Shown here in pieces: positions 1-64,000 of a DNA stretch of 64,000 nucleotides (the stretch's first letter is position 1; each line of letters begins with the position of its first letter). A model generated the notes under the pieces. It saw only the letters and a program-made list of their open reading frames with translations, made no database searches and was not told the origin of the DNA. The DNA is from an uncultured Bacteroidota bacterium. GTDB lineage: Bacteria > Bacteroidota > Bacteroidia > Flavobacteriales > Flavobacteriaceae. The stretch lies in the NCBI GenBank assembly GCA_902535165.1, contig CACASE010000003.1:57550-121549 (forward strand), in the 5' to 3' direction. Position numbers and translations under genes: made by a program.

Positions 1-44
1 TCGTAGATGGTTTTAATCTTAATTAGATATACTTATAATTTTAG

Positions 45-52
45 TACATTTG
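45..52 (+). promoter_or_regulatory. -7 promoter element, TACATTTG, of the E1 fusion gene
   Basis: Exact match to the Bacteroidetes TAnnTTTG element. It ends 1 nt before the ATG at 54 and 7 nt before the ATG at 60. Transcription normally starts several bases after this element, so the ATG at 60 is the better start and the mRNA would be nearly leaderless. No clear -33 element was seen. Confidence 0.55.
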
Positions 53-59
53 AATGCCG

Positions 60-2456
60 ATGAAAAACTCAATTTTAACAAAATCCATTTCCTATAAGGA
101 TTTTAAAAAAGAGATACTAAATGACTACAGAAACATAGTAATTAGCCGAGAGGCAAGTTTACTTGGAAGAAAGGAAGTTTTAAGTGGAAAAGCAAAATTT
201 GGAATTTTTGGTGATGGAAAGGAGCTTCCCCAAATTGCAATGGCAAAAGTTTTTGATAAGGGGGATTTTAGATCTGGATATTATAGAGATCAAACTTTTA
301 TGTTTGCAATAAATAAATTAACTGTAAAACAATTTTTTTCTGGATTATATGCGAATACAAGCTTCGAGGAAGAGCCCATGTCAGGCGGTAGACAAATGGG
401 GTCTCACTTTAGTAGTATTTTTGTTGACAATAAAGGTGATTTTGTTGATTTAACAAAGCAGTATAATATTTCATCCGATATTTCACCGACCTCAGGGCAG
501 ATGCCAAGATTATTAGGATTAGCTATGGCATCAAAGCACTTTAGGTCTGGTAAGTTTAATTCTAATAAACTATCTAATAATGGAAATGAAATAGCATGGG
601 GAACAATAGGTAATGCCAGTACAAGTGAAGGTTTGTTTTTTGAAACAGTAAATGCTATTGGTGTTCATCAGGTTCCAGCAGTTATAAGCATCTGGGACGA
701 TGATTATGGTATTTCAGTGGATAATTCTTATCAAACCATAAAATCAAGTATCTCAGAGGCATTAAAAGGCTTTCAAAGAACCAAGACTGAAAAAGGATTT
801 GAGATATTGACAGTAAATGGATGGGATTATCCTAGTCTTATTTCAACATATGAAAATGCTAATAATATTGCAAGAAATGAGCATGTGCCTGTAATAATTC
901 ATGTAACTGAACTTACCCAGCCTGTAGGGCATTCTACATCAGGATCTCACGAAAGGTATAAATCTAAAGATAGACTAGAGTGGGAAAAATCGTATGACTG
1001 TAATATCAAGATGAAAGAATGGATTTTAGAAAATGGATTGTTTAAATCTAAAGAATTAGATAAGGTTTATGATGAATGTAAAGAGTTTGTAAAAAAAGAA
1101 AAAGAAAAAGCTTGGACCTTGTTTCAATCTCAAATTATATCTGAAAGAAATTCATTAATGAAGATTTTAAAAAATATAATTCAAGTTGAAAAATCAAATG
1201 ATTTAATTGAGATTACAAATAGTTTAATTAGGTTAAGGGAAATTAACAGGAAAGATCTTATGATTGTTTCGAGGAAAATTTTAAGATCAAAATTGAGTGA
1301 ACAAAGTTTTATTAAACTCTCTAACTGGATTAATGAATACAAAGATAAAGTCCAACCCCTTTATAGTTCATTTTTGTATAATGAATATCCAAATAACTTT
1401 TTAAACGTAAAGCATATAAATCCTTCCTATGGAGAGAACAGCTCTTTGGTTGATGGAAGAATTATACTTAAAAATAATTTTGATTCTCTACTAACTAAAA
1501 AATCTAATATTGTAATATTTGGGGAGGATTCAGGAAAGATTGGAGATGTAAATCAGGGTTTGGAGGGACTTCAAACCAAATACGGGAAAGAAAGGGTCGA
1601 TGACAGGGGAATAAGAGAAGCCACCATCGTTGGAGAAGGTATTGGACTAGCTATGCGTGGATTTAGACCAATTGCAGAAATTCAATATTTAGATTATCTA
1701 ATGTTTGCATTGCAAACATTAAGTGATGACCTAGCAACTGTTTCATATAGGTCTGTAGGAAAACAATTGGCTCCACTGATAGTCAGAACTAGAGGTCATA
1801 GATTAGAAGGAATGTGGCATGCAGGATCTCCCATGGGCATGATTTTAAATTCATTAAAAGGAATGCTCGTTTTAACGCCAAGGAATATGGTTCAAGCTTC
1901 AGGAATGTACAACACTCTTATGTCTTGTACAGATCCAGCTCTCATAATTGAACCTTTAAACGCATACAGATTGAAGGAGAAGGAACCATTAAATTTAGGA
2001 GAATTTACTGTTCCTTTGGGAAAAATTGAAATTATTAATCCCGGTACTGATATTACTGTGGTTTCATATGGCTCAACTCTAAAGTTAGTTGAAAAAACAA
2101 TTCCTGAATTAGAAAGAAATAATATTAATATTGAGCTAATAGATATCCAATCTCTAATACCTTTTGATTTGAACAAGGATATTGTTGAAAGTATTAAAAA
2201 AACAAATAAGCTTTTAATTGTTGATGAGGACTATCCTGGTGGTGCATCATCATTTATTCTTAAAGTTTTAATTGAGGATCATAATGGATTCAAATATTTA
2301 GATTCAAAACCAATAACCCTAACTGCTAAAGAACACAGAACACCATATGGATCGGATGGCGATTATTTCTCAAAGCCTTCCATCGATGACATCTTTGAAG
2401 CATGTTATCGTATCATGCATGAGTACAATCCAAAAAAATATCCCAGTAATTATTAA
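60..2456 (+). CDS. 2-oxoacid (branched-chain type) dehydrogenase E1, alpha and beta subunits fused
   Basis: Thiamine-diphosphate dehydrogenase/decarboxylase component of a 2-oxoacid dehydrogenase complex, probably acting on branched-chain 2-oxoacids. The N-terminal half (to about residue 400) is the E1-alpha domain, with a TPP-site region around GNASTSEGLFFE and WDDDYGIS. The C-terminal half is E1-beta, with FGEDSGKIGDVNQGLEGL and an ending like TAKEHRTPYG. About 800 residues is the usual size of the flavobacterial fusion. The E2 gene is not in the window; an E3 (lpd) lies at 42-43 kb. The ORF can begin at 54, but a TAnnTTTG element ends at base 52, so I use the ATG at 60. The 3' end overlaps holA by 4 nt. 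Substrate choice (branched-chain or pyruvate) cannot be settled from the sequence. Confidence 0.85.
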   Translation: MKNSILTKSISYKDFKKEILNDYRNIVISREASLLGRKEVLSGKAKFGIFGDGKELPQIAMAKVFDKGDFRSGYYRDQTFMFAINKLTVKQFFSGLYANTSFEEEPMSGGRQMGSHFSSIFVDNKGDFVDLTKQYNISSDISPTSGQMPRLLGLAMASKHFRSGKFNSNKLSNNGNEIAWGTIGNASTSEGLFFETVNAIGVHQVPAVISIWDDDYGISVDNSYQTIKSSISEALKGFQRTKTEKGFEILTVNGWDYPSLISTYENANNIARNEHVPVIIHVTELTQPVGHSTSGSHERYKSKDRLEWEKSYDCNIKMKEWILENGLFKSKELDKVYDECKEFVKKEKEKAWTLFQSQIISERNSLMKILKNIIQVEKSNDLIEITNSLIRLREINRKDLMIVSRKILRSKLSEQSFIKLSNWINEYKDKVQPLYSSFLYNEYPNNFLNVKHINPSYGENSSLVDGRIILKNNFDSLLTKKSNIVIFGEDSGKIGDVNQGLEGLQTKYGKERVDDRGIREATIVGEGIGLAMRGFRPIAEIQYLDYLMFALQTLSDDLATVSYRSVGKQLAPLIVRTRGHRLEGMWHAGSPMGMILNSLKGMLVLTPRNMVQASGMYNTLMSCTDPALIIEPLNAYRLKEKEPLNLGEFTVPLGKIEIINPGTDITVVSYGSTLKLVEKTIPELERNNINIELIDIQSLIPFDLNKDIVESIKKTNKLLIVDEDYPGGASSFILKVLIEDHNGFKYLDSKPITLTAKEHRTPYGSDGDYFSKPSIDDIFEACYRIMHEYNPKKYPSNY

Positions 2457-3463
2457 TTTTTAATTTCAGCAATTAATTGATTTATCAATAAATCTGTATT
2501 ACCCTCAAAATTAATTCCTTTACTTTTTAAATCATATTTGTTTAAAATCCTAATGATTTTCACAACCTCTTTGATGGAAAATTTTTTCGAGGCATTTATA
2601 TAATCATTTACAAAGTAATAATTTATACCAAGTGATTTTGAAATTACATTTGGATTATCAGTGTTTAATGATTGAATTTTAAATATATTAGAAAAATAGC
2701 TGTGCAGCGTAGCTAATATTTGTTGAATTGAATACGATGAATTATTTGTAAAATAATTTGAAATTTTAAAAACCTTTGAAAAATTCTTTTTACCAATTTC
2801 GTTTTGGAGTTCAAATAAATTAAAATCATTATTAATACCAAAATGCTCAAATACAACCTTGTTATCAATATTACCATCAATTATGTTCACATTAATTTTT
2901 TCAAGTTCTAAATTTATCTTACTTAAATTAATTCCTGTTCTCTCTTTGATAAGTTCAGACACTTTATGATCTAAGTTAAAACCTAATCGTTCACCTAAAT
3001 ACTTAATCCATCCTGAAATTTTATTTTCATATATTTTTTTAAAATCATATACAACACCATGATTACTTAAAATATTTATTTCTTCTTTTTTTGAATCTAT
3101 CTTTGCTCCATTTAGGTTAAAAACTAATACAGTTGACTTTGGAATACTTTGAATAGTTGAGGTTATTTTTTTTAAATTTTTGAAAATTTTATTACCATCC
3201 TTGACAATTATTAGTTGCCTATCCCCCATCATCGGGAACTTCTTTGCACACATTATAATTTCATCAATATTAGATTCATTTCCAAAAAAAACATACTGAT
3301 TCATTCCTTTTAATTCCTCCGGTACAATTTTTTTTATATGAAAATTAAAATCATTGTGAAAAAAAAATTCTTCACTATTAATGACATAAAAATTTTGAAT
3401 AAAATTATTATTAATTTTATTTAATACTTCTTTATAATCTTCTACATTTGAAATGACATTCAT
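2453..3463 (-). CDS. holA: DNA polymerase III delta subunit
   Basis: Clamp-loader subunit that opens the beta clamp (dnaN, also in this window). About 336 residues, normal for the family. The N-terminal stretch with QNFYVINSEEFFF and MMGDRQLIIVKDG matches the delta AAA-like fold, followed by helical middle and C-terminal collar regions (GINLSKINLELEKI; NQLIAEIKN at the end). The ORF track starts 6 codons earlier (3481), but the ATG at 3463 avoids a long overlap with the divergent gene. The two start codons then share the palindrome CATG. Its neighbour on the other side converges with a 4 nt overlap. Divergence from E. coli HolA is large, as usual in Bacteroidetes. Confidence 0.85.
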   Translation of the reverse strand: MNVISNVEDYKEVLNKINNNFIQNFYVINSEEFFFHNDFNFHIKKIVPEELKGMNQYVFFGNESNIDEIIMCAKKFPMMGDRQLIIVKDGNKIFKNLKKITSTIQSIPKSTVLVFNLNGAKIDSKKEEINILSNHGVVYDFKKIYENKISGWIKYLGERLGFNLDHKVSELIKERTGINLSKINLELEKINVNIIDGNIDNKVVFEHFGINNDFNLFELQNEIGKKNFSKVFKISNYFTNNSSYSIQQILATLHSYFSNIFKIQSLNTDNPNVISKSLGINYYFVNDYINASKKFSIKEVVKIIRILNKYDLKSKGINFEGNTDLLINQLIAEIKN

Positions 3464-3908
3464 GATTGATTTAAATTTCAAAACTAAATATAACTATAAG
3501 ATAAATCTCATCAATAATAAAAGATATATTTTCGACCCTTTACGAAAAAAAAATGTATTGTTAACGGCTGAGGAATGGGTTAGACAAAATATTATTTCGT
3601 TCTTACAAAAGGATCTGAAAGTTCCAGTTTCTCACATTGCTGTTGAAAAAGGATTTAAAGTTAAAGGTTTAAGTAAAAGATTTGATATAGTTGTTTTTGA
3701 TAAAAAAGGAAATATTATCATTTTGATTGAATGTAAATCACCAAAAATTAAATTAAATCAAAAATCAATTGATCAATTAGTTATATACAATTTGGAGTTA
3801 AACGCATCTTATTTAATGTTGTCTAACGGATTGAAGCATATATTTATAAAATATCAAAATGGTAATTTTGAAATAATTGACGATATTCCAGTATATAGCA
3901 AACTATGA
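3462..3908 (+). CDS. HsdR_N-type PD-(D/E)XK domain protein, stand-alone
   Basis: A 148-residue protein made only of the type I restriction R-subunit N-terminal fold (HSDR_N_2 type). The nuclease core is visible as RFDIVVFD followed by IILIECKSPKI, giving the D...ExK pattern of the PD-(D/E)XK superfamily. There is no helicase domain and no HsdM or HsdS nearby, so this is not a restriction system. The gene is divergent from holA (start codons overlap in CATG) and overlaps the following glycosyltransferase by 4 nt, an arrangement I associate with flavobacterial chromosomes in general. Start moved from 3453 to 3462, since the family starts close to this point. The biological role is unknown; DNA repair or processing linked to replication is a guess. 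Confidence 0.8.
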   Translation: MIDLNFKTKYNYKINLINNKRYIFDPLRKKNVLLTAEEWVRQNIISFLQKDLKVPVSHIAVEKGFKVKGLSKRFDIVVFDKKGNIIILIECKSPKIKLNQKSIDQLVIYNLELNASYLMLSNGLKHIFIKYQNGNFEIIDDIPVYSKL

Positions 3909-4906
3909 CATATGCAGTTGCGATATTAAACTATAATGGCTCAATTCTACTTAGAAAATTTATTTCGAAAGTAGTTAAGAACTGTTCAGATGCTGTAATT
4001 TACTTAATTGATAATAACTCCACTGACTCATCAGTTGAGTTTATTAATAAAAATTATCCTGATATAATTATAATAAAGTTAAATAATAATTATGGTTATG
4101 CAAAGGGATACAATGAAGCTGTAAAATACATTGATGAGGATGTAATAATCTTCCTAAATAATGATGCTGTGTTCTTAGATTCTGATTCGTTCAGCACAAT
4201 AAAAAAAACATTTGAATCTAATGAAATGATTTCTATTGCTCAGCCACGAATATTAGACTATAATAACCAAGACAAATATGAATATGCTGGTGCATCTGGT
4301 GGATATTTAGATTTTCTTGGTTATCCGTTTTGTAGGGGAAGAATTTTGGGTAATATTGAGAAATCTGATAAATACAACACAACAAGGGAGATTTTTTGGG
4401 CATCTGGATCATGTTTTATAATACGTAAAAGCATTTTTAAGTTGTTAAACGGATTTGATGAAGATTTTTTCTGCCATATGGAAGAAATTGATTTGTGTTG
4501 GCGTTTAAAAAATCTTGATTCAAGTTATAAAATTATCACTATTGGTAAAGCAAACGTTTATCATGTTGGTGGTGGAACTATGCAGTACGGTGGAAATAGA
4601 AAGAACTATTTGAATTTTAGAAATTCATTAGTTATGTTGATTAAAAATTTGCCGAAAAAATATTTTATTTTTTCACTGTTTTTAAGGCTTATTTTTGATT
4701 TATTTATTTTAATTTTTTCTGTTTTATTATTTAGATTTGGATTATCTTTTTCCATTCTCTCTGCATATTATTTTAATATATTGAATTTTAGAAAATCACT
4801 TTCAAAAAGAAAAAAAGGATTGGGATCATATAAATACTTTATTTGTTTTTCAATTTTAATTAATTATTATTTTTTTGGTAAAAAAACTTTTTCCTCCATT
4901 AAATAA
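3905..4906 (+). CDS. Glycosyltransferase family 2 with C-terminal membrane segments
   Basis: Inverting GT-A sugar transferase, probably acting at the inner face of the cytoplasmic membrane on surface polysaccharide or a lipid-linked acceptor. Visible motifs are AILNYNG at the N-terminus, IDNNSTDSS, the metal-binding region FLNNDAVF, GSCFIIRKSIF, and the acceptor-site region MEEIDLCWRL. The last 90 residues contain hydrophobic stretches (around FSLFLRLIFDLFILIFSVLL) that look membrane-anchoring. It resembles the rhamnosyltransferase-like GT2 group. It overlaps the upstream HsdR_N gene by 4 nt, so the two are probably co-transcribed. The sugar donor cannot be told. Confidence 0.85.
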   Translation: MTYAVAILNYNGSILLRKFISKVVKNCSDAVIYLIDNNSTDSSVEFINKNYPDIIIIKLNNNYGYAKGYNEAVKYIDEDVIIFLNNDAVFLDSDSFSTIKKTFESNEMISIAQPRILDYNNQDKYEYAGASGGYLDFLGYPFCRGRILGNIEKSDKYNTTREIFWASGSCFIIRKSIFKLLNGFDEDFFCHMEEIDLCWRLKNLDSSYKIITIGKANVYHVGGGTMQYGGNRKNYLNFRNSLVMLIKNLPKKYFIFSLFLRLIFDLFILIFSVLLFRFGLSFSILSAYYFNILNFRKSLSKRKKGLGSYKYFICFSILINYYFFGKKTFSSIK

Positions 4907-4950
4907 TATTAATTGGAATAAAATTTGCTATTTTTAAATAAAACTTAGAT

Positions 4951-5802
4951 ATGAAATACAATTATATTTTACTTGTCTTAATTTTGCTTAGTTCTTGTGT
5001 TTCTCAAAAGAAATATGCAGAACTTGAGGCAACAAATCAGAAAAATTTAAATCTTTTAAATTCGGCAACTGTTAAACTTAATTCTTGCCTTGATGAAAAG
5101 GCAACAGCTGAAGCAAATTTTAAAGCTCTTGAAGAGCAAGTTGCATTTTTAAAAGCTAACAATCAAGATTTAATTAATAACATGGGTAATTTAACCACCC
5201 TTTCACAAAAGGGGGCTGAAAATTTAGAGAAATCTCTTGAAAGTTTAAAAGAAAAAGACTTAGTTATCAGAACTATGCAAGATGCAGTAACTAGAAGAGA
5301 TTCTGTTACCTTAGCATTAGTTACTAGCTTAAAGGGTGCTTTTATTGATGTAAGTGATAATGATATTGAAATCAATGTAGAAAAAGGTGTTGTATTTATA
5401 TCAATTTCCGATAAATTATTGTTTAACAGTGGAAGCTATTACGTTTCTGACAGAGCTAAAGAAGTTCTTGGTAAAGTTGCACAAGTGGTTTTGGATAAGC
5501 CTGAAATTGAGTTTATGGTTGAGGGTCATACAGATAATGTACCAATTCAAAATGATGTTCTACAGGACAACTGGGATTTAAGTGTTAAAAGAGCAACATC
5601 TGTGGTAAGAGTTCTTCAAAATGACTTTAACGTTCCACCGGAAAGAATGACTGCTGCTGGAAGAAGTTATTATATTCCTGTTGCTGATAATGAAACTGCT
5701 GAAGGAAAAGCTAAAAATAGAAGAACGAGAATAGTTGTTTTACCTAAATTGGATCAATTTTACGATCTGATTGAGCAAGGTATGCAAGCAGCTGTAAATT
5801 AA
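4951..5802 (+). CDS. OmpA-family peptidoglycan-binding lipoprotein
   Basis: Outer-membrane lipoprotein that probably tethers the outer membrane to peptidoglycan. The signal peptide ends in the lipobox LLSSC (Cys at about residue 16). Residues about 25-115 are coiled-coil-like, rich in Leu, Glu, Lys and Asn. The C-terminal OmpA domain (about 150-270) shows FNSGSYYVSDRAKEVL, the EGHTDNVP motif, and NRRTRIVVLPK with the peptidoglycan-binding Arg. A TATTTTTA element lies at 4929-4936, 14 nt before the ATG. A strong terminator follows the gene. Use of well-expressed codons and the strong terminator suggest high expression. Confidence 0.9.
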   Translation: MKYNYILLVLILLSSCVSQKKYAELEATNQKNLNLLNSATVKLNSCLDEKATAEANFKALEEQVAFLKANNQDLINNMGNLTTLSQKGAENLEKSLESLKEKDLVIRTMQDAVTRRDSVTLALVTSLKGAFIDVSDNDIEINVEKGVVFISISDKLLFNSGSYYVSDRAKEVLGKVAQVVLDKPEIEFMVEGHTDNVPIQNDVLQDNWDLSVKRATSVVRVLQNDFNVPPERMTAAGRSYYIPVADNETAEGKAKNRRTRIVVLPKLDQFYDLIEQGMQAAVN

Positions 5803-5816
5803 ATTTATTTAAGTTT

Positions 5817-5843
5817 AAAAAGGGGGCACTGCCCCCTTTTTTA
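5817..5843 (+). terminator. Intrinsic terminator between ompA-like gene and uvrD
   Basis: Hairpin AGGGGGC-ACT-GCCCCCT followed by a run of T on the plus strand and preceded by a run of A, so it can work in both directions for the two converging genes. It is by far the strongest terminator in the window. It reaches the last codons of uvrD. Confidence 0.85.
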
Positions 5844-8084
5844 TTTTATAATTTTCAATCTAGCAAACTTCAGTAGAATTTTTTTCTCACCACCAATTTT
5901 AAAGTTAATATTAGCTCTAATATTATCGCCCTCTCCTTCAATATCTTGAACAATACCTTCTCCAAATCTTTCATGGTAAACCTTTTCTTTTAAATTTATA
6001 TTTAATATTGGGTTCTTCAAAGGTGAAATAGGATTTGTTCTTAATTTCTTTAAATTTTTTTGTGGAAGTTTTTTCAATCTAAATTTACTTTCATCAATCT
6101 TTTGTTTAATGTAATTGTTTGTTCTATTGACATTGTTCAAGAAACTAGGATCAATTTCACTAATAAACCTACTTGGTTCGCAATCAATTATGTTTCCCCA
6201 TTTGAACCTTTGCTCACAGTGGCTTAAAATGAGTTTTTCTTTAGCTCGTGTCATAGCAACATAAAATAATCTTCTCTCCTCCTCTATCTCCTCTCTTGAA
6301 TTAATGCTCATTATTGAAGGAAATAAATTTTCCTCGAGTCCAACCACATATACAATTGGAAATTCTAAGCCTTTTGCCATATGAATTGACATTAACGAAA
6401 CTTTTTCAGATTGAATATCTTTATCTGTCTCAGAATATAATGCAACATCTTGAAGATATTTTGACAGAGAATTATCACCTTCAAAAATTTCTATTTGTTG
6501 ATCAATAAAGTCATTAACTCCATTCAAAAGTTCTTCAATATTTTCAATTCTATTCATTGACTCAAGAGTCCCCTCATTTCTGTAAAAATCAATTAGTCTA
6601 GTCTTGTGAATAACTAGATTTGTAGTTTCATATGCATTATTTTTACTACTAAAGATTTTAAAACTTTCTATTAAATTCTTAAAATCTTCTAGCTTTTGTG
6701 TCGTTCTTTGATTAAATAATTTTGAGGATTTATTGATAATTGAAATTGCTTCAAACATGCTAACATTATGCTCATTTGATAGAATATTCAACTTATCTAA
6801 AGTTGTTTGACCAATTCCCCTCGAGGGGAAATTAATAATTCTCCTCAAGCTCTCCTCGTCATTCGTGTTTTCTATAATTCTTAAATATGCTAAAACATCT
6901 TTTATCTCTTTTCTTTGATAAAATGATAATCCTCCAAAAACCTGATAATCAATATTAATCTTCCTCAGGGCATCTTCAATAGATCTTGATTGAGCATTTG
7001 TTCGATATAGTACAGCAAAGCTTGAGTTGTTTAATTGAAAATTATTTTTTAATTCAAATATATTCGATGAAACGTATCTGCCCTCCTCAGAATCAGAGAG
7101 TGATTTATTCAAAATTATTTTATCACCTACATCATTGTCTGTCCATATTGTTTTATCCAACTTTAAAATATTGTGATTTATCAGTGAGTTTGCTGCTTGA
7201 ACTATATTTTTTGTAGATCTGTAATTTTGTTCAAGTTTATAGCTGATTGAGTTCGGATAATGTTTTTTAAAATTTAGAATATTATCAATATTTGCTCCTC
7301 TGAAACTGTAAATACTCTGTGAGTCATCACCAACAACGCATAAATTTTCATGTCTATCAGCTAAAGCTTTTACTATTAAATATTGTGAATAATTTGTGTC
7401 TTGATATTCGTCAACGAGTATATACTTAAATTTTTGCTGATATTTAAGGAGTGTCTCTGGGCTTTTATTCAAAAGTTCATTTGTTTTCAAAAGTAGATCA
7501 TCAAAATCCATAACACTTGCTTTGAAACATCTTCTTACATATTCTTGATATATTTCTCCAAATAAATCTCTCTTAGCAGCTTTATCAACCTCAATTAGCT
7601 CTGAATTGTTAAAATAATTTTCAACTGTGATAAAATTATTTTTTAGTGATGAAATCCTATTTTTTATTGATTTAGCCTTATATGTATCTTTATCAAGTTT
7701 CTTTTCTTTAATAATATTTGAAATAAGCTTTTCAGAGTCGTATGTATCGTATATAGTAAAATTTGTAGGGTATCCAATTAGCGCTGCTTCTGATCTCAAA
7801 ATTCTTGCAAAAATTGAATGAAATGTTCCCATCCAAATACTTCTAGAAACTGATTCGCTTGTAATTAGAGAAATCCTATTTTTCATCTCCAATGCAGCTT
7901 TGTTAGTAAATGTAAGCGCAAGTATGTTAAAAGGATCAACACCTTCATTAATTAAATGTATAATCCTGTAGGTTAAAACTCTTGTTTTACCGGATCCAGC
8001 TCCTGCTATAACAATGAGTGGACCATCCTTATGAAGAACTGGAAGTTTTTGCTCTTCATTAAGATTTTCTAGATAATTATTCAA
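5841..8084 (-). CDS. uvrD: UvrD/PcrA family 3'-5' DNA helicase
   Basis: Superfamily 1A helicase for nucleotide excision repair and removal of protein roadblocks. 747 residues. Walker A GAGSGKT at about residues 28-34, Walker B with ILVDEYQDTN, motif III-like GDDSQSIYSFRGA, motif IV EQNYRST, and motif VI VAMTRAKEKLILS are all present. The C-terminus YHERFGEGIVQDIEGEG is the PcrA-type Tudor-like RNA polymerase contact, so PcrA is an equally fitting name. The start codon is TTG; the protein start aligns with the family here (YLENLNEEQ before the P-loop). It converges on the OmpA gene and shares its terminator, and diverges from recG. Confidence 0.92.
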   Translation of the reverse strand: MNNYLENLNEEQKLPVLHKDGPLIVIAGAGSGKTRVLTYRIIHLINEGVDPFNILALTFTNKAALEMKNRISLITSESVSRSIWMGTFHSIFARILRSEAALIGYPTNFTIYDTYDSEKLISNIIKEKKLDKDTYKAKSIKNRISSLKNNFITVENYFNNSELIEVDKAAKRDLFGEIYQEYVRRCFKASVMDFDDLLLKTNELLNKSPETLLKYQQKFKYILVDEYQDTNYSQYLIVKALADRHENLCVVGDDSQSIYSFRGANIDNILNFKKHYPNSISYKLEQNYRSTKNIVQAANSLINHNILKLDKTIWTDNDVGDKIILNKSLSDSEEGRYVSSNIFELKNNFQLNNSSFAVLYRTNAQSRSIEDALRKINIDYQVFGGLSFYQRKEIKDVLAYLRIIENTNDEESLRRIINFPSRGIGQTTLDKLNILSNEHNVSMFEAISIINKSSKLFNQRTTQKLEDFKNLIESFKIFSSKNNAYETTNLVIHKTRLIDFYRNEGTLESMNRIENIEELLNGVNDFIDQQIEIFEGDNSLSKYLQDVALYSETDKDIQSEKVSLMSIHMAKGLEFPIVYVVGLEENLFPSIMSINSREEIEEERRLFYVAMTRAKEKLILSHCEQRFKWGNIIDCEPSRFISEIDPSFLNNVNRTNNYIKQKIDESKFRLKKLPQKNLKKLRTNPISPLKNPILNINLKEKVYHERFGEGIVQDIEGEGDNIRANINFKIGGEKKILLKFARLKIIK

Positions 8085-8124
8085 TTTAATTTTGTGGTAG
8101 AATATTATTTTAAAGTTAATAAAT

Positions 8125-8132
8125 TAAATTTG
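8125..8132 (+). promoter_or_regulatory. -7 promoter element, TAAATTTG, of recG
   Basis: Exact TAnnTTTG element 4 nt upstream of the GTG start of recG. It implies a leaderless or almost leaderless mRNA and supports the GTG. Confidence 0.55.
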
Positions 8133-8136
8133 AGAA

Positions 8137-10233
8137 GTGAATAATACCAAGCTAAATACTTCAATAGAATTTGTCAAGGGTGTAGGAAAAATGCGCGCTG
8201 AACTATTTAAAGAAGAATTAGGTATTAGAAGATGTTACGACCTTTTAAACTTCTTCCCCTACAAATACTTGGATAGATCAAGATTTTATAAAATAAGTGA
8301 AATAAATACTTCTGATGTGTATGTGCAAATATCCGGTGTTTTTAAAAATATTGTTTATAAAAAATATAGAAATCGATATGGAATTGAAGCTAAATTTTTT
8401 GATGGTGAAAAAAACATCAAAGTATTATGGTTTAAAGGATTAAGTTGGGTTGAAAAATCAATTAAAACTAATCAAAACTATATTCTTTTTGGAAGAATTA
8501 GTTGGTTCGAAAAATTACCTTCTCTTGTACACCCTGAATTTGAAAGAGTTGAGAATTTTAAATCTAAATCAATAAAACTACAACCTGTTTATTCTTCAAC
8601 TGAAAAGCTTTCCTCAATCGGTATTTCAAACAAAGCAATGATTAAAATTGTAAAAAATCTTTTTGTGTTTTTAGAGAATAAGTTTGATGAAAATCTAAAT
8701 GAATATTTAAACAAGAAATTTAAATTGATTTCACCAAACCAAGCTTATCATAATATTCATTTTCCTGAAAATCATGATTTATTAGAAAAAGCAAGGTATA
8801 GGCTGAAATTTGAGGAGCTTTTTTTTAATCAACTAAAATTTAAATTATCCCATAATAAATTAAAAAGGAACAAAGGCTATTACTTCCCTTATGTTGGGGA
8901 GTATTTTAATAATTTTTATAATAATTATCTAAGCTTTGAATTGACAAAACCACAAAAAAAAGTTTTAAAAGAAATTAGAAATGATTTTGCATCAAATCAA
9001 CAAATGATAAGACTTTTGCAGGGTGACGTTGGGTCAGGTAAAACAGTGGTTGCATTATTATCTATTTTAATTTCAATTGATAACAATTATCAATCATGTC
9101 TTGTTGCTCCAACAGAAATTTTAGCATTTCAACATTTTAAAAACTTTAAAGATAAATTTGAAAATTTAGGTTTAGTTGTTAAGGTTTTAACTGGATCTAC
9201 AAAATCATCAGATAGAAAAATACTTCTAAATGATTTAAAGAATGGATCAATTAATTTATTAATTGGAACCCATGCAATATTTGAACAAAATGTCATTTTT
9301 AATAATCTAGGTTATGCGGTAATTGATGAGCAACATCGTTTTGGAGTTAAACAAAGATCAAAAATTTGGGAAAAGAATAATCCTCCACCACACGTTTTAA
9401 TAATGACCGCTACACCAATTCCTCGAACCCTTACAATGAGTTTGTATGGAGATTTAGATTTATCAATTATTGATGAACTACCACCAGGAAGAAAAGATGT
9501 TATCACGGTTCATAGAAAAGATAAAAATAGATTAAAAGTTTTTGGATTTATTAGAGATCAAATTAAACAAGGAAGACAAATTTACATAGTTTATCCATTA
9601 ATTGAAGAATCAAAAAAAATGGATTTAAAATATTTAGAGGATGGGCTAGAAAGCATAACAAGAGAGTTTGACAAGGAAAATTACTCAGTTGGTGTAATGC
9701 ATGGAAGAATGAGGTCATCAAATAAAGACATAGAAATGAATAATTTTTTAAATGGAAAAATTGACATTCTTATTTCTACAACTGTAATTGAGGTTGGTGT
9801 AAATGTACCTAATGCTTCTGTAATGATAATTGAAAATGCAGAAAGATTTGGTTTATCTCAACTTCATCAGCTGAGAGGGAGAGTTGGAAGAGGAAAATAT
9901 GATAGTTATTGTGTTTTAATGACAAATGATAAGATTTCTGAAGATGCTAAAATAAGAATAGATGCTATGGTTAATTCAAATGATGGTTTTAAAATTTCTG
10001 AAGTTGATTTAAGATTGAGGGGGCCAGGCGATGTTCTGGGAACAAAACAGAGTGGTGTTTTAGATTTTAAAATTGCTGATATAATAGAAGATGAGAGCAT
10101 TTTATTTTCTGTTTCTAATGAAGCTGATTTATTGATTAAAAAAGATCCAAAACTAAATTTAAATGAAAACTATAATATTAGAAGTTTTATTTTAAATAAT
10201 CCAATTAATAAATCATGGAATGAAATTGGTTAA
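8137..10233 (+). CDS. recG: ATP-dependent DNA helicase RecG
   Basis: Superfamily 2 branch-migration helicase that reverses stalled replication forks. 698 residues, normal length. The N-terminal wedge/OB domain (FVKGVGKMRAELF, then FFPYKYLDRS) is followed by the helicase core with Walker A GDVGSGKT near residue 300, DEQHRFG as Walker B, TATPIPRTL as motif III, and the QLRGRVGRG motif VI region. The C-terminal TRG-type motif is DLRLRGPGDVLGTKQSG. GTG start supported by the promoter element 4 nt upstream. It is followed 29 nt later by pheT, which has its own promoter-like element. Confidence 0.95.
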   Translation: MNNTKLNTSIEFVKGVGKMRAELFKEELGIRRCYDLLNFFPYKYLDRSRFYKISEINTSDVYVQISGVFKNIVYKKYRNRYGIEAKFFDGEKNIKVLWFKGLSWVEKSIKTNQNYILFGRISWFEKLPSLVHPEFERVENFKSKSIKLQPVYSSTEKLSSIGISNKAMIKIVKNLFVFLENKFDENLNEYLNKKFKLISPNQAYHNIHFPENHDLLEKARYRLKFEELFFNQLKFKLSHNKLKRNKGYYFPYVGEYFNNFYNNYLSFELTKPQKKVLKEIRNDFASNQQMIRLLQGDVGSGKTVVALLSILISIDNNYQSCLVAPTEILAFQHFKNFKDKFENLGLVVKVLTGSTKSSDRKILLNDLKNGSINLLIGTHAIFEQNVIFNNLGYAVIDEQHRFGVKQRSKIWEKNNPPPHVLIMTATPIPRTLTMSLYGDLDLSIIDELPPGRKDVITVHRKDKNRLKVFGFIRDQIKQGRQIYIVYPLIEESKKMDLKYLEDGLESITREFDKENYSVGVMHGRMRSSNKDIEMNNFLNGKIDILISTTVIEVGVNVPNASVMIIENAERFGLSQLHQLRGRVGRGKYDSYCVLMTNDKISEDAKIRIDAMVNSNDGFKISEVDLRLRGPGDVLGTKQSGVLDFKIADIIEDESILFSVSNEADLLIKKDPKLNLNENYNIRSFILNNPINKSWNEIG

Positions 10234-10249
10234 ATTATAATTGTTACTT

Positions 10250-10257
10250 TATCTTTA
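10250..10257 (+). promoter_or_regulatory. Near-consensus -7 element, TATCTTTA, of pheT
   Basis: Differs from TAnnTTTG only in the last base; 5 nt before the pheT ATG. The same sequence with the same 5 nt spacing occurs before dnaN. Confidence 0.4.
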
Positions 10258-10262
10258 CTTAA

Positions 10263-12659
10263 ATGAATATATCATACAAATGGCTAAAAGAACTTCTAGA
10301 TTTTAATCTTTCGGTAAATAATGTTTCGGATTTATTAACAGATATTGGATTAGAAGTTGAAAAAGTAAATGATTATGAATTTCCCTCTACAGATTTATCG
10401 AAATTATTAATTGGATTAGTTAAAGAATCTAAAAAACATCCCAATGCTGACAGATTAAAAGTTACAAAGGTGGATGTTGGAGGAAATGAAGATCTTACAA
10501 TTGTATGTGGTGCTCCAAATGTGAGCGAGGGTCAAAAGGTTGTTGTTGCTCCTGTTGGAACAAATTTAATTACTTCTACAAATGAATCTTTTAAAATTAA
10601 TAAATCTAAAATCAGAGGAATTGAAAGTGAGGGAATGCTTTGTGCTGAGGATGAAATAGGAGTTGGCGATAGTCATGATGGTATCATAGTACTAAATAAA
10701 AAATATAAAATTGGTGATCCAGTATCAAAAGTTTATAAGAAGTATCAAGATAAGATATTTGAAATTGCATTGACGCCAAATCGTTGCGATGCAATAAGTC
10801 ACTATGGTGTAGCTAGAGATTTATCTGCAGCTCTTTCATATAGAAATGATAAAAAATATGAGTTGATACTTCCATCTGTTTTAAATTATTCAAACCTTAA
10901 ATTATCTCCAGGTGTTATTGTTGACATTAAAGATTCTAGTTTGTGTAATAGATTTTGCGGATTAGTAATTAAAGGAATTAAAATCAAACCATCTTCTGAA
11001 GAAATCAAAAATAAACTTGTTTCAATTGGCCTTAAACCTATAAATAATGTAGTTGATATAACTAATCTGGTAATGCATGAACTTGGACAACCACTTCATG
11101 CATATGACCTTGATAAAATAAAATCAGGAAGAATTGAAATTAAAACATTAAAAGATAAAACAGTCTTTAAAACTTTAGATGAACAAGAAATAAAGTTGTC
11201 TAAGAATGATTTAGTAATTTGTGATGGTGATATTCCAATGTGTTTGGCAGGAGTTTATGGAGGATATGAATATTCTGTAAACAATCAAACTAAAACAATT
11301 TTTCTGGAAAGTGCTTATTTTAATCCCATATCAGTTAGAAAAACTTCAAAAAATCATAGTATAAATACAGACTCCTCCTATAGATTTGAGAGAGGTGTTG
11401 ATATTGAAATGGTTGACTATGCTTTAAAAAGAGCTGCCTCATTGATAAAAGATTCCTGCGATGGAGAAATAATATGTGATATTATTGATGAATATCCATC
11501 AAAAATTGAAGAAAAGAATATTGTTTTAAACTTTCAAAAAATCAATAGTTTGATAGGATATGAAATTGATAAATTAAAAATTAAATCAATTTTAAACTTT
11601 TTAGATTTTAAAATTAATAATGTCACTGATATTTCTGTTGGTATTGAAATACCTAAATATAGACATGATGTGAATAGAGAATGTGATGTTGTGGAAGAAA
11701 TTTTGAGAATTCATGGATATAATAATATTCCTAATGATGAAACTCTCAAGTTTTCATTGTCTACAATAAATAATGATAATAATAAGTTTCAAAATTTAAT
11801 TTCAAATTATCTTTCATCAATTAGTTTTAATGAAATCATGAATAACTCGCTTGTTCAAAATGAACATGATAGTTCTAGTTCTGAAATAGTGAAATTGAAA
11901 AACTCTATAAGCAACGATATTTCAATTATGAGAACAAACTTGTTAGATGGTTTTTTAAAGGCTATTTCATACAACATTAATAGAAAGTCCGTAAAAAATA
12001 ATTTTTACGAATTTGGGTCTGTATATGGTTATAAATTAAATAGTTATACTGAAAGTAAAAGACTCGGTATAGCTATTAATGGAGATATAGTTGAAAAATC
12101 ATGGTCAAATAAATCATTCCCAGCACAGATTTTTTATTTAAAAAATGTTGTTCTAAATATTCTTAAATTGTTTAAAATATCATATTCAGAACACTTAAAT
12201 AATGATAGATTAACCTTAAAAAACGGTGATTCAACTATTGCGGAAATCCGATCAGTTTCATCTCATAAGCTAAAGGATTTTGGAATTAAATCAAATGTTT
12301 TTTTTGCATTGATTGATATTGATTTATTATTTTCAAAAATTAAACCTAATTTCTTTAATGTAAAATCTGTTTCAAAATATCCCAAAGTAGTTCGAGATTT
12401 CTCATTTTTAGTTGAGGATGATGTACTTTTTTCTAAAATGAAAAACACTATTCTCTCCATAGATCCTAATATTATTGGGGATATTAAATTAGGTGACTCA
12501 TACAGACCTGATAAATCAAATGGAAAAAAATCATATTCCTTTTCCGTTACTATTAATCCATCTGAAGGAACGCTTAGTGACAAACAAATAAAGAGAATTA
12601 GTGATAAGATTGTTAAAAGTGTCTCTAAGGAATTTAATGCAGTTTTAAGAGATCAATAA
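10263..12659 (+). CDS. pheT: Phenylalanine-tRNA ligase beta subunit
   Basis: Beta subunit of the alpha2beta2 PheRS that charges tRNA-Phe. 798 residues, normal. The N-terminal EMAP-II-like tRNA-binding domain (ESKKHPNADRLKVTKVDVGG; about 40-150) is followed by the B3/B4 editing region, the B5 domain, the catalytic-like core and the C-terminal ferredoxin-fold anticodon-binding domain (YPKVVRDFSFLVEDDV). pheS is not in the window, which is common in Bacteroidetes where the two genes are often apart. The 3' end overlaps the converging ABC-F gene by 7 nt, leaving no room for a terminator. Confidence 0.95.
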   Translation: MNISYKWLKELLDFNLSVNNVSDLLTDIGLEVEKVNDYEFPSTDLSKLLIGLVKESKKHPNADRLKVTKVDVGGNEDLTIVCGAPNVSEGQKVVVAPVGTNLITSTNESFKINKSKIRGIESEGMLCAEDEIGVGDSHDGIIVLNKKYKIGDPVSKVYKKYQDKIFEIALTPNRCDAISHYGVARDLSAALSYRNDKKYELILPSVLNYSNLKLSPGVIVDIKDSSLCNRFCGLVIKGIKIKPSSEEIKNKLVSIGLKPINNVVDITNLVMHELGQPLHAYDLDKIKSGRIEIKTLKDKTVFKTLDEQEIKLSKNDLVICDGDIPMCLAGVYGGYEYSVNNQTKTIFLESAYFNPISVRKTSKNHSINTDSSYRFERGVDIEMVDYALKRAASLIKDSCDGEIICDIIDEYPSKIEEKNIVLNFQKINSLIGYEIDKLKIKSILNFLDFKINNVTDISVGIEIPKYRHDVNRECDVVEEILRIHGYNNIPNDETLKFSLSTINNDNNKFQNLISNYLSSISFNEIMNNSLVQNEHDSSSSEIVKLKNSISNDISIMRTNLLDGFLKAISYNINRKSVKNNFYEFGSVYGYKLNSYTESKRLGIAINGDIVEKSWSNKSFPAQIFYLKNVVLNILKLFKISYSEHLNNDRLTLKNGDSTIAEIRSVSSHKLKDFGIKSNVFFALIDIDLLFSKIKPNFFNVKSVSKYPKVVRDFSFLVEDDVLFSKMKNTILSIDPNIIGDIKLGDSYRPDKSNGKKSYSFSVTINPSEGTLSDKQIKRISDKIVKSVSKEFNAVLRDQ

Positions 12660-14254
12660 ATTAGATCCCTTTGTTCATTCACCTTGGGATCATTTAAGTA
12701 GTCTCCAAATTTCATTAATTTGTCTATATATCCTTTAGTTCCAATTTCAAAAACTCTATTTCCTACTGAATTAGCAAATTCAAAGTCTTGTGTTGTTAGT
12801 ATAATATTGCCTTTGAACTTAATCAATGAATTATTCAGTGCAGTTATTGTTTCTAAATCAAGATGATTAGTTGGGTCATCAAATAGTAAAAAATTAGACT
12901 TTTCCATCATCATTTTAGACAACATACACCTAACTTTTTCACCACCAGATAATACTTTACAAGATTTTAAAGCTTCATCTCCACTAAAAATCATTTTACC
13001 CAAAAAACCTCTAATGTAGTCTTCTTTTCTTTCTTCATCATCATTAGTCCATTGTCTTAACCAATCAATTAGATTCATATCATTATCAAAATATGAATCA
13101 TTATCGTTTGGTATAAATGATTTAGAGATGGTACTACCCCATTTAATTGAATTGTTATTATTTTCAATTAATATAGTTTGATAAAAATTTGAAGTTATTT
13201 TTGAATCTTTTGAGAATAGAACTAACTTATCTTCCTTATTTAAAATCAAATTTAAATTTTTTATATCATCGCTAAAACTTAGATTTTCAATGGTTAAAAT
13301 TTGGTCACCAGAATCCCTTTTTTTATCAAAAATAATTCCTGGATATCTTCTTGATGATGGTCTAATTTCTTCAATATTTAATTTTTCAATCATTTTCTTT
13401 CTTGACGTGGCTTGTTTAGACTTTGCTACGTTTGCACTAAATCTTGCAATAAAATCTTCAAGCTCTTTTTTCTTCTCTTCAGCCTTTTTATTTTGTTGAG
13501 CTTTTTGCTTTAAAGCAAGTTGACTTGATTGATACCAAAATGAATAATTTCCTGTGTAGTGAGATATTTTACCAAAATCTATATCAGAAATATGCGTACA
13601 TACAGAGTCAAGAAAATGTCTGTCGTGTGATACAACAATCACTGTATTTTCGTAATTAATAAGAAAATTTTGAAGCCAATTAATAGTTTCAAAGTCAAGA
13701 TTATTTGTCGGTTCATCCATGATTAGGATATCAGGATTTCCAAATAAAGCTTGAGCTAGAAGAACTCTAACTTTTATTTTAGGCTCAATTTCTGACATTT
13801 TTGTGTAGTGTAAATCTTCTGAAACACCAAGTTGGGATAAAAGTGAGGCAGCATCACTTTCAGCATTCCATCCATCCATTTCTTCATATTTATTTTGTAA
13901 TTCACCCACTCTTACACCATCATCGTCATTAAAGTCAGATTTTGAATATAAATCATCCATTTCTTTTTTAATCTCAAATAAAACTCTGTTACCCATAATA
14001 GTGGTTTTTAATGTTTCATGTTCATCGAATTCATTCTGATTTTGTTCAAGTACTGAAAGCCTTCTATTAGGCTCAATAAACACATTTCCACTGTTAGGGT
14101 TAATTTTTCCAGAGAGTATTTTTAAAAAAGTAGATTTACCAGATCCATTAGCTCCTATTATTCCATAACAATTACCTTTTTTAAACGTTACATTCACTTC
14201 ATCAAAAAGTACTCTTTTCCCAAACTGAACAGATAAGTTCGTAGTGCTAATCAT
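12653..14254 (-). CDS. ABC-F family ATPase (YbiT-like translation factor)
   Basis: Soluble protein with two ABC domains that acts on the ribosome. The first domain is intact: GANGSGKST Walker A, the YbiT-like stretch around MSEIEPKIKVRVLLAQALF, and ILIMDEPTNNLD. The linker between domains (around 250-310) is Lys/Glu-rich. The second domain keeps the signature LSGGEKVR, but its P-loop position reads LFSKDSKITSNF with no GxxGxGK[ST], and the Walker B end is LLFDDPTNHLD, with Asp in place of the catalytic Glu. Site 2 therefore looks weakened. The ORF track starts with a TTG at 14266 that is part of a TATTTTTG promoter element; the ATG at 14254, nine bases after that element, is the better start and matches the family. 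Confidence 0.88.
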   Translation of the reverse strand: MISTTNLSVQFGKRVLFDEVNVTFKKGNCYGIIGANGSGKSTFLKILSGKINPNSGNVFIEPNRRLSVLEQNQNEFDEHETLKTTIMGNRVLFEIKKEMDDLYSKSDFNDDDGVRVGELQNKYEEMDGWNAESDAASLLSQLGVSEDLHYTKMSEIEPKIKVRVLLAQALFGNPDILIMDEPTNNLDFETINWLQNFLINYENTVIVVSHDRHFLDSVCTHISDIDFGKISHYTGNYSFWYQSSQLALKQKAQQNKKAEEKKKELEDFIARFSANVAKSKQATSRKKMIEKLNIEEIRPSSRRYPGIIFDKKRDSGDQILTIENLSFSDDIKNLNLILNKEDKLVLFSKDSKITSNFYQTILIENNNNSIKWGSTISKSFIPNDNDSYFDNDMNLIDWLRQWTNDDEERKEDYIRGFLGKMIFSGDEALKSCKVLSGGEKVRCMLSKMMMEKSNFLLFDDPTNHLDLETITALNNSLIKFKGNIILTTQDFEFANSVGNRVFEIGTKGYIDKLMKFGDYLNDPKVNEQRDLIY

Positions 14255-14263
14255 AATTTTTGC

Positions 14264-14271
14264 CAAAAATA
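14264..14271 (-). promoter_or_regulatory. -7 promoter element, TATTTTTG, of the ABC-F gene
   Basis: Exact TAnnTTTG on the minus strand, 9 nt before the ATG at 14254. It includes the TTG used by the ORF track as start, which argues against that start. Confidence 0.5.
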
Positions 14272-14326
14272 ATAATTTGGTTGCATGCGATTTACATTTT
14301 GCATAAATAATTTTTAATTTAATTGT

Positions 14327-15262
14327 ATGTTTTTTAGATTTTTTTTACTAATTGTTATTTTAACATCATGTACCAGTAATGAAAACACTTTTTTTGGAGG
14401 AAAAATATTAAACCCATCTTCTGAAAAACTTTCTTTATATAAGAATGATAGTTTAATTGGTGAAAGCATAATAGATTCTAATGGAAATTTTCAAATTATT
14501 ATTGATTCAATAAGTTCTGGATTATTTAATTTTTATCATGACCCTGAGTTCCAATACATAATCTTAGAAAAAAATGATAGCCTAAAAATTAGATTAAATA
14601 CATTAGATTTTGATGAATCTTTAGTCTATACAGGCTTCGGATCTGGAAAAAATAATTTTTTAATGGATGTTTTTTTAAAAAGTGAACAAGATGAGGATTT
14701 TATTAACTCAAATTTGAATTTAGAATTTGATCAATATAAAAGATTAGTAGATTCTTTATATACAAATCAATTTAATTCATTCAATAAATATTTATCGGAG
14801 AATGAAATATCAATACTGAGTCAAGATATTATATCCTCTGCAATATTATACCCATATCTTTCAAAAATTCACTCATTCATCATACGAAATAATATTTCAC
14901 CTGAGGAACAGTTTATTTTATTTAAACCATATAATTTAAATATTGATTATAACTTGAAATTTCTTGGATATTTCAAACCATATATTGATTTTATATATTT
15001 AGATATTTACAATAAAGTTAAAAATGAAAAAAATTTTAATTCTCTTGCAGAGTTTAATCAAAGGAGATTGATAAAAACGGATGAAATTATAACCTCAGCT
15101 CTAGTAAAGGAAAGAGTTCTTAGATTCCATGCAGTAGGGTTTTTACTTCAAAAACAACATGATTCTATCAATAGAGCTTTTTTAAAAACTTTCACTAAAG
15201 TTTCTAAAAATGAATCAATAAATAAAGAGATATTTAATCTTTACGAAAGTTTAAAAGAATAA
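14327..15262 (+). CDS. Lipoprotein with DUF4369-like N-terminal region
   Basis: Function not known. A short signal peptide ends in the lipobox VILTSC (Cys near residue 15), so it should be anchored in a membrane facing the periplasm. Residues about 20-120 (FFGGKILNPSSEKLSLYKNDSLIG and following) look like the beta-rich DUF4369 domain found in front of thioredoxin domains in Bacteroidetes TlpA-like lipoproteins. No CxxC and no thioredoxin fold is visible in the rest, which is helical. 311 residues. It converges on the transaldolase-like gene with a 1 nt gap. It might be a lone relative of the redox lipoproteins; I am not sure. Confidence 0.7.
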   Translation: MFFRFFLLIVILTSCTSNENTFFGGKILNPSSEKLSLYKNDSLIGESIIDSNGNFQIIIDSISSGLFNFYHDPEFQYIILEKNDSLKIRLNTLDFDESLVYTGFGSGKNNFLMDVFLKSEQDEDFINSNLNLEFDQYKRLVDSLYTNQFNSFNKYLSENEISILSQDIISSAILYPYLSKIHSFIIRNNISPEEQFILFKPYNLNIDYNLKFLGYFKPYIDFIYLDIYNKVKNEKNFNSLAEFNQRRLIKTDEIITSALVKERVLRFHAVGFLLQKQHDSINRAFLKTFTKVSKNESINKEIFNLYESLKE

Positions 15263-15263
15263 G

Positions 15264-15920
15264 TTATTTATTTCCTTTTTTATAATCTTCAAGAAATTTT
15301 TCTAAACCAATATCAGTCAAAGGGTGGTTCAACAGACTTTTAATTGATTTAAGAGGTGTAGTAACTATGTCAGCACCAATTTTGGCACAATCAATAATGT
15401 GCATTGGTCCTCTTATGGAAGCTGCTAATATTTCTGTTTCAAAATTATAGTTGTCAAAAATCATTCTTATTTCTGAAATCAAGTCTATACCATTTGAGGA
15501 TATATCATCAATTCTTCCAATAAAAGGTGAAATATAAGTAGCTCCTGCTTTAGCAGCTAACAATGCTTGACCTGAGGAAAAAATAAGGGTACAATTTGTT
15601 TTGATTCCATTTTCAGAAAAGTATTTTATTGCTTTGATTCCCTCTGATATCATTGGAACTTTTACTACAATTTGTTCATGTAAAGCTGCCAACTCTTTTC
15701 CTTCTTTAACAATACCATCAAAATCAGTTGAAATAACTTCTGCAGAAACATCACCAGTTACAATTTCGCAAATTTTTTTATAATGATTAATTATGTTTTG
15801 ATTACCAGTAATACCCTCCTTTGCCATTAAGGACGGATTGGTTGTAACACCATCAAGAATTCCAAGGGATTGAGCTTCCTCTATTTCTTTTAAATTAGCA
15901 GTATCGACAAAAAATTTCAT
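15264..15920 (-). CDS. fsa: Transaldolase-like fructose-6-phosphate aldolase
   Basis: Class I aldolase of the small transaldolase (TalC/FSA) group, moving a three-carbon ketol unit or cleaving fructose 6-phosphate in sugar-phosphate metabolism. 218 residues, the standard size. Visible motifs are FVDTANLKEIEE, GVTTNPSLMAKEG, the Schiff-base Lys in IVVKVPM, and ISPFIGRIDD. In Bacteroidetes this short form often serves as the cell's transaldolase. It begins 0 nt after the SDR gene, so the two form an operon behind the SRP RNA gene. Confidence 0.88.
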   Translation of the reverse strand: MKFFVDTANLKEIEEAQSLGILDGVTTNPSLMAKEGITGNQNIINHYKKICEIVTGDVSAEVISTDFDGIVKEGKELAALHEQIVVKVPMISEGIKAIKYFSENGIKTNCTLIFSSGQALLAAKAGATYISPFIGRIDDISSNGIDLISEIRMIFDNYNFETEILAASIRGPMHIIDCAKIGADIVTTPLKSIKSLLNHPLTDIGLEKFLEDYKKGNK

Positions 15921-16727
15921 TTATAGTTTATTGTATTTAATTAATATTTTTTCAAAAATGAGATCAGGTAATAATTTTTTTAAAATTATTGAAAACTTTT
16001 GGAATCTTGTACCTATGACATAATGTATTTTTGGTTTTTTCTTATTAATAATTTTATAAACTAATACAGCAATCATTTTTGGATCACTTCCAGCTTTTTC
16101 AACATGATCATTCATTTTTTTCCATAGTCTGTAGTATTTGTTGAAGTATAAAGAATTTTTATCGTTAAATGAATCTATCCTTCTTTTAACAATATCAGTC
16201 TTAAAATCACCAGGAGCAATATTTACAATGTTTATATTAAAATCTTTAACTTCCATCCTTACAGATTCTGTTATAATTTCTAATGCACTTTTTGATGCAC
16301 AGTAAATTCCTCTAAAGGGGAGTCCAATGTATGCAGCTATTGATGTTATGTTTATTATTAACCCTCCCCCATTCTTTCTCATAATTGGTAAAACTTGTTT
16401 TATCATTTCTAGGGGGCCAAAAAAATTTGTTTTAAATAAACTTTCTACATCTGATAAGCTTGATTCTTCAATTGGTCCAGTGAATCCAATACCCGCATTA
16501 TTAATTAATATATCTATTTTACCTTCTTTTTGAAAAACATAATTTAGACATTCAGAAATATCATTTTTGATATTAATGTTTGACTTAATCAAATTAATAG
16601 TACTGTTTTTATAGTTAGATGGATTTCTTGATGTTCCGTAAACTTTATAATTTTTCTGGATTAAATACTCACCTATTGTCTTACCGATTCCTGAGGATGC
16701 ACCCGTAATTAAAACAATTTTTGTCAT
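15921..16727 (-). CDS. Short-chain dehydrogenase/reductase
   Basis: Classical SDR oxidoreductase of unknown substrate, 268 residues. Rossmann glycine motif TGASSGIGKTIG at about 7-18, NNAGIGFTGP, the Ser in the INITSIAAYIG strand, and the catalytic YCASK are all present. The C-terminus is basic and hydrophobic (FSIILKKLLPDLIFEKI). The ATG lies directly after the seven-T tail of the SRP RNA gene on the same strand, so there is no space for a promoter of its own; it is probably read through from ffs. fsa follows with no gap. Confidence 0.88.
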   Translation of the reverse strand: MTKIVLITGASSGIGKTIGEYLIQKNYKVYGTSRNPSNYKNSTINLIKSNINIKNDISECLNYVFQKEGKIDILINNAGIGFTGPIEESSLSDVESLFKTNFFGPLEMIKQVLPIMRKNGGGLIINITSIAAYIGLPFRGIYCASKSALEIITESVRMEVKDFNINIVNIAPGDFKTDIVKRRIDSFNDKNSLYFNKYYRLWKKMNDHVEKAGSDPKMIAVLVYKIINKKKPKIHYVIGTRFQKFSIILKKLLPDLIFEKILIKYNKL

Positions 16728-16734
16728 AAAAAAA

Positions 16735-16830
16735 GGGCAAGTAACTTATATCACACCGCTACGACCATATACCCTTGCTGCGTTCCCACCCTGGGGGATT
16801 CAATGGGAGCTGGTTGCATAAGCCCTGCCC
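16735..16830 (-). ncRNA. ffs: Signal recognition particle RNA, small bacterial type
   Basis: Minus-strand RNA of about 96 nt. It begins GGGCAGGGCTT and ends in ACTTGCCC, which pair to close the long hairpin. The conserved domain IV with the tetraloop region and asymmetric loop is seen in GGGTGGGAACGCAGCAAGGG. A run of seven T follows the 3' end. A TATATTTG promoter element ends 4 nt before the 5' end. It binds Ffh for co-translational membrane targeting. Confidence 0.92.
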
Positions 16831-16834
16831 AATA

Positions 16835-16842
16835 CAAATATA
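16835..16842 (-). promoter_or_regulatory. -7 promoter element, TATATTTG, of ffs
   Basis: Exact TAnnTTTG on the minus strand with 4 nt to the RNA 5' end. This and the tRNA-Ser promoter give a reference spacing for promoters in this genome. Confidence 0.65.
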
Positions 16843-16892
16843 GTTATGTTTTAATAAATGTTTAATATTATTTAATTTTATCAAATCATATT

Positions 16893-17906
16893 ATGAGACT
16901 GTTAATTTTCCTTTCAATTCTTGTTTTTTCATGTGGTCAAAATCCCATAGATTATAATATTGTTATTGATTCTAATGATCAAATTCTAACTAAAAATTCT
17001 AATATTAAACTTTCATTAAGTGAAGTTGTCAGTGAAGGTGAATCCTCAGTAAATTTTTTTTTAAATAATAAACCTATTGAGTCTAACATAAATTTGAAGA
17101 GTGCTAAACTAGGAACAAATGAGATTGTGGCTGAAATTATTAATTCAAAATCTAATTTCACAGTATCAAAAAAAATAGATGTTTATACCTCCACTCCTCC
17201 GAGTCTCTATTCATACAAAATTATTAATGAGTATTTTCATGATGTTTCATCTTACACACAAGGTCTAGAGTTTCATAATGGTTTTTTATATGAATCTACA
17301 GGTCTAAATGGTTTTTCTTCGTTAAAAAAAATTGATGTATTCAATAACAAGGTGTTAGAAAAAAGATTTTTAGATAATCAGTATTTTGGTGAGGGACTGA
17401 CTATAATTAATAATAAAATTTTACAACTAACCTGGAAAAATAAAATTGGTTTTATTTATGATTTGAATTCTCTTGAAATGTTAGGTTCATTTGATTATGA
17501 AGATAGTACTGAAGGATGGGGTTTAGCAAATGATGGTAAAAGCATATTTAAATCTGATGGAACTGAAAGAATATGGATTTTAGACCCCAAAACATATGAG
17601 GAAATTGATTTTATTGAAGTTGTAACTAACAATAAAAAAATTAAAGACATTAATGAATTAGAGATTGTTGATAATAAAATTTATGCAAATAGTTACCAAC
17701 TTAATAATGATATAGGTTTAATTATTGATAAGGCTACAGGTGCTGTAAATGGTGTTATTAATTTTGAAGGATTGAGAGATAGGGTAAAACAACATCCTGA
17801 GCTCGATGTTTTAAATGGGATAGCTTACAACAAGGACAGAAAAACTTTTTTTGTCACCGGAAAAAAATGGGATAAAATATTTGAGATTGAAATCTTTAAG
17901 CAATAA
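16893..17906 (+). CDS. Glutaminyl-peptide cyclotransferase (glutamine cyclotransferase) lipoprotein
   Basis: Beta-propeller enzyme that forms N-terminal pyroglutamate, here exported. The signal peptide ends with LVFSC, giving a lipoprotein. Residues about 25-105 form an extra beta-rich N-terminal domain; the glutamine cyclotransferase propeller (about 120-337) shows [17 protein letters not shown], the GEGLTI repeat, [31 protein letters not shown] and the ending [20 protein letters not shown]. These match the plant-type cyclotransferase family found in Bacteroidetes. The substrate proteins are unknown. It overlaps the converging glyA by 11 nt. Confidence 0.88.
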
Positions 17907-19170
17907 AAAGAGGTCTACTTAACATAAATTCATTAACCTCATTTTTTATTTTTTTTATCATTTCCGTATTGTTATAATTAATCATAACATTATCAATTAA
18001 TTCAACAATTTTTTCCATGTCCTTTTCTTTTAACCCTCTAGTTGTTATCGCTGGTGTTCCAAACCTGATACCAGATGTTACAAAAGGAGATTTGTCATCA
18101 AAAGGAACCATATTCTTATTTGCAGTAATATCAGCTAAAACTAATGCTTTTTCAGCGTCTTTTCCAGTTATATTTTTATTTCTCAAATCGATTAGCATCA
18201 TATGATTGTCTGTTCCATTAGAAATAATATTATATCCTCTTTTGACTAGCTCTTTTGACATTGAATCTGCGTTCATTTTAACTTGAGTAATGTAGTTTAA
18301 AAATGAATCCTGTAAAGCTTCACCGAATGCAATACCTTTTGCACCAATTATGTGCTCAAGTGGTCCACCCTGATTTCCAGGAAATACAGCTAGATCAACA
18401 AGATTTGACATCATCTTTAATTTCCCACTTTTAAACTTAATGCCAAATGGGTTTTCAAAATCTTTTCCTATTAAAATTAGACCTCCTCTTGGCCCTCTTA
18501 GGGTTTTGTGAGTAGTTGTCGTTACTGCATGACAATGTGGAATAGGACTGTTTAATAAACCTTTAGCGATTAAACCTGATGGATGTGAAATATCAGCTAA
18601 TAAAAAAGCACCAACTGAGTCAGCAATTTCTCTAAATTTTTTAAAATCCATGTCTCTTGAATAGGCTGAAGCACCTGCTATGATCATATTTGGCTTCTCT
18701 TTTTTTGCTATATCATTTATTTTATCATAGTTAAGTAATCCAGTTTCTTTTTCTACCCCATAAAATGATGTTTTATAAAAAGTACCTGAAAAATTTACGC
18801 TTGACCCATGAGTTAAATGTCCACCATGTGCAAGGTCAAAACCTAATAATTTATCACCTGGCTTCAGAAATGCATGAAAAACTGCTGCATTAGCTTGACT
18901 TCCTGAATGCGGCTGAACATTAGCATATTCAGCTCCAAACAATACTTTTGCTTTGTCAATTGCAATATTTTCAATCTCATCAACAACTTCGCAACCCCCA
19001 TAATACCTTTTTCCAGGGTAGCCTTCTGCATACTTATTTGTTAAAACTGAGCCGCAGGCGCTCATGACGTCAGGGCTTGTAAAATTTTCAGAAGCAATCA
19101 ATTCAATTCCAGATAGTTGTCTTTGCTCCTCTTTTTTTATTAAATCAAAAATTTTTTTGGTATTACTCAT
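17896..19170 (-). CDS. glyA: Serine hydroxymethyltransferase
   Basis: PLP enzyme interconverting serine and glycine with tetrahydrofolate, feeding one-carbon metabolism. 424 residues, normal. [10 protein letters not shown] near residue 22, [38 protein letters not shown], and the PLP lysine in [14 protein letters not shown] are all intact. It is divergent from smpB. No glycine riboswitch or other leader is seen in the short upstream gap. Confidence 0.96.
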
Positions 19171-19201
19171 CAGGTAGAATATTTTATATAAAGATACTTA
19201 T

Positions 19202-19209
19202 TAACTTTG
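19202..19209 (+). promoter_or_regulatory. -7 promoter element, TAACTTTG, of smpB
   Basis: Exact TAnnTTTG 4 nt before the GTG start of smpB; supports a leaderless GTG-initiated message. Confidence 0.55.
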
Positions 19210-19213
19210 CTTA

Positions 19214-19651
19214 GTGCAAGAGATTATTAACATACAAAATAAAAAAGTTAGTTATAAGTACCATGTTCAAAAAAAATATGTTGCAGGCATGGTTCTAACA
19301 GGTTTACAAATTAAATCAATTCGATCAAAAAAAGTCAATATTGATTATGCTTATTGTTCATTTGATTCAAATGAATTGTTTTTACATAATGTAAACTTTG
19401 AGAATTCTATATCTAATAGCAAAAATGACACGATCAAGCTATTGCTAAATAAAAGAGAATTAAACAAAATTGAGAAAGAATCAATGGCGCCAGGCTTGAC
19501 AATTATTCCTCTTAAAATTTTTCTTTCACAAAATAGCTTTGCTAAAATTCAAATCGGTATTTCAAAAGGAAAGAAGAATTATGATAAGCGTCAGTCCATA
19601 AAGCAAAGAGAGGCTAAAGTTAAAATTGGCAGATTAATGAAAAAAAATTAG
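19214..19651 (+). CDS. smpB: SsrA-binding protein SmpB
   Basis: Partner of tmRNA in rescuing stalled ribosomes. 145 residues. The OB-fold core shows KKYVAGMVLTGLQIKSIRS, the family hallmark, and the basic C-terminal tail ends in KKNYDKRQSIKQREAKVKIGRLM, as in functional SmpB. The start is GTG, in keeping with the promoter element just upstream. The ssrA gene is not in the window. The 3' end overlaps pcm by 4 nt. Confidence 0.94.
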   Translation: MQEIINIQNKKVSYKYHVQKKYVAGMVLTGLQIKSIRSKKVNIDYAYCSFDSNELFLHNVNFENSISNSKNDTIKLLLNKRELNKIEKESMAPGLTIIPLKIFLSQNSFAKIQIGISKGKKNYDKRQSIKQREAKVKIGRLMKKN

Positions 19652-20289
19652 ATTTTATTTTTTAACATTGGAACGAAGTTAAATTTTCCAAGATTTTTTT
19701 TTGAATAATTATTATCACCCTCTTTTTTTACTAAAAACATTTCCTGTTCCTTCAATCCAACAGGAATGATCATTTTTCCATTTATACTTAATTGTTTTAA
19801 GAGCTCAGACGGAATATCAGGACAACCTGCAGTAACTAAAATTTTATCAAAAGGTGCATTTTCATTTAATCCTAGATATCCATCAGACCATTTAATTTCC
19901 TCTGGATACATATTTAATTTTGATAAAGTTTTTTTTGCTTTTCTGTGAAGATCAAAGATTCTTTCTACGGTATATACCTTTGATTTCATATAAATTAAAA
20001 TTGATGTTTGATATCCAGAGCCTGTACCTATTTCTAAAACTTTATCATTTGGAATAATATTTAATGATTGAGTTTGAAATGCAACTGTATATGGTTGGGA
20101 AATTGTTTGATTATTTGTTATTGGAAAAGCTTTGTCATCATATGCATAATCCTGAAAATCCTTGTCCATAAAAAAATGTCTTGGAATATTGATAATAGCT
20201 TCAAGGACTCCCTTATCTTTTATACCTTTAGAAACAAGTTTTTCAACTAATCTTTTTCTCTTACCTTTTTGTTTTATAGAATCGTACAA
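19648..20289 (-). CDS. pcm: Protein-L-isoaspartate O-methyltransferase
   Basis: SAM-dependent repair of isoaspartyl residues in aged proteins. 213 residues. The family start KQKGKRKRLVEKL, the IPRHFFMDKDFQDYAYDDKAFPI stretch, QTISQPYTVAFQ and SAM motif I VLEIGTGSGYQTS are clear, followed by ILVTAGCPDIP. The start codon is TTG, which matches where the family begins. It is divergent from the Gfo/Idh oxidoreductase once that gene's start is corrected. Confidence 0.93.
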   Translation of the reverse strand: MYDSIKQKGKRKRLVEKLVSKGIKDKGVLEAIINIPRHFFMDKDFQDYAYDDKAFPITNNQTISQPYTVAFQTQSLNIIPNDKVLEIGTGSGYQTSILIYMKSKVYTVERIFDLHRKAKKTLSKLNMYPEEIKWSDGYLGLNENAPFDKILVTAGCPDIPSELLKQLSINGKMIIPVGLKEQEMFLVKKEGDNNYSKKNLGKFNFVPMLKNKI

Positions 20290-20324
20290 AATTTATGTTT
20301 CTTTAAAAAAAAATTAAATATATG

Positions 20325-20332
20325 TAAATTTG
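20325..20332 (+). promoter_or_regulatory. -7 promoter element, TAAATTTG, of the Gfo/Idh/MocA gene
   Basis: Exact TAnnTTTG 5 nt before the ATG at 20338. It would lie inside the coding region if the longer ORF starting at 20269 were real, so it supports the shorter gene. Confidence 0.55.
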
Positions 20333-20337
20333 AAAAT

Positions 20338-21300
20338 ATGATTAAAGTTGGAATTGTTGGTGTTGGTCATTTGGGTGAAATTCATTTAAAATTAATATTA
20401 TCCTCAACTCATTTTGATTTAATAGGATTCTACGAAACAAATAAGGAAAAAGCAGATTTAATTTCAAAGAAATATCAAGTTAATTTTTTTAATAGTTTAA
20501 AAGCCTTGTCAGAAAATATTCAAGCTGTAATTATATGCACCCCAACAATACATCACCATAAGACAGCAACTTTTTTTCTTGAGAATAATATTCATGTGTT
20601 TGTAGAGAAACCAATAACAACAAATCTAAAAGAGGCTAGTGAGCTAATACAAATAGCTCAAAATAATAAACTTGTTGGTCAAGTAGGACATGTGGAAAGA
20701 TTTAATGGGGCTTTTACTGAGGTTAAAAATCTTCTAAACCCATTATTCATTGAAGCACATAGGTTGTCAAATTATCCAGCGAGAGGAACTGATGTCTCAG
20801 TTGTTCTTGATTTAATGATTCACGATATTGACATCATACTTTCCATTGTAAAATCAAAGGTTTCAAATGTTTTTGCCAATGGAACAAAAATAATTAGTTC
20901 GACTCCTGACATAGCCAACGCAAGAATTGAATTTGAAAATGGTTGTGTAGCTAACCTTACTGCAAGTAGAATTTCATTAAAGAAAATGAGAAAGATGAGG
21001 ATATTTCAAAGTGACTCATATGTATCAATAGATTTTGATAATTGTAAATCTGAAATTGTTAGTATTGTTGATTATAATGATAATGATAAGTATGCTATGA
21101 CAATACACAATTCTGATGGTGTTGAAAAAGAGATAAAAATTAAATCATTAGATAATCTTTCAAAAAACTCGATTATTGAAGAGCATAATGATTTCGCAAA
21201 TTCAATTAATAATAAATTAAAACCGAAGGTAACGTTTGAGACTGGAAAAAATGCCCTAGAGTTAGCTTTTAAAATTTTAAGAAAAATTGATTCAGAATAG
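20338..21300 (+). CDS. Gfo/Idh/MocA family oxidoreductase
   Basis: NAD(P)-dependent oxidoreductase of unknown substrate, about 320 residues. The Rossmann motif GIVGVGHLGEIH opens the protein; VEKPIT is the family's EKP motif with the catalytic Lys; GHVERFNGAF and MIHDIDIIL give the second conserved region. The ORF track's 23 extra N-terminal residues precede the normal Rossmann start and span the promoter element, so they are discarded. The next gene (YggS-like) starts inside its last codons, so the two are co-transcribed. Confidence 0.88.
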   Translation: MIKVGIVGVGHLGEIHLKLILSSTHFDLIGFYETNKEKADLISKKYQVNFFNSLKALSENIQAVIICTPTIHHHKTATFFLENNIHVFVEKPITTNLKEASELIQIAQNNKLVGQVGHVERFNGAFTEVKNLLNPLFIEAHRLSNYPARGTDVSVVLDLMIHDIDIILSIVKSKVSNVFANGTKIISSTPDIANARIEFENGCVANLTASRISLKKMRKMRIFQSDSYVSIDFDNCKSEIVSIVDYNDNDKYAMTIHNSDGVEKEIKIKSLDNLSKNSIIEEHNDFANSINNKLKPKVTFETGKNALELAFKILRKIDSE

Positions 21301-21934
21301 ATTACAAAAAATAAAGAATGAACTAAATGAAGATACAACACTTGTGGCTGTATCTAAAACAAAGCCAGTTGAGGAAATTGAAAGTTTATATGAAATTGGT
21401 CATGTTGATTTTGGTGAGAATAAAGTACAGGAATTGGTAAATAAGCATACTTTTTTACCTAAGGACATTAATTGGCATATGATTGGTCATTTGCAAAGAA
21501 ATAAAGTGAGACAAATTATACCTTTTATTCATCTTATACATTCAGTTGATTCTCTTAGATTACTAAATAAAATTAACGACGAAGCAAAAAAAATAAATAG
21601 AAAAGTAAATATTTTAATTCAGATTAAGATATCAAATGATAACTCTAAATATGGTTTTAGTTTTGATGAAATTGAGTATTTAGTAAAAAACGGAATTTTA
21701 GATGAATATGAGTTTACTAACGTTAAAGGTTTAATGGGTATGGCAACATTTACAAAAGATGAAAATGTAATTGATCATGAATTTAAAAAATTAAAAGAAT
21801 TTTATCAAAAATATAGACCACACACAAATTTTTCGATATTATCAATGGGCATGAGTGGTGATTATAGGATTGCTTTAAAAAATAAGTCTAATATGCTAAG
21901 ATTAGGTAGTGTAATTTTTGGTGTAAGAAATTAA
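21287..21934 (+). CDS. YggS/PROSC-type pyridoxal 5'-phosphate homeostasis protein
   Basis: Alanine-racemase-fold protein that binds PLP and controls vitamin B6 and amino acid balance. 215 residues. TLVAVSKTKPVEEI carries the PLP lysine; HVDFGENKVQEL, WHMIGHLQRNKVR, and the phosphate-binding SMGMSGDYRIAL and LRLGSVIFG are all present. The start is TTG, overlapping the previous gene by 14 nt. An exonuclease gene follows 1 nt later. Confidence 0.92.
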   Translation: MIQNRLQKIKNELNEDTTLVAVSKTKPVEEIESLYEIGHVDFGENKVQELVNKHTFLPKDINWHMIGHLQRNKVRQIIPFIHLIHSVDSLRLLNKINDEAKKINRKVNILIQIKISNDNSKYGFSFDEIEYLVKNGILDEYEFTNVKGLMGMATFTKDENVIDHEFKKLKEFYQKYRPHTNFSILSMGMSGDYRIALKNKSNMLRLGSVIFGVRN

Positions 21935-21935
21935 A

Positions 21936-22424
21936 ATGTTTGCTATAATTGATACAGAAACAAGCGGAGGTAAATTTAATGAGGAGAAAATTATTGAAAT
22001 TGCCATAATTATCTATGATAGTAAAAAAATTATTGACTCATTTACCACACTTATAAAGCCAAATGTTAAAGTTGATTATTTTGTTCAAAAATTAACCGGT
22101 ATTAAAAACAGTGATTTAGTGGATAAAAAAACTTTTAAAGATTATGCTAAACGAATTTTGAATTTGGTAAGGAATAAAACTATTGTTGGACATAATGTCG
22201 AATATGACTACAGAATTTTAAAAAATGAACTTGAATCATGTAATATCAAATTCTCCTCTGATACTATTTGCACAATAAAAATGGCCAAAGAGAAATATAA
22301 TGATCTTAAGTATTATAATTTAAATTACCTGTGTAATTATTTTAATATTGAGTTGAAGAATCACCATAGAGCTTATGACGATGCCTTAGCTACACTTGAG
22401 CTTTTTAAAATTCTTAACAAGTGA
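21936..22424 (+). CDS. DEDDh 3'-5' exonuclease (DnaQ-like), short form
   Basis: Small DnaQ-type exonuclease of 162 residues, only the exonuclease domain. IDTETSGG supplies the DxE pair of motif I, VGHNVEYDYRIL the Asp of motif II, and HHRAYDDALATLEL the His and Asp of motif III. Function could be proofreading, RNA trimming or repair; it lacks the polymerase-alpha- or clamp-binding tail expected of a true epsilon subunit, so I do not call it dnaQ. It overlaps miaA by 4 nt (GTGA). Confidence 0.85.
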   Translation: MFAIIDTETSGGKFNEEKIIEIAIIIYDSKKIIDSFTTLIKPNVKVDYFVQKLTGIKNSDLVDKKTFKDYAKRILNLVRNKTIVGHNVEYDYRILKNELESCNIKFSSDTICTIKMAKEKYNDLKYYNLNYLCNYFNIELKNHHRAYDDALATLELFKILNK

Positions 22425-23320
22425 ATAAATTAATAAGTATTTCAGGCCCAACAGCCGTTGGAAAAACTAAGCTCTCAATTGATTTAGCTAAAAAAATTAA
22501 TTGTGAAATTATTTCATTTGATTCCAGACAATTCTACAAAGAGATGTCAATAGGAACAGCTGTTCCAAAAAAAAATGAGCTTGATCAAGTTAAACATCAT
22601 TTAATTCAACACAAGTCTATACATGATTATTATAATATTAATCAATTTTCTATTGATGCAAAAAAGCTTATAAATGAGCTTTTTAAGAAAAATAAGTATA
22701 TAATTTTAGTTGGAGGTTCATTCTTATATTTAAAATCTATTATCTACGGAATTAATAGTATACCAGATATTCCAAACGAATTAAGACATACCCTTAATAA
22801 CGAATTTGATAAAAAAGGGATTGATTATCTCAGAAAATTATTAAAAGAATTGGACCCTAGATATTATGATAATGTAGATCTAAATAATCACAGAAGATTA
22901 ATTAGAGCAATTGAGGTTTGTAAATACACAAACAAACCTTTTTCATCGTTTTTAAATGGATTTCATGAAAAGAAATACAATCATACTTCAATTTGTTTGA
23001 CTTTAGAAAGAGATGAATTATATAGCAAGATCAATAAACGTGTTAACGATATGCTAGATATGGGATTAATTGAAGAGGCTAAAAACCTCTACAAATACAA
23101 AAATTTAAATCCTCTAAACACAATTGGGTACAAAGAATTATTTAAACATTTTGATGGTTTATTTAAAATTGATCAAGCAATTGAGGAAATCAAAAAGAAT
23201 TCAAGGAGATTTGCAAAAAAACAGTTTACGTGGTTAAATAATAATGATGAACATGTATGGCTTGACTCGAGGGATGGAATAATTGAGAATATAAAAAAAC
23301 TAGAAAAGATAGTCTTTTAG
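22421..23320 (+). CDS. miaA: tRNA dimethylallyltransferase
   Basis: Adds dimethylallyl to A37 of tRNAs reading UNN codons. 299 residues. P-loop SGPTAVGKTKLS at about 8-19, SFDSRQFYKEM, the HHLI motif, ILVGGSFLYLKS and NHRRLIRAIEV match the family, and the C-terminus has KNSRRFAKKQFTW. GTG start overlapping the stop of the exonuclease gene. The 3' end overlaps the converging purC by 21 nt, the longest convergent overlap here. Confidence 0.95.
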   Translation: MNKLISISGPTAVGKTKLSIDLAKKINCEIISFDSRQFYKEMSIGTAVPKKNELDQVKHHLIQHKSIHDYYNINQFSIDAKKLINELFKKNKYIILVGGSFLYLKSIIYGINSIPDIPNELRHTLNNEFDKKGIDYLRKLLKELDPRYYDNVDLNNHRRLIRAIEVCKYTNKPFSSFLNGFHEKKYNHTSICLTLERDELYSKINKRVNDMLDMGLIEEAKNLYKYKNLNPLNTIGYKELFKHFDGLFKIDQAIEEIKKNSRRFAKKQFTWLNNNDEHVWLDSRDGIIENIKKLEKIVF

Positions 23321-24247
23321 GTTTTCTTTGATCCGATTTAATACATTGTTGCTTTTTGGTTTTATAAATTTTTCACCTAAAAGTTTTTCATACAACTCAA
23401 TATACCTACTTGAAACCATTTCAACCACATCATCACTGATTTCAGGTATAGTTTGACCTTCTAGTCCTCTAAAATTATATTTCATAAGCCATTCTCTAAA
23501 GAACTCTTTTGAAAGTTGCTTTTGCTTTTGATTTTTATTTTGTAATTCATTATAGGTATTTAAATAAAAATATCTTGATGAATCTGGTGTATGAATTTCA
23601 TCAATTAGAGTTATATCACCATTTGAATCATATCCAAATTCATATTTTGTATCAACTAATATCAACCCATTATCATTTGCAATTTTAGAACCTCTTTTAT
23701 AAAGATCTAAGGAAATTTGATGAATTTTTTCATAATCACTTTTATTTACAAGATTTTGTTTAATTATGTCAACTGGATCAATGTCCTGATCATGTAAACC
23801 TTTATCAGCTTTAGTGCTTGGAGTAATTATCGGATTTTCAAATTTTTCATTTTCTTTTAAGCCGTTTGGAATTTTATTTCCACATAAATTCCTTTTTCCA
23901 GCATTATATTCTCTGTAAGCATGACCTGAAAGATAACCTCTGACAACCATTTCAACTTTAAGGGGTTTACATTTTTTTCCTATTGAAACATTCGGATCTG
24001 GATTGTCAATCAGCCAATTTTGAACTATATCTTTGGTCCGATTTAACATTTCAACAGCAATCTGATTAAGAACTTGACCTTTGTAAGTAATTCCGCGCGG
24101 CATAACAACATCAAATGCAGAAATTCTATCACTAGCTATCATGATCATAATATCGTTTTTTAAAGTGTAAACTTCACGTACTTTTCCCTCATATTTAGAT
24201 AATTGATTTTTAAAAAGGAAATCTGATCTATTTAATATAATACTCAT
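23300..24247 (-). CDS. purC: Phosphoribosylaminoimidazole-succinocarboxamide synthase
   Basis: SAICAR synthase of de novo purine synthesis. 315 residues, the longer form common in Bacteroidetes. KYEGKVREVYTLKNDIMIMI opens the ATP-grasp-like fold; SDRISAFDVVMP, VVRGYLSGHAYREY, the LVDTKYEFG segment and DEIHTPDSSRYF are diagnostic. It starts where phoH ends (1 nt shared), so phoH and purC are co-transcribed. Confidence 0.96.
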   Translation of the reverse strand: MSIILNRSDFLFKNQLSKYEGKVREVYTLKNDIMIMIASDRISAFDVVMPRGITYKGQVLNQIAVEMLNRTKDIVQNWLIDNPDPNVSIGKKCKPLKVEMVVRGYLSGHAYREYNAGKRNLCGNKIPNGLKENEKFENPIITPSTKADKGLHDQDIDPVDIIKQNLVNKSDYEKIHQISLDLYKRGSKIANDNGLILVDTKYEFGYDSNGDITLIDEIHTPDSSRYFYLNTYNELQNKNQKQKQLSKEFFREWLMKYNFRGLEGQTIPEISDDVVEMVSSRYIELYEKLLGEKFIKPKSNNVLNRIKENLKDYLF

Positions 24248-25191
24248 TATTTTGATTTTGCTAAATTATATGCATCAATTATGTTTCTAACTAATTTATG
24301 CCTAATAACATCACTCCCATCCAAATATATTATTTCAATACCTTGTATTGATTGCAGTATTAAATTTGCCTCTTTTAGACCTGATTTTGCAGTCTTAGGA
24401 AGATCTATCTGACCAGTATCTCCAGTTATCATAAACTTCGCTTTTTTGCCCATTCTAGTTAGGAACATTTTCATCTGATTTTGAGTGGTATTTTGTGCTT
24501 CATCAAGTATTACAAAAGCATTATCTAATGTTCTACCTCTCATGTATGCTAGAGGAGCAATCTCAATAATTTCTCTTTTAATATAATCATCAAGTTTTTG
24601 TACTGGTATCATGTCTTTAAGTGCATCGTAAAGTGGCTGCATGTAGGGATCTAATTTATCTTTTAAGTCACCAGGTAAAAACCCAAGATTTTCTCCAGCT
24701 TCAACCGCTGGTCGTGTTAGAATTATTCTTTTAACATCTTTATTTTTTAAAGCTTTTACTGCGACCGCAACACCAGTATACGTTTTTCCTGTTCCAGCTG
24801 GTCCAATTGCAAATACCATATCATTTTTTTCAAAAGCTTCAAGAATTTTTATTTGATTAAGCGTGTGAGCTTTAATTTTCTTTTTATTTGTTCCATAAAG
24901 AATGACCCTGCCATTTTCTGGTTTAAGTAGTTTATCACCGTTTCCCTTAATAATTTCATTAACAGAGGACTCACTTAATTCATCATTATTTTTGAGAAAA
25001 TATATGATTGAATCTAAGATGACACAAATATTTAAAATTTTGGAGCTTTCCCCTTCAATCAATATCTTATCAGCTTTAGCTCTAATTTTGGTGTCTGTGA
25101 ATGCCTTCTTTATAATTTTTAGAACATCAACTTCAGCATCAAAGAAATCAGAAGGATGTAGTTCCTTGATGTAGTATTCAAATTTTTCCAA
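24247..25191 (-). CDS. phoH: PhoH family ATPase
   Basis: Cytoplasmic P-loop protein of the PhoH group, linked to RNA metabolism, often near ybeY. 314 residues. Walker A GPAGTGKT, VEAGENLGFLPGDLKDKLDPY, DEAQNTTQNQMKMFLTR and ITGDTGQIDLP are all intact, with an N-terminal KH-like region (about 1-100). The start is TTG. It is the first gene of the phoH-purC pair and is divergent from the SAM hydrolase gene. Confidence 0.92.
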   Translation of the reverse strand: MEKFEYYIKELHPSDFFDAEVDVLKIIKKAFTDTKIRAKADKILIEGESSKILNICVILDSIIYFLKNNDELSESSVNEIIKGNGDKLLKPENGRVILYGTNKKKIKAHTLNQIKILEAFEKNDMVFAIGPAGTGKTYTGVAVAVKALKNKDVKRIILTRPAVEAGENLGFLPGDLKDKLDPYMQPLYDALKDMIPVQKLDDYIKREIIEIAPLAYMRGRTLDNAFVILDEAQNTTQNQMKMFLTRMGKKAKFMITGDTGQIDLPKTAKSGLKEANLILQSIQGIEIIYLDGSDVIRHKLVRNIIDAYNLAKSK

Positions 25192-25251
25192 ATAAAAATG
25201 ATAATTTATTTAAGTAAATTTATAAATTAAAATGTTACCCTAAGTTTAAAA

Positions 25252-26073
25252 ATGTCAATAATTACTTTAACAACTGATTTTGGAATTAAAGATTTCCATG
25301 TTTCAAAAATTAAAGGATTATTAAGCATTGAAATAGAAAATCCTGAGATCATTGATATATCTCATGAGATATCTCCTTTTAATTTGATTGAGGGTGCATA
25401 TGTTATCAAAAATGCTTATTTAAATTTTCCAAGAGGATCAATTCACATTGTTGATATTGATTCTGAACATACACCCGATCAATCTCATATTGTCATAGAA
25501 ATGGATGAACACTTTTTTATTTGTGCTGACAACGGAATAATCTCATTAATATCATCAACAATTAAACCGTCAAAAATTTTTAAAATTAACTTAGGCTTGC
25601 AGTCTAATGATACCATAACCACATTCGTTAGAGTTGCAGCACATTTACAACGTGGGGGAAAATTAAATGTAATTGGAACCGAAATATTTGAAATTAAAGA
25701 GTTAACAGAGCTTAAGCCAATCATAAAATCTAATAATGAATTAACCTGCAATGTCATTTACATTGATAATTATGGCAATGTTATAACAAATATTACAAAA
25801 GATTTTTTTGAAAAATTTCAGGCAAATAGAAGTTTTGTTATAAATGCTCGAAACATAAAATTCAAACAAATATTCTCTTCTTACTCTGAGTCAATTAATT
25901 TTAGCAAAGAAAAAAAGTACCGTGAGGAAGTAGGAAAAAAAATAGCTCTTTTTAATTCATCAGATTTCTTAGAATTGTCAATTTACAAGAGTAATCCAAT
26001 AACTAGCGGTGGAGCAAGTTCTCTCTTTGGTCTGGGTTATGGTGACGTTATTTCTATCATATTTAATGATTAA
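25252..26073 (+). CDS. SAM hydrolase / S-adenosylmethionine hydroxide adenosyltransferase (DUF62)
   Basis: Member of the fluorinase/chlorinase fold family whose usual bacterial members hydrolyse SAM to adenosine and methionine. 273 residues. LTTDFGIKDFHVSKIKG at the start, EISPFNLIEGAY, the HIVDIDSE stretch and FICADNGIIS, and IDNYGNVITNIT match. A near-consensus element TAAGTTTA lies 3 nt before the ATG. The cellular role is poorly known. Confidence 0.86.
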   Translation: MSIITLTTDFGIKDFHVSKIKGLLSIEIENPEIIDISHEISPFNLIEGAYVIKNAYLNFPRGSIHIVDIDSEHTPDQSHIVIEMDEHFFICADNGIISLISSTIKPSKIFKINLGLQSNDTITTFVRVAAHLQRGGKLNVIGTEIFEIKELTELKPIIKSNNELTCNVIYIDNYGNVITNITKDFFEKFQANRSFVINARNIKFKQIFSSYSESINFSKEKKYREEVGKKIALFNSSDFLELSIYKSNPITSGGASSLFGLGYGDVISIIFND

Positions 26074-26113
26074 AATGTTAATAAATAAATTTTATATTTT
26101 TCTCCATTTACGA

Positions 26114-26121
26114 TATCTTTA
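26114..26121 (+). promoter_or_regulatory. Near-consensus -7 element, TATCTTTA, of dnaN
   Basis: One mismatch to TAnnTTTG, 5 nt before the dnaN ATG; same element and spacing as at pheT. Confidence 0.4.
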
Positions 26122-26126
26122 AAAAT

Positions 26127-27239
26127 ATGAAATTTATCATCTCATCTTCAGAACTATTAAGAAATTTACAGATTTTAGGATCTATATTAAACACTAACAA
26201 TACTTTACCAATATTAGACAACTTTTTGTTTGATATTAAAGAAAGTGACCTGATAATTACTTCATCAGATCTTGAAACCTCATTGTCATCTAAGATATTG
26301 ATTGAATCAACAATTACTGTAAATATTGCTGTACCAGCTAAGTTGCTAATTGATATTTTAAAATCATTACCAGATCAACCTTTAACATTTTCAATTAGTG
26401 ATAATATATTGGAAATTAATTCTAACAATGGAAAATATGCTTTATCTTATATGGACGGTGATGAATTTCCAAAATCTCTTATAATAGAAGATGCAAAAGA
26501 AATTTCATTTAGTTCTAAAATATTGTTGAATATTATAAATTCTACAATTTTTGCCTCCGGAAATGATGATCTAAGACCAGTTATGTCTGGTGTTTTCTTT
26601 CAAATGTCTAACGATAAATCATGTTTTGTCGCAACTGATGCCCACAAACTTGTGAAGTATGAAAGAAATGATATAAAATCAGATAATGTAGTAGAGTTTA
26701 TTGTTCCTAACAAACCTCTAAATATCCTCAAATCAATATTACCCGACAAAGAAGAAGATGTTAGAGTTTTATATAATAATGCTAATGCAATTTTTAGTTT
26801 TTCAACTTTTACTATGATTTGTAGATTAATTGATGGTAAATTTCCAAACTACGAGGCTGTAATTCCCAAAGAAAATCCAAATGTTTTAGAAATTGATAGA
26901 TTACAGTTGTTAAACTCAACTAAAAGAGCAAGCATTTTCTCAAGCAAGACAACCAATCAAGTAAAATTTGAAATAAAAGGTAATCTCCTTAAAATATCAG
27001 CTGAAGATTTAGATTTTAATAATAAAGCTGAGGAAACACTAGAATGTAATTATAACGGCGATGATATTGCCATTGGTTTTAATTCTCGATTTATTGTTGA
27101 AATGCTAAATAACTTATCCTCAGAATTAATACAAATTGAACTATCATCTCCCAACAGAGCTGGACTCATATCTCCATTACATGAAAATGATAGCAAAGCT
27201 AAGGTTACAATGCTAGTTATGCCGATTATGCTAAACTAA
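26127..27239 (+). CDS. dnaN: DNA polymerase III beta sliding clamp
   Basis: Processivity clamp of the replicase. 370 residues in three similar domains; MKFIISSSELLRNLQILGSIL at the start, ISSDLETSL-type strands, FVATDAHKLVKYE, and the C-terminal VTMLVMPIML are typical. dnaA and the origin are not adjacent; dnaN away from dnaA is common in Bacteroidetes. gapN on the other strand begins at the very next base, so there is no terminator. Confidence 0.96.
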   Translation: MKFIISSSELLRNLQILGSILNTNNTLPILDNFLFDIKESDLIITSSDLETSLSSKILIESTITVNIAVPAKLLIDILKSLPDQPLTFSISDNILEINSNNGKYALSYMDGDEFPKSLIIEDAKEISFSSKILLNIINSTIFASGNDDLRPVMSGVFFQMSNDKSCFVATDAHKLVKYERNDIKSDNVVEFIVPNKPLNILKSILPDKEEDVRVLYNNANAIFSFSTFTMICRLIDGKFPNYEAVIPKENPNVLEIDRLQLLNSTKRASIFSSKTTNQVKFEIKGNLLKISAEDLDFNNKAEETLECNYNGDDIAIGFNSRFIVEMLNNLSSELIQIELSSPNRAGLISPLHENDSKAKVTMLVMPIMLN

Positions 27240-28823
27240 TTACAGGTAATAATCTGTCCTAATGAAGTTAGATTTTTTATTATCAATTAGTTTTCTTAAA
27301 ATATTTTTATTAGTTGGATTGTCTTTTGAAGCAACAAATGTTCTTATTGAAAATGATCTTAAAGCATCGTGTACACTTAAGGTTGCAACAGCAGAATCTT
27401 TTCTTCCTGTAAAAGGATATATATCTGGTCCACGTTGACATGAGCTATTTAGATTAACTCTACATACTAAATTTACAAGAGAATCTATTATAGGGCCTAG
27501 CTTTTCCTCGGAATTGCCAAATAAACTTACTTGTTGACCATAATTAGACTTTGCCATATAATTTATTGGTGTTTTTATGTCACTAAATGAAATTACTGGA
27601 ATTACAGGTCCAAACTGTTCATCTTTATAGACATTCATTTTATCATTAACTGGGTATAAAACAGCTGGAAACACAAAATTTTTAAGTTTCTTTCCTCCAT
27701 TTTTGTTAATTATTTTGGCCCCTTTTAGAGTTGCATCATCGATTAAATCGCTGATATATTTTGGTTTACTAGGTTCAGGAAGTGGAGTTAATAATGTATT
27801 ATCCCAAGGTAGACCTAATTTTAATGAATCAACTTTTTCACAAAATTTCTCTAAAAACTTATCTTTTATGTTTTGATGAACATAAATGATTTTTATGGCT
27901 GTGCATCTTTGCCCATTGTAAGAAAGAGATCCTGAAATACATTCATCAACAGAAAGTTCTAAGTCAGCATCCTCTAATATAATAGCAGGATTTTTTGCCT
28001 CTAACCCTAAGACTAGTCTTAATCTATTCTTTTGTGGATGTAGATCTTGTAAAGATATTGCAGATGAGCTATGTCCTATTAGAGCCAAAACATTTATTTT
28101 TCCTGATTTCATGATTGGAGATGCAATTTCTCTTCCCCTTCCAAAAATAATGTTAACTACACCAGGTGGAAATGATTTTTGAAAAGCTTCTAATAATGGA
28201 GCTATTAATAATACGCCATGTTTAGCTGGTTTAAAAATAGCTGTATTTCCCATTATTATTGCGGGAATAAGTAATGCAAAAGTTTCATTTAATGGATAAT
28301 TATATGGACCGAGACATAATACAATTCCAAGAGGACCTCTTCTAATTAGAGCTCTAACACCAGAATTATTTTGAAAGTTAGCTCCGTCTCTGTCTATTTT
28401 TTTATATTCTTTGATAGTCTCAAGTATATATTCAACTGTTCTATCAAATTCCTTTTCAGAATCTTTAAGGTTTTTACCAATTTCCCACATCAATAATTTT
28501 ACAACTTCCTCTCTTTGTAAAATCATTAATTCAACAAATTTTTGCATGCAGTTAATTCTCTCATAAACTTTCATTGTTGGCCATTCCCCAGTTCCATTAG
28601 CATATGCTTTATCTGCAGCCTTGAGAGCTAATAGTGCATGTTTTTCATCCATCTTTGGAGAATCACCTAAGACAATATATTTATCATTTTCAGAGTTAGA
28701 AAAAAGTGTACTGATTACCTCAGTAAATTCTCCATTCCAATTACCAATTTTTCCATCGATTAAGTATGTGTTATGATGAATTGGTAATTTTAGTTGAAAT
28801 TTTTCAGGAATATTTGTTTTCAT
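27240..28823 (-). CDS. gapN: NADP-dependent non-phosphorylating glyceraldehyde-3-phosphate dehydrogenase
   Basis: Aldehyde dehydrogenase superfamily enzyme oxidising glyceraldehyde 3-phosphate directly to 3-phosphoglycerate, making NADPH and no ATP. 527 residues, the long flavobacterial GapN type. [35 protein letters not shown] (catalytic Glu) and [14 protein letters not shown] (catalytic Cys) are visible. It begins 1 nt after ilvC stops and is the last gene of the ilvDBNC-gapN operon. NADPH from GapN could supply IlvC, which uses it; that link is inference. GapN is separated from general ALDH by its NGQRCTAIK form and length. Confidence 0.85.
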
Positions 28824-28824
28824 T

Positions 28825-30291
28825 TTATTTCAATTTTTTCATATTACTCATGTTTTTCCTTAATGTTAATCCAATTTTTTCAATATCGTGAGAAAATGTT
28901 TTGTTGTCATTTTTTTCTAAATAACTTTCATCAATTTCTATACCACTAGGATTTGATCCAATATGGTTCTTATTAATTTTAGTCATAAAATCTGATAATA
29001 AAGGTAAACATGATTGATTAAATAAGTAACAACCATATTCAGCAGTATCAGATATTATTCTATTCATTTCATATAATTTTTTCCTTGCAACAAGATTTGC
29101 AATCAATGGGAGTTCATGTAAAGATTCATAATACGCAGATTCATCTATTATTCCGTTATTAACCATTGTCTCAAAAGCAAGCTCTACACCTGATTTAACA
29201 AATGAAATCATAAGTAAGCCCTTATTGAAAAAATCTTGATTTTCAATAATTTCATCACTTGGAGATGCTTTTTCAAAATTTGTTAATCCAGTTTCTTCTC
29301 TCCATCTAAGAAGGTTTTCATCATTATTTTTCCAATCAATCATCATTTCATGGGAAAAACTTCCAGTCAGAATATTTTTCATATGAGTTTCAAATAATGG
29401 TGTCATTATAGCTTTTAATTCGTCTGACAATTTATGAACTAAGTATCTAGATTGACTATCGAGTCTTTTAATCATTCCTGATATTCCATTATGCTTAAGT
29501 TCTTCAGTAATAGTTTCCCATCCATATTGAATTAATTTTGCTGCAAAGCCTTTATTATAACCTAGTTCGACCATTTTATTATAACATAAAATTGACCCAG
29601 ATTGTAAAACACCACACAATATTGTTTGTTCTCCCATTAAATCTGATTTAACCTCTGCTACAAAAGATGATTCTAGCACACCAGCTTTATGACCACCAGT
29701 TGCAACAGCATATGCTTTTGCATAATCAAGACCTTCACCGTTGGGATCATTCTCTGGATGAACAGCAATTAGTGTTGGAACACCAAAACCTCTCAAATAT
29801 TCCTCTCTGACCTCTGTTCCAGGGCATTTTGGAGCAACCATAATGACTGTAATATCTTTTCTTATTTTAATTCCTTCTTCAACTATATTGAATCCATGTG
29901 AATAAGAAAGCACAGAATTTTCTTTCATCAATGGCATTGCTTGATTGACGACTTGGCTATGATTTTTATCTGGTGTTAGATTAATTACAATATCTGCTTC
30001 AGGAATTAATTCATTAAATGTTCCAACATTAAAATTATTTGATGAAGCATTTTTAAAAGACTCTTTTTTGTTATCAATTGAAGATTGTCTTAAAACGTAA
30101 GAAATATTCAAACCAGAATCTCTCATATTTAAACCCTGATTTAAACCTTGAGCACCACAGCCTATTATCACAATTTTTTTATCAGTTAAAATATTTACTC
30201 CATCAGAAAATTCTTCAGATTTCATGAACCTACATTTACCTAATTGATTTAGTTTATCTTTTTCAGATAATGAATTAAAATAATTACTCAT
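28825..30291 (-). CDS. ilvC: Ketol-acid reductoisomerase, class II
   Basis: NADPH- and Mg-dependent isomeroreductase, the second step of valine and isoleucine synthesis. 488 residues, the long class II form with a duplicated C-terminal knot domain. [20 protein letters not shown] is the Rossmann motif; [23 protein letters not shown], and [14 protein letters not shown] follow with the metal-binding acids. It overlaps ilvN by 8 nt and is followed by gapN after 1 nt. Confidence 0.96.
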
Positions 30292-30811
30292 TTTCGTTAT
30301 TTTTTAGATGTTTTGAAATTTCCATTGAACTTTTTGAAACAGATATTCTTCCTGATCTAACAAATTGTAGTAACCCATATTTCTTAAGTTTGTGGTATAA
30401 ATCCTCTGTTTCTTCTCTCCATCCGGTTTTTTCTATTACGAAATACTCAGGCTTTACAGTAACTATATTTGCTCTACTTTCCTTAATTATATTTTGAATT
30501 TGTCTCTCCTCAAAAAGTGATTTAGAATTAACTTTGTAAAGAGCTGTTTCAAGATAAATTGTTTCTTCATCAGTATGATGAAATGCTGCTATAACCTCAA
30601 TTTGTTTTTCGATTTGCTTGACTAGCTTGATTATTTGCTCACTATCAACTTTAACAACAATTATAAATCTGTAAATATTTGGAATTTCAGACTCTGATGA
30701 CGTTACACTTCTTATATTTATATGTCTCTTAAGAAATATAGCGGATATCCTGTTCAATAATCCTACATTATTCTCGGTGTATATTGATATTGTATAATTT
30801 CTTTTTTTCAT
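30284..30811 (-). CDS. ilvN: Acetolactate synthase small (regulatory) subunit
   Basis: ACT-domain regulatory subunit that carries feedback control by valine. 175 residues. [21 protein letters not shown] and the [11 protein letters not shown] stretch form the N-terminal ACT domain (about 1-80); the C-terminal domain includes [14 protein letters not shown]. Start and stop overlap with ilvB (1 nt) and ilvC (8 nt), showing translational coupling. Confidence 0.94.
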
Positions 30812-32502
30812 TATTCTAACCTAATATCTGAAACTGATGATCCGGATGGAATCATGGGAAAAACATTTTCTTCTTTTTCAATCATTACCTCAAGTAAATA
30901 AGGTCCATCATGATTAATCATTTTTTTTACCTCATCATCTAATTTATTTCTTTCAGACACCTTGCTAGATTCAATAAAATATCCTTTTGATATTGCCACA
31001 AAATCAGGATTAATCATTTCAGTAGATGCATATCTTTTATCAAAAAATAATTGTTGCCATTGCCTAACCATTCCTAAAAAATTATTGTTTAAAATAACAA
31101 TTTTTACAGCTGCTTTGGTTTGAAAAATTGTTCCTAGTTCTTGAATTGTCATTTGAAAGCCACCATCTCCAATTACAGCAATAACTTCTCTTTTTTGGTC
31201 ACCGATCTTAGCGCCTAAAGCTGCAGGCAATGCAAAGCCCATTGTTCCAAGTCCACCCGAAGTTATGTTCGACTTACTTAATTTAAACTTGGTATACCTA
31301 CATGCAACCATTTGATGCTGACCAACATCTGTTACTAAAATGGATTCTCCTTCCGTGTTGTTGTTGATTGATTTGATTACTTCAGCCATTGATAGACCAC
31401 CTTTTTTCTTGTTATATTCGTTATCAATCACTTTCTCATATTCAATTTTATAATAATTATGAAATTCATCAATCCATTTGTCATGATTTTTTGTTTCTAT
31501 TAGATGAAATATTTCTTTTATAGTATGTTTGACATCTCCTAAGACGGCAATATCAGCTTTAACATTTTTATTTACTTCTGCGGGATCAATTTCAAAGTGA
31601 ATAATCTTTGCTTGTTTTGCATATGTATTGAGACTTCCTGTAACCCTATCGTCAAATCTCATACCTATTGCAATTAGAACATCACATTCATTAGTTAATT
31701 TATTCGGACCATAATTTCCATGCATTCCAACCATTCCTACGTTCAATGGATGATCTGTGGGAAGTGCAGATAAACCAAGAATAGTCCAAGCAGCAGGTAT
31801 TCCAGATTTTTCAATAAAAGCTCTAAATTCATTTTCAGCATTTCCAAGAATTACACCTTGTCCCCAAACAACAAAAGGTTTTTTAGCATTATTTATAATG
31901 TCAGCAGCATTTTTAAGAGATTTATTATCAGTAGTTGGAACCGAAGAATAACTTCTTATTTTTTTACACTTTTTGTATTCAAAACTTTTTAATATTTCAA
32001 ACTGAGCATCTTTTGTAATATCAATGAGAACTGGACCAGGTCTTCCTGATTTTGCAATATAAAATGCTTTTGCAAAAATCTCTGATATTTCTGAAGCTTT
32101 TGTTATTTGATAATTCCATTTGGTCACTGGTGTTGATATCCCAATGATATCAGTTTCTTGAAATGCATCAGAACCCAATAAAGATGATGCAACTTGTCCA
32201 GTGATACATACCATTGGAGTAGAATCAATTTGCGCATCAGCAATTCCAGTTACCAGATTTGTAGCTCCTGGACCAGATGTAGCAATTGCTACACCCACCT
32301 TGCCAGATGATCTTGCATAACCTTGAGCTGCATGTGTTGCCCCTTGTTCATGACGCACCAAAATATGATTAATTTTATTTTCAAATTTGTAAAGTTCATC
32401 ATACACAGGCATGATTGCACCTCCAGGATATCCAAAAAGAATATCAACTCCTTCTTCTAATAAACAATGAATTACTGCTTCTGCCCCTGAAATATTCTTC
32501 AC
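30811..32502 (-). CDS. ilvB: Acetolactate synthase large (catalytic) subunit
   Basis: TPP- and FAD-dependent first enzyme of branched-chain amino acid synthesis. 563 residues. GYPGGAIMPVYDEL, RHEQGATHAAQGYAR (the activating Glu), GPGATNLVTGIADAQIDS, and the TPP motif VIGDGGFQMTIQEL...NNNFLGMVRQW are intact. It follows ilvD after 10 nt and overlaps ilvN. Confidence 0.96.
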   Translation of the reverse strand: MKNISGAEAVIHCLLEEGVDILFGYPGGAIMPVYDELYKFENKINHILVRHEQGATHAAQGYARSSGKVGVAIATSGPGATNLVTGIADAQIDSTPMVCITGQVASSLLGSDAFQETDIIGISTPVTKWNYQITKASEISEIFAKAFYIAKSGRPGPVLIDITKDAQFEILKSFEYKKCKKIRSYSSVPTTDNKSLKNAADIINNAKKPFVVWGQGVILGNAENEFRAFIEKSGIPAAWTILGLSALPTDHPLNVGMVGMHGNYGPNKLTNECDVLIAIGMRFDDRVTGSLNTYAKQAKIIHFEIDPAEVNKNVKADIAVLGDVKHTIKEIFHLIETKNHDKWIDEFHNYYKIEYEKVIDNEYNKKKGGLSMAEVIKSINNNTEGESILVTDVGQHQMVACRYTKFKLSKSNITSGGLGTMGFALPAALGAKIGDQKREVIAVIGDGGFQMTIQELGTIFQTKAAVKIVILNNNFLGMVRQWQQLFFDKRYASTEMINPDFVAISKGYFIESSKVSERNKLDDEVKKMINHDGPYLLEVMIEKEENVFPMIPSGSSVSDIRLE

Positions 32503-32512
32503 AACTTAAATA

Positions 32513-34183
32513 TTAATCTGTTACACATCCTTTTGACGCACTTGATACAAGCTTTGAATATTTATACAAAATACCTGATTTAAATTTTAAATCAGGTTTT
32601 TTCCATGTTTTTTTTCTTAAATCTAATTTTTCCTGTGAAACATTAACATTAATCTCATTTTTTACAGCATCAATAATTACTTCATCCCCATCTTCAATTA
32701 GTGAAATTAATCCACCTTCAGCTGCCTCAGGTGAAATATGTCCAACAACAAAGCCATGAGTACCTCCTGAAAATCTTCCATCAGTAATTAATGCAACGTC
32801 ATTTCCTAGACCTGCACCCATTATTGCTGATGTTGGCTTCAACATTTCAGGCATTCCAGGACCACCTTTAGGGCCTTCGTATCTAATTACAATTACATCA
32901 CCTTTTGAAATTTGATTATTCTTTATTGCACGATTAGCTTCATTTTCTGAATTAAATACTTTTGCATTTCCCTTAAAAATTAAACCTTCTTTTCCAGTTA
33001 TTTTGGCAACTGAACCTTCAGATGCAATGTTTCCATACAATATTCTTATATGTCCAGATGATTTAATAGGATCATCTAAAGGCCTAATTATATCTTGATC
33101 AAAGTTTAAGGATTTAACGTTTTTTAAATTTTCTTCAATTGTTTTTCCAGTAACTGTCATGCAATCATTGTGAAGCATTTTGTTCTCAAGCATGAATTTC
33201 ATAACAGACGGAATTCCTCCAATATTATGTAAATCTTCCATCAGATATTTTCCACTTGGTTTTAAGTTAGCTAAAAATGGCGTTTCATCTGAGATTTTTT
33301 GAAAATCATCTATATTAAAATCAATATTTGCAGTTTTACATATAGCAAGAATATGTAGAACAGCGTTAGTAGATCCACCTAATAATGTTATTAAACGAAC
33401 AGCATTTTCAATTGATTTTTTAGTAATTATATCACTGGGCTTAATATCCTTTTTCATAAGATTAATTATCGATTTGGATATAAGTTCTTTTTCATTTAAT
33501 TTATTAATACTAATTGCTGGATTTGAGGAGTTATATGTAAGTGCCATTCCCATTGCCTCAATTGCTGACGACATCGTATTAGCTGTATACATTCCTCCAC
33601 ACGCCCCTGGTCCCGGACATGCATTGCTTATAATTTCATCATAATCTTCATTAGATAATTTTCCTGACACTTTCTCACCCCAGGCTTCAAAAGCAGATAC
33701 AACATCCAATTTTTTTCCTTTGTAACAACCTGCTGCTATCGTTCCACCATACACAAGTATTGAAGGTCTATTTAATCTTATCATAGCCATTAATGCACCT
33801 GGCATATTTTTATCACATCCAACAACACTGATTAATGAATCATATGACATTCCATTAACTACTGATTCAATTGAATCTGCAATTAAATCTCTTGATGGAA
33901 GAGAGTATTTCATACCATTAGTTCCCATGGAAATCCCATCACTTATTCCGATTGTATTAAATATTAATGGAACAGCTTCATCTTTGTTAATTTTATTTTT
34001 GATTTCTATTGAAAGTTCATTGAGATGCATATTACAAGGATTTCCCTCATATCCAGTGCTTGCTATTCCAACAAATGGCTTGTTAAAATCTTCTTTTTTT
34101 AGACCAATAGCGTGAAGCATCGCTTGAGCAGCTGGCTGTGAACCTTTTTTAGTGATTATTTTGCTATACTTATTAAGCTCCAT
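32513..34183 (-). CDS. ilvD: Dihydroxy-acid dehydratase
   Basis: Fe-S dehydratase giving the 2-oxoacid precursors of valine and isoleucine. 556 residues. Cluster cysteines lie in [17 protein letters not shown] and [35 protein letters not shown] is the C-terminal family motif. It is the first gene of ilvDBNC-gapN. A hairpin followed by eight T sits only 4 nt before its ATG, described separately. It diverges from an aldehyde dehydrogenase gene. Confidence 0.96.
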
Positions 34184-34187
34184 TTCT

Positions 34188-34213
34188 AAAAAAAAACTCC
34201 ATGTAAATGGAGT
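34188..34213 (-). promoter_or_regulatory. Terminator-like hairpin and T-run directly before ilvD (candidate attenuator or 5' stem-loop)
   Basis: On the minus strand ACTCCAT-TTAC-ATGGAGT forms a perfect 7 bp stem with a 4 nt loop, followed by eight T, then AGAA and the ilvD ATG. A near-consensus -7 element, TATATTTA (34220-34227), ends 6 nt before the hairpin, so the stem may be the very 5' end of the mRNA. A 21-codon reading frame (34238 to 34173) starting [13 protein letters not shown], with Ile at positions 2, 5, 8 and 11, runs through it and would suit a leader peptide if transcription starts further upstream. The two readings exclude each other. Confidence 0.5.
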
Positions 34214-34283
34214 GAATTGTAAATATAGTGTTTATCATAATAAAAGCCGAAATTATCTTCTTATATTCGAAAATAATTTAAAA

Positions 34284-35681
34284 ATGACACCAAATAACTT
34301 ATGCTTAAGCGTGCATCAAAATCAAAGAAATTTCTTTGATTCAAAAAAATCATTTGAATTAAATTATAGGATTAAATCATTAAAAAAGTTAAAAGCAACC
34401 ATAATTAAGTTTGAGAATAATATTGTTGATGCGTTAAAGCTTGATTTGGGTAAAAGTTATGCTGAATCATATATGTCTGAGATTTCGATTATATACAATG
34501 AAATAAACTATGTTTTAAGAAATGTAAAAAAATGGTCTAAAAGGAAAAAGGTTTCATCATCACTATTAAATTTTTTTTCTACAGATTACATCCAGCCTAA
34601 TCCTTATGGTGTAACATTAAATATTTCCCCGTGGAACTATCCATTTCAATTATCAATTTCCCCAATTATCGGGGCTATTTCAGCAGGTAATACAGTTGTT
34701 TTAAAACCTTCAGAACACGCTCCTCATACAACTGCGATTTTAGAAACCATAATTAATGAAGCATTTTCCAGAGGACATGTTGATGTAATAACTGGAGGTC
34801 CAAAAACAGGAAAAAATCTATTAGAATTAAATTGGGACTATATTTTTTTTACTGGAAGTACTGAGATAGGCAAGATTGTGGCATCACAAGCAGCAAAAAC
34901 ATTAACACCTCTAACTCTTGAGTTAGGAGGGAATAATCCTTGTATTGTTGATAAGGATGTTTCAATTGAAATAGCTTCAAAAAGAATAGCGTGGGGAAAA
35001 TTTTTAAACTGCGGTCAAACATGTATTGCCCCGAATTTTATAGCTGTACATGAGGATGTTAAGGATAATTTTATACAAAGTTTAACTAAAGAAATTATCA
35101 CAACTCATGGATTAGATCCAAAAAAAAGTCATTTTTATTCAAAAATCATAAATCTAAATCATGTTGAAAGATTGTCAAAACTTATTAAAGGCTATGACCT
35201 AATCCATGGAGGAAAATATGATAGAAAATTAAATTATTTTGAACCAACAATACTTGAGGTTAAATCTATAAAGGACAAAATTTTAAAAGATGAAATTTTT
35301 GGACCAATTCTTCCTCTTATTTCCTATAAAAATGATGAAGAATTAAATAACATATTGATTGAGTATAAAAATCCTCTAGCTTTTTACATTTTTAGCAATA
35401 GACTTTCTTACGCCAAAAATATTATTAATACTTATTCATTTGGAGGTGGAGCAATCAATGATATCCTTGGACAAATTGTCAACAAAAATCTGCCTTTTGG
35501 AGGTATTGGTAATTCAGGAATAGGAAAGTATCATGGTTATGAATCCTTCAAAACTTTCAGTCATTTTAAACCTTATATAATTAAATCAAATTTTTTCGAT
35601 TTACCATTTAAATATAAGATGAGCCAAAATAGTTTAATCTTTAGAATTACTAAAAGATTATTAAAGCACATTTCAGTTTGA
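34284..35681 (+). CDS. NAD(P)-dependent aldehyde dehydrogenase
   Basis: About 465-residue ALDH of the short class-3-like type, oxidising an aldehyde of unknown nature. NISPWNYPFQLSISPIIGA, the cofactor motif FTGSTEIGKIV, LELGGNNPCIVD (Glu) and NCGQTCIAPNF (Cys) are clear. The ORF track begins 44 residues earlier at 34152, overlapping ilvD; the ATG at 34284 fits the family start and leaves a normal divergent promoter region. The C-terminal tail (FFDLPFKYKMSQNSLIF) is typical of this class. Its stop overlaps the nitroreductase start. Confidence 0.88.
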   Translation: MTPNNLCLSVHQNQRNFFDSKKSFELNYRIKSLKKLKATIIKFENNIVDALKLDLGKSYAESYMSEISIIYNEINYVLRNVKKWSKRKKVSSSLLNFFSTDYIQPNPYGVTLNISPWNYPFQLSISPIIGAISAGNTVVLKPSEHAPHTTAILETIINEAFSRGHVDVITGGPKTGKNLLELNWDYIFFTGSTEIGKIVASQAAKTLTPLTLELGGNNPCIVDKDVSIEIASKRIAWGKFLNCGQTCIAPNFIAVHEDVKDNFIQSLTKEIITTHGLDPKKSHFYSKIINLNHVERLSKLIKGYDLIHGGKYDRKLNYFEPTILEVKSIKDKILKDEIFGPILPLISYKNDEELNNILIEYKNPLAFYIFSNRLSYAKNIINTYSFGGGAINDILGQIVNKNLPFGGIGNSGIGKYHGYESFKTFSHFKPYIIKSNFFDLPFKYKMSQNSLIFRITKRLLKHISV

Positions 35682-36403
35682 TGAAGAAGGAGTTTGATAA
35701 AATAGTTCGAATTAGAAGATCTGTAAGACGTTATAAAAAAACAGATATAAACGATGATGATGTTAAAGATTCAATTCTTCATGCTTCATTAGCTCCAAAT
35801 AGCAGTAATTTACAATTGTGGGAGTTTTATCACGTAACATCTGAAAAACTAATGAATAAAATTTCAGAGGCATGCTTTAAACAACCTGCGGCTAGAACTG
35901 CTAATCAATTTGTTGTGATTGTTACAAGAAAAGATTTATGGAATAAAAGAAGAATATTTAATATCAATACAATAAAAAATAAAACTCTTAATGCTAGTGA
36001 TAAGAGTTTGAAAAATAGGGATTTAGCCCTAAAGTATTATAAATATCTCATACCTACTATCTATAGAGAATTTTTTGGATTGCTTGGATATATTAGATAC
36101 ATCAATGCTATGATTATTGGATTATTTAGGCCAATTTATAGACAAGTAACCAATTCTGATATGCGAGTTGTAGCTCATAAAAGTAGTGCATTAGCAGCTC
36201 AAAACTTTATGTTAAGTATGACATCTAAAGGTTATGATACCTGCCCAATGGAGGGGTTTGATTCATTAAGGGTAAAAAGAATTTTATCACTACCCTATTC
36301 TTCAGAAATTAATATGGTTATAAGTTGTGGGATAAGAGATGATAACGGAGTTTACGGAAAACAAATTAGAGTCCCTTTTGATGATATCTACTTTAAGAGA
36401 TAA
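35681..36403 (+). CDS. Nitroreductase family protein
   Basis: FMN-dependent oxidoreductase, 240 residues. RIRRSVRRYKK at the N-terminus is the FMN phosphate-binding motif; HASLAPNSSNLQLWEFYHV and ALAAQNFMLSMTSKGYDTCPMEGFD follow. The middle part (about 100-150) is longer than in small nitroreductases. The track starts with a TTG at 35678; the ATG at 35681 directly after it is better and overlaps the aldehyde dehydrogenase stop by one base, so both are co-translated. The substrate is unknown. Confidence 0.87.
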   Translation: MKKEFDKIVRIRRSVRRYKKTDINDDDVKDSILHASLAPNSSNLQLWEFYHVTSEKLMNKISEACFKQPAARTANQFVVIVTRKDLWNKRRIFNINTIKNKTLNASDKSLKNRDLALKYYKYLIPTIYREFFGLLGYIRYINAMIIGLFRPIYRQVTNSDMRVVAHKSSALAAQNFMLSMTSKGYDTCPMEGFDSLRVKRILSLPYSSEINMVISCGIRDDNGVYGKQIRVPFDDIYFKR

Positions 36404-36406
36404 AGT

Positions 36407-38335
36407 TTATTTGTAGTTTTTCTTAAAGTTTTCTAACCCTTCAGATAGCCAACTTTGGTAGGTATCAGTATCTGTGTACTGAATTGGTTTGTTAAGAACT
36501 TCAAGATTAGGAGAGAGCAATACATAATAAGGTTGTGAATTGTTTTTAAAATTGATTGTTTGAAAGGCAGACCACTTCTCTCCAACCTTTTTTAAAGTTT
36601 TTTCATTTCCATTCTTGTCAGTAAGGATTATAATTTGATCTTGATTCAAATCTGATCTATCATCAACATAAAGTGAAATTAAAATAAATTCATTGTTAAT
36701 CATATCATAAACTTTCGGTTCTGACCAGGTATTTTCCTCAACTCGTCGGCAATTTGCACATGCCCAACCTGTAAAGTCTAAAAGTATAGGTTTATTATTT
36801 TCTACTGACTCTGATTTCCCTTCATCAAAATCTTTTATACAATTTAATGAAAGAGGACATTCATTATCATCCTGATATACTGAATAAAATTCAGGTGGTA
36901 ATAGCCCACTCAACAAGGAAAGATTTGTATTTGTTGAAAACAATGAACTACTCATGTAAATCCCAACTATAATAAAAAAAGAGGATGATAATATGTAAGA
37001 CAGCTGCTTTGAGGTTCTTAATAAATATAAACCGCATAAAAGAAATAGTAAAACCCATATTCCAATAAATATTTCTCTTTTTAAAATACCCCATTCAAGA
37101 ATAAGATCAACATTAGATAAAAACTTAAATGCCAAAGCTAATTCTACAAAACCCAAAATAACTTTGATTGAATTGGTCCATGACCCCGATTTAGGAAGTT
37201 TATTGATCACATTTGGAAAAAATGCTAGTAGGGTAAACGGAACTGCAAGTGCAACTCCAAATCCTAACATACCATATGTTAAATCAATAGCTCCACCGTC
37301 TGATGTTAAAGTGCCAACTAGTAAGGTACCCAATATTGGTCCAGTACAAGAAAATGAAACTAAACATAATGTTAGTGACATAAAAAAAGTTGAAATTAAT
37401 CCTTTGTATAGATTTGATTTTGAGTCAACGGTATTAGACCAAGAACTTGGAAGAGTAATATCAAAAAGTCCAAATAAAGAAAGTGCAAAAGCAACAAATA
37501 TTGCAAAGAAAATAAAATTTAGTACTGGGCTTGTTGATATTTGATTTAAGATTTCAGGATTAATATTCTCAAGAAAATAAAATGGAATACTAAGGGAAAC
37601 ATAAATAAGTATGATAAAAAATCCGTATGAGCTTGAATATAATTTTGCTTGTTCATTTTTTGTTGAAAAAAATGATACAGTTAGAGGTATCATTGGAAAT
37701 ACACATGGTGTCAATAGAGCTAAAAATCCACCTAATAGACCTAAGATTAAAATGTTAATTCTTCTTGAAAAATTATTTGACATTTCATTCTCATACTCAT
37801 TTACTAAAAGTTCTGAATTTTTTAAATCTAAATTCAAAGAGCTTGAAACTGTAGAGTAGTCAAAAGAAGTTGTATTTATTATTTGTTTATTTGAAAGACT
37901 ATATTCAAGTTTTACATCTTGGAAAATACACACTCGATCATCACAAACTTGATAATATAAGTTTTGAGTTAAGATATCATCTTTATAGTTTCCTTTCAAA
38001 ACAACTTCTTGACTATAAATAACTTCATTGATGAAGTATGATTGATCCATTTGGAATATTGGATCATATTTAGTGATTGGTTTGGGTTCGGAAACTATTG
38101 AAAAAGAGTCAAAAATAGATTCGTCCTCAAAAGCAAATTCAGTAGGCAAAGCTCCACCCTCCTCAAGATTTTGAGAATATAGTCTCCAATTATCCTGAAT
38201 TTTAGCAGTTGTAGATAATATATATGAATTATCTGACTTTTTTTCAACAGAGGTTAACCATTTTATTGGCTCTTGTGAGAAACAAAAAAAAGGAATTAGA
38301 ATAAATAATATTTTTAAATTGATATTTTTAAACAT
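36407..38335 (-). CDS. dsbD: Thiol:disulfide interchange protein DsbD
   Basis: Inner-membrane protein moving electrons from cytoplasmic thioredoxin to periplasmic partners. 642 residues in the full three-domain order: signal peptide, an N-terminal periplasmic domain (about 20-170, cysteines in CDDRVC), an eight-segment CcdA-like membrane part (about 195-470, CTPCVFPMIPLTVSFF and FSCTGPILGT), and a C-terminal thioredoxin domain with WACANCRRVEE. It overlaps the stop of tilS by 22 nt and converges on the nitroreductase gene with a 3 nt gap. Confidence 0.93.
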   Translation of the reverse strand: MFKNINLKILFILIPFFCFSQEPIKWLTSVEKKSDNSYILSTTAKIQDNWRLYSQNLEEGGALPTEFAFEDESIFDSFSIVSEPKPITKYDPIFQMDQSYFINEVIYSQEVVLKGNYKDDILTQNLYYQVCDDRVCIFQDVKLEYSLSNKQIINTTSFDYSTVSSSLNLDLKNSELLVNEYENEMSNNFSRRINILILGLLGGFLALLTPCVFPMIPLTVSFFSTKNEQAKLYSSSYGFFIILIYVSLSIPFYFLENINPEILNQISTSPVLNFIFFAIFVAFALSLFGLFDITLPSSWSNTVDSKSNLYKGLISTFFMSLTLCLVSFSCTGPILGTLLVGTLTSDGGAIDLTYGMLGFGVALAVPFTLLAFFPNVINKLPKSGSWTNSIKVILGFVELALAFKFLSNVDLILEWGILKREIFIGIWVLLFLLCGLYLLRTSKQLSYILSSSFFIIVGIYMSSSLFSTNTNLSLLSGLLPPEFYSVYQDDNECPLSLNCIKDFDEGKSESVENNKPILLDFTGWACANCRRVEENTWSEPKVYDMINNEFILISLYVDDRSDLNQDQIIILTDKNGNEKTLKKVGEKWSAFQTINFKNNSQPYYVLLSPNLEVLNKPIQYTDTDTYQSWLSEGLENFKKNYK

Positions 38336-39582
38336 TGTCCTTTTGTTTTTAATAACCTTCTATCAACTCTCATACCAATAATCCACAAGACTTGATTCTT
38401 AGCATCAGTTAAAAGCCATTTATTTTGTTTTTCAAAAATCGATAATTTTTCATCTTTAAAAAACTTGCTCACCTTTTTTTTTCCATTCATTCCATAAGGA
38501 TAAAAAATGTCACCTTTTTTAAATTTCCTTATTTTCAACGGTGTTGAAACTTTATTGTGTATGCAAATCATATTTTTGGAAGGTTTTTTTGAAAAATTAC
38601 ATTTTTCCAATCTAATCTGAAATGGATGTTTATTTTTACCCAAAGTGAGGTTATATTCTTTAAAATCATTACAACTAATTTTTTTTATCAATATTTTATT
38701 TCTATCAGATAAAATTTCATGTGATTTTGAAGTGATTTTTTTACCGGTTTCTGCGATTAATATTTTTAAAATCTCAGAATTTTTAAAAAAACCGTACTTT
38801 CTAAAGGAAATAAATTCTATAGATTTTAAATTACAATTCTTCCAATTAGATTTTTTAGACTCAATTATTCCATCCTTTCTCTCTATAAAATATTCACTGT
38901 TAATGATTTCTAAATATTTATCAGTATTGACTTTTACTTTATTTGATTCATTTATTAGTCTAATAAAATTTGTTCTATAGCATGGATCAGCTAATTTGAT
39001 TTTAGGAATAATAATATTTCTTATTTTATTTCTTAAATATTTATTTTCAAAGTTTGATTTATCCTCTCTCCACGTTAATTTGTTTTTCTTTGCATAATTT
39101 ACAATATCATCCTTAGTAAATGATAATAGTGGTCTAACTATGGTATTGTTAATTTGTTTAATTCCTGTTAAAGGATTTAGCTTTTTACCTCTGTAAATAT
39201 TTATCAAAATTGTTTCGATATTGTCATCTAAATGATGAGCAGTCATAATGTGCTTATAATTGTATTTTATGCTTAAAAAAGTAAAAAAATCATATCTGAG
39301 TTCTCTTGCTTTTTTTTGAATAGATTTTGAATTTGATAGATCATATGATTTTGAGAAGAATTTTATTTTATTATTAGTGCAATATGTTTTTACAAACGAT
39401 TCATCTTGATCACTGTCTATGCCTCTAAGCATGTAATTAATATGAGCTATTGAAAAATTAATCCCTGATTTAAGCAAAAGATCACATAATACCATACTAT
39501 CAACCCCACCACTTACAGCTGCAATAACATTGTCATTTAAAGGAATGGTTTTTTTAATACTACTAACAAATTTTGAAAGCAT
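38314..39582 (-). CDS. tilS: tRNA(Ile)-lysidine synthase
   Basis: Adds lysine to C34 of the AUA-reading tRNA-Ile, an essential step. 422 residues. The PP-loop AAVSGGVDSMVL at about 22-33, AHINYMLRGIDSDQDE, TAHHLDDNIETILINIYRG and the C-terminal FKKGDIFYPYGMNGKKKVSKFF are diagnostic. The stop lies inside the start region of dsbD. It follows pabB by 12 nt, giving a pabB-tilS-dsbD run. Confidence 0.94.
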   Translation of the reverse strand: MLSKFVSSIKKTIPLNDNVIAAVSGGVDSMVLCDLLLKSGINFSIAHINYMLRGIDSDQDESFVKTYCTNNKIKFFSKSYDLSNSKSIQKKARELRYDFFTFLSIKYNYKHIMTAHHLDDNIETILINIYRGKKLNPLTGIKQINNTIVRPLLSFTKDDIVNYAKKNKLTWREDKSNFENKYLRNKIRNIIIPKIKLADPCYRTNFIRLINESNKVKVNTDKYLEIINSEYFIERKDGIIESKKSNWKNCNLKSIEFISFRKYGFFKNSEILKILIAETGKKITSKSHEILSDRNKILIKKISCNDFKEYNLTLGKNKHPFQIRLEKCNFSKKPSKNMICIHNKVSTPLKIRKFKKGDIFYPYGMNGKKKVSKFFKDEKLSIFEKQNKWLLTDAKNQVLWIIGMRVDRRLLKTKGQCLKISI

Positions 39583-39594
39583 ATTTCAAAGTTA

Positions 39595-40872
39595 CTATTT
39601 AAGTGATTGAATCATTGGTTCAGCCTTAACCAAACATTCTTCATATTCTTTTTCAGCAATAGATTTATGTGTAATTGCACTTCCTACATTGACAGTAAGC
39701 ATTTTATTACTACTGCTATATACAATGGATCTTATTACAACATTAAAGTCAAAGTCCATTTCCGGATTAATGTATCCAACTGAGCCACTATAAAGCCCTC
39801 TTTTCGTTGATTCAAATTCATCAATTATATTCATCGATTCTATCTTTGGAGCACCTGTCATACTCCCCATAGGAAAAGTTCCTTTTAATATTTCTGATAA
39901 CTTTAATTTTGAACTTACTTTCGCTTCAATTGTTGAAATTAACTGATGAACTCTTTTAAATGTTTTTAAAGTATTTAAACTCTTCACTTTTACTGAACCT
40001 TTTTTTGCAATTCTTGATAAATCGTTCCTAACTAAATCAACAATCATATGATTTTCAGATAATTCTTTTGGACTTGATAATAATTCATTAATATTTTTCT
40101 TGTCCTCCTCAGAACTATCCCCTCTTTTGGCAGTCCCTTTTATAGGTTGACTTATAATATCTTCCCCATTTTTACTCAAGAATCTTTCAGGCGATGATGA
40201 AATTAAAAATAAGTCATTTACCTTTAGGAAGCTGCTCATTGGAGACTTTGTGTAATTATTAAGTTTAACATAAGTATCATAAGGATTAATTTCATCATAT
40301 TCACTAAATAAGTCAAAACAAAAATTCATTTCGTAACAGTCACCTCTAAAAATTCTTTCTTTAATTTTGTTTACCTTATTTATGTATTCACTTTTAGAGT
40401 TTCTTAAATTTAGTTTTACAATACTTGAGTTTTCTGTTTTCTCTTTTTCAGATATTTCATTAAACTTTTTCCAATCATTATCTATTAAATCTTTTTCAAA
40501 TGATAATGCGGTCACAATTTTACCCTTAACAAACCATACAATTTCTGGTTGAAAAAAATATAAATTAGGCATATTTATAAAGTCAATGTTGTCATCATTT
40601 AAAACTTCAATTTCATTTCTTAGATCGTACGTCATATATCCAAAAAGCCAATCTTTTTTTAACTCAAAAAAATTATCAAGTTTTGTAAGAGAATTTTCAG
40701 ATGATTTTATGAAAGATTTAATGCCATATCCACATAATAAATCGTATTTATCAGAATTATTATTTGAATTTAATAGTATAAAATAATCTTGGTCCACTGA
40801 AAAATTTATTAATTTTTCAACAAATTTTTCCTTATTGCTTAATTTATATGATTTTGAGAATCTTTCCAACAT
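39595..40872 (-). CDS. pabB: Aminodeoxychorismate synthase component I
   Basis: Chorismate-using enzyme making 4-amino-4-deoxychorismate for folate. 425 residues. SSPERFL, SQPIKGTAKRG (the Lys in PIKGT marks PabB against TrpE, which has Ala there), IVDLVRNDLSRI and GSMTGAPKIESMNIIDEFE are visible. No pabA or trp genes lie nearby. It is the first gene of a run with tilS and dsbD and diverges from the M20 peptidase gene. Confidence 0.92.
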   Translation of the reverse strand: MLERFSKSYKLSNKEKFVEKLINFSVDQDYFILLNSNNNSDKYDLLCGYGIKSFIKSSENSLTKLDNFFELKKDWLFGYMTYDLRNEIEVLNDDNIDFINMPNLYFFQPEIVWFVKGKIVTALSFEKDLIDNDWKKFNEISEKEKTENSSIVKLNLRNSKSEYINKVNKIKERIFRGDCYEMNFCFDLFSEYDEINPYDTYVKLNNYTKSPMSSFLKVNDLFLISSSPERFLSKNGEDIISQPIKGTAKRGDSSEEDKKNINELLSSPKELSENHMIVDLVRNDLSRIAKKGSVKVKSLNTLKTFKRVHQLISTIEAKVSSKLKLSEILKGTFPMGSMTGAPKIESMNIIDEFESTKRGLYSGSVGYINPEMDFDFNVVIRSIVYSSSNKMLTVNVGSAITHKSIAEKEYEECLVKAEPMIQSLK

Positions 40873-40904
40873 TTAAATTTACTTATAATTCGTTTTATAT
40901 ATGG

Positions 40905-40912
40905 TATATTTG
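40905..40912 (+). promoter_or_regulatory. -7 promoter element, TATATTTG, of the M20 deacylase gene
   Basis: Exact TAnnTTTG, 13 nt before the ATG, so this message probably has a leader of only a few bases. Confidence 0.5.
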
Positions 40913-40925
40913 AAGAAAACGAGTC

Positions 40926-41993
40926 ATGAAATATGCTTATGAAGCTGAAAGTTTGTTAAAAAAACTCATTTCTATAAAATCATTTTCATTTTATGAAGAT
41001 AAAACAGCTGATTATATAGAAAAATGGCTTTGTGAAAAGAATATAGATACATTTAGGTCTGTAAATAATATATATGCAATCAATAAGCATTATAACAAAA
41101 ATAAACCATCCATTTTATTGAATTCTCATCATGATACTGTTGAACCCAACTCAGGATATACTATTGATCCTTTTAAGCCAATAGTTAAAGATGAAAAGCT
41201 ATATGGCTTAGGAAGTAATGATGCAGGTATTTCACTATGTTGTTTAATTATGGTTTTTGTTCATTTTTATGATAAAGATGATTTAAACTTTAATTTAATT
41301 CTGTTAGCATCTGCTGAGGAAGAAAAATCTGGAAATAATGGAATCAAGAGTGTAATACCAAAACTACCTAAAATTGATTTAGCAATTATTGGAGAGCCTA
41401 CAAAAATGGATGTAGCAATCGCTGAAAAAGGATTAATAGTTTTTGATTTAATCGTAACGGGAAAATCATCTCATGCTGCACATCATAATGATGAAAACCC
41501 TATATATAAAGCTTCAAAAATTGTAGAACAAATTTCTAAAATTAAATTTCCTAAAAAATCAAAAACTCTTGGTGATGTAAAGCTAACTGTAACACAAATA
41601 AATGCAGGTGTTCAGCATAATGTTGTGCCATCTGAAGTGAATATTGTTTTAGATGCTAGAATTAATGATATGTATTCAAACAATGAAGTTTTTAGTCATC
41701 TAAAAAATCAACTTGATTGTGATGTTATCCCTAGAAATTTAGATCTAAATCCATCATCCATCCCTGAAAATCATCATATAATTAAGGCAGCGGATAATTT
41801 AGGTTTTAAAAAATATGGATCCCCAACTTTATCTGATCAAGCTAAAATTAATATTAAATCTATAAAACTAGGTCCTGGAGATTCTTTAAGATCTCATACA
41901 GCTGATGAGTTTATCTATTTAAGTGAAATTAATGATGGAATAAATAAATATATCTCTTTATTAAATGAGTATGATACAATTACAAGTAAATAA
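40926..41993 (+). CDS. M20 family deacylase, ArgE-like
   Basis: Zinc aminoacylase of the ArgE/DapE group, 355 residues. Metal ligands and catalytic acids are seen in LLNSHHDTVEP, LGSNDAGISL, ASAEEEKSG and IIGEPTKMD; GKSSHAAHHNDENP is the lid-domain motif. It most resembles the Bacteroidetes enzymes that remove acetyl or succinyl from ornithine in arginine synthesis, but no arg genes flank it, so the substrate is uncertain. It converges on lpd with an 18 nt gap and no hairpin. Confidence 0.85.
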   Translation: MKYAYEAESLLKKLISIKSFSFYEDKTADYIEKWLCEKNIDTFRSVNNIYAINKHYNKNKPSILLNSHHDTVEPNSGYTIDPFKPIVKDEKLYGLGSNDAGISLCCLIMVFVHFYDKDDLNFNLILLASAEEEKSGNNGIKSVIPKLPKIDLAIIGEPTKMDVAIAEKGLIVFDLIVTGKSSHAAHHNDENPIYKASKIVEQISKIKFPKKSKTLGDVKLTVTQINAGVQHNVVPSEVNIVLDARINDMYSNNEVFSHLKNQLDCDVIPRNLDLNPSSIPENHHIIKAADNLGFKKYGSPTLSDQAKINIKSIKLGPGDSLRSHTADEFIYLSEINDGINKYISLLNEYDTITSK

Positions 41994-42011
41994 TAAGGGA
42001 TATTTATAAAT

Positions 42012-43412
42012 TTAGATATGTAAAGGTCTGTTATCTAGAGCTGATAATGCGGCTTCTTTCATTGCTTCAGAATATGTAGGGTGCGGATGACTCATTATAG
42101 AGATGTCTTCACATGAAGCTCTAAACTCCATAGCGGTAACTCCCTCAACAATTAAGTCAGCTGCTCTTGCACCTATTATGTGAACTCCAAGAATTTCATC
42201 GGATTTCTTATCAGCTATAATTTTAACAAAGCCATCTAAATCAGAGCTTGCTCTTGATCTTCCAAGGGCTCTCATTGGAAATTTTCCAACTTTGTAATTT
42301 ACTTCCTCTTTATTTAGTTGTTGTTCTGTTTTTCCTACAGATGAAACTTCTGGCCATGTATAGATCACATTTGGAATTAAATTATAATCTATGTGTGGTT
42401 TCTGGCCTTTTAAAATTTCAGCAACAGCAATCCCCTCTTCCTCAGCTTTATGTGCTAACATTGGCCCATTCACAACATCTCCGATTGCATAAATATTTTC
42501 TGCAGAAGTTTTAAAATGTTTATCTATAATAATTTTTCCAGATTTTTCAGTTTCTACATTAACATTTTCAAGACCAAGTCCTTCAGTGTATGGTTTTCTC
42601 CCAACAGAAACTAAACAATAATCAGAGTCAAAATTTACAATATCTCCATTTTTATTCTTTGCTTTAATATTTACTGAATCTCCACTTCTTTTAACTTCAT
42701 AAACTTCGTGGGAAAGGAAAAAATTAATTTTTTGTTTTTTAAGGACCTTTAATAATTCTTTAGAAATATCTTGATCCATAAAAGGAGTAATTTTATCTGC
42801 ATATTCGATGACAGAAACCTCTGATCCCAATCTTTTATAAACTTGTCCAAGCTCTAATCCAATTACGCCTCCTCCAATAATCACCAAATGTTTTGGAACT
42901 TCCTTTAAGGACAAAGCTTCTGTTGATGTGATGATTCTTTCTTTATCTAATTCTACAAATGGAAGCGAAGTTGGTTTTGATCCTGTTGCAATAATACATT
43001 TATCAAATTTGAGTTTTTCCTTTCCGTCAATATTAATTGAATTATTATCAATAAAGGTAGCTTTACCATAAAAAACTGATATTTTATTTTTATCCATTAA
43101 ATAATCAATTCCTTTAACAGTTTGATTTACAACACTGTTTTTTCGTTCTATCATTTTAGAAAAGTTTAGCTTAATCTCTCCATCTATTTCAATTCCATGA
43201 TTCATGACATTTTTTAATACGTCATCATAGTGATGGGAGGAATCGAGCAAGGATTTAGAAGGAATACATCCAACATTTAAGCATGTACCACCTAAAGAAT
43301 TGTATTTTTCAATAATAGCAGTTTTAAAACCTAATTGAGCTAATCTAATAGCACATACATATCCTCCCGGTCCAGAACCAATTACAACAACATCAAATTT
43401 ATTTTTTGACAT
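42012..43412 (-). CDS. lpdA: Dihydrolipoyl dehydrogenase (E3)
   Basis: FAD disulfide reductase shared by 2-oxoacid dehydrogenase complexes, and so a partner of the E1 fusion at the start of the window. 466 residues. FDVVVIGSGPGGYVCAIR, the redox-active GGTCLNVGCIPSKSLL, IIGGGVIGLELGQVY, YAIGDVVNGPMLAHKA and the C-terminal HPHPTYSEAMKEA are intact. The track starts at a TTG (43427), but a TATTTTTG element lies at 43417-43424, within that extension; the ATG at 43412, 4 nt after it, is the true start. Confidence 0.95.
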   Translation of the reverse strand: MSKNKFDVVVIGSGPGGYVCAIRLAQLGFKTAIIEKYNSLGGTCLNVGCIPSKSLLDSSHHYDDVLKNVMNHGIEIDGEIKLNFSKMIERKNSVVNQTVKGIDYLMDKNKISVFYGKATFIDNNSINIDGKEKLKFDKCIIATGSKPTSLPFVELDKERIITSTEALSLKEVPKHLVIIGGGVIGLELGQVYKRLGSEVSVIEYADKITPFMDQDISKELLKVLKKQKINFFLSHEVYEVKRSGDSVNIKAKNKNGDIVNFDSDYCLVSVGRKPYTEGLGLENVNVETEKSGKIIIDKHFKTSAENIYAIGDVVNGPMLAHKAEEEGIAVAEILKGQKPHIDYNLIPNVIYTWPEVSSVGKTEQQLNKEEVNYKVGKFPMRALGRSRASSDLDGFVKIIADKKSDEILGVHIIGARAADLIVEGVTAMEFRASCEDISIMSHPHPTYSEAMKEAALSALDNRPLHI

Positions 43413-43416
43413 ATTA

Positions 43417-43424
43417 CAAAAATA
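43417..43424 (-). promoter_or_regulatory. -7 promoter element, TATTTTTG, of lpdA
   Basis: Exact TAnnTTTG 4 nt before the ATG at 43412 on the minus strand; it excludes the longer ORF start. Confidence 0.55.
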
Positions 43425-43493
43425 CAAATGTTCGAATTATTATTTAATCCTTTATTACTTTATTTTAAGATGAAAATTCACCATTTTTATAAA

Positions 43494-43501
43494 TATATTT
43501 G
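43494..43501 (+). promoter_or_regulatory. -7 promoter element, TATATTTG, of nhaC
   Basis: Exact TAnnTTTG 9 nt before the nhaC ATG. Confidence 0.5.
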
Positions 43502-43510
43502 TAAAAAACA

Positions 43511-44965
43511 ATGGGGAAAGGTAAAAGCTCAATCAATCAAAATAAAAATATTAGTCTTTTTGATTCTCTCACGCCTATTGTTATTTTAGTACTATTACTT
43601 TACATTAACGTAAATATTTATGGAGATTCATCTATAGACGGATCAAATCAATTTATTTTATTAATAGGAGCTGCCCTAGCTTACTTAGTTGGGTTTAAAA
43701 ACAATGTATCTGCTGAAATGATTTTTGAAAATGTATCAAAAAACATTAAATCCATTAGCTCACCAATTATAATATTACTACTTGTTGGTGCACTTTCTGG
43801 AACTTGGTTAATTAGTGGCATAATACCTTCAATGATATATTATGGGTTTAATATAATTAATGCATCATTCTTTCTTCCATCATGCGTAATTATAAGTGCC
43901 ATTGTTGCTTTAGCTACAGGAAGTAGTTGGTCTACCTCAGCTACAATTGGGATTGCACTAATTGGAATTGGAAAAGCATTGGGTTTTGATATTGGTATCG
44001 TTGCTGGTGCAGTGATATCCGGAGCTTATTTTGGTGATAAAATGTCACCATTGAGTGATACTACAAATCTTGCAGCGGCAGTTTCAGGCTCTGATCTTTT
44101 TGAACATATTAAATATATGACAATAACGACTGTCCCTACTATATGTGTTGCTCTTATTTTTTTTGTTATTTATAATTTAATCAATCTCCCAAACGAAAAC
44201 CTTAGTAATGTTGATTACATTGAATCAATTAATGATTATTTCTATATATCTCCTCTTTTATTTATAGTTCCATTAATTGTAATTTTTATGATTTATAAAA
44301 AAATTAATCCTATCGTCTCTCTTTTTGTTGGAACTATTTTAGCAGCTGTCTTTAGTTTAATTTTTCAATCAGAGCTTATATCAAATATAATTTTACAAAA
44401 CTCATCTTCTGATGTTTCTAGTTATAACATTGTAATGGATTCAATTATTGCAAAAACAACCATTCAAACTAATAGTGTTTTCCTTGATGAACTTCTAACG
44501 TCTGGTGGAATGTCAGGAATGTTAAATACTATTTGGCTAGTTATATGCGCAATGATATTTGGTGGTGTAATGGAAGCAATTGGTGCATTAAGATCAATAA
44601 GTTTAGCTCTTTTGAGTATTGCAAAATCTACAATAAACTTATTTGCAAGTACGATATTGAGTTGTATTACTGTTAATATTACAGCCTCAGATCAATATTT
44701 GTCAATTGTAATCCCAGGTAAAATGTTTTCTGATTCATACAATGACAGGAAACTATCTAGTCTAAATCTAAGCAGAACAATTGAAGACAGTGGAACTGTA
44801 ACATCAGTTTTAATTCCTTGGAATACATGTGGAGCTTATCAAGCAAGTGTTTTAAATGTGAACGTACATGATTACTTTGTGTATGCAATTTTTAACTGGC
44901 TTAGTCCAATCACAACCTTGATTGTAGCTTCCTTAAATTATAAGATAAAACGAATTGTAAATTGA
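43511..44965 (+). CDS. nhaC: NhaC-family Na+/H+ antiporter
   Basis: Polytopic inner-membrane antiporter, 484 residues with about eleven hydrophobic segments. ATGSSWSTSATIGIAL and SGAYFGDKMSPLSDTTNLAA are the characteristic transport motifs of the NhaC group, and ITASDQYLSIVIPGKMF and EDSGTVTSVLIPWNTCGAYQ the second repeat. Sodium export suits a marine host. The stop overlaps the TTG start of ftsK, so it may head the ftsK operon. Confidence 0.92.
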   Translation: MGKGKSSINQNKNISLFDSLTPIVILVLLLYINVNIYGDSSIDGSNQFILLIGAALAYLVGFKNNVSAEMIFENVSKNIKSISSPIIILLLVGALSGTWLISGIIPSMIYYGFNIINASFFLPSCVIISAIVALATGSSWSTSATIGIALIGIGKALGFDIGIVAGAVISGAYFGDKMSPLSDTTNLAAAVSGSDLFEHIKYMTITTVPTICVALIFFVIYNLINLPNENLSNVDYIESINDYFYISPLLFIVPLIVIFMIYKKINPIVSLFVGTILAAVFSLIFQSELISNIILQNSSSDVSSYNIVMDSIIAKTTIQTNSVFLDELLTSGGMSGMLNTIWLVICAMIFGGVMEAIGALRSISLALLSIAKSTINLFASTILSCITVNITASDQYLSIVIPGKMFSDSYNDRKLSSLNLSRTIEDSGTVTSVLIPWNTCGAYQASVLNVNVHDYFVYAIFNWLSPITTLIVASLNYKIKRIVN

Positions 44966-47280
44966 AAAATGAAAATAACATAAAATATGTATCAGGTGTT
45001 TTTTTAACGCTCCTATCTATAATTATTTTCATTTCCATGTTGTCTTTTTTCTTTTCTTGGAGTTCAGATCAGTCTGAAATTGAAACAATTTTTGACAGCT
45101 CATCAGAAATTAAGAATATTGGTAAAAAATTTGGCTTACTGATCTCTTATTTCCTGATATACAAGGGGTTTGGATTAGGTGCAATTCTTATACCCTCACT
45201 ATTGTTTTTAATTGGGATCTCTTTGACATTTAACAGTGGTTTAGATAAAATATTAAGTAGGAGTATTTTTCTTCTACTGTGTATGATCTGGATATCTCTA
45301 TTTTTATCATATATTTTCAGTAACAATATCTATGGAGGAATTTTTGGATATGAGATCAAATCAATAATTATTGAATTTATGGGAGATTTAGGTTTTATCT
45401 CTATCCTGGTGTTTGGTTTTATTTCTTTTTTAATTATTAAGTTTAAAATTACTCCAGTATTTCTGCTAAGTCTTATAAAATCTTCAATTAAAAATTATAA
45501 TAATTCAAGGATATCTGATGAAATTAAGGAGAATTTAGATGAAGAAATTAATCAAAATGCAGATGTTAATGAAGAGCTTAATGATGTTCAACCAACAATT
45601 CAAAATTTTTCTAAGATTGATCAAATTAATAAAAAACCAATTAATTTAAATAATGATGATAAGACAGATGAACTCGATAGTGATAGTGATGATTTAATTG
45701 ATGAAATTGCAATTGATATTGAAAAAATTAAGGATGAAGAAACTGTAGATAACAGCTCTGTAGATTTATTAAAGAAGTTTGGTGAATTTGATCATACATT
45801 GGATTTAAAATCTTTTAAACAGCCAGAAATAAAATTATTAAACGAACATGATAAAGATGGCTCTATCACTATAAACCAGGAGGAATTAGAAGAAAATAAA
45901 GAGAAGATAATAGACACTTTAAGAAATTATAAAATTGGAATTGAAAAAATTAAAGCTACAATTGGGCCAACCGTAACGCTTTATGAAATTATTCCTGAAG
46001 CTGGTGTTAGAATTTCTAAAATTAAAAGTTTAGAAGATGATATTGCTTTGTCACTATCTGCACTAGGAATAAGAATTATTGCTCCAATACCTGGAAAAGG
46101 AACAATTGGTATAGAAGTGCCCAATAAAAACAGAAAGATAGTTTCGATGAAGTCCTTGATTAGCTCTAAAAAATATCAAGATGCTGAAATGGAATTACCT
46201 CTTGCATTGGGGAAAACAATAAGTAATGAGACCTTAGTTGTTGATTTAACAAAAATGCCTCATTTATTAGTTGCTGGAGCAACAGGACAAGGTAAATCTG
46301 TTGGTATTAATGCAATAATAACATCAATTCTATATAAAAAACATCCAGCAGAAGTAAAGTTTATTTTGGTTGATCCTAAAAAAGTCGAACTTACTTTGTT
46401 TAATAAAATTGAGAGACATTATTTAGCTAAACTTCCAGATTCAGATGAATCTATAATTACCGATACCAAAAAAGTTGTAAAAACCTTAAAATCTCTTTGT
46501 ATTGAAATGGAAAAAAGATACGAGCTTCTTAAAGATGGTATGTGTCGAAATATCAAAGAATATAATTTGAAGTTTAAGAAAAGAAAATTAAATCCAAAAG
46601 ATGGTCATAAGTTTCTGCCTTATTTAGTTTTAGTTGTTGATGAATTTGCTGACATAATTATGACGGCTGGAAAGGAGGTAGAAAACCCTATTGGGAGACT
46701 AGCACAGCTAGCTAGAGCGGTTGGTATTCATTTAATAATTGCAACTCAAAGACCATCAGTTAATGTTATTACAGGACTAATTAAGGCAAATTTTCCTGCT
46801 AGAATTGCTTTTAAAGTAACAGCAAAAGTTGATTCCAGAACAATTTTAGATTCAGGTGGAGCGGATCAATTGATCGGAAATGGAGATATGCTTTTCACAC
46901 AGGGAAATGATTTAATAAGACTTCAGTGTGGATTTATTGATACTGATGAAATTGAAAAAATAACTGATATTATTGGTTCTCAAAGAGGATATTTAGAGGC
47001 GTATCTTCTTCCTGAATGCGAGGAAGATTCAATTTCTAGTCTGGAAGACAATGTTGAAGATAGAGACCCATTATTTAAGGATGCTGCTGAAATAGTTGTC
47101 ATTGCGCAGCAAGGATCAGCTTCATTATTACAAAGAAAAATGAAATTAGGCTATAATAGAGCTGGCAGAATTATTGATCAGCTTGAAGCAGCAGGTATTG
47201 TTGGTCCTTTTGAGGGTAGTAAAGCTCGTGATGTTTTAGTTAAAGACTTAGTTGATTTAAAAGATTTACTTGAAAATTGA
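44962..47280 (+). CDS. ftsK: DNA translocase FtsK
   Basis: Septum-located motor that clears chromosome dimers and terminus DNA at division. 772 residues. Four N-terminal membrane segments (about 10-165) are followed by an acidic Asp/Glu/Asn-rich linker (about 170-290), the alpha/beta motor with Walker A GATGQGKSVGIN and VVDEFADIIM, and the winged-helix gamma domain (KDAAEIVVIAQQGSASLLQRKMKLGYNRAGRI) that reads KOPS-like sequences. The start is TTG, overlapping nhaC. The LolA-like gene starts within its last codon. Confidence 0.94.
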   Translation: MKNENNIKYVSGVFLTLLSIIIFISMLSFFFSWSSDQSEIETIFDSSSEIKNIGKKFGLLISYFLIYKGFGLGAILIPSLLFLIGISLTFNSGLDKILSRSIFLLLCMIWISLFLSYIFSNNIYGGIFGYEIKSIIIEFMGDLGFISILVFGFISFLIIKFKITPVFLLSLIKSSIKNYNNSRISDEIKENLDEEINQNADVNEELNDVQPTIQNFSKIDQINKKPINLNNDDKTDELDSDSDDLIDEIAIDIEKIKDEETVDNSSVDLLKKFGEFDHTLDLKSFKQPEIKLLNEHDKDGSITINQEELEENKEKIIDTLRNYKIGIEKIKATIGPTVTLYEIIPEAGVRISKIKSLEDDIALSLSALGIRIIAPIPGKGTIGIEVPNKNRKIVSMKSLISSKKYQDAEMELPLALGKTISNETLVVDLTKMPHLLVAGATGQGKSVGINAIITSILYKKHPAEVKFILVDPKKVELTLFNKIERHYLAKLPDSDESIITDTKKVVKTLKSLCIEMEKRYELLKDGMCRNIKEYNLKFKKRKLNPKDGHKFLPYLVLVVDEFADIIMTAGKEVENPIGRLAQLARAVGIHLIIATQRPSVNVITGLIKANFPARIAFKVTAKVDSRTILDSGGADQLIGNGDMLFTQGNDLIRLQCGFIDTDEIEKITDIIGSQRGYLEAYLLPECEEDSISSLEDNVEDRDPLFKDAAEIVVIAQQGSASLLQRKMKLGYNRAGRIIDQLEAAGIVGPFEGSKARDVLVKDLVDLKDLLEN

Positions 47281-47858
47281 TACAAAATATTTTAATATTT
47301 ATTATTAGTAGCAATGTCTATTTAGCACAAGATTTTATCGATAGATTCATATATCATTACATTAGTTTAGATACTTATTCATTAGAATTTGATTATGTAA
47401 CAAAAAATCAAGGTGAAATTGTTTATAGTCAGAAAGGATCCTTATTTTTTTCGAAAAGTAAATATAGAATTGTACTTACTGATTTGACATTTCTTTATGA
47501 CGGAGAAAATCATTACACAATAGTTCCTGAAAACAAAGAAATAAACGTATCAAATGAAAATGAGATAGCAAATTATATACTTCCATCAAAAATTGCTTAT
47601 ACAATTTCAAAAATTAAAGATAAAATTAAAATTAAAAAGAATAATTTATTTGAAATTTCATATGAGGATGAGTCAGAAAATAATTATTCAATTGTAATAA
47701 AAAATGATTATTCAATTTTAAGAATTGATCAGTACCTAGCTAATGGATACATTAACTCAATCGTTTTCAATAAAACAGTTTTTAATAAAAGAATTGATGA
47801 TAATTTATTTTATTTTAATGAGAAAAAGTATAAAACTTATTATCTAAATAAATTATGA
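47277..47858 (+). CDS. LolA-like outer-membrane lipoprotein carrier
   Basis: Periplasmic protein of 193 residues; an N-terminal hydrophobic signal (IQNILIFIISSNVYLAQ) is followed by a LolA-fold-like beta pattern: LEFDYVTKNQGEIVYSQKGSLFFSKSKYRIVL and LYDGENHYTIVPENKEI. It would carry lipoproteins from the inner to the outer membrane. TTG start overlapping the ftsK stop; overlaps the next permease gene by 4 nt. The ftsK, LolA-like, LptG-like, ribBA order is one I associate with flavobacteria, which supports the call. Confidence 0.82.
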   Translation: MIQNILIFIISSNVYLAQDFIDRFIYHYISLDTYSLEFDYVTKNQGEIVYSQKGSLFFSKSKYRIVLTDLTFLYDGENHYTIVPENKEINVSNENEIANYILPSKIAYTISKIKDKIKIKKNNLFEISYEDESENNYSIVIKNDYSILRIDQYLANGYINSIVFNKTVFNKRIDDNLFYFNEKKYKTYYLNKL

Positions 47859-49288
47859 AAATTCTAGATATATATATTTTAAAATCATATCTCAAGAAAT
47901 TTTTTAGTTTTTTCTTTTTAATTATGCTCGTATTCATTTTCCAGACTATTTGGATGTTTATTGATGATTTAGCTGGAAAAGAAATTGATTTTCAAATTAT
48001 TTTTAAGTTTTTAATTTTTTATTGTCCAAAATTAATTCCCTTAGTATTACCACTTACGGTATTATTAGCATCGATTATGACTTTTGGTGATTTAGCCGAA
48101 AACTATGAATTTGCAGCTATTAAATCATCAGGAATATCACTTTTTAGATCAATGAAAAGTTTGATAATATTTAACATTTTTCTTTGTGTAGTAGTTTATT
48201 TTGTGTCTAATAATCTAATTCCATATTCAGAATTTAAATCTTATAACCTCAGAAAAAATTTAGCAAAAGTAAAACCATCTATGGCAATTACTGAGGGAAT
48301 TTTTAATGACATTGGGATGATGAATATAAAAGTTTCAAACAAGTACGGTATAGATAACAGTAATTTACAAGACGTAATAATTCATAAAACAAATCGATTT
48401 AATGATAATACAATAGTTATAAAAGCTAGGGAGGGTAAATTAATTAATGATGAACAAAATGATATATTAAAAATCAGACTAAATGATGGATATAGATATG
48501 AGGAAATCCTAGCAGAAAACCCAAATTCAAAGCAATACAAGCCTCATACTCAAATTTATTTTGAAACACATGAAATCTACATAGATCTTAAACAAATATA
48601 TAATGTTGATTTTTCAGAAGAAAGATATAATAATACTTTTAGAATGCAGAACACTAAACAATTGAATTACAGTATTGATTCTTTAGAAAATAAACTAGTA
48701 AAGGAATATGAAAGTTTTAGTGAAAATTTTTACAAAAGAACAGGTGTTTTTAATTTTCAAACACGATATAATAGACCATTTGAAAAGAATAGTATTGATA
48801 TAACAAACTATTCCTCAATATTAAGAGATTTTGATTTCTCATCACAAAAATCAATAATAAACTCCGTTGAAAATAATATTAATAACCAAATTGCAAACTT
48901 ACAGACTCAAAAATCAAATTTTTTCATTAAAGAAAAAATAATAAACCTTCACAAAACAAGTTTTCATGATAAATATTCTATACCCATTTCTACGTTGATT
49001 TTGTTCATATTGGGTGCTCCTTTAGGTGCAATTATCAGGAAAGGTGGTTTTGGTTTTCCAGTTGTAACAGCTTTAATAATGTTTTTATTCTACCATTTCT
49101 TAGGAACATTTGCTAAAAATGCTGCAGAAGATGGAAGTATTTCAACCTTCATTGGAAGTTGGATATCAAATATTGTTATGTTACCCATTGCAGTATATTT
49201 ATTAAAAAGAGCATCATCCGATAAATCTATTCTAAATATTGATAATATATTTGCAAGTCTTAAAAGCAAGTTTATCAAAGAAAAATGA
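47855..49288 (+). CDS. LptF/LptG-type permease (YjgP/YjgQ family)
   Basis: Inner-membrane subunit of the lipopolysaccharide export ABC transporter. 477 residues: three N-terminal membrane segments (about 15-115), a large periplasmic beta-jellyroll-like part with extra helices (about 120-365), and three C-terminal segments (ISTLILFILGAPLGAIIRKGGFGFPVV onward). The GAPLGAIIRKGG stretch is typical of the family. It could be LptF or LptG; the pairing cannot be told here. It overlaps genes on both sides by 4 nt. Confidence 0.88.
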   Translation: MKILDIYILKSYLKKFFSFFFLIMLVFIFQTIWMFIDDLAGKEIDFQIIFKFLIFYCPKLIPLVLPLTVLLASIMTFGDLAENYEFAAIKSSGISLFRSMKSLIIFNIFLCVVVYFVSNNLIPYSEFKSYNLRKNLAKVKPSMAITEGIFNDIGMMNIKVSNKYGIDNSNLQDVIIHKTNRFNDNTIVIKAREGKLINDEQNDILKIRLNDGYRYEEILAENPNSKQYKPHTQIYFETHEIYIDLKQIYNVDFSEERYNNTFRMQNTKQLNYSIDSLENKLVKEYESFSENFYKRTGVFNFQTRYNRPFEKNSIDITNYSSILRDFDFSSQKSIINSVENNINNQIANLQTQKSNFFIKEKIINLHKTSFHDKYSIPISTLILFILGAPLGAIIRKGGFGFPVVTALIMFLFYHFLGTFAKNAAEDGSISTFIGSWISNIVMLPIAVYLLKRASSDKSILNIDNIFASLKSKFIKEK

Positions 49289-50406
49289 AGTTAAATACAA
49301 TAGAGGAAGCCCTTGAAGACTTAAAAAACAATAAAGTAATTATTGTTGTTGATGACGAGAATAGAGAAAATGAGGGAGATTTCATATTTCCTGCTGAAAA
49401 TATTAACCCTGAAGTTGTTAATTTTATGGCAACTCATGGAAGAGGTTTGATTTGTGCTCCACTTACATCTAAAAGATGTAAAAAATTAAATCTTGACCCT
49501 ATGGTACAAAATAATACTGAGCCAATGAAAACAGCTTTTACCATTTCCGTTGATCTGAAGGGTCATGGGGTAACTTCTGGAATTTCTGCAAGTGATAGGT
49601 CAAAAACTATTAAGGCATTAGTGGATTTAAAAACAAAACCCTCTGATTTAGTCAGACCTGGTCATATTTTTCCATTATCAGCAAAAGATGGTGGTGTTCT
49701 TAGGCGTACTGGTCATACTGAAGCGGCTATTGATATAGCACGTCTAGCAGGGTTTAAGCCTGCAGGTGTTCTTTGCGAAATAATGAACCAAGACGGGACT
49801 ATGGCAAGACTTCCTGATCTTTTTAAAGTTGCAAAAAAATTTAATCTTAAAATTATATCTATTGAGGATCTTGTTTCATACAGAATGGCAAATGATAGAC
49901 TTATTCAATTAATCGAAAAGTTTGATTTAAAGACTAATTATGGAAGATTTGAATTACACACTTTTAATCAAAAAAACAATGATTTAATTCATATTGCGTT
50001 AACTTATGGTAATTGGAAAAAAGAAGACCCAATTCTGTGTAGAGTAAATTCTTTTGGATCTATAAATAATACAATAGATGATTTAGTTTTAAATGAAGAT
50101 AAAGATATTAGAAAAGTTAGTGAGCTGATTAAAAAAGATAAAAGAGGTGTAATGGTATTTATCAACCAAGATCATGAGACTAAACCCTTACTCAAAAGAA
50201 TAAAAAACCTAAAAAAAACTGAAAAATTAGGTTCATCACATAAGCCATTCAAGAAAATGGATGAAAAAGACTATGGTATAGGTGCACAAATTTTACATTA
50301 TTTGGGAATTGGTAAAATTAAGCTTCTGACAACCAAAGATAGAAAAATAAAACGTGTTGGAATGGCAGGATATGGACTGGAAATTATTAAAACAATTAAT
50401 TTTTAA
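49285..50406 (+). CDS. ribB: 3,4-dihydroxy-2-butanone 4-phosphate synthase with degenerate GTP cyclohydrolase II domain
   Basis: Riboflavin synthesis enzyme making the four-carbon unit from ribulose 5-phosphate. The N-terminal DHBP synthase domain (about 1-200) is intact: DDENRENEGDF, HGRGLICAPL, GVTSGISASDR, GHIFPLSAKDGG, RTGHTEAAIDIARLAG and CEIMNQDGTMAR. The C-terminal RibA-like domain (about 205-373) lacks the three zinc cysteines (canonical RVHSECLTGDVFGSxRCDC; here CRVNSFGSINNTIDDL) and has DEKDYGIGAQIL in the place of the catalytic DxR region. It probably has no cyclohydrolase activity; another ribA must exist elsewhere. Last gene of the ftsK operon. Confidence 0.88.
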   Translation: MKLNTIEEALEDLKNNKVIIVVDDENRENEGDFIFPAENINPEVVNFMATHGRGLICAPLTSKRCKKLNLDPMVQNNTEPMKTAFTISVDLKGHGVTSGISASDRSKTIKALVDLKTKPSDLVRPGHIFPLSAKDGGVLRRTGHTEAAIDIARLAGFKPAGVLCEIMNQDGTMARLPDLFKVAKKFNLKIISIEDLVSYRMANDRLIQLIEKFDLKTNYGRFELHTFNQKNNDLIHIALTYGNWKKEDPILCRVNSFGSINNTIDDLVLNEDKDIRKVSELIKKDKRGVMVFINQDHETKPLLKRIKNLKKTEKLGSSHKPFKKMDEKDYGIGAQILHYLGIGKIKLLTTKDRKIKRVGMAGYGLEIIKTINF

Positions 50407-51173
50407 AAGAACCATAGCTTAAAAGCTATAATTAATGCAGAAATAACTAAGAAAATTTTTATGACACCCTCCCCTTTTTCAACAGAGAATCTGCTCGCAT
50501 TCCACCCTCCTATCAACGTTCCAAGACCTAAACATAATCCATAAGGTAAATCCACTAAACCATTAAAGAAAAAAGTTAAAAAAGCACCGATTGTATAGAC
50601 CAAAACTATAACAACTTTTGTAGCATTAACTCTAATTAAATTTAGTCTGTTATAATAATGCAAGAATAACATGATTACAAAACCTATACCTGCATTGATA
50701 AAACCACCATAAAGCCCGATAAAGAAAAAAACTGTACATGAAATCTTGAGATGTTTTCCTGTTAATCTAACAGAAAGATTTTTGTTTATAATTCTGGGTT
50801 TGAATATTATGATAGTAATAACTAAAATCATAATAATAGATAAAATTCTGTTAAATGTCTCATCATTTATTTCAACTGCTATATGAGCACCAATAACAGA
50901 TCCAATTAAAGCGAACATCCCTGTATAAGCACTAAATGGGAATGTAGATATACCCTTACTTTTAAAACCCATATTTGCAGAAAAAGCAGTCATCATTATG
51001 CCAATTCTATTTGTTCCATTAGCAACATTTGATGGCAATCCTAAAAAAATAAGTATAGGAAGAGTGATAATAGAAGCCCCTCCAGCCATTGTATTTATTA
51101 TTGAAACTACAAAACCAAGCAAAACTAGAAAGGGATATTCCCAAGGAATTTCTATTAGGTAATACATATTCAT
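50403..51173 (-). CDS. TauE/SafE-family membrane permease
   Basis: Inner-membrane exporter-type protein, 256 residues with about eight hydrophobic segments. VSIINTMAGGASIITLPILIF and the C-terminal repeat GLCLGLGTLIGGWNASRFS are the family's paired motifs, and FFIGLYGGFINAGIGFVIML the second half start. Such proteins move sulfite, sulfoacetate or other small organosulfur anions; the substrate here is unknown. It converges on ribBA with a 4 nt overlap. Confidence 0.85.
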   Translation of the reverse strand: MNMYYLIEIPWEYPFLVLLGFVVSIINTMAGGASIITLPILIFLGLPSNVANGTNRIGIMMTAFSANMGFKSKGISTFPFSAYTGMFALIGSVIGAHIAVEINDETFNRILSIIMILVITIIIFKPRIINKNLSVRLTGKHLKISCTVFFFIGLYGGFINAGIGFVIMLFLHYYNRLNLIRVNATKVVIVLVYTIGAFLTFFFNGLVDLPYGLCLGLGTLIGGWNASRFSVEKGEGVIKIFLVISALIIAFKLWFF

Positions 51174-51227
51174 CTAAATTATACATATTATTCGTTTATA
51201 ATTTATTTAATAAAAAAAATTAGTGTT

Positions 51228-51235
51228 TATATTTG
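51228..51235 (+). promoter_or_regulatory. -7 promoter element, TATATTTG, of tRNA-Ser
   Basis: Exact TAnnTTTG, 7 nt before the mature 5' end of the tRNA. With ffs, this confirms the element in genes that have no start codon to confuse matters. Confidence 0.65.
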
Positions 51236-51242
51236 CAATCCG

Positions 51243-51327
51243 GGAGAAATGGCAGAGTGGTCGAATGCACCGGTCTTGAAAACCGGCGTACCGCAAGGTA
51301 CCGGGGGTTCGAATCCCTCTTTCTCCG
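51243..51327 (+). tRNA. tRNA-Ser(UGA)
   Basis: Class II tRNA of 85 nt. Acceptor arms GGAGAAA and TTTCTCC pair perfectly, discriminator G. The anticodon loop CTTGAAA gives anticodon TGA. The long variable arm (GTACCGCAAGGTAC) and the GGTTCGAATCC T-arm mark tRNA-Ser. No encoded CCA. A promoter element precedes and a terminator follows. Confidence 0.97.
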
Positions 51328-51331
51328 CGTT

Positions 51332-51361
51332 AAGCCCTGTAATTTTATACAGGGCTTTTTT
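51332..51361 (+). terminator. Intrinsic terminator of tRNA-Ser
   Basis: A 10 bp stem AAGCCCTGTA / TACAGGGCTT with a 6 nt loop, followed by a T-run. It separates the tRNA from the asparaginase-like gene. Confidence 0.85.
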
Positions 51362-51377
51362 AATTAACTTTACTTCA

Positions 51378-51869
51378 ATGATAAAATTTTTAATTACTGG
51401 TGGCACCTTCGATAAAAGCTACAACCATGTTAATGGTGAGTTGTTTTTTAAAAAGACTCATCTTCCTGAAATGATTGAAAGAAGCAAGTGTAATTTGAAG
51501 ATTAGTTTTGAAACAATTACAATGAAAGATAGTTTAGATCTAACTAAAGAAGATATTTATTACATTGTAAATGCTTGTAAAAAAACAAGATATAATAAAA
51601 TTATTATCACACATGCAACGGATACTATTACAAAAACAGCTGAATTAATTGCAAAAGAAAACCTTAAAAACAAAACCATAATATTAACAGGAGCTATGAT
51701 TCCTTATGCTTTTGGTTCATCATCTGACGGATTTTTTAATCTAGGTTGTGCACTTTCTTTTGTTCAAACACTTAATCCAGGGGTTTATATAACAATGCAA
51801 GGTGAATACTTTAATTGGAATGAAGTAAAAAAAAATAAAAAATTTGGATTTTTTGAGAGGATAAATTGA
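51378..51869 (+). CDS. Half-size asparaginase-like protein (N-terminal domain only)
   Basis: 163 residues covering only the catalytic N-terminal domain of the type I/II asparaginase fold (normal enzymes are about 330). The nucleophile Thr in LITGGTFDK, the second Thr-Asp in [11 protein letters not shown], and the Lys-region strand [10 protein letters not shown] are present, so catalysis is not ruled out. The track ORF starts at 51249 inside the tRNA; that start is an artefact. The ATG at 51378 lies 5 nt after a TAACTTTA element (51365-51372). Next are rocD and an arginine-deiminase-like gene. The stand-alone domain recurs in marine bacteria as far as I recall; its substrate is unknown. Confidence 0.8.
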
Positions 51870-51925
51870 TGATAACTTTCTATTATTTCTTTTTATTAAT
51901 AAGACTGAAATAATTAAATTTAATT

Positions 51926-53155
51926 GTGCTATCTAACGTTGAAAAAACACTAATTAATAAAGAAGAAACTTTCTGTTCGAATACCTATCACCCACTTCCC
52001 GTTGTATTAAAAAAAGGTAAAGGAGTTTTTGTTTGGGACGTAAATAATAAAAAATATTTTGATTATTTATCAGCATACTCGGCAGTCAATCAAGGACACT
52101 GTAATAAACAGATTTTAAATACATTTATAAAACAAGCTAAAAAACTTACACTAACATCAAGAGCCTTTTATAATAATGAATTAGGATCTAGTCTTGAATA
52201 CATAACAAGTGTATTTGGCTATGAAAAGATGTTGCCAATGAATTCAGGTGCCGAAGCAGTTGAAACTGCTATAAAAATATGCAGAAAGTGGGGCTATGAA
52301 GTTAAAAAAGTTCAACATAATAAAGCTAAAATAATAGTATGTGATGGAAATTTTCATGGAAGAACAACCACTGTTGTTTCTTTCTCATCTCATCATGGAA
52401 GCAGAGAAAATTTTGGACCATTGACTGGAGGTTTTGAAACAATAAATTATAATGATTCTGTTTCGCTTGAAAAGAAACTTAAAAATGATAAAAATATTGT
52501 TGGTTTTTTAGTAGAACCTATACAAGGTGAAGGTGGTGTAGTTGTTCCTGACGATGGTTATCTTACTAAATGTAAAAAATTATGCGAAAAATATAATATT
52601 CTTTTCATAGCAGATGAGATACAAACAGGTGTTTGTAGAACTGGAGAGTTATTAGCATGTCATCATGAAAATATAAAAGCTGACATAACGATACTCGGCA
52701 AAGCTTTAGCAGGAGGTTTTTACCCAGTTTCAGGTGTTTTAACAAGTAAAAAGATCATGAATGTTATGAAAGTTGGTCAACACGGATCTACTTTTGGGGG
52801 AAACCCATTAGCTTGTGTTGTAGCAAAAGAGGCAATTAAATTTGCAATTGAAAATAATCTTTCAGAAAAGGCACATAAATTAGGTTTAATTTTTAGAAAT
52901 TATTTGATTGATCAAATAGAAAAATTATCAATAATTAAGTCTGTTCGTGGTAAAGGTTTATTAAACGCAATAGTTTTAAACTGTGATGTTAATTCTGAAA
53001 TTCCATGGAATATATGCCTCTCAATGAGAGATAATGGTCTTTTGGCAAAACCAACTCAAGGAAATAAAATTAGATTTGCTCCACCATTAGTTATAACTGA
53101 AAAACAATTATTTAGTTCACTAAAAATAATTACAAAAAGTTTAAAAAACTTTTAG
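51926..53155 (+). CDS. rocD: Ornithine-oxoacid aminotransferase
   Basis: PLP enzyme converting ornithine and 2-oxoglutarate to glutamate semialdehyde and glutamate. 409 residues. EETFCSNTYHPLPVVLKKG at the N-terminus is typical of ornithine aminotransferase; MNSGAEAVETAIK, DGNFHGRTTTVVSFS, ADEIQTGVCRTG and the PLP lysine in ITILGKALAGGFYPVS follow. GTG start. The next gene begins 5 nt later and belongs to the arginine deiminase superfamily, so the pair probably degrades arginine or citrulline/ornithine. Confidence 0.93.
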   Translation: MLSNVEKTLINKEETFCSNTYHPLPVVLKKGKGVFVWDVNNKKYFDYLSAYSAVNQGHCNKQILNTFIKQAKKLTLTSRAFYNNELGSSLEYITSVFGYEKMLPMNSGAEAVETAIKICRKWGYEVKKVQHNKAKIIVCDGNFHGRTTTVVSFSSHHGSRENFGPLTGGFETINYNDSVSLEKKLKNDKNIVGFLVEPIQGEGGVVVPDDGYLTKCKKLCEKYNILFIADEIQTGVCRTGELLACHHENIKADITILGKALAGGFYPVSGVLTSKKIMNVMKVGQHGSTFGGNPLACVVAKEAIKFAIENNLSEKAHKLGLIFRNYLIDQIEKLSIIKSVRGKGLLNAIVLNCDVNSEIPWNICLSMRDNGLLAKPTQGNKIRFAPPLVITEKQLFSSLKIITKSLKNF

Positions 53156-53160
53156 TTTCT

Positions 53161-54069
53161 ATGAATATTAATGTATTTGATGAAAATAGCCAATTGAAAG
53201 AATTAGTTGTCGGAAATTCATTTAATTTTAAATCTCAGATAAACTTCAGAGATTTATATGATCCAATTTCACTATTTCATTATTTAAAAGGTACTTTTCC
53301 TAACAAGTACAAACTACAAAATCAGATTTCTAACTTTAAAAAAATTTTACTTAATTATAATGTCAAGATACACGATTTAGAAGTTTTAGATACAAATCAA
53401 ATTTTTGTTAGAGACCTAGGTTTTATAATTGACAATAAATTTTTTATCTCCTCAATCTTACCAGATAGAGAGTTTGAAATTCAGGGGTTAAAAAAAATTT
53501 TGAAACAAATAAAAAATATTGTTAAACTACCTAAAAATGCTCATATCGAAGGTGGAGATGTAGTTTTAGATGAGGATCATATTTTTATAGGTTATTACGG
53601 ACAAAAAGATTATAAGAATCAAATTACGGCTAGAACAAATAAAAAAGCAATAAAGATTATAAGAAAATTTTTTCCAAATAAAAAAACCATACCTCTGGAA
53701 ATTATAAAATCTCCACGCATACCAACACAAAATGCTCTACATCTTGATTGTTGCTTTCAGCCTGTATCTCAGAATAAGGCAGTTATTTGTGTGGAGGCAT
53801 TTAAAAATCCTCTTGAACTGAATTATTTAGTTAGTTTATATGGTTTAGAGAATATATTTCAAATCACATTAAAGGAAATGTCAAAGTTATATTCAAATTT
53901 TTTTTCTATTGATAAAGATACTGTCATTTCTGATAAGAGATTTCATAGATTGAATAGATGGTTTCAGAAAGTTGGTGTTAATGTTGAAAAAATTAACTTT
54001 TCAGAAATTTCTAAACTTGGAGGTCTTTTCCGCTGTTGTACATTACCATTGATAAGAAAAAAAACATAA
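53161..54069 (+). CDS. Arginine deiminase / dimethylargininase superfamily protein
   Basis: Guanidino-modifying enzyme of the five-bladed beta/alpha propeller fold, 302 residues. The substrate carboxylate-binding FVRDLGF, the EGGDVVLDE motif (Glu), ALHLDCCFQPV (catalytic His and Asp) and the C-terminal Cys loop GGLFRCCTLPL are in family order. Which of two neighbouring cysteines is catalytic needs an alignment; by position it is the second. With rocD next door, hydrolysis of arginine or dimethylarginine to citrulline (or further) is a reasonable guess, but the exact reaction is open. Confidence 0.82.
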   Translation: MNINVFDENSQLKELVVGNSFNFKSQINFRDLYDPISLFHYLKGTFPNKYKLQNQISNFKKILLNYNVKIHDLEVLDTNQIFVRDLGFIIDNKFFISSILPDREFEIQGLKKILKQIKNIVKLPKNAHIEGGDVVLDEDHIFIGYYGQKDYKNQITARTNKKAIKIIRKFFPNKKTIPLEIIKSPRIPTQNALHLDCCFQPVSQNKAVICVEAFKNPLELNYLVSLYGLENIFQITLKEMSKLYSNFFSIDKDTVISDKRFHRLNRWFQKVGVNVEKINFSEISKLGGLFRCCTLPLIRKKT

Positions 54070-54136
54070 AGAATCCTTAATTGGTCCACTTATTGATGTA
54101 CTATAATAAAAAATTATTAAAATTTATTTTTATATA

Positions 54137-54144
54137 TAAATTTG
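54137..54144 (+). promoter_or_regulatory. -7 promoter element, TAAATTTG, of the 54.1 kb secreted protein gene
   Basis: Exact TAnnTTTG 4 nt before the ATG at 54149; another leaderless-type arrangement. Confidence 0.5.
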
Positions 54145-54148
54145 CATA

Positions 54149-54817
54149 ATGAGAACTATTGTTTTATTGTTTTTTCCTTTATTAGTCTATGCTCAGACTA
54201 ACTTTGTATCATCAAGCTCATATGAATCAAACTTTCAATTAGTTCAAAGCGAAATTGCATCTGTATATAATCCTAAAACGACCAATTTTACTGGAAACAA
54301 GTATTTTTTTAAAAAATCTAAAGATGCTACATTAGTACTTTTTGATACTGATGAGCCCATTACAGTCAAGACTAATTACAACTTATTAGATCAAACTTTT
54401 GATATTGTTAGTGATGACAATGAAAAAACCTTAAAACTTCTTCCTAACAAAATTCTTAAAGTAAGTTTTGACGACAGAGTTTTTGTATCGAAAAATGGAA
54501 AGTTCTACGAGTCTATACATGAAAATAACAACTTTTCTTTATTAGCTGATACTTTTCTTGAAGCTTACATTCCTGAATATCAACCAGGAATCCAAGAAAA
54601 ACCAGATCCTAGATACAGAAGAAACAATTCTGTTTTCTTATATTACAAAGACAGGTTCACTTACATAGAAAGACGTAAAAACTTCTTGATATCTATTTTT
54701 CACAAATCCAAATCAAAAGAGATTAATAGTTTTTATAAAAAAAATAAAATATCACCAAGAGATGATGAAGAGCTTAAAGATTTATTTGTTGAATTTTTTG
54801 AATTTATAAACCTATAA
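54149..54817 (+). CDS. Secreted protein of unknown function
   Basis: I do not recognise this 222-residue protein. An N-terminal signal peptide (RTIVLLFFPLLVYAQ, cleavage after Ala-Gln region) has no lipobox, so the product should be periplasmic or outer-membrane associated. The middle (about 60-130) is predicted-looking beta (LVLFDTDEPITVKTNYNLLDQTFDIV); the C-terminus is basic with KSKEINSFYKKNKI. It resembles conserved flavobacterial proteins of no known function. It has its own promoter element and overlaps the converging aldolase gene by 6 nt. Confidence 0.65.
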   Translation: MRTIVLLFFPLLVYAQTNFVSSSSYESNFQLVQSEIASVYNPKTTNFTGNKYFFKKSKDATLVLFDTDEPITVKTNYNLLDQTFDIVSDDNEKTLKLLPNKILKVSFDDRVFVSKNGKFYESIHENNNFSLLADTFLEAYIPEYQPGIQEKPDPRYRRNNSVFLYYKDRFTYIERRKNFLISIFHKSKSKEINSFYKKNKISPRDDEELKDLFVEFFEFINL

Positions 54818-55420
54818 GTCCATAATTAACTGTGCTCTCCTATTTATTTCAATCCAATTAGAACTTTCAACCAAATTTTCATTAGCAATCCAGCTCAATC
54901 CAATGCCGACGATATTTTTGTGTTTTAAATAAGCTTTAATATTGCTAGAGTTTATGCCACCCATCGCTATAAACTTTAGCTCACTTAATTTATTCTTGTT
55001 TATAAGTGAGTTTAAATTTCTTATACCTCCCAAATTTTCAGCAGGATAATATTTTAGAAATTGACATTTATAATTTAATGCAGTATTAATATCACTGATG
55101 TTTGATACTCCAGGAATAAAATTAAAATTAATTTGCTTTGAATATTCCAAAATATTGTAATCAGTAACAGGGGAAAATGCATATTTGATACCTAATGATT
55201 TAACAAAGTTTAAATCTTCAACACTTAATACTGTACCTACTCCAATATTAAATTCGTATTTAGAATTTGTTATTAACTCAATGGCTTTTCTTGATTCGAT
55301 AGTTCTTAATCTAATATCTAAATTTACGATTCCAGAATCGAACAAACATTTTGCTAAATCCAAAGCCTTGGTTGAGTCTTTGATGGTTAATACTGATATG
55401 ATTTTATTATTTTTGATCAA
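54812..55420 (-). CDS. eda: KDPG/KHG-type aldolase
   Basis: Class I aldolase cleaving 2-keto-3-deoxy-6-phosphogluconate or -galactonate to pyruvate and glyceraldehyde 3-phosphate. 202 residues. The Schiff-base lysine lies in FLKYYPAENLGG, NFIPGVSNISD matches the FxPG strand, and FNIGVGTVLSVEDL the GAGTV loop. The conserved base Glu of the ExxLRT motif is Asp here (LDIRLRT). TTG start, overlapping the kinase by 14 nt; last gene of the sugar operon. Confidence 0.87.
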   Translation of the reverse strand: MIKNNKIISVLTIKDSTKALDLAKCLFDSGIVNLDIRLRTIESRKAIELITNSKYEFNIGVGTVLSVEDLNFVKSLGIKYAFSPVTDYNILEYSKQINFNFIPGVSNISDINTALNYKCQFLKYYPAENLGGIRNLNSLINKNKLSELKFIAMGGINSSNIKAYLKHKNIVGIGLSWIANENLVESSNWIEINRRAQLIMDL

Positions 55421-56399
55421 TACTTAATGAGTTAACTTTAAAGTTTTCAATTTCACTATCACTAATTGAATTTACATCACCAAATAATGTATGTGATATG
55501 GCAAAGGCAGATGTTGAATATGATATAATTTTTTGATCATCCCAGTTATTAAAAAAACCATTCATAGTTGCAGCTAAAAAAACATCACCAGCTCCAATCC
55601 TATCAACTTGATTGACTAAATAGCTTTTACTCAAATGAATATTTCCAAAATTAAATAGTGCACCTGCCAACATGTCTTTAAATCTAACAGTCATTCCTAT
55701 AAATGGAATATTAAATTTTTTATTTACAAAATTTATAGCATTCTTAGTTTCGGAGAAAAACTCATCATTTTTATAATTAAATTTATGGTTAAAGACTCTA
55801 GACAAGGTTTTTGCATTGGTAAATAAGAAATCAACATGGTTCAAAATTTTTAAATTAAAGTTCTTACAATCGTTTAATGACCACAATTTTTCTCTGTAAT
55901 TAATGTCATATATAATTTTTACACCTTTACTTTTAGAAATATCAATTATTTTAAAAATATTATCATAACATATCCTTGAAAGTGCAGGAGTTATTCCAGA
56001 AATAATTATATATGAAACATCCTTGATAATTTCATTAATGAATGATTCATTCAATATATATTTAGAAAAACTAGAGTCCTTTCTTTCATATATAATTTTT
56101 GATAGATTATTATTTTTACCTGGTATTGTATAATAAATTCCTAATTTATTGTCATCAAAAATTATATTTGGTTTTACATAATGTTCCTCAAGAAATTGTT
56201 TAGATTTTAATCCTAGTTCATTTGTTGGAAATGCAGACAAAAATGTACACTGATGTCCTTTACTAGCTAAGAAACATAATGAATTTGATTCTGATCCACC
56301 AAAATTAGTTTTAAACTCTTGTGATATACTTCTTTTTAAGGGACTATCGACCGGAGTATGTCTTAACATTAATTCACCATATCCGAGAATTTTTGTCAT
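55407..56399 (-). CDS. kdgK: PfkB-family 2-keto-3-deoxy sugar acid kinase
   Basis: Ribokinase-fold enzyme phosphorylating a 2-keto-3-deoxy acid at O6. 330 residues. YGELMLRHTPVDSPLKRSI and FGGSESNSLCFLASKGH begin the protein as in KdgK; IYDINYREKLWS is the substrate-binding stretch, and the PfkB signature VDRIGAGDVFLAATMNGF holds the catalytic Asp. It starts 0 nt after the transporter and overlaps the aldolase gene, so its product is almost certainly the aldolase's substrate. Confidence 0.88.
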   Translation of the reverse strand: MTKILGYGELMLRHTPVDSPLKRSISQEFKTNFGGSESNSLCFLASKGHQCTFLSAFPTNELGLKSKQFLEEHYVKPNIIFDDNKLGIYYTIPGKNNNLSKIIYERKDSSFSKYILNESFINEIIKDVSYIIISGITPALSRICYDNIFKIIDISKSKGVKIIYDINYREKLWSLNDCKNFNLKILNHVDFLFTNAKTLSRVFNHKFNYKNDEFFSETKNAINFVNKKFNIPFIGMTVRFKDMLAGALFNFGNIHLSKSYLVNQVDRIGAGDVFLAATMNGFFNNWDDQKIISYSTSAFAISHTLFGDVNSISDSEIENFKVNSLSIDQK

Positions 56400-57401
56400 T
56401 TATACAGAATTACCAAGACCTAATACAACAGCAGATATAATAAGAACTAGTAAACCTAAAAGCAGTTTGTTAAATGGTTTATTAGCATTTTTCCATTCTC
56501 CGGCCCTATATGCCCAATAATTACTTATTATGAGTGATAATCCTAATAATATTGGCCAACCAATAACTGGACCTATTTCGCCAAGTAATGCAGCCCCTTG
56601 ACCATAAACTCCAAGAGCAGCAAACCAACAAAACCCAGCTATAAACGACCATTTATATGCATTCTTCGCGTTTTTAAATGAAAATGTTTTCCAGGAATTA
56701 TTCTTTATTAATAAAAATATTGCATATCCAAAATTCATCATAAATGCACCCCAAAGAACAACTACCCATGCTGCTAAACTTGAATTCCTGGCAATAACAC
56801 CATATTCTTGTGCCTTATCAGCTATTGGTGCAGCATTAGCAAACCCCACATTTAAGAGCGATGATAATAATCCACAGGTAACTGCTATTAAAATCCCCTT
56901 TACAATATTACTTGACTTATTATCACTACTTAAAAGCTTGTCTCTTTCTATTCCAGCTTTTGCAGTTATAGCAACACCAATTAATGAAATTAATAAACCT
57001 CCAATTATATATGGAAATGAAGGCTGAGAAGTAGCATTTTCAATTTGAAATAAAGGAATCAGACTTCCTGCAGAACCAGCTAAACCCATGACAATACCCA
57101 TTGTTAATGACAAACCAATATACGGAACACTAACCCCAAACATGATACCACCAATTCCCCACAGAAATCCAAATAACATTGCTAAATAAATAGCATCTTT
57201 TGGTGAATTTGAAATAATTTCAAAAAGATCTGGGATCGCTATAATTGCCCATATCATTGGAAATAAAATCATTGCAACCAAAACATGTACAACCCACCAC
57301 GATTCCCAGGACATAGGATTCATATACTTCATACCTAATCCAAAAGTTCCTTGAAAAAAACTAGCAAAAATTAATAGTAAAAAAGGTAAAAATAGTTCCA
57401 T
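56400..57401 (-). CDS. RhaT-family sugar:proton symporter
   Basis: Polytopic inner-membrane protein, 333 residues with about ten hydrophobic segments. MSWESWWVVHVLVAMILFPMIWA, FGFLWGIGGIMFGVSVPYIGLSLTMGI and the later GAFMMNFGYAIFLLIKN match the L-rhamnose-H+ transporter family. The family in Bacteroidetes imports several monosaccharides, so rhamnose is not implied. It probably brings in the sugar made by the extracellular enzymes of this operon. No SusC/SusD pair is in the window. Confidence 0.82.
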   Translation of the reverse strand: MELFLPFLLLIFASFFQGTFGLGMKYMNPMSWESWWVVHVLVAMILFPMIWAIIAIPDLFEIISNSPKDAIYLAMLFGFLWGIGGIMFGVSVPYIGLSLTMGIVMGLAGSAGSLIPLFQIENATSQPSFPYIIGGLLISLIGVAITAKAGIERDKLLSSDNKSSNIVKGILIAVTCGLLSSLLNVGFANAAPIADKAQEYGVIARNSSLAAWVVVLWGAFMMNFGYAIFLLIKNNSWKTFSFKNAKNAYKWSFIAGFCWFAALGVYGQGAALLGEIGPVIGWPILLGLSLIISNYWAYRAGEWKNANKPFNKLLLGLLVLIISAVVLGLGNSV

Positions 57402-57407
57402 AATAAA

Positions 57408-58841
57408 TTATTTAGCAATACTGATTCTTTTTTTTATTAAGTAATCCTCTAATGCCAATTCTGAGCAATCATGTCCAACTCCACTCTGTTTGATTCCGCC
57501 GTGAGGAAGATATATATCATACTTAATTCCATTTACATGAATTTCGCCAAAATCAAGCTGATCCACAAACTTATCGATTCTTTTTTTGTCTTTAGTAAAT
57601 AAATATGAAGCAAGTCCATATTGGGTTTTATTAGCTTGATTTAAAACCTCGTCCTCATTTTTAAATTTAATTATACTTGCAACTGGTCCAAAAATCTCCT
57701 CATGAAAGATTGACATTGATTCATTAATTCCTGAGATGACTGTTGGTTCAAACCAATTACCATTCATTTTTGGAATTCCTCCTCCATATTCTAAATTCCC
57801 ACCAGAATCAATAGTATTTTTAATTAAATTAGTTATTCTATCCCTTGATTTTTTAGAAATTAATGGTCCGATTTCAAAATCTAAATCTTCAGAATAACCG
57901 ATTTTCAAATTTTTTGCTTTATCAATTAAACCTTTTAAAAATTTATCATATACTTTTTCATGAACAAAAAATCGGTTTGCAGCAACACAGATTTGTCCAC
58001 AGTTACCAAACTTTATGGCTGCTCCTATATTTATTGCAGTGTCAATATCAGCATCATCAAAAATAATAAATGGGGCATTTCCGCCTAATTCCATGCTATA
58101 TTTTTTAATTGATGTTGAGGAGTCAGAAATGACTTTTTTGGCTGTTTCTGTAGAGCCGATCATTGTTATTAGATTTGGTATTGTACTTTTAGATAAAGTT
58201 TGTGCAACTTCAGTTGGCTCTCCACATATAATATTAATTACACCTTTTGGAAAATTAATTTCTTTTAAAAGATTCCCTATGATATATAAAGATATTGGAG
58301 ATAATTCTGAGGGTTTTAGTATAAGACTACATCCAGAGGCCAAAGCTGGTCCAATTTTAAATCCGGCATTAAGTAGGGGAAAGTTCCAAGCTAAATAAGC
58401 CACAACTACTCCAATAGGTTTAGATACTAGTTTGTGATTGTGAGTCTCATCGTTTACAGCTATCTTCTCAGTTTTAACAAAATCATCAATTACATCAGCA
58501 TAATATTCTAAACTATTGGTAATGGATTCAATATCCTCAGCTGTAGCTGAATATGGTTTACCCATTTCATATGAAATTGCTTTTCTCAGTAAGACTTCGT
58601 TTTCCAGAATTTTTTCTCTAAGCATATACATCCATTCTTTCCTCTTGGTTAAAGGTAGTTTCGACCAGACTTTAAACCCTTTTGAGGCAGATTCCAAGGC
58701 TATGAGAGAATCTTTTTGGTTACCCCAAGCCAAAGAAGCAATTTTCTGTCCATTCAAAGGGCTATAAATATCTTTTGTGAGATTATCAACTGATGATTTC
58801 ATATCACCATCAATGTACATTTGAAGATTTCCAAATTCCAT
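57408..58841 (-). CDS. NAD(P)-dependent aldehyde dehydrogenase, sugar-oxidising candidate
   Basis: ALDH superfamily enzyme of 477 residues, related to the succinate-semialdehyde dehydrogenase branch. AYLAWNFPLLNAGFKIGPALASG, the cofactor motif MIGSTETAKKV, the Glu in MELGGNAPFIIFDDAD and the Cys in FGNCGQICVAANRF are complete. Set between an enolase-superfamily enzyme and a symporter in a keto-deoxy-acid operon, its likely job is to oxidise a sugar or anhydrosugar aldehyde to the acid. Lactaldehyde or 2-oxoglutarate semialdehyde dehydrogenase remain possible. It starts 2 nt after the enolase-superfamily gene. Confidence 0.83.
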   Translation of the reverse strand: MEFGNLQMYIDGDMKSSVDNLTKDIYSPLNGQKIASLAWGNQKDSLIALESASKGFKVWSKLPLTKRKEWMYMLREKILENEVLLRKAISYEMGKPYSATAEDIESITNSLEYYADVIDDFVKTEKIAVNDETHNHKLVSKPIGVVVAYLAWNFPLLNAGFKIGPALASGCSLILKPSELSPISLYIIGNLLKEINFPKGVINIICGEPTEVAQTLSKSTIPNLITMIGSTETAKKVISDSSTSIKKYSMELGGNAPFIIFDDADIDTAINIGAAIKFGNCGQICVAANRFFVHEKVYDKFLKGLIDKAKNLKIGYSEDLDFEIGPLISKKSRDRITNLIKNTIDSGGNLEYGGGIPKMNGNWFEPTVISGINESMSIFHEEIFGPVASIIKFKNEDEVLNQANKTQYGLASYLFTKDKKRIDKFVDQLDFGEIHVNGIKYDIYLPHGGIKQSGVGHDCSELALEDYLIKKRISIAK

Positions 58842-58843
58842 AA

Positions 58844-59971
58844 TTAGATCTTTACTTTGTTTAGATAGGTTTCATCAACATCAATTCCTAAACCTGGTTT
58901 AGTATTAACTTCAATATAACCATCTTTCATTACAATATTATTTTTAATTATATTTTCTCTTATTTTATTTTCTGTTCTGTCATACTCAATATAGGCGTCC
59001 TCTTGATACAATCTTCCTGGGATTGGTTCAAGATTAGATATAAAGTTAATAGCTGTAAAGAATGCAATTCCTGAGCCCCAGGTATGAGGGATAACCTTTA
59101 CACCTTTTGTAGAGGATAATGCTGTTATCCGCTTTGCCTCAGTTAAACCTCCACATGAGCATATATCCATTTGCAAAAAATCAATACAATTTTTATCCAA
59201 TAGTTTTTGAAATCCATATCTAAGATATTCACACTCACCTGCCGCGACGGGAATTGATGATTTTGCTTTAAAATCAGAATACTGATCATAAAATTCAGGG
59301 GAAAGTGGCTCTTCAAACCACTTAATATCAAAGCTTTCTAATTTTTTTGATAATTGTAAGGCCTCATCATATGAATATGCATGATTTGCGTCAATCATTA
59401 ATTCAATATCATAACCAATTGCATTTCTAACCTCTTTAACATTTTTAAAATCATCTTTTAGGTTTAGACCAACTTTCATCTTGATTGATTTAAAACCATC
59501 TTTTACATATCCTAATGCTTCTTCGCACAATTCTTCTGTGAGTGTTTTTGATTTGGAAAAATAAAGCCCAGTAGCATATGGTCTAATTTTATCTCTGTGT
59601 GAACCTCCTAAAAGAGTTGAAATTGGCTGCTTGTGATATTTTCCCTTTATATCCCATAAGGCAACATCAATTGCACTTATTGCTGAAAGAAATACGCCAG
59701 ATCGTCCATAGTCATGAACTCTTCTAAATAATGTTGACCAAATAACATCAGATTCTAGAGGACACATACCAATTATATTTTGTTTGATATAATTAATACT
59801 CTCTTTTACAACTGGTGCTGGCCCGTATGCTTCACCCCATCCAACTAATCCATTATCGCATATAACTTTGACAATACATATTTGGCGATTACCATACTCC
59901 CATTGTGAAAAGAAAAATTCTTTCTCTAAATCTTCATTTAAAACATATGGTGTTATCTCAACTATTTTCAT
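58844..59971 (-). CDS. Enolase-superfamily sugar acid dehydratase or cycloisomerase (mandelate racemase subgroup)
   Basis: 375 residues with the two-domain MR/MLE fold. The KxK acid/base motif is in FKSIKMKVG, metal ligands in LMIDANHAY, WFEEPLSPE and VAAGECEYLRYG, and the Asp-His dyad in FLQMDICSCGG and KVIPHTWGSGI. These mark the mandelate-racemase subgroup: sugar acid dehydratases and the 3,6-anhydrogalactonate cycloisomerases. With a keto-deoxy acid kinase and aldolase downstream, the product should be a 2-keto-3-deoxy hexonate. The track start (59989) overlaps the previous gene; the ATG at 59971, MKIVEITPYV, is the family-like start, 2 nt after that stop. Confidence 0.85.
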   Translation of the reverse strand: MKIVEITPYVLNEDLEKEFFFSQWEYGNRQICIVKVICDNGLVGWGEAYGPAPVVKESINYIKQNIIGMCPLESDVIWSTLFRRVHDYGRSGVFLSAISAIDVALWDIKGKYHKQPISTLLGGSHRDKIRPYATGLYFSKSKTLTEELCEEALGYVKDGFKSIKMKVGLNLKDDFKNVKEVRNAIGYDIELMIDANHAYSYDEALQLSKKLESFDIKWFEEPLSPEFYDQYSDFKAKSSIPVAAGECEYLRYGFQKLLDKNCIDFLQMDICSCGGLTEAKRITALSSTKGVKVIPHTWGSGIAFFTAINFISNLEPIPGRLYQEDAYIEYDRTENKIRENIIKNNIVMKDGYIEVNTKPGLGIDVDETYLNKVKI

Positions 59972-59973
59972 TA

Positions 59974-61587
59974 TTAAAATCCTTGCCAAAGACCTTTGGA
60001 ATCTTCTTTAATATAATCGATTCTTATTGATTTATTGAAATAAGTATAAAAATCTGGTATTGATTCCAATTCATATATTAATTGTTCCATATTGTAGGCA
60101 ACTCTTCTTCCTTCATTTATTCTATTGTAAAATGATACTAACGAAGATTCATATATGCTATTATTAGGTTGTATTAAAACATCTTTTGGCCAATGATTTT
60201 TTTTAAATACATTGTTCTCAAAAAAAATATTTTTAATCTCTGAACTACCACCCGGGTCCGGTCTGTACTGATCTCCCAAAACCATAATTGGATCATTTTC
60301 AAAATAAAAGATATTATTAGCAACAAAAGCTCCTTTTGATGCTTTATCAACAGCGATTTTTGGAATGATATCTTTTCCTACATAAACAAAATTGCCGTAA
60401 ATGTAAGAGTTAAAGGGGCCTTTCCTTTTATTTCCATTACCATTATAACCACTTAACCAAAAGGTTTTACCTTCTTGGAAAGCTCCATTCTCACCTTTTA
60501 CTCGATTACCATCATTAATACTAACATTATATCTGTAGGAACAGTTATAATTATTACCTAAAATCTCTATAAAACCACCTGAATTATTTTTACTTAAGTT
60601 TTTTTCGATAATTATATCGTTACAATTGTAATCTATGTGACAACCAGCAGAATCAGCAGGACCATTAGCATTTTGAAATATGTTTCCAGATATAAGTGCA
60701 TAAGAACTTCCCCAAGTCCAGAGTCCACTTCCTCTTCCCCATTTCCTGGTATCATCAAAAGATCCTGAAAAAGTAGTGACATTTCCTTTGGCAATTAAAT
60801 TTTTTGTTGAACTAAAAACCATCCCAGGTCCACCAGATCTTAAGACTCTGTTATTTAGAATTTTTAGATTTAAAAACTGTTTTCCTCGGGCACCTTTAAA
60901 TCTTATTGCAGTGTGTGATATATTTGAAAAAAATGAATTTTCAATTTTAATATTTTCTAAATTTCCTTTATTAGAAAGATTGTTAACTCTAACTCCCCAG
61001 CCATAACTTTTTGTTCCATTTGGTGTACGTGCTTCTCTTTCATCTCTAATATATCCAGAATCTTCAAAAAAAACATCTCTAATATTAACATCTGATATAT
61101 TTAAATTATTGTGAATCTGTTCATCAGTAACTAAATATAAAATCCCTGCCCTTAAATCAGTTTTTAATTTTTTATGTAAAAATTCATTAGCACCTCCACC
61201 ATTTGCAGTTATTTCAATGTTTCTTATAATTATGTTGGATGAATTTTCAATAAATATAGCGGCTATTTTTCCTTTGTTATTTATTGTTGGAGTTTTTCTG
61301 TTTCCATCAATCATGTAATTTGAAACCTCAATTCTGTTCTTATTTATTAAATTAATAGTATTGGTAAAAACTGAACCATTAGCTAATAATATTTTATCAC
61401 CCTCTTTTAGTTTGATGTTTTCAATAAAATCTAGGGATTTTAGAGGTTTTTCTCTAGTTCCAAGGTTGTTATTATCTCCGTAAATGGAATTGAAATAATA
61501 CGAATGACCTACACCATTTTTTTCACCTATCTCACCCTGTGAACAAGATGTTAAAACAGAAAGCAAAACTATTAATAGATTTTTCAT
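59974..61587 (-). CDS. Right-handed beta-helix lipoprotein, candidate polysaccharide-active enzyme (paralogue 2)
   Basis: 537-residue lipoprotein: lipobox VLTSC near residue 15, then SYYFNSIYGDNNNLGTREKPLKSL, the usual opening of secreted beta-helix proteins. From about residue 80 to 430 it shows repeating coils with Asn ladders (ISDVNIRDVFF, IENSFFSNISHTAIRFKG). A conserved core GPADSAGCHIDYNCND, NLSKNNSGGFIEILGNN and SYRYNVSINDGNR is shared with the upstream paralogue. Carboxylates in that core could be catalytic. Many such proteins are lyases or glycoside hydrolases, but I cannot assign a family. It abuts both neighbours (0 and 2 nt gaps). Confidence 0.78.
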   Translation of the reverse strand: MKNLLIVLLSVLTSCSQGEIGEKNGVGHSYYFNSIYGDNNNLGTREKPLKSLDFIENIKLKEGDKILLANGSVFTNTINLINKNRIEVSNYMIDGNRKTPTINNKGKIAAIFIENSSNIIIRNIEITANGGGANEFLHKKLKTDLRAGILYLVTDEQIHNNLNISDVNIRDVFFEDSGYIRDEREARTPNGTKSYGWGVRVNNLSNKGNLENIKIENSFFSNISHTAIRFKGARGKQFLNLKILNNRVLRSGGPGMVFSSTKNLIAKGNVTTFSGSFDDTRKWGRGSGLWTWGSSYALISGNIFQNANGPADSAGCHIDYNCNDIIIEKNLSKNNSGGFIEILGNNYNCSYRYNVSINDGNRVKGENGAFQEGKTFWLSGYNGNGNKRKGPFNSYIYGNFVYVGKDIIPKIAVDKASKGAFVANNIFYFENDPIMVLGDQYRPDPGGSSEIKNIFFENNVFKKNHWPKDVLIQPNNSIYESSLVSFYNRINEGRRVAYNMEQLIYELESIPDFYTYFNKSIRIDYIKEDSKGLWQGF

Positions 61588-63363
61588 CTAGTTACCATTA
61601 TATGCACCTATATTAGGCTTTGAATCATTACTTACAGCGTTACCAAAATAATCTCTTCCACCGTTATTCTGAATGTAATTTTTAGAATCTGAACTACCAT
61701 TTATTGTATAACCGGTTCCTAATGCTGGACTTGTAGATTGTAATTTATAGTCATTAGCTGTTGTACCACCAGGATTTACAAGTAAAGGATTTGTAAATAG
61801 TTCTGTTCCGTTATGCTCATAGTCTGATGAACCGTCGATAATTAAATTTCCATAAAATAAATTATTCTTCCAATCATTCATTGTGCCGTCATTTCTTGTA
61901 TCAATCTTTAGTTTAGCTTTATCGCTTATATAAATTAGGTTATTGTATATATATGTTTCTTTTGTATTTGGTCTTATAAATATCTGTAAGTGGTCAAATG
62001 GTGTATTATTATTAGCAGGATTTTGACTTGGAATAAAGACGGTGTTATTATAAATAAAATTATCCTGAGACCCAATTCTCCTAGTGTTGCTACCAGCATA
62101 ATCAGAAACCCAAAATGTTTTTCCGACATTAGAATTTGTTCTTCCACCATCACCTATACTGATATTGTATCTATATCCACACATTATATTTTCACCTAAT
62201 ATTTCAGCAAATCCACCATAGTTGTTTTTACTTAAATTATATTGAATTACTACTCTTTCACATCCCCAATCAATATGCGCTCCATAGGAATCTGCTGGTC
62301 CATAAACATCTTCAAAAATATTATTCTGAATTACCGTATCATTACAAGTGTACGTCCATAAACTACTCCCTCTGTTCCACATTCTGTTATCATTTCCAGA
62401 TCCTGAGCCCTTAAATTCAGAGTTCTCAACAACAACATCTTTACATCTGGCTAAGACTATTCCTGAACCCCCAGTATCATTAAACTTGCTATTCTTAATG
62501 GAAATATTTCTATGATAATAATCAGCCTGAGCACCAGACATTCTGTTCACTATATGAATACCATAGTGTCCAGTATTAGAAATATCTAAATTATCAATCT
62601 CTATTCCATCATAATAATTTAAAACATTATCATCATTAAGTGATTCAAATCTTATGGCATAACCTTGGTGATTATTGTCTGAATTTGAAGGAGTTGGATA
62701 TATCTCTGAAATTTTAATGTCATCCAGCTTTATATCGTTAATATTTGAAGATCCGTGTCTTAAAACTAATAGTCCAAATCTTTCATCTTCACCTGATCTG
62801 CTTGATTGATTCATTAATTTAACTGATCCATTGCTGTTTTTATGAGATGCCTCATTTGTCAAATCTAAACCACTAATATTAACATATTCTTGATTTTCAA
62901 TAAAAACAGCTGCCTGATATCCGTTACCATCAATTTTAGGTTTATTTCCACTTGAGTAGCTTTCAATTACAATAGGCTTATCTTGAGATCCAGAACCTCT
63001 TAACTTAAAATAACCTTTCCACGTCTCACCTGATTTAAACCTTAACTTATCTCCAGGCTTAAATGTTATACTATTTACTTTACCAAGATTTTTGAAAGCC
63101 TTGTCTTCACTTTTACCATCATTATTATCATTTCCAGAATTATAACTTATGTAGTAAGTTGTATCTCCAGGAGATGTTGTCGAATCAAAATCATTTGGAT
63201 CTGTAGTGTCAGTAGTTCCTGAATTACTTCCACCTCCATTATTATTACCTCCTCCATTGTTGTTTCCACCTCCATTATCTGAACCCCCAGAGTCTCCACC
63301 AGAATCTGACGAACATGCAATAACAAATATTGATATAATTAGTAAAAAAATTTTCTTTTTCAT
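61588..63363 (-). CDS. Right-handed beta-helix lipoprotein with Gly/Asn linker, candidate polysaccharide-active enzyme (paralogue 1)
   Basis: First gene of the operon, 591 residues. The lipobox VIACSSDSG is followed by a flexible Gly/Asn/Ser linker (about 18-60), acidic near the Cys as in surface-exposed Bacteroidetes lipoproteins. The body opens with TYYISYNSGNDNNDGKSEDKAF and forms beta-helix coils to about residue 500. Core motifs RGSSLWTYTCND, GPADSYGAHIDWGCER, NLSKNNYGGFAEILGEN and YRYNISIGDGGR are shared with the downstream paralogue. Probably a cell-surface glycan lyase or hydrolase, family not recognised. Divergent sulfatase upstream. Confidence 0.78.
   Translation of the reverse strand: MKKKIFLLIISIFVIACSSDSGGDSGGSDNGGGNNNGGGNNNGGGSNSGTTDTTDPNDFDSTTSPGDTTYYISYNSGNDNNDGKSEDKAFKNLGKVNSITFKPGDKLRFKSGETWKGYFKLRGSGSQDKPIVIESYSSGNKPKIDGNGYQAAVFIENQEYVNISGLDLTNEASHKNSNGSVKLMNQSSRSGEDERFGLLVLRHGSSNINDIKLDDIKISEIYPTPSNSDNNHQGYAIRFESLNDDNVLNYYDGIEIDNLDISNTGHYGIHIVNRMSGAQADYYHRNISIKNSKFNDTGGSGIVLARCKDVVVENSEFKGSGSGNDNRMWNRGSSLWTYTCNDTVIQNNIFEDVYGPADSYGAHIDWGCERVVIQYNLSKNNYGGFAEILGENIMCGYRYNISIGDGGRTNSNVGKTFWVSDYAGSNTRRIGSQDNFIYNNTVFIPSQNPANNNTPFDHLQIFIRPNTKETYIYNNLIYISDKAKLKIDTRNDGTMNDWKNNLFYGNLIIDGSSDYEHNGTELFTNPLLVNPGGTTANDYKLQSTSPALGTGYTINGSSDSKNYIQNNGGRDYFGNAVSNDSKPNIGAYNGN
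63228..63312 (-). repeat. Low-complexity repeat coding a Gly/Asn linker
   Basis: Short imperfect tandem repeats of GGAGGT and AATAAT-like triplets encode GGGNNNGGGNNNGGG after the lipoprotein cysteine. It is a spacer lifting the beta-helix off the membrane, and its length may vary between strains. Confidence 0.7.
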
Positions 63364-63416
63364 AGTTTAGTAATAATGATGTTTAAGTGATTTTAATAAA
63401 TATAAAAAGAAATATC
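63364..63416. promoter_or_regulatory. Divergent promoter region between the sugar operon and the sulfatase
   Basis: A 53 nt gap holds the signals for both directions. On the minus strand TATATTTA (63397-63404) is one base off the TAnnTTTG consensus and lies 33 nt before the operon's ATG. No equally good element is seen for the sulfatase. No inverted repeat that would mark a regulator site was found. Confidence 0.4.
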
Positions 63417-64000
63417 ATGATAAGAAACACTATAACCATTATACTCCTTTTTTTTCTATTTGTAGGATGTAATAATTCATCTATTGAAAAACCAAATATT
63501 TTATTAATAATGGTTGACGATTTAAATGACTACAATGAAGATTTAAAGGGTCATCCTCAAGTGTTGACGCCTTATATTAAAGAATTTTCAAAAACAGCAA
63601 CATCCTTCACTAACGCTTATTCAAATGATCCTATGTGTGGACCATCAAGAGCAAGTATGTTTACAGGTGTTTATCCCCATATTTCATCCCACTTGTGGCA
63701 ATACAACTGGAAAAATAATGAAATATTAAAAAATACTAAAACAATAATGGAGAAGTTTAAAGAGAATGACTACAAAGTCATTGGAAGTGGAAAGTTATTG
63801 CATCAAAACGAAAAAAGTATTTGGACTGAATTTGAACATGAAGCAGACTATAGTCCTGTTGCCTACATTGGTGAATGGAAAAAAGGAAAACCTGGAATTG
63901 CTCATCCAGATGTTCCCAAGCCATATAGAGTTATAAAAGAGTTAGATGGTTGGAACATGGCGGGTGGTCCTATTGATGGATCATATGGTCCTTTAATTAA
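63417..64000 (+). CDS. Sulfatase lipoprotein, S1 family (iduronate-2-sulfatase-like), cut by window end
   Basis: Open to the window end, 194 codons seen, so absent from the ORF track. The signal peptide ends in the lipobox LFVGC. NILLIMVDDLND supplies the first metal-binding Asp pair, and CGPSRASMFTG is the formylglycine motif whose Cys is oxidised by a maturation enzyme not in the window. SGKLLHQNE matches the GKxxH substrate-site motif. The DLNDYNEDLKGHPQVLTP opening and NDPMCGPSR are like the iduronate-2-sulfatase-type subgroup, often used by marine Bacteroidetes on algal sulfated glycans. Divergent from the beta-helix / sugar-acid operon. Confidence 0.88.
   Translation, partial: MIRNTITIILLFFLFVGCNNSSIEKPNILLIMVDDLNDYNEDLKGHPQVLTPYIKEFSKTATSFTNAYSNDPMCGPSRASMFTGVYPHISSHLWQYNWKNNEILKNTKTIMEKFKENDYKVIGSGKLLHQNEKSIWTEFEHEADYSPVAYIGEWKKGKPGIAHPDVPKPYRVIKELDGWNMAGGPIDGSYGPLI

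Follow-up and report, generated by a model that had tools for sequence, protein, structure and literature searches.

Tandem GH136-like lipoproteins beside a 3,6-anhydro-D-galactose pathway: predicted glycosidases for a carrageenan-like galactan in a marine flavobacterium

Introduction

The window analysed here, a stretch of 64,000 nucleotides that forms the end of contig C3 in the draft genome of an uncultured flavobacterium (1.32 Mb, 40 contigs, 82% complete), encodes two adjacent lipoproteins, A and B, which are very probably GH136-type hydrolases. With a probability of roughly 0.5, we read them as exo-glycosidases of the retaining type that act on a carrageenan-like sulfated galactan and most likely fill the step releasing 3,6-anhydro-D-galactose (D-AnG). 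From four computed results, namely the fold, the catalytic pair, the operon and a statistical link to the cycloisomerase DauB, we infer the substrate, the linkage and the order of the steps. Compared with the characterised members of GH136, the predicted substrate and role, the absence of a partner domain, a histidine signature and the operon are new.

Results and Discussion

Genes A and B lie head to tail on the minus strand (Table 1), and their open reading frame translations both start with a lipobox signal peptide (...FVIAC17 in A, ...VLTSC15 in B). BLASTP aligns the two proteins with 31% identity over 431 aa (E 8e-54), and because of this value their shared core can be attributed to homology and not to chance: All five motif blocks that the first-pass annotation of this DNA had listed as a common ordered core are found in both, in the same order. 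A family profile built from 51 relatives matched every GH136 lacto-N-biosidase found in the PDB (7v6m 4e-59, 6kqs 1e-55, 5gqc 1e-52, 24mr 2e-49, 7v6i 1e-46), and the next match, an alginate lyase at 5e-11, covers about 70 residues only. As single sequences, A and B match GH136 entries of the PDB at 4e-20 and 2e-14, respectively. The AlphaFold (AF2) models are confident for both proteins (A: pLDDT 89.9, pTM 0.87, with linker residues 17-50 below 50; B: pLDDT 89.2, pTM 0.89), and in Foldseek GH136 structures take the top ranks for A (2e-20) as well as for B (9e-13), ahead of PL6 and other beta-helix lyases, which by profile and Foldseek provide neither the best sequence match nor the nearest fold. 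Pfam and NCBIfam returned generic or sub-threshold matches only, that of Pfam being the generic Beta_helix model. The earlier expectation of beta-helix lipoproteins and a carbohydrate-active enzyme is supported. The accompanying suggestion of a possible undescribed CAZyme family is contradicted by the clear profile match to characterised GH136 enzymes: The fold and the catalytic pair are already known, and A and B are not a new family in that sense.

The likeness to the GH136 lacto-N-biosidases LnbX (5gqc), ErLnb136 (6kqs), TnX (7v6m) and BsaX (7v6i) comprises the right-handed beta-helix, an aspartate pair seven residues apart, an aromatic residue at the -2 stacking position, an RYN motif and an N-terminal strand block, whereas A and B differ from them in overall sequence (about 20% identity), in a histidine that replaces the aspartate before the nucleophile, in a clade-specific R-G-S together with E387 and R408, and in their location in D-AnG pathway loci with sulfatases. 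Moreover, they come without LnbY or an N-terminal helical partner domain: Neither protein has an extra N-terminal domain, and the cluster holds no gene for such a partner (LnbY/GH136I). In LnbX, RhLnb136 and ErLnb136, the members for which this has been shown, the partner is needed for activity, and because it was not found here we call A and B GH136-like and not GH136 without reserve. Marine genes are annotated as GH136 in practice (PMC9723794, PMC8653839), in the latter case on a polysaccharide-rich chromosome.

Concerning the catalytic residues, D568 of ErLnb136 acts as acid/base and D575 as nucleophile (PMC7335108). The two residues align with D358 and D365 of A at an identical seven-residue spacing, provided that the chain index runs two ahead of the numbering in PMC7335108, in which case W548 falls on a tryptophan; an aromatic residue occupies the W548 position in 49 of 51 relatives. 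Both aspartates, which lie in the motif DS-G-HID, are invariant in the 51 relatives. Hence, by homology, D365 of A and D319 of B would serve as nucleophile and D358 and D312 as acid/base in a retaining mechanism. Across the aligned relatives, most of which were found by two search patterns, one of them containing DS.G.H[IV]D, the invariant positions (A numbering) are R331, G332, S333, W336, G355, D358, S359, G361, H363, D365, G383-G384-F385, N392, Y397, R398, N400, S402, G406 and R408, and E387 is kept in 50 of 51. Most relatives found later by profile, free of any pattern filter, keep DS.G.H[IV]D as well; the exceptions are one DA-GIHID, the more distant DASACHFD and DAQGYDSD in the separate C1b clade. 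H363 takes the place of the first aspartate in the canonical D-A-D, the C1b clade retaining D-x-D, and R331, S333, E387 and R408 have no counterpart in the GH136 sequences aligned. The 'Asp, His, Asp, Glu' that had been proposed as an active or metal site correspond to D358, H363, D365 and E387 of A. The proposal holds insofar as these residues belong to an acidic active site and not to a buried structural ladder; as a metal site or lyase it fails, since the aspartate pair matches the acid/base and nucleophile of GH136 and is consequently a glycosidase pair.

The source genome harbours two more paralogues on contig C1: C1a (670 aa), which adjoins a GH16 lipoprotein, and C1b (478 aa). That this GH16 protein is a known kappa-carrageenase is not supported, its PDB matches being laminarinases and other glucanases. 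A scan of GTDB species genomes yielded 80 loci, and a tree, calculated by a quick method and with long branches flagged, shows A, B and C1a as clades of their own, all three with good support, and places C1b apart from them. Because A and B fall into different clades, both of which also include relatives from other genera, a recent local tandem duplication is ruled out and the old duplication postulated in the first-pass annotation is corroborated.

Directly downstream of B, and in the same direction, follow the dau genes, whereas the sulfatase gene is divergent from A (Table 1). The start of the DauB open reading frame overlaps the end of B, and its best PDB match, 5olc, is the DauB of Zobellia galactanivorans, a 3,6-anhydro-D-galactonate cycloisomerase (PMC5698469). 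All of dauA, dauB, dauC and dauD are present in the cluster, DauA, DauC and DauD being assigned by family and position only. A relative with 95% identity (L026) has the whole sulfatase, and a GH2 enzyme follows it. We had also considered contig C11 as the continuation of the sulfatase and discarded it: The complete L026 sulfatase differs at its C-terminus, and what comes after it is the GH2 gene and not the genes of C11. The nearest solved structures of the sulfatase point to no single substrate, and those of the GH2 enzyme of the relatives (989 aa) are beta-glucuronidases and beta-galactosidases.

Table 1. Positions of genes and predicted catalytic residues within the window
Feature	Position	Strand	Remark
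DauD-type KDPG/KDPGal aldolase	54812-55420	minus	family match
DauC-type KDG/KDGal kinase (PfkB)	55407-56399	minus	family match
RhaT-family sugar permease	56400-57401	minus	family match
DauA-type aldehyde dehydrogenase, predicted 3,6-anhydro-D-galactose dehydrogenase	57408-58841	minus	Pfam Aldedh 6e-136; adjoins DauB here and in relatives
DauB-type 3,6-anhydro-D-galactonate cycloisomerase, enolase superfamily	58844-59989	minus	PDB best match 5olc, E 1e-131
Protein B	59974-61587	minus	537 aa GH136-like lipoprotein; short linker
B D319	60631-60633	minus	counterpart of GH136 nucleophile
B D312	60652-60654	minus	counterpart of GH136 acid/base
Protein A	61588-63363	minus	591 aa GH136-like lipoprotein; long Gly/Asn linker (about residues 20-60) after lipid-anchor Cys
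A D365	62269-62271	minus	counterpart of GH136 nucleophile D575 of ErLnb136
A H363	62275-62277	minus	marine-clade signature; takes place of Asp in GH136 D-A-D motif
A D358	62290-62292	minus	counterpart of GH136 acid/base D568 of ErLnb136
Sulfatase, N-terminal 204 aa, cut by contig end	63387-63998	plus	MCGPSRA formylglycine-type motif

This arrangement recurs: In marine Flavobacteriales, 17 loci, mostly from single-cell or metagenome genomes, contain neighbouring orthologues of A and B next to dau genes and a sulfatase, with GH2 adjoining the sulfatase in 10 of the 17; in most of the other seven the contig ends before the GH2 position. Genes of the C1a type lie beside or near GH16 in 17 of 37 loci. 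Five of these C1a loci (L088, L092, L094, L099 and L103) additionally contain GH2, an SGLT-type transporter and DauB and, where the contig extends, DauA/RhaT, galT/galK and three sulfatases. In the Zobellia galactanivorans carrageenan locus (dagA GH127, dagB GH129-like, dauABCD, sulfatases) the same logic of DauA, DauB, kinase, aldolase and sulfatase is found; the locus of the window differs in that the assembly has no GH127 and in that A, B and a GH2 enzyme, the latter seen in relatives, belong to the cluster. A search for GH127 (PF07944) gave no match in the 82% complete source genome or in 12 of 14 related genomes. The GH129 model (PF11308) matched no control genome, so that GH129 may be present all the same.

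DauB orthologues occur in 19 of 29 genomes that hold a GH136-like gene, as opposed to 10 of 396 genomes of the order and 5 of 394 of the class (Fisher p 7e-19 and 2e-21, respectively), counts that, like those for GH127 below, take no account of kinship. The 29 genomes were chosen only for holding a GH136-like gene, two being already known from their locus; the order and class samples were evenly drawn, the source genome is excluded from the order count and two genomes are in both samples. A DauB match as such is present in 20 of the 29, at about 48% identity or more in 19, and the enrichment spans three clades. Of 12 DauB genomes in which no GH136-like gene was detected, 10 have GH127, the family known to release D-AnG, no more than 25 kb from DauB, compared with 4 of 32 DauB genomes that do have such a gene (p 2e-5); for three of the 12 (G611, G726 and G779) the search for GH136-like genes was limited to the DNA around DauB, and the GH127-free genomes are mostly incomplete single-cell or metagenome assemblies related to one another. 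Outside the 12, G101 combines GH127 near DauB with a GH136-like copy that contains an internal stop. Of the nine named isolates that have both DauB and a GH136-like gene, GH127 is missing from only three. Three isolates of 5.6-6.4 Mb (two Carboxylicivirga, Labilibacter) possess DauB and show no strong GH127 match, and Flammeovirga, Wenyingzhuangia and Pontiella have GH127 near DauB plus GH136-like genes. Since G252 and G726 lack both GH127 and a GH136-like gene in the vicinity of DauB, and have a GH2 together with a GH78-like gene instead, another enzyme may release D-AnG.

On this basis, the substrate is predicted with good confidence to be a galactan with D-AnG, in agreement with the algal sulfated galactans envisaged in the first-pass annotation. 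In Zobellia, the dau enzymes depend on GH127/GH129-like enzymes for the prior liberation of D-AnG, and a dagA3/dagB double mutant fails to grow on carrageenan (PMC5698469). Because GH127-free clusters need another enzyme at this point, we tentatively assign A and/or B to the D-AnG-releasing step, a role that is plausible at somewhat less than even odds. The candidates for this step are A, B and GH2 in the window cluster and the GH136-like, GH16 and GH2 genes in L088-type loci, where GH16, GH2, sulfatases, galK/galT and dauAB accompany one GH136-like gene and nothing else stands out clearly as a candidate. Several GH127-free dau clusters share the 989-aa-type GH2, which is itself a candidate for D-AnG release.

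The cluster of GH2 enzyme, sulfatase, A, B, DauB, DauA, permease, kinase and aldolase would consume a carrageenan-like polymer as follows: The sulfatase would strip sulfate, GH2 would take off beta-D-galactose, and A and/or B, exo-acting and anchored as lipoproteins, would cut at the alpha-1,3 bond of D-AnG, thereby releasing either D-AnG or the disaccharide carrabiose and standing in for GH127/GH129. If carrabiose (Gal-beta-1,4-AnG) is released, it would be split by GH2, and its release would parallel that of lacto-N-biose, with galactose in the -2 site. After uptake of D-AnG, DauA would oxidise it and DauB would open the ring, and phosphorylation and cleavage to pyruvate and glyceraldehyde-3-phosphate would follow.

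Glycosidase families seldom switch anomeric sense, and alpha-D-AnG has the opposite anomeric sense to the beta-D bonds cut by GH136; by family stereochemistry, a beta-D-galactose bond would therefore be the more natural target. Alternatively, A and B could be exo- or endo-carrageenases that attack the beta-1,4 linkage joining galactose to D-AnG, releasing for example neocarrabiose, with D-AnG freed by another enzyme. This would keep the beta-D specificity and biose-releasing mode of the GH136 enzymes characterised so far, all lacto-N-biosidases cleaving beta-D-glycosides, of which LnbX is retaining and has a pocket, not a cleft (PMC8106489). The known carrageenases (GH16, GH82) do not occur in some carrageenan loci, for which the authors anticipated novel carrageenase families (PMC5698469), and the long flexible linker of A suits a surface enzyme working on a polymer. 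However, D-AnG release in GH127-free clusters would be left unexplained, and a GH16 that would serve the beta bond is present in L088-type loci anyway, although of a type closest to PDB laminarinases. We consider such a carrageenase less likely, if the strongest competitor.

It is more doubtful still that a side chain or a different sulfated glycan is the target of the GH136-like enzymes and that they share the dau loci because the natural polymer carries both. Some genomes, for example those of Echinicola and Christiangramia, do have B-type genes without DauB, and these copies read DSAGAHID and not DSAGCHID. Furthermore, a marine flavobacterium, Winogradskyella forsetii, has a PUL that by its description resembles ours in combining GH136 genes with sulfatases and for which the authors could name no substrate (PMC9723794). 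The DauB enrichment across three clades argues against a separate substrate, as does the tight dau operon in 17 loci, in which nothing else would need the removal of a side chain. It is very improbable that A and B are PL6/chondroitinase-B-type lyases equipped with a metal site: Such lyases would share the right-handed beta-helix, and after GH136 it is PL6 chondroitinase B that Foldseek ranks highest for A (1e-7), but GH136 comes first for A by about thirteen orders of magnitude in Foldseek and also by sequence, the conserved pair is that of a glycosidase, and a D-AnG galactan contains no uronic acid to lyse. Least probable of all is a lacto-N-biosidase activity, which homology, the conserved catalytic aspartates and the aromatic residue at the W548 position would suggest and against which stand the marine plankton setting, the D-AnG operon with sulfatases, the lack of a partner domain or neighbouring LnbY-like gene, the Asp-to-His exchange beside the nucleophile and the clade-specific R331, S333, E387 and R408.

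Conclusion

Tentatively, and at less than even odds, we suggest that a marine branch of the GH136 fold became an enzyme releasing D-AnG or carrabiose, an unrelated replacement for GH127/GH129 that spread through marine Flavobacteriales with genomes of 1-2 Mb, Marinilabiliaceae and others. A full-text literature search, which covered neither subscription papers nor preprints, returned one genome survey and no functional study of GH136 with carrageenan. If the proposal is true, marine GH136 genes, to which the literature assigns no substrate, would gain one, carrageenan-type loci devoid of GH127 would gain a candidate for their missing enzyme, and a family hitherto linked to human milk sugars would acquire a second, unrelated role. 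3,6-Anhydro-D-galactose is known mainly from red seaweeds. It would also come to light that marine bacteria with small genomes possess a pathway for this sugar, and, should A and/or B indeed release it, a D-AnG polymer would be available to plankton in the open sea.

Further GH136-like paralogues and related loci

Besides the tandem pair A and B, the organism's own genome encodes two further GH136-like paralogues on contig C1 (see table). The types of C1a and its neighbouring GH16 lipoprotein, whose closest PDB matches are laminarinases, co-occur repeatedly, namely in 17 of the 37 loci of the C1a clade. C1b retains the canonical D-x-D signature of GH136 and falls in a marine clade of its own. 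In this genome, the surroundings of C1b contain no evident polysaccharide locus. The GH2 fragment on contig C36 is 51% identical to the GH2 of loci that combine a C1a-type gene with GH16, GH2, sulfatases and DauB, and together with the adjoining sulfatase it is probably a further piece of galactan metabolism.

Paralogues and related loci
Feature	Location	Source
C1a, 670 aa, GH136-like paralogue with divergent GH16 lipoprotein	L006:14547-17530	own genome, C1
C1b, 478 aa, GH136-like paralogue	L007:4783-6219	own genome, C1
Sulfatase adjoining LacZ-type GH2 fragment	L018, small contig	own genome, C36
DauB cluster with sulfatase, GH2 and GH78-like enzyme	L117, L128	G252, G726

DauB, the 3,6-anhydro-D-galactonate cycloisomerase, has neither GH127 nor GH136-like genes nearby in L117 and L128; GH78-like genes also adjoin C1a-type genes in Carboxylicivirga. 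In genome G101, GH127 adjoins DauB, and the GH136-like gene at L118, which is broken by a stop codon, is possibly a decaying redundant copy.

A-type relatives also occur on contigs labelled Cellvibrionales and Euryarchaeota (L045, L046), which may reflect binning error or transfer. Among B-type relatives, DSAGAHID replaces DSAGCHID in L063, L064, L072, L086 and L100. Because a search for DauB found none in either of the two DSAGAHID genomes tested, Echinicola (L063) and Christiangramia (L072), this variant may mark another substrate.
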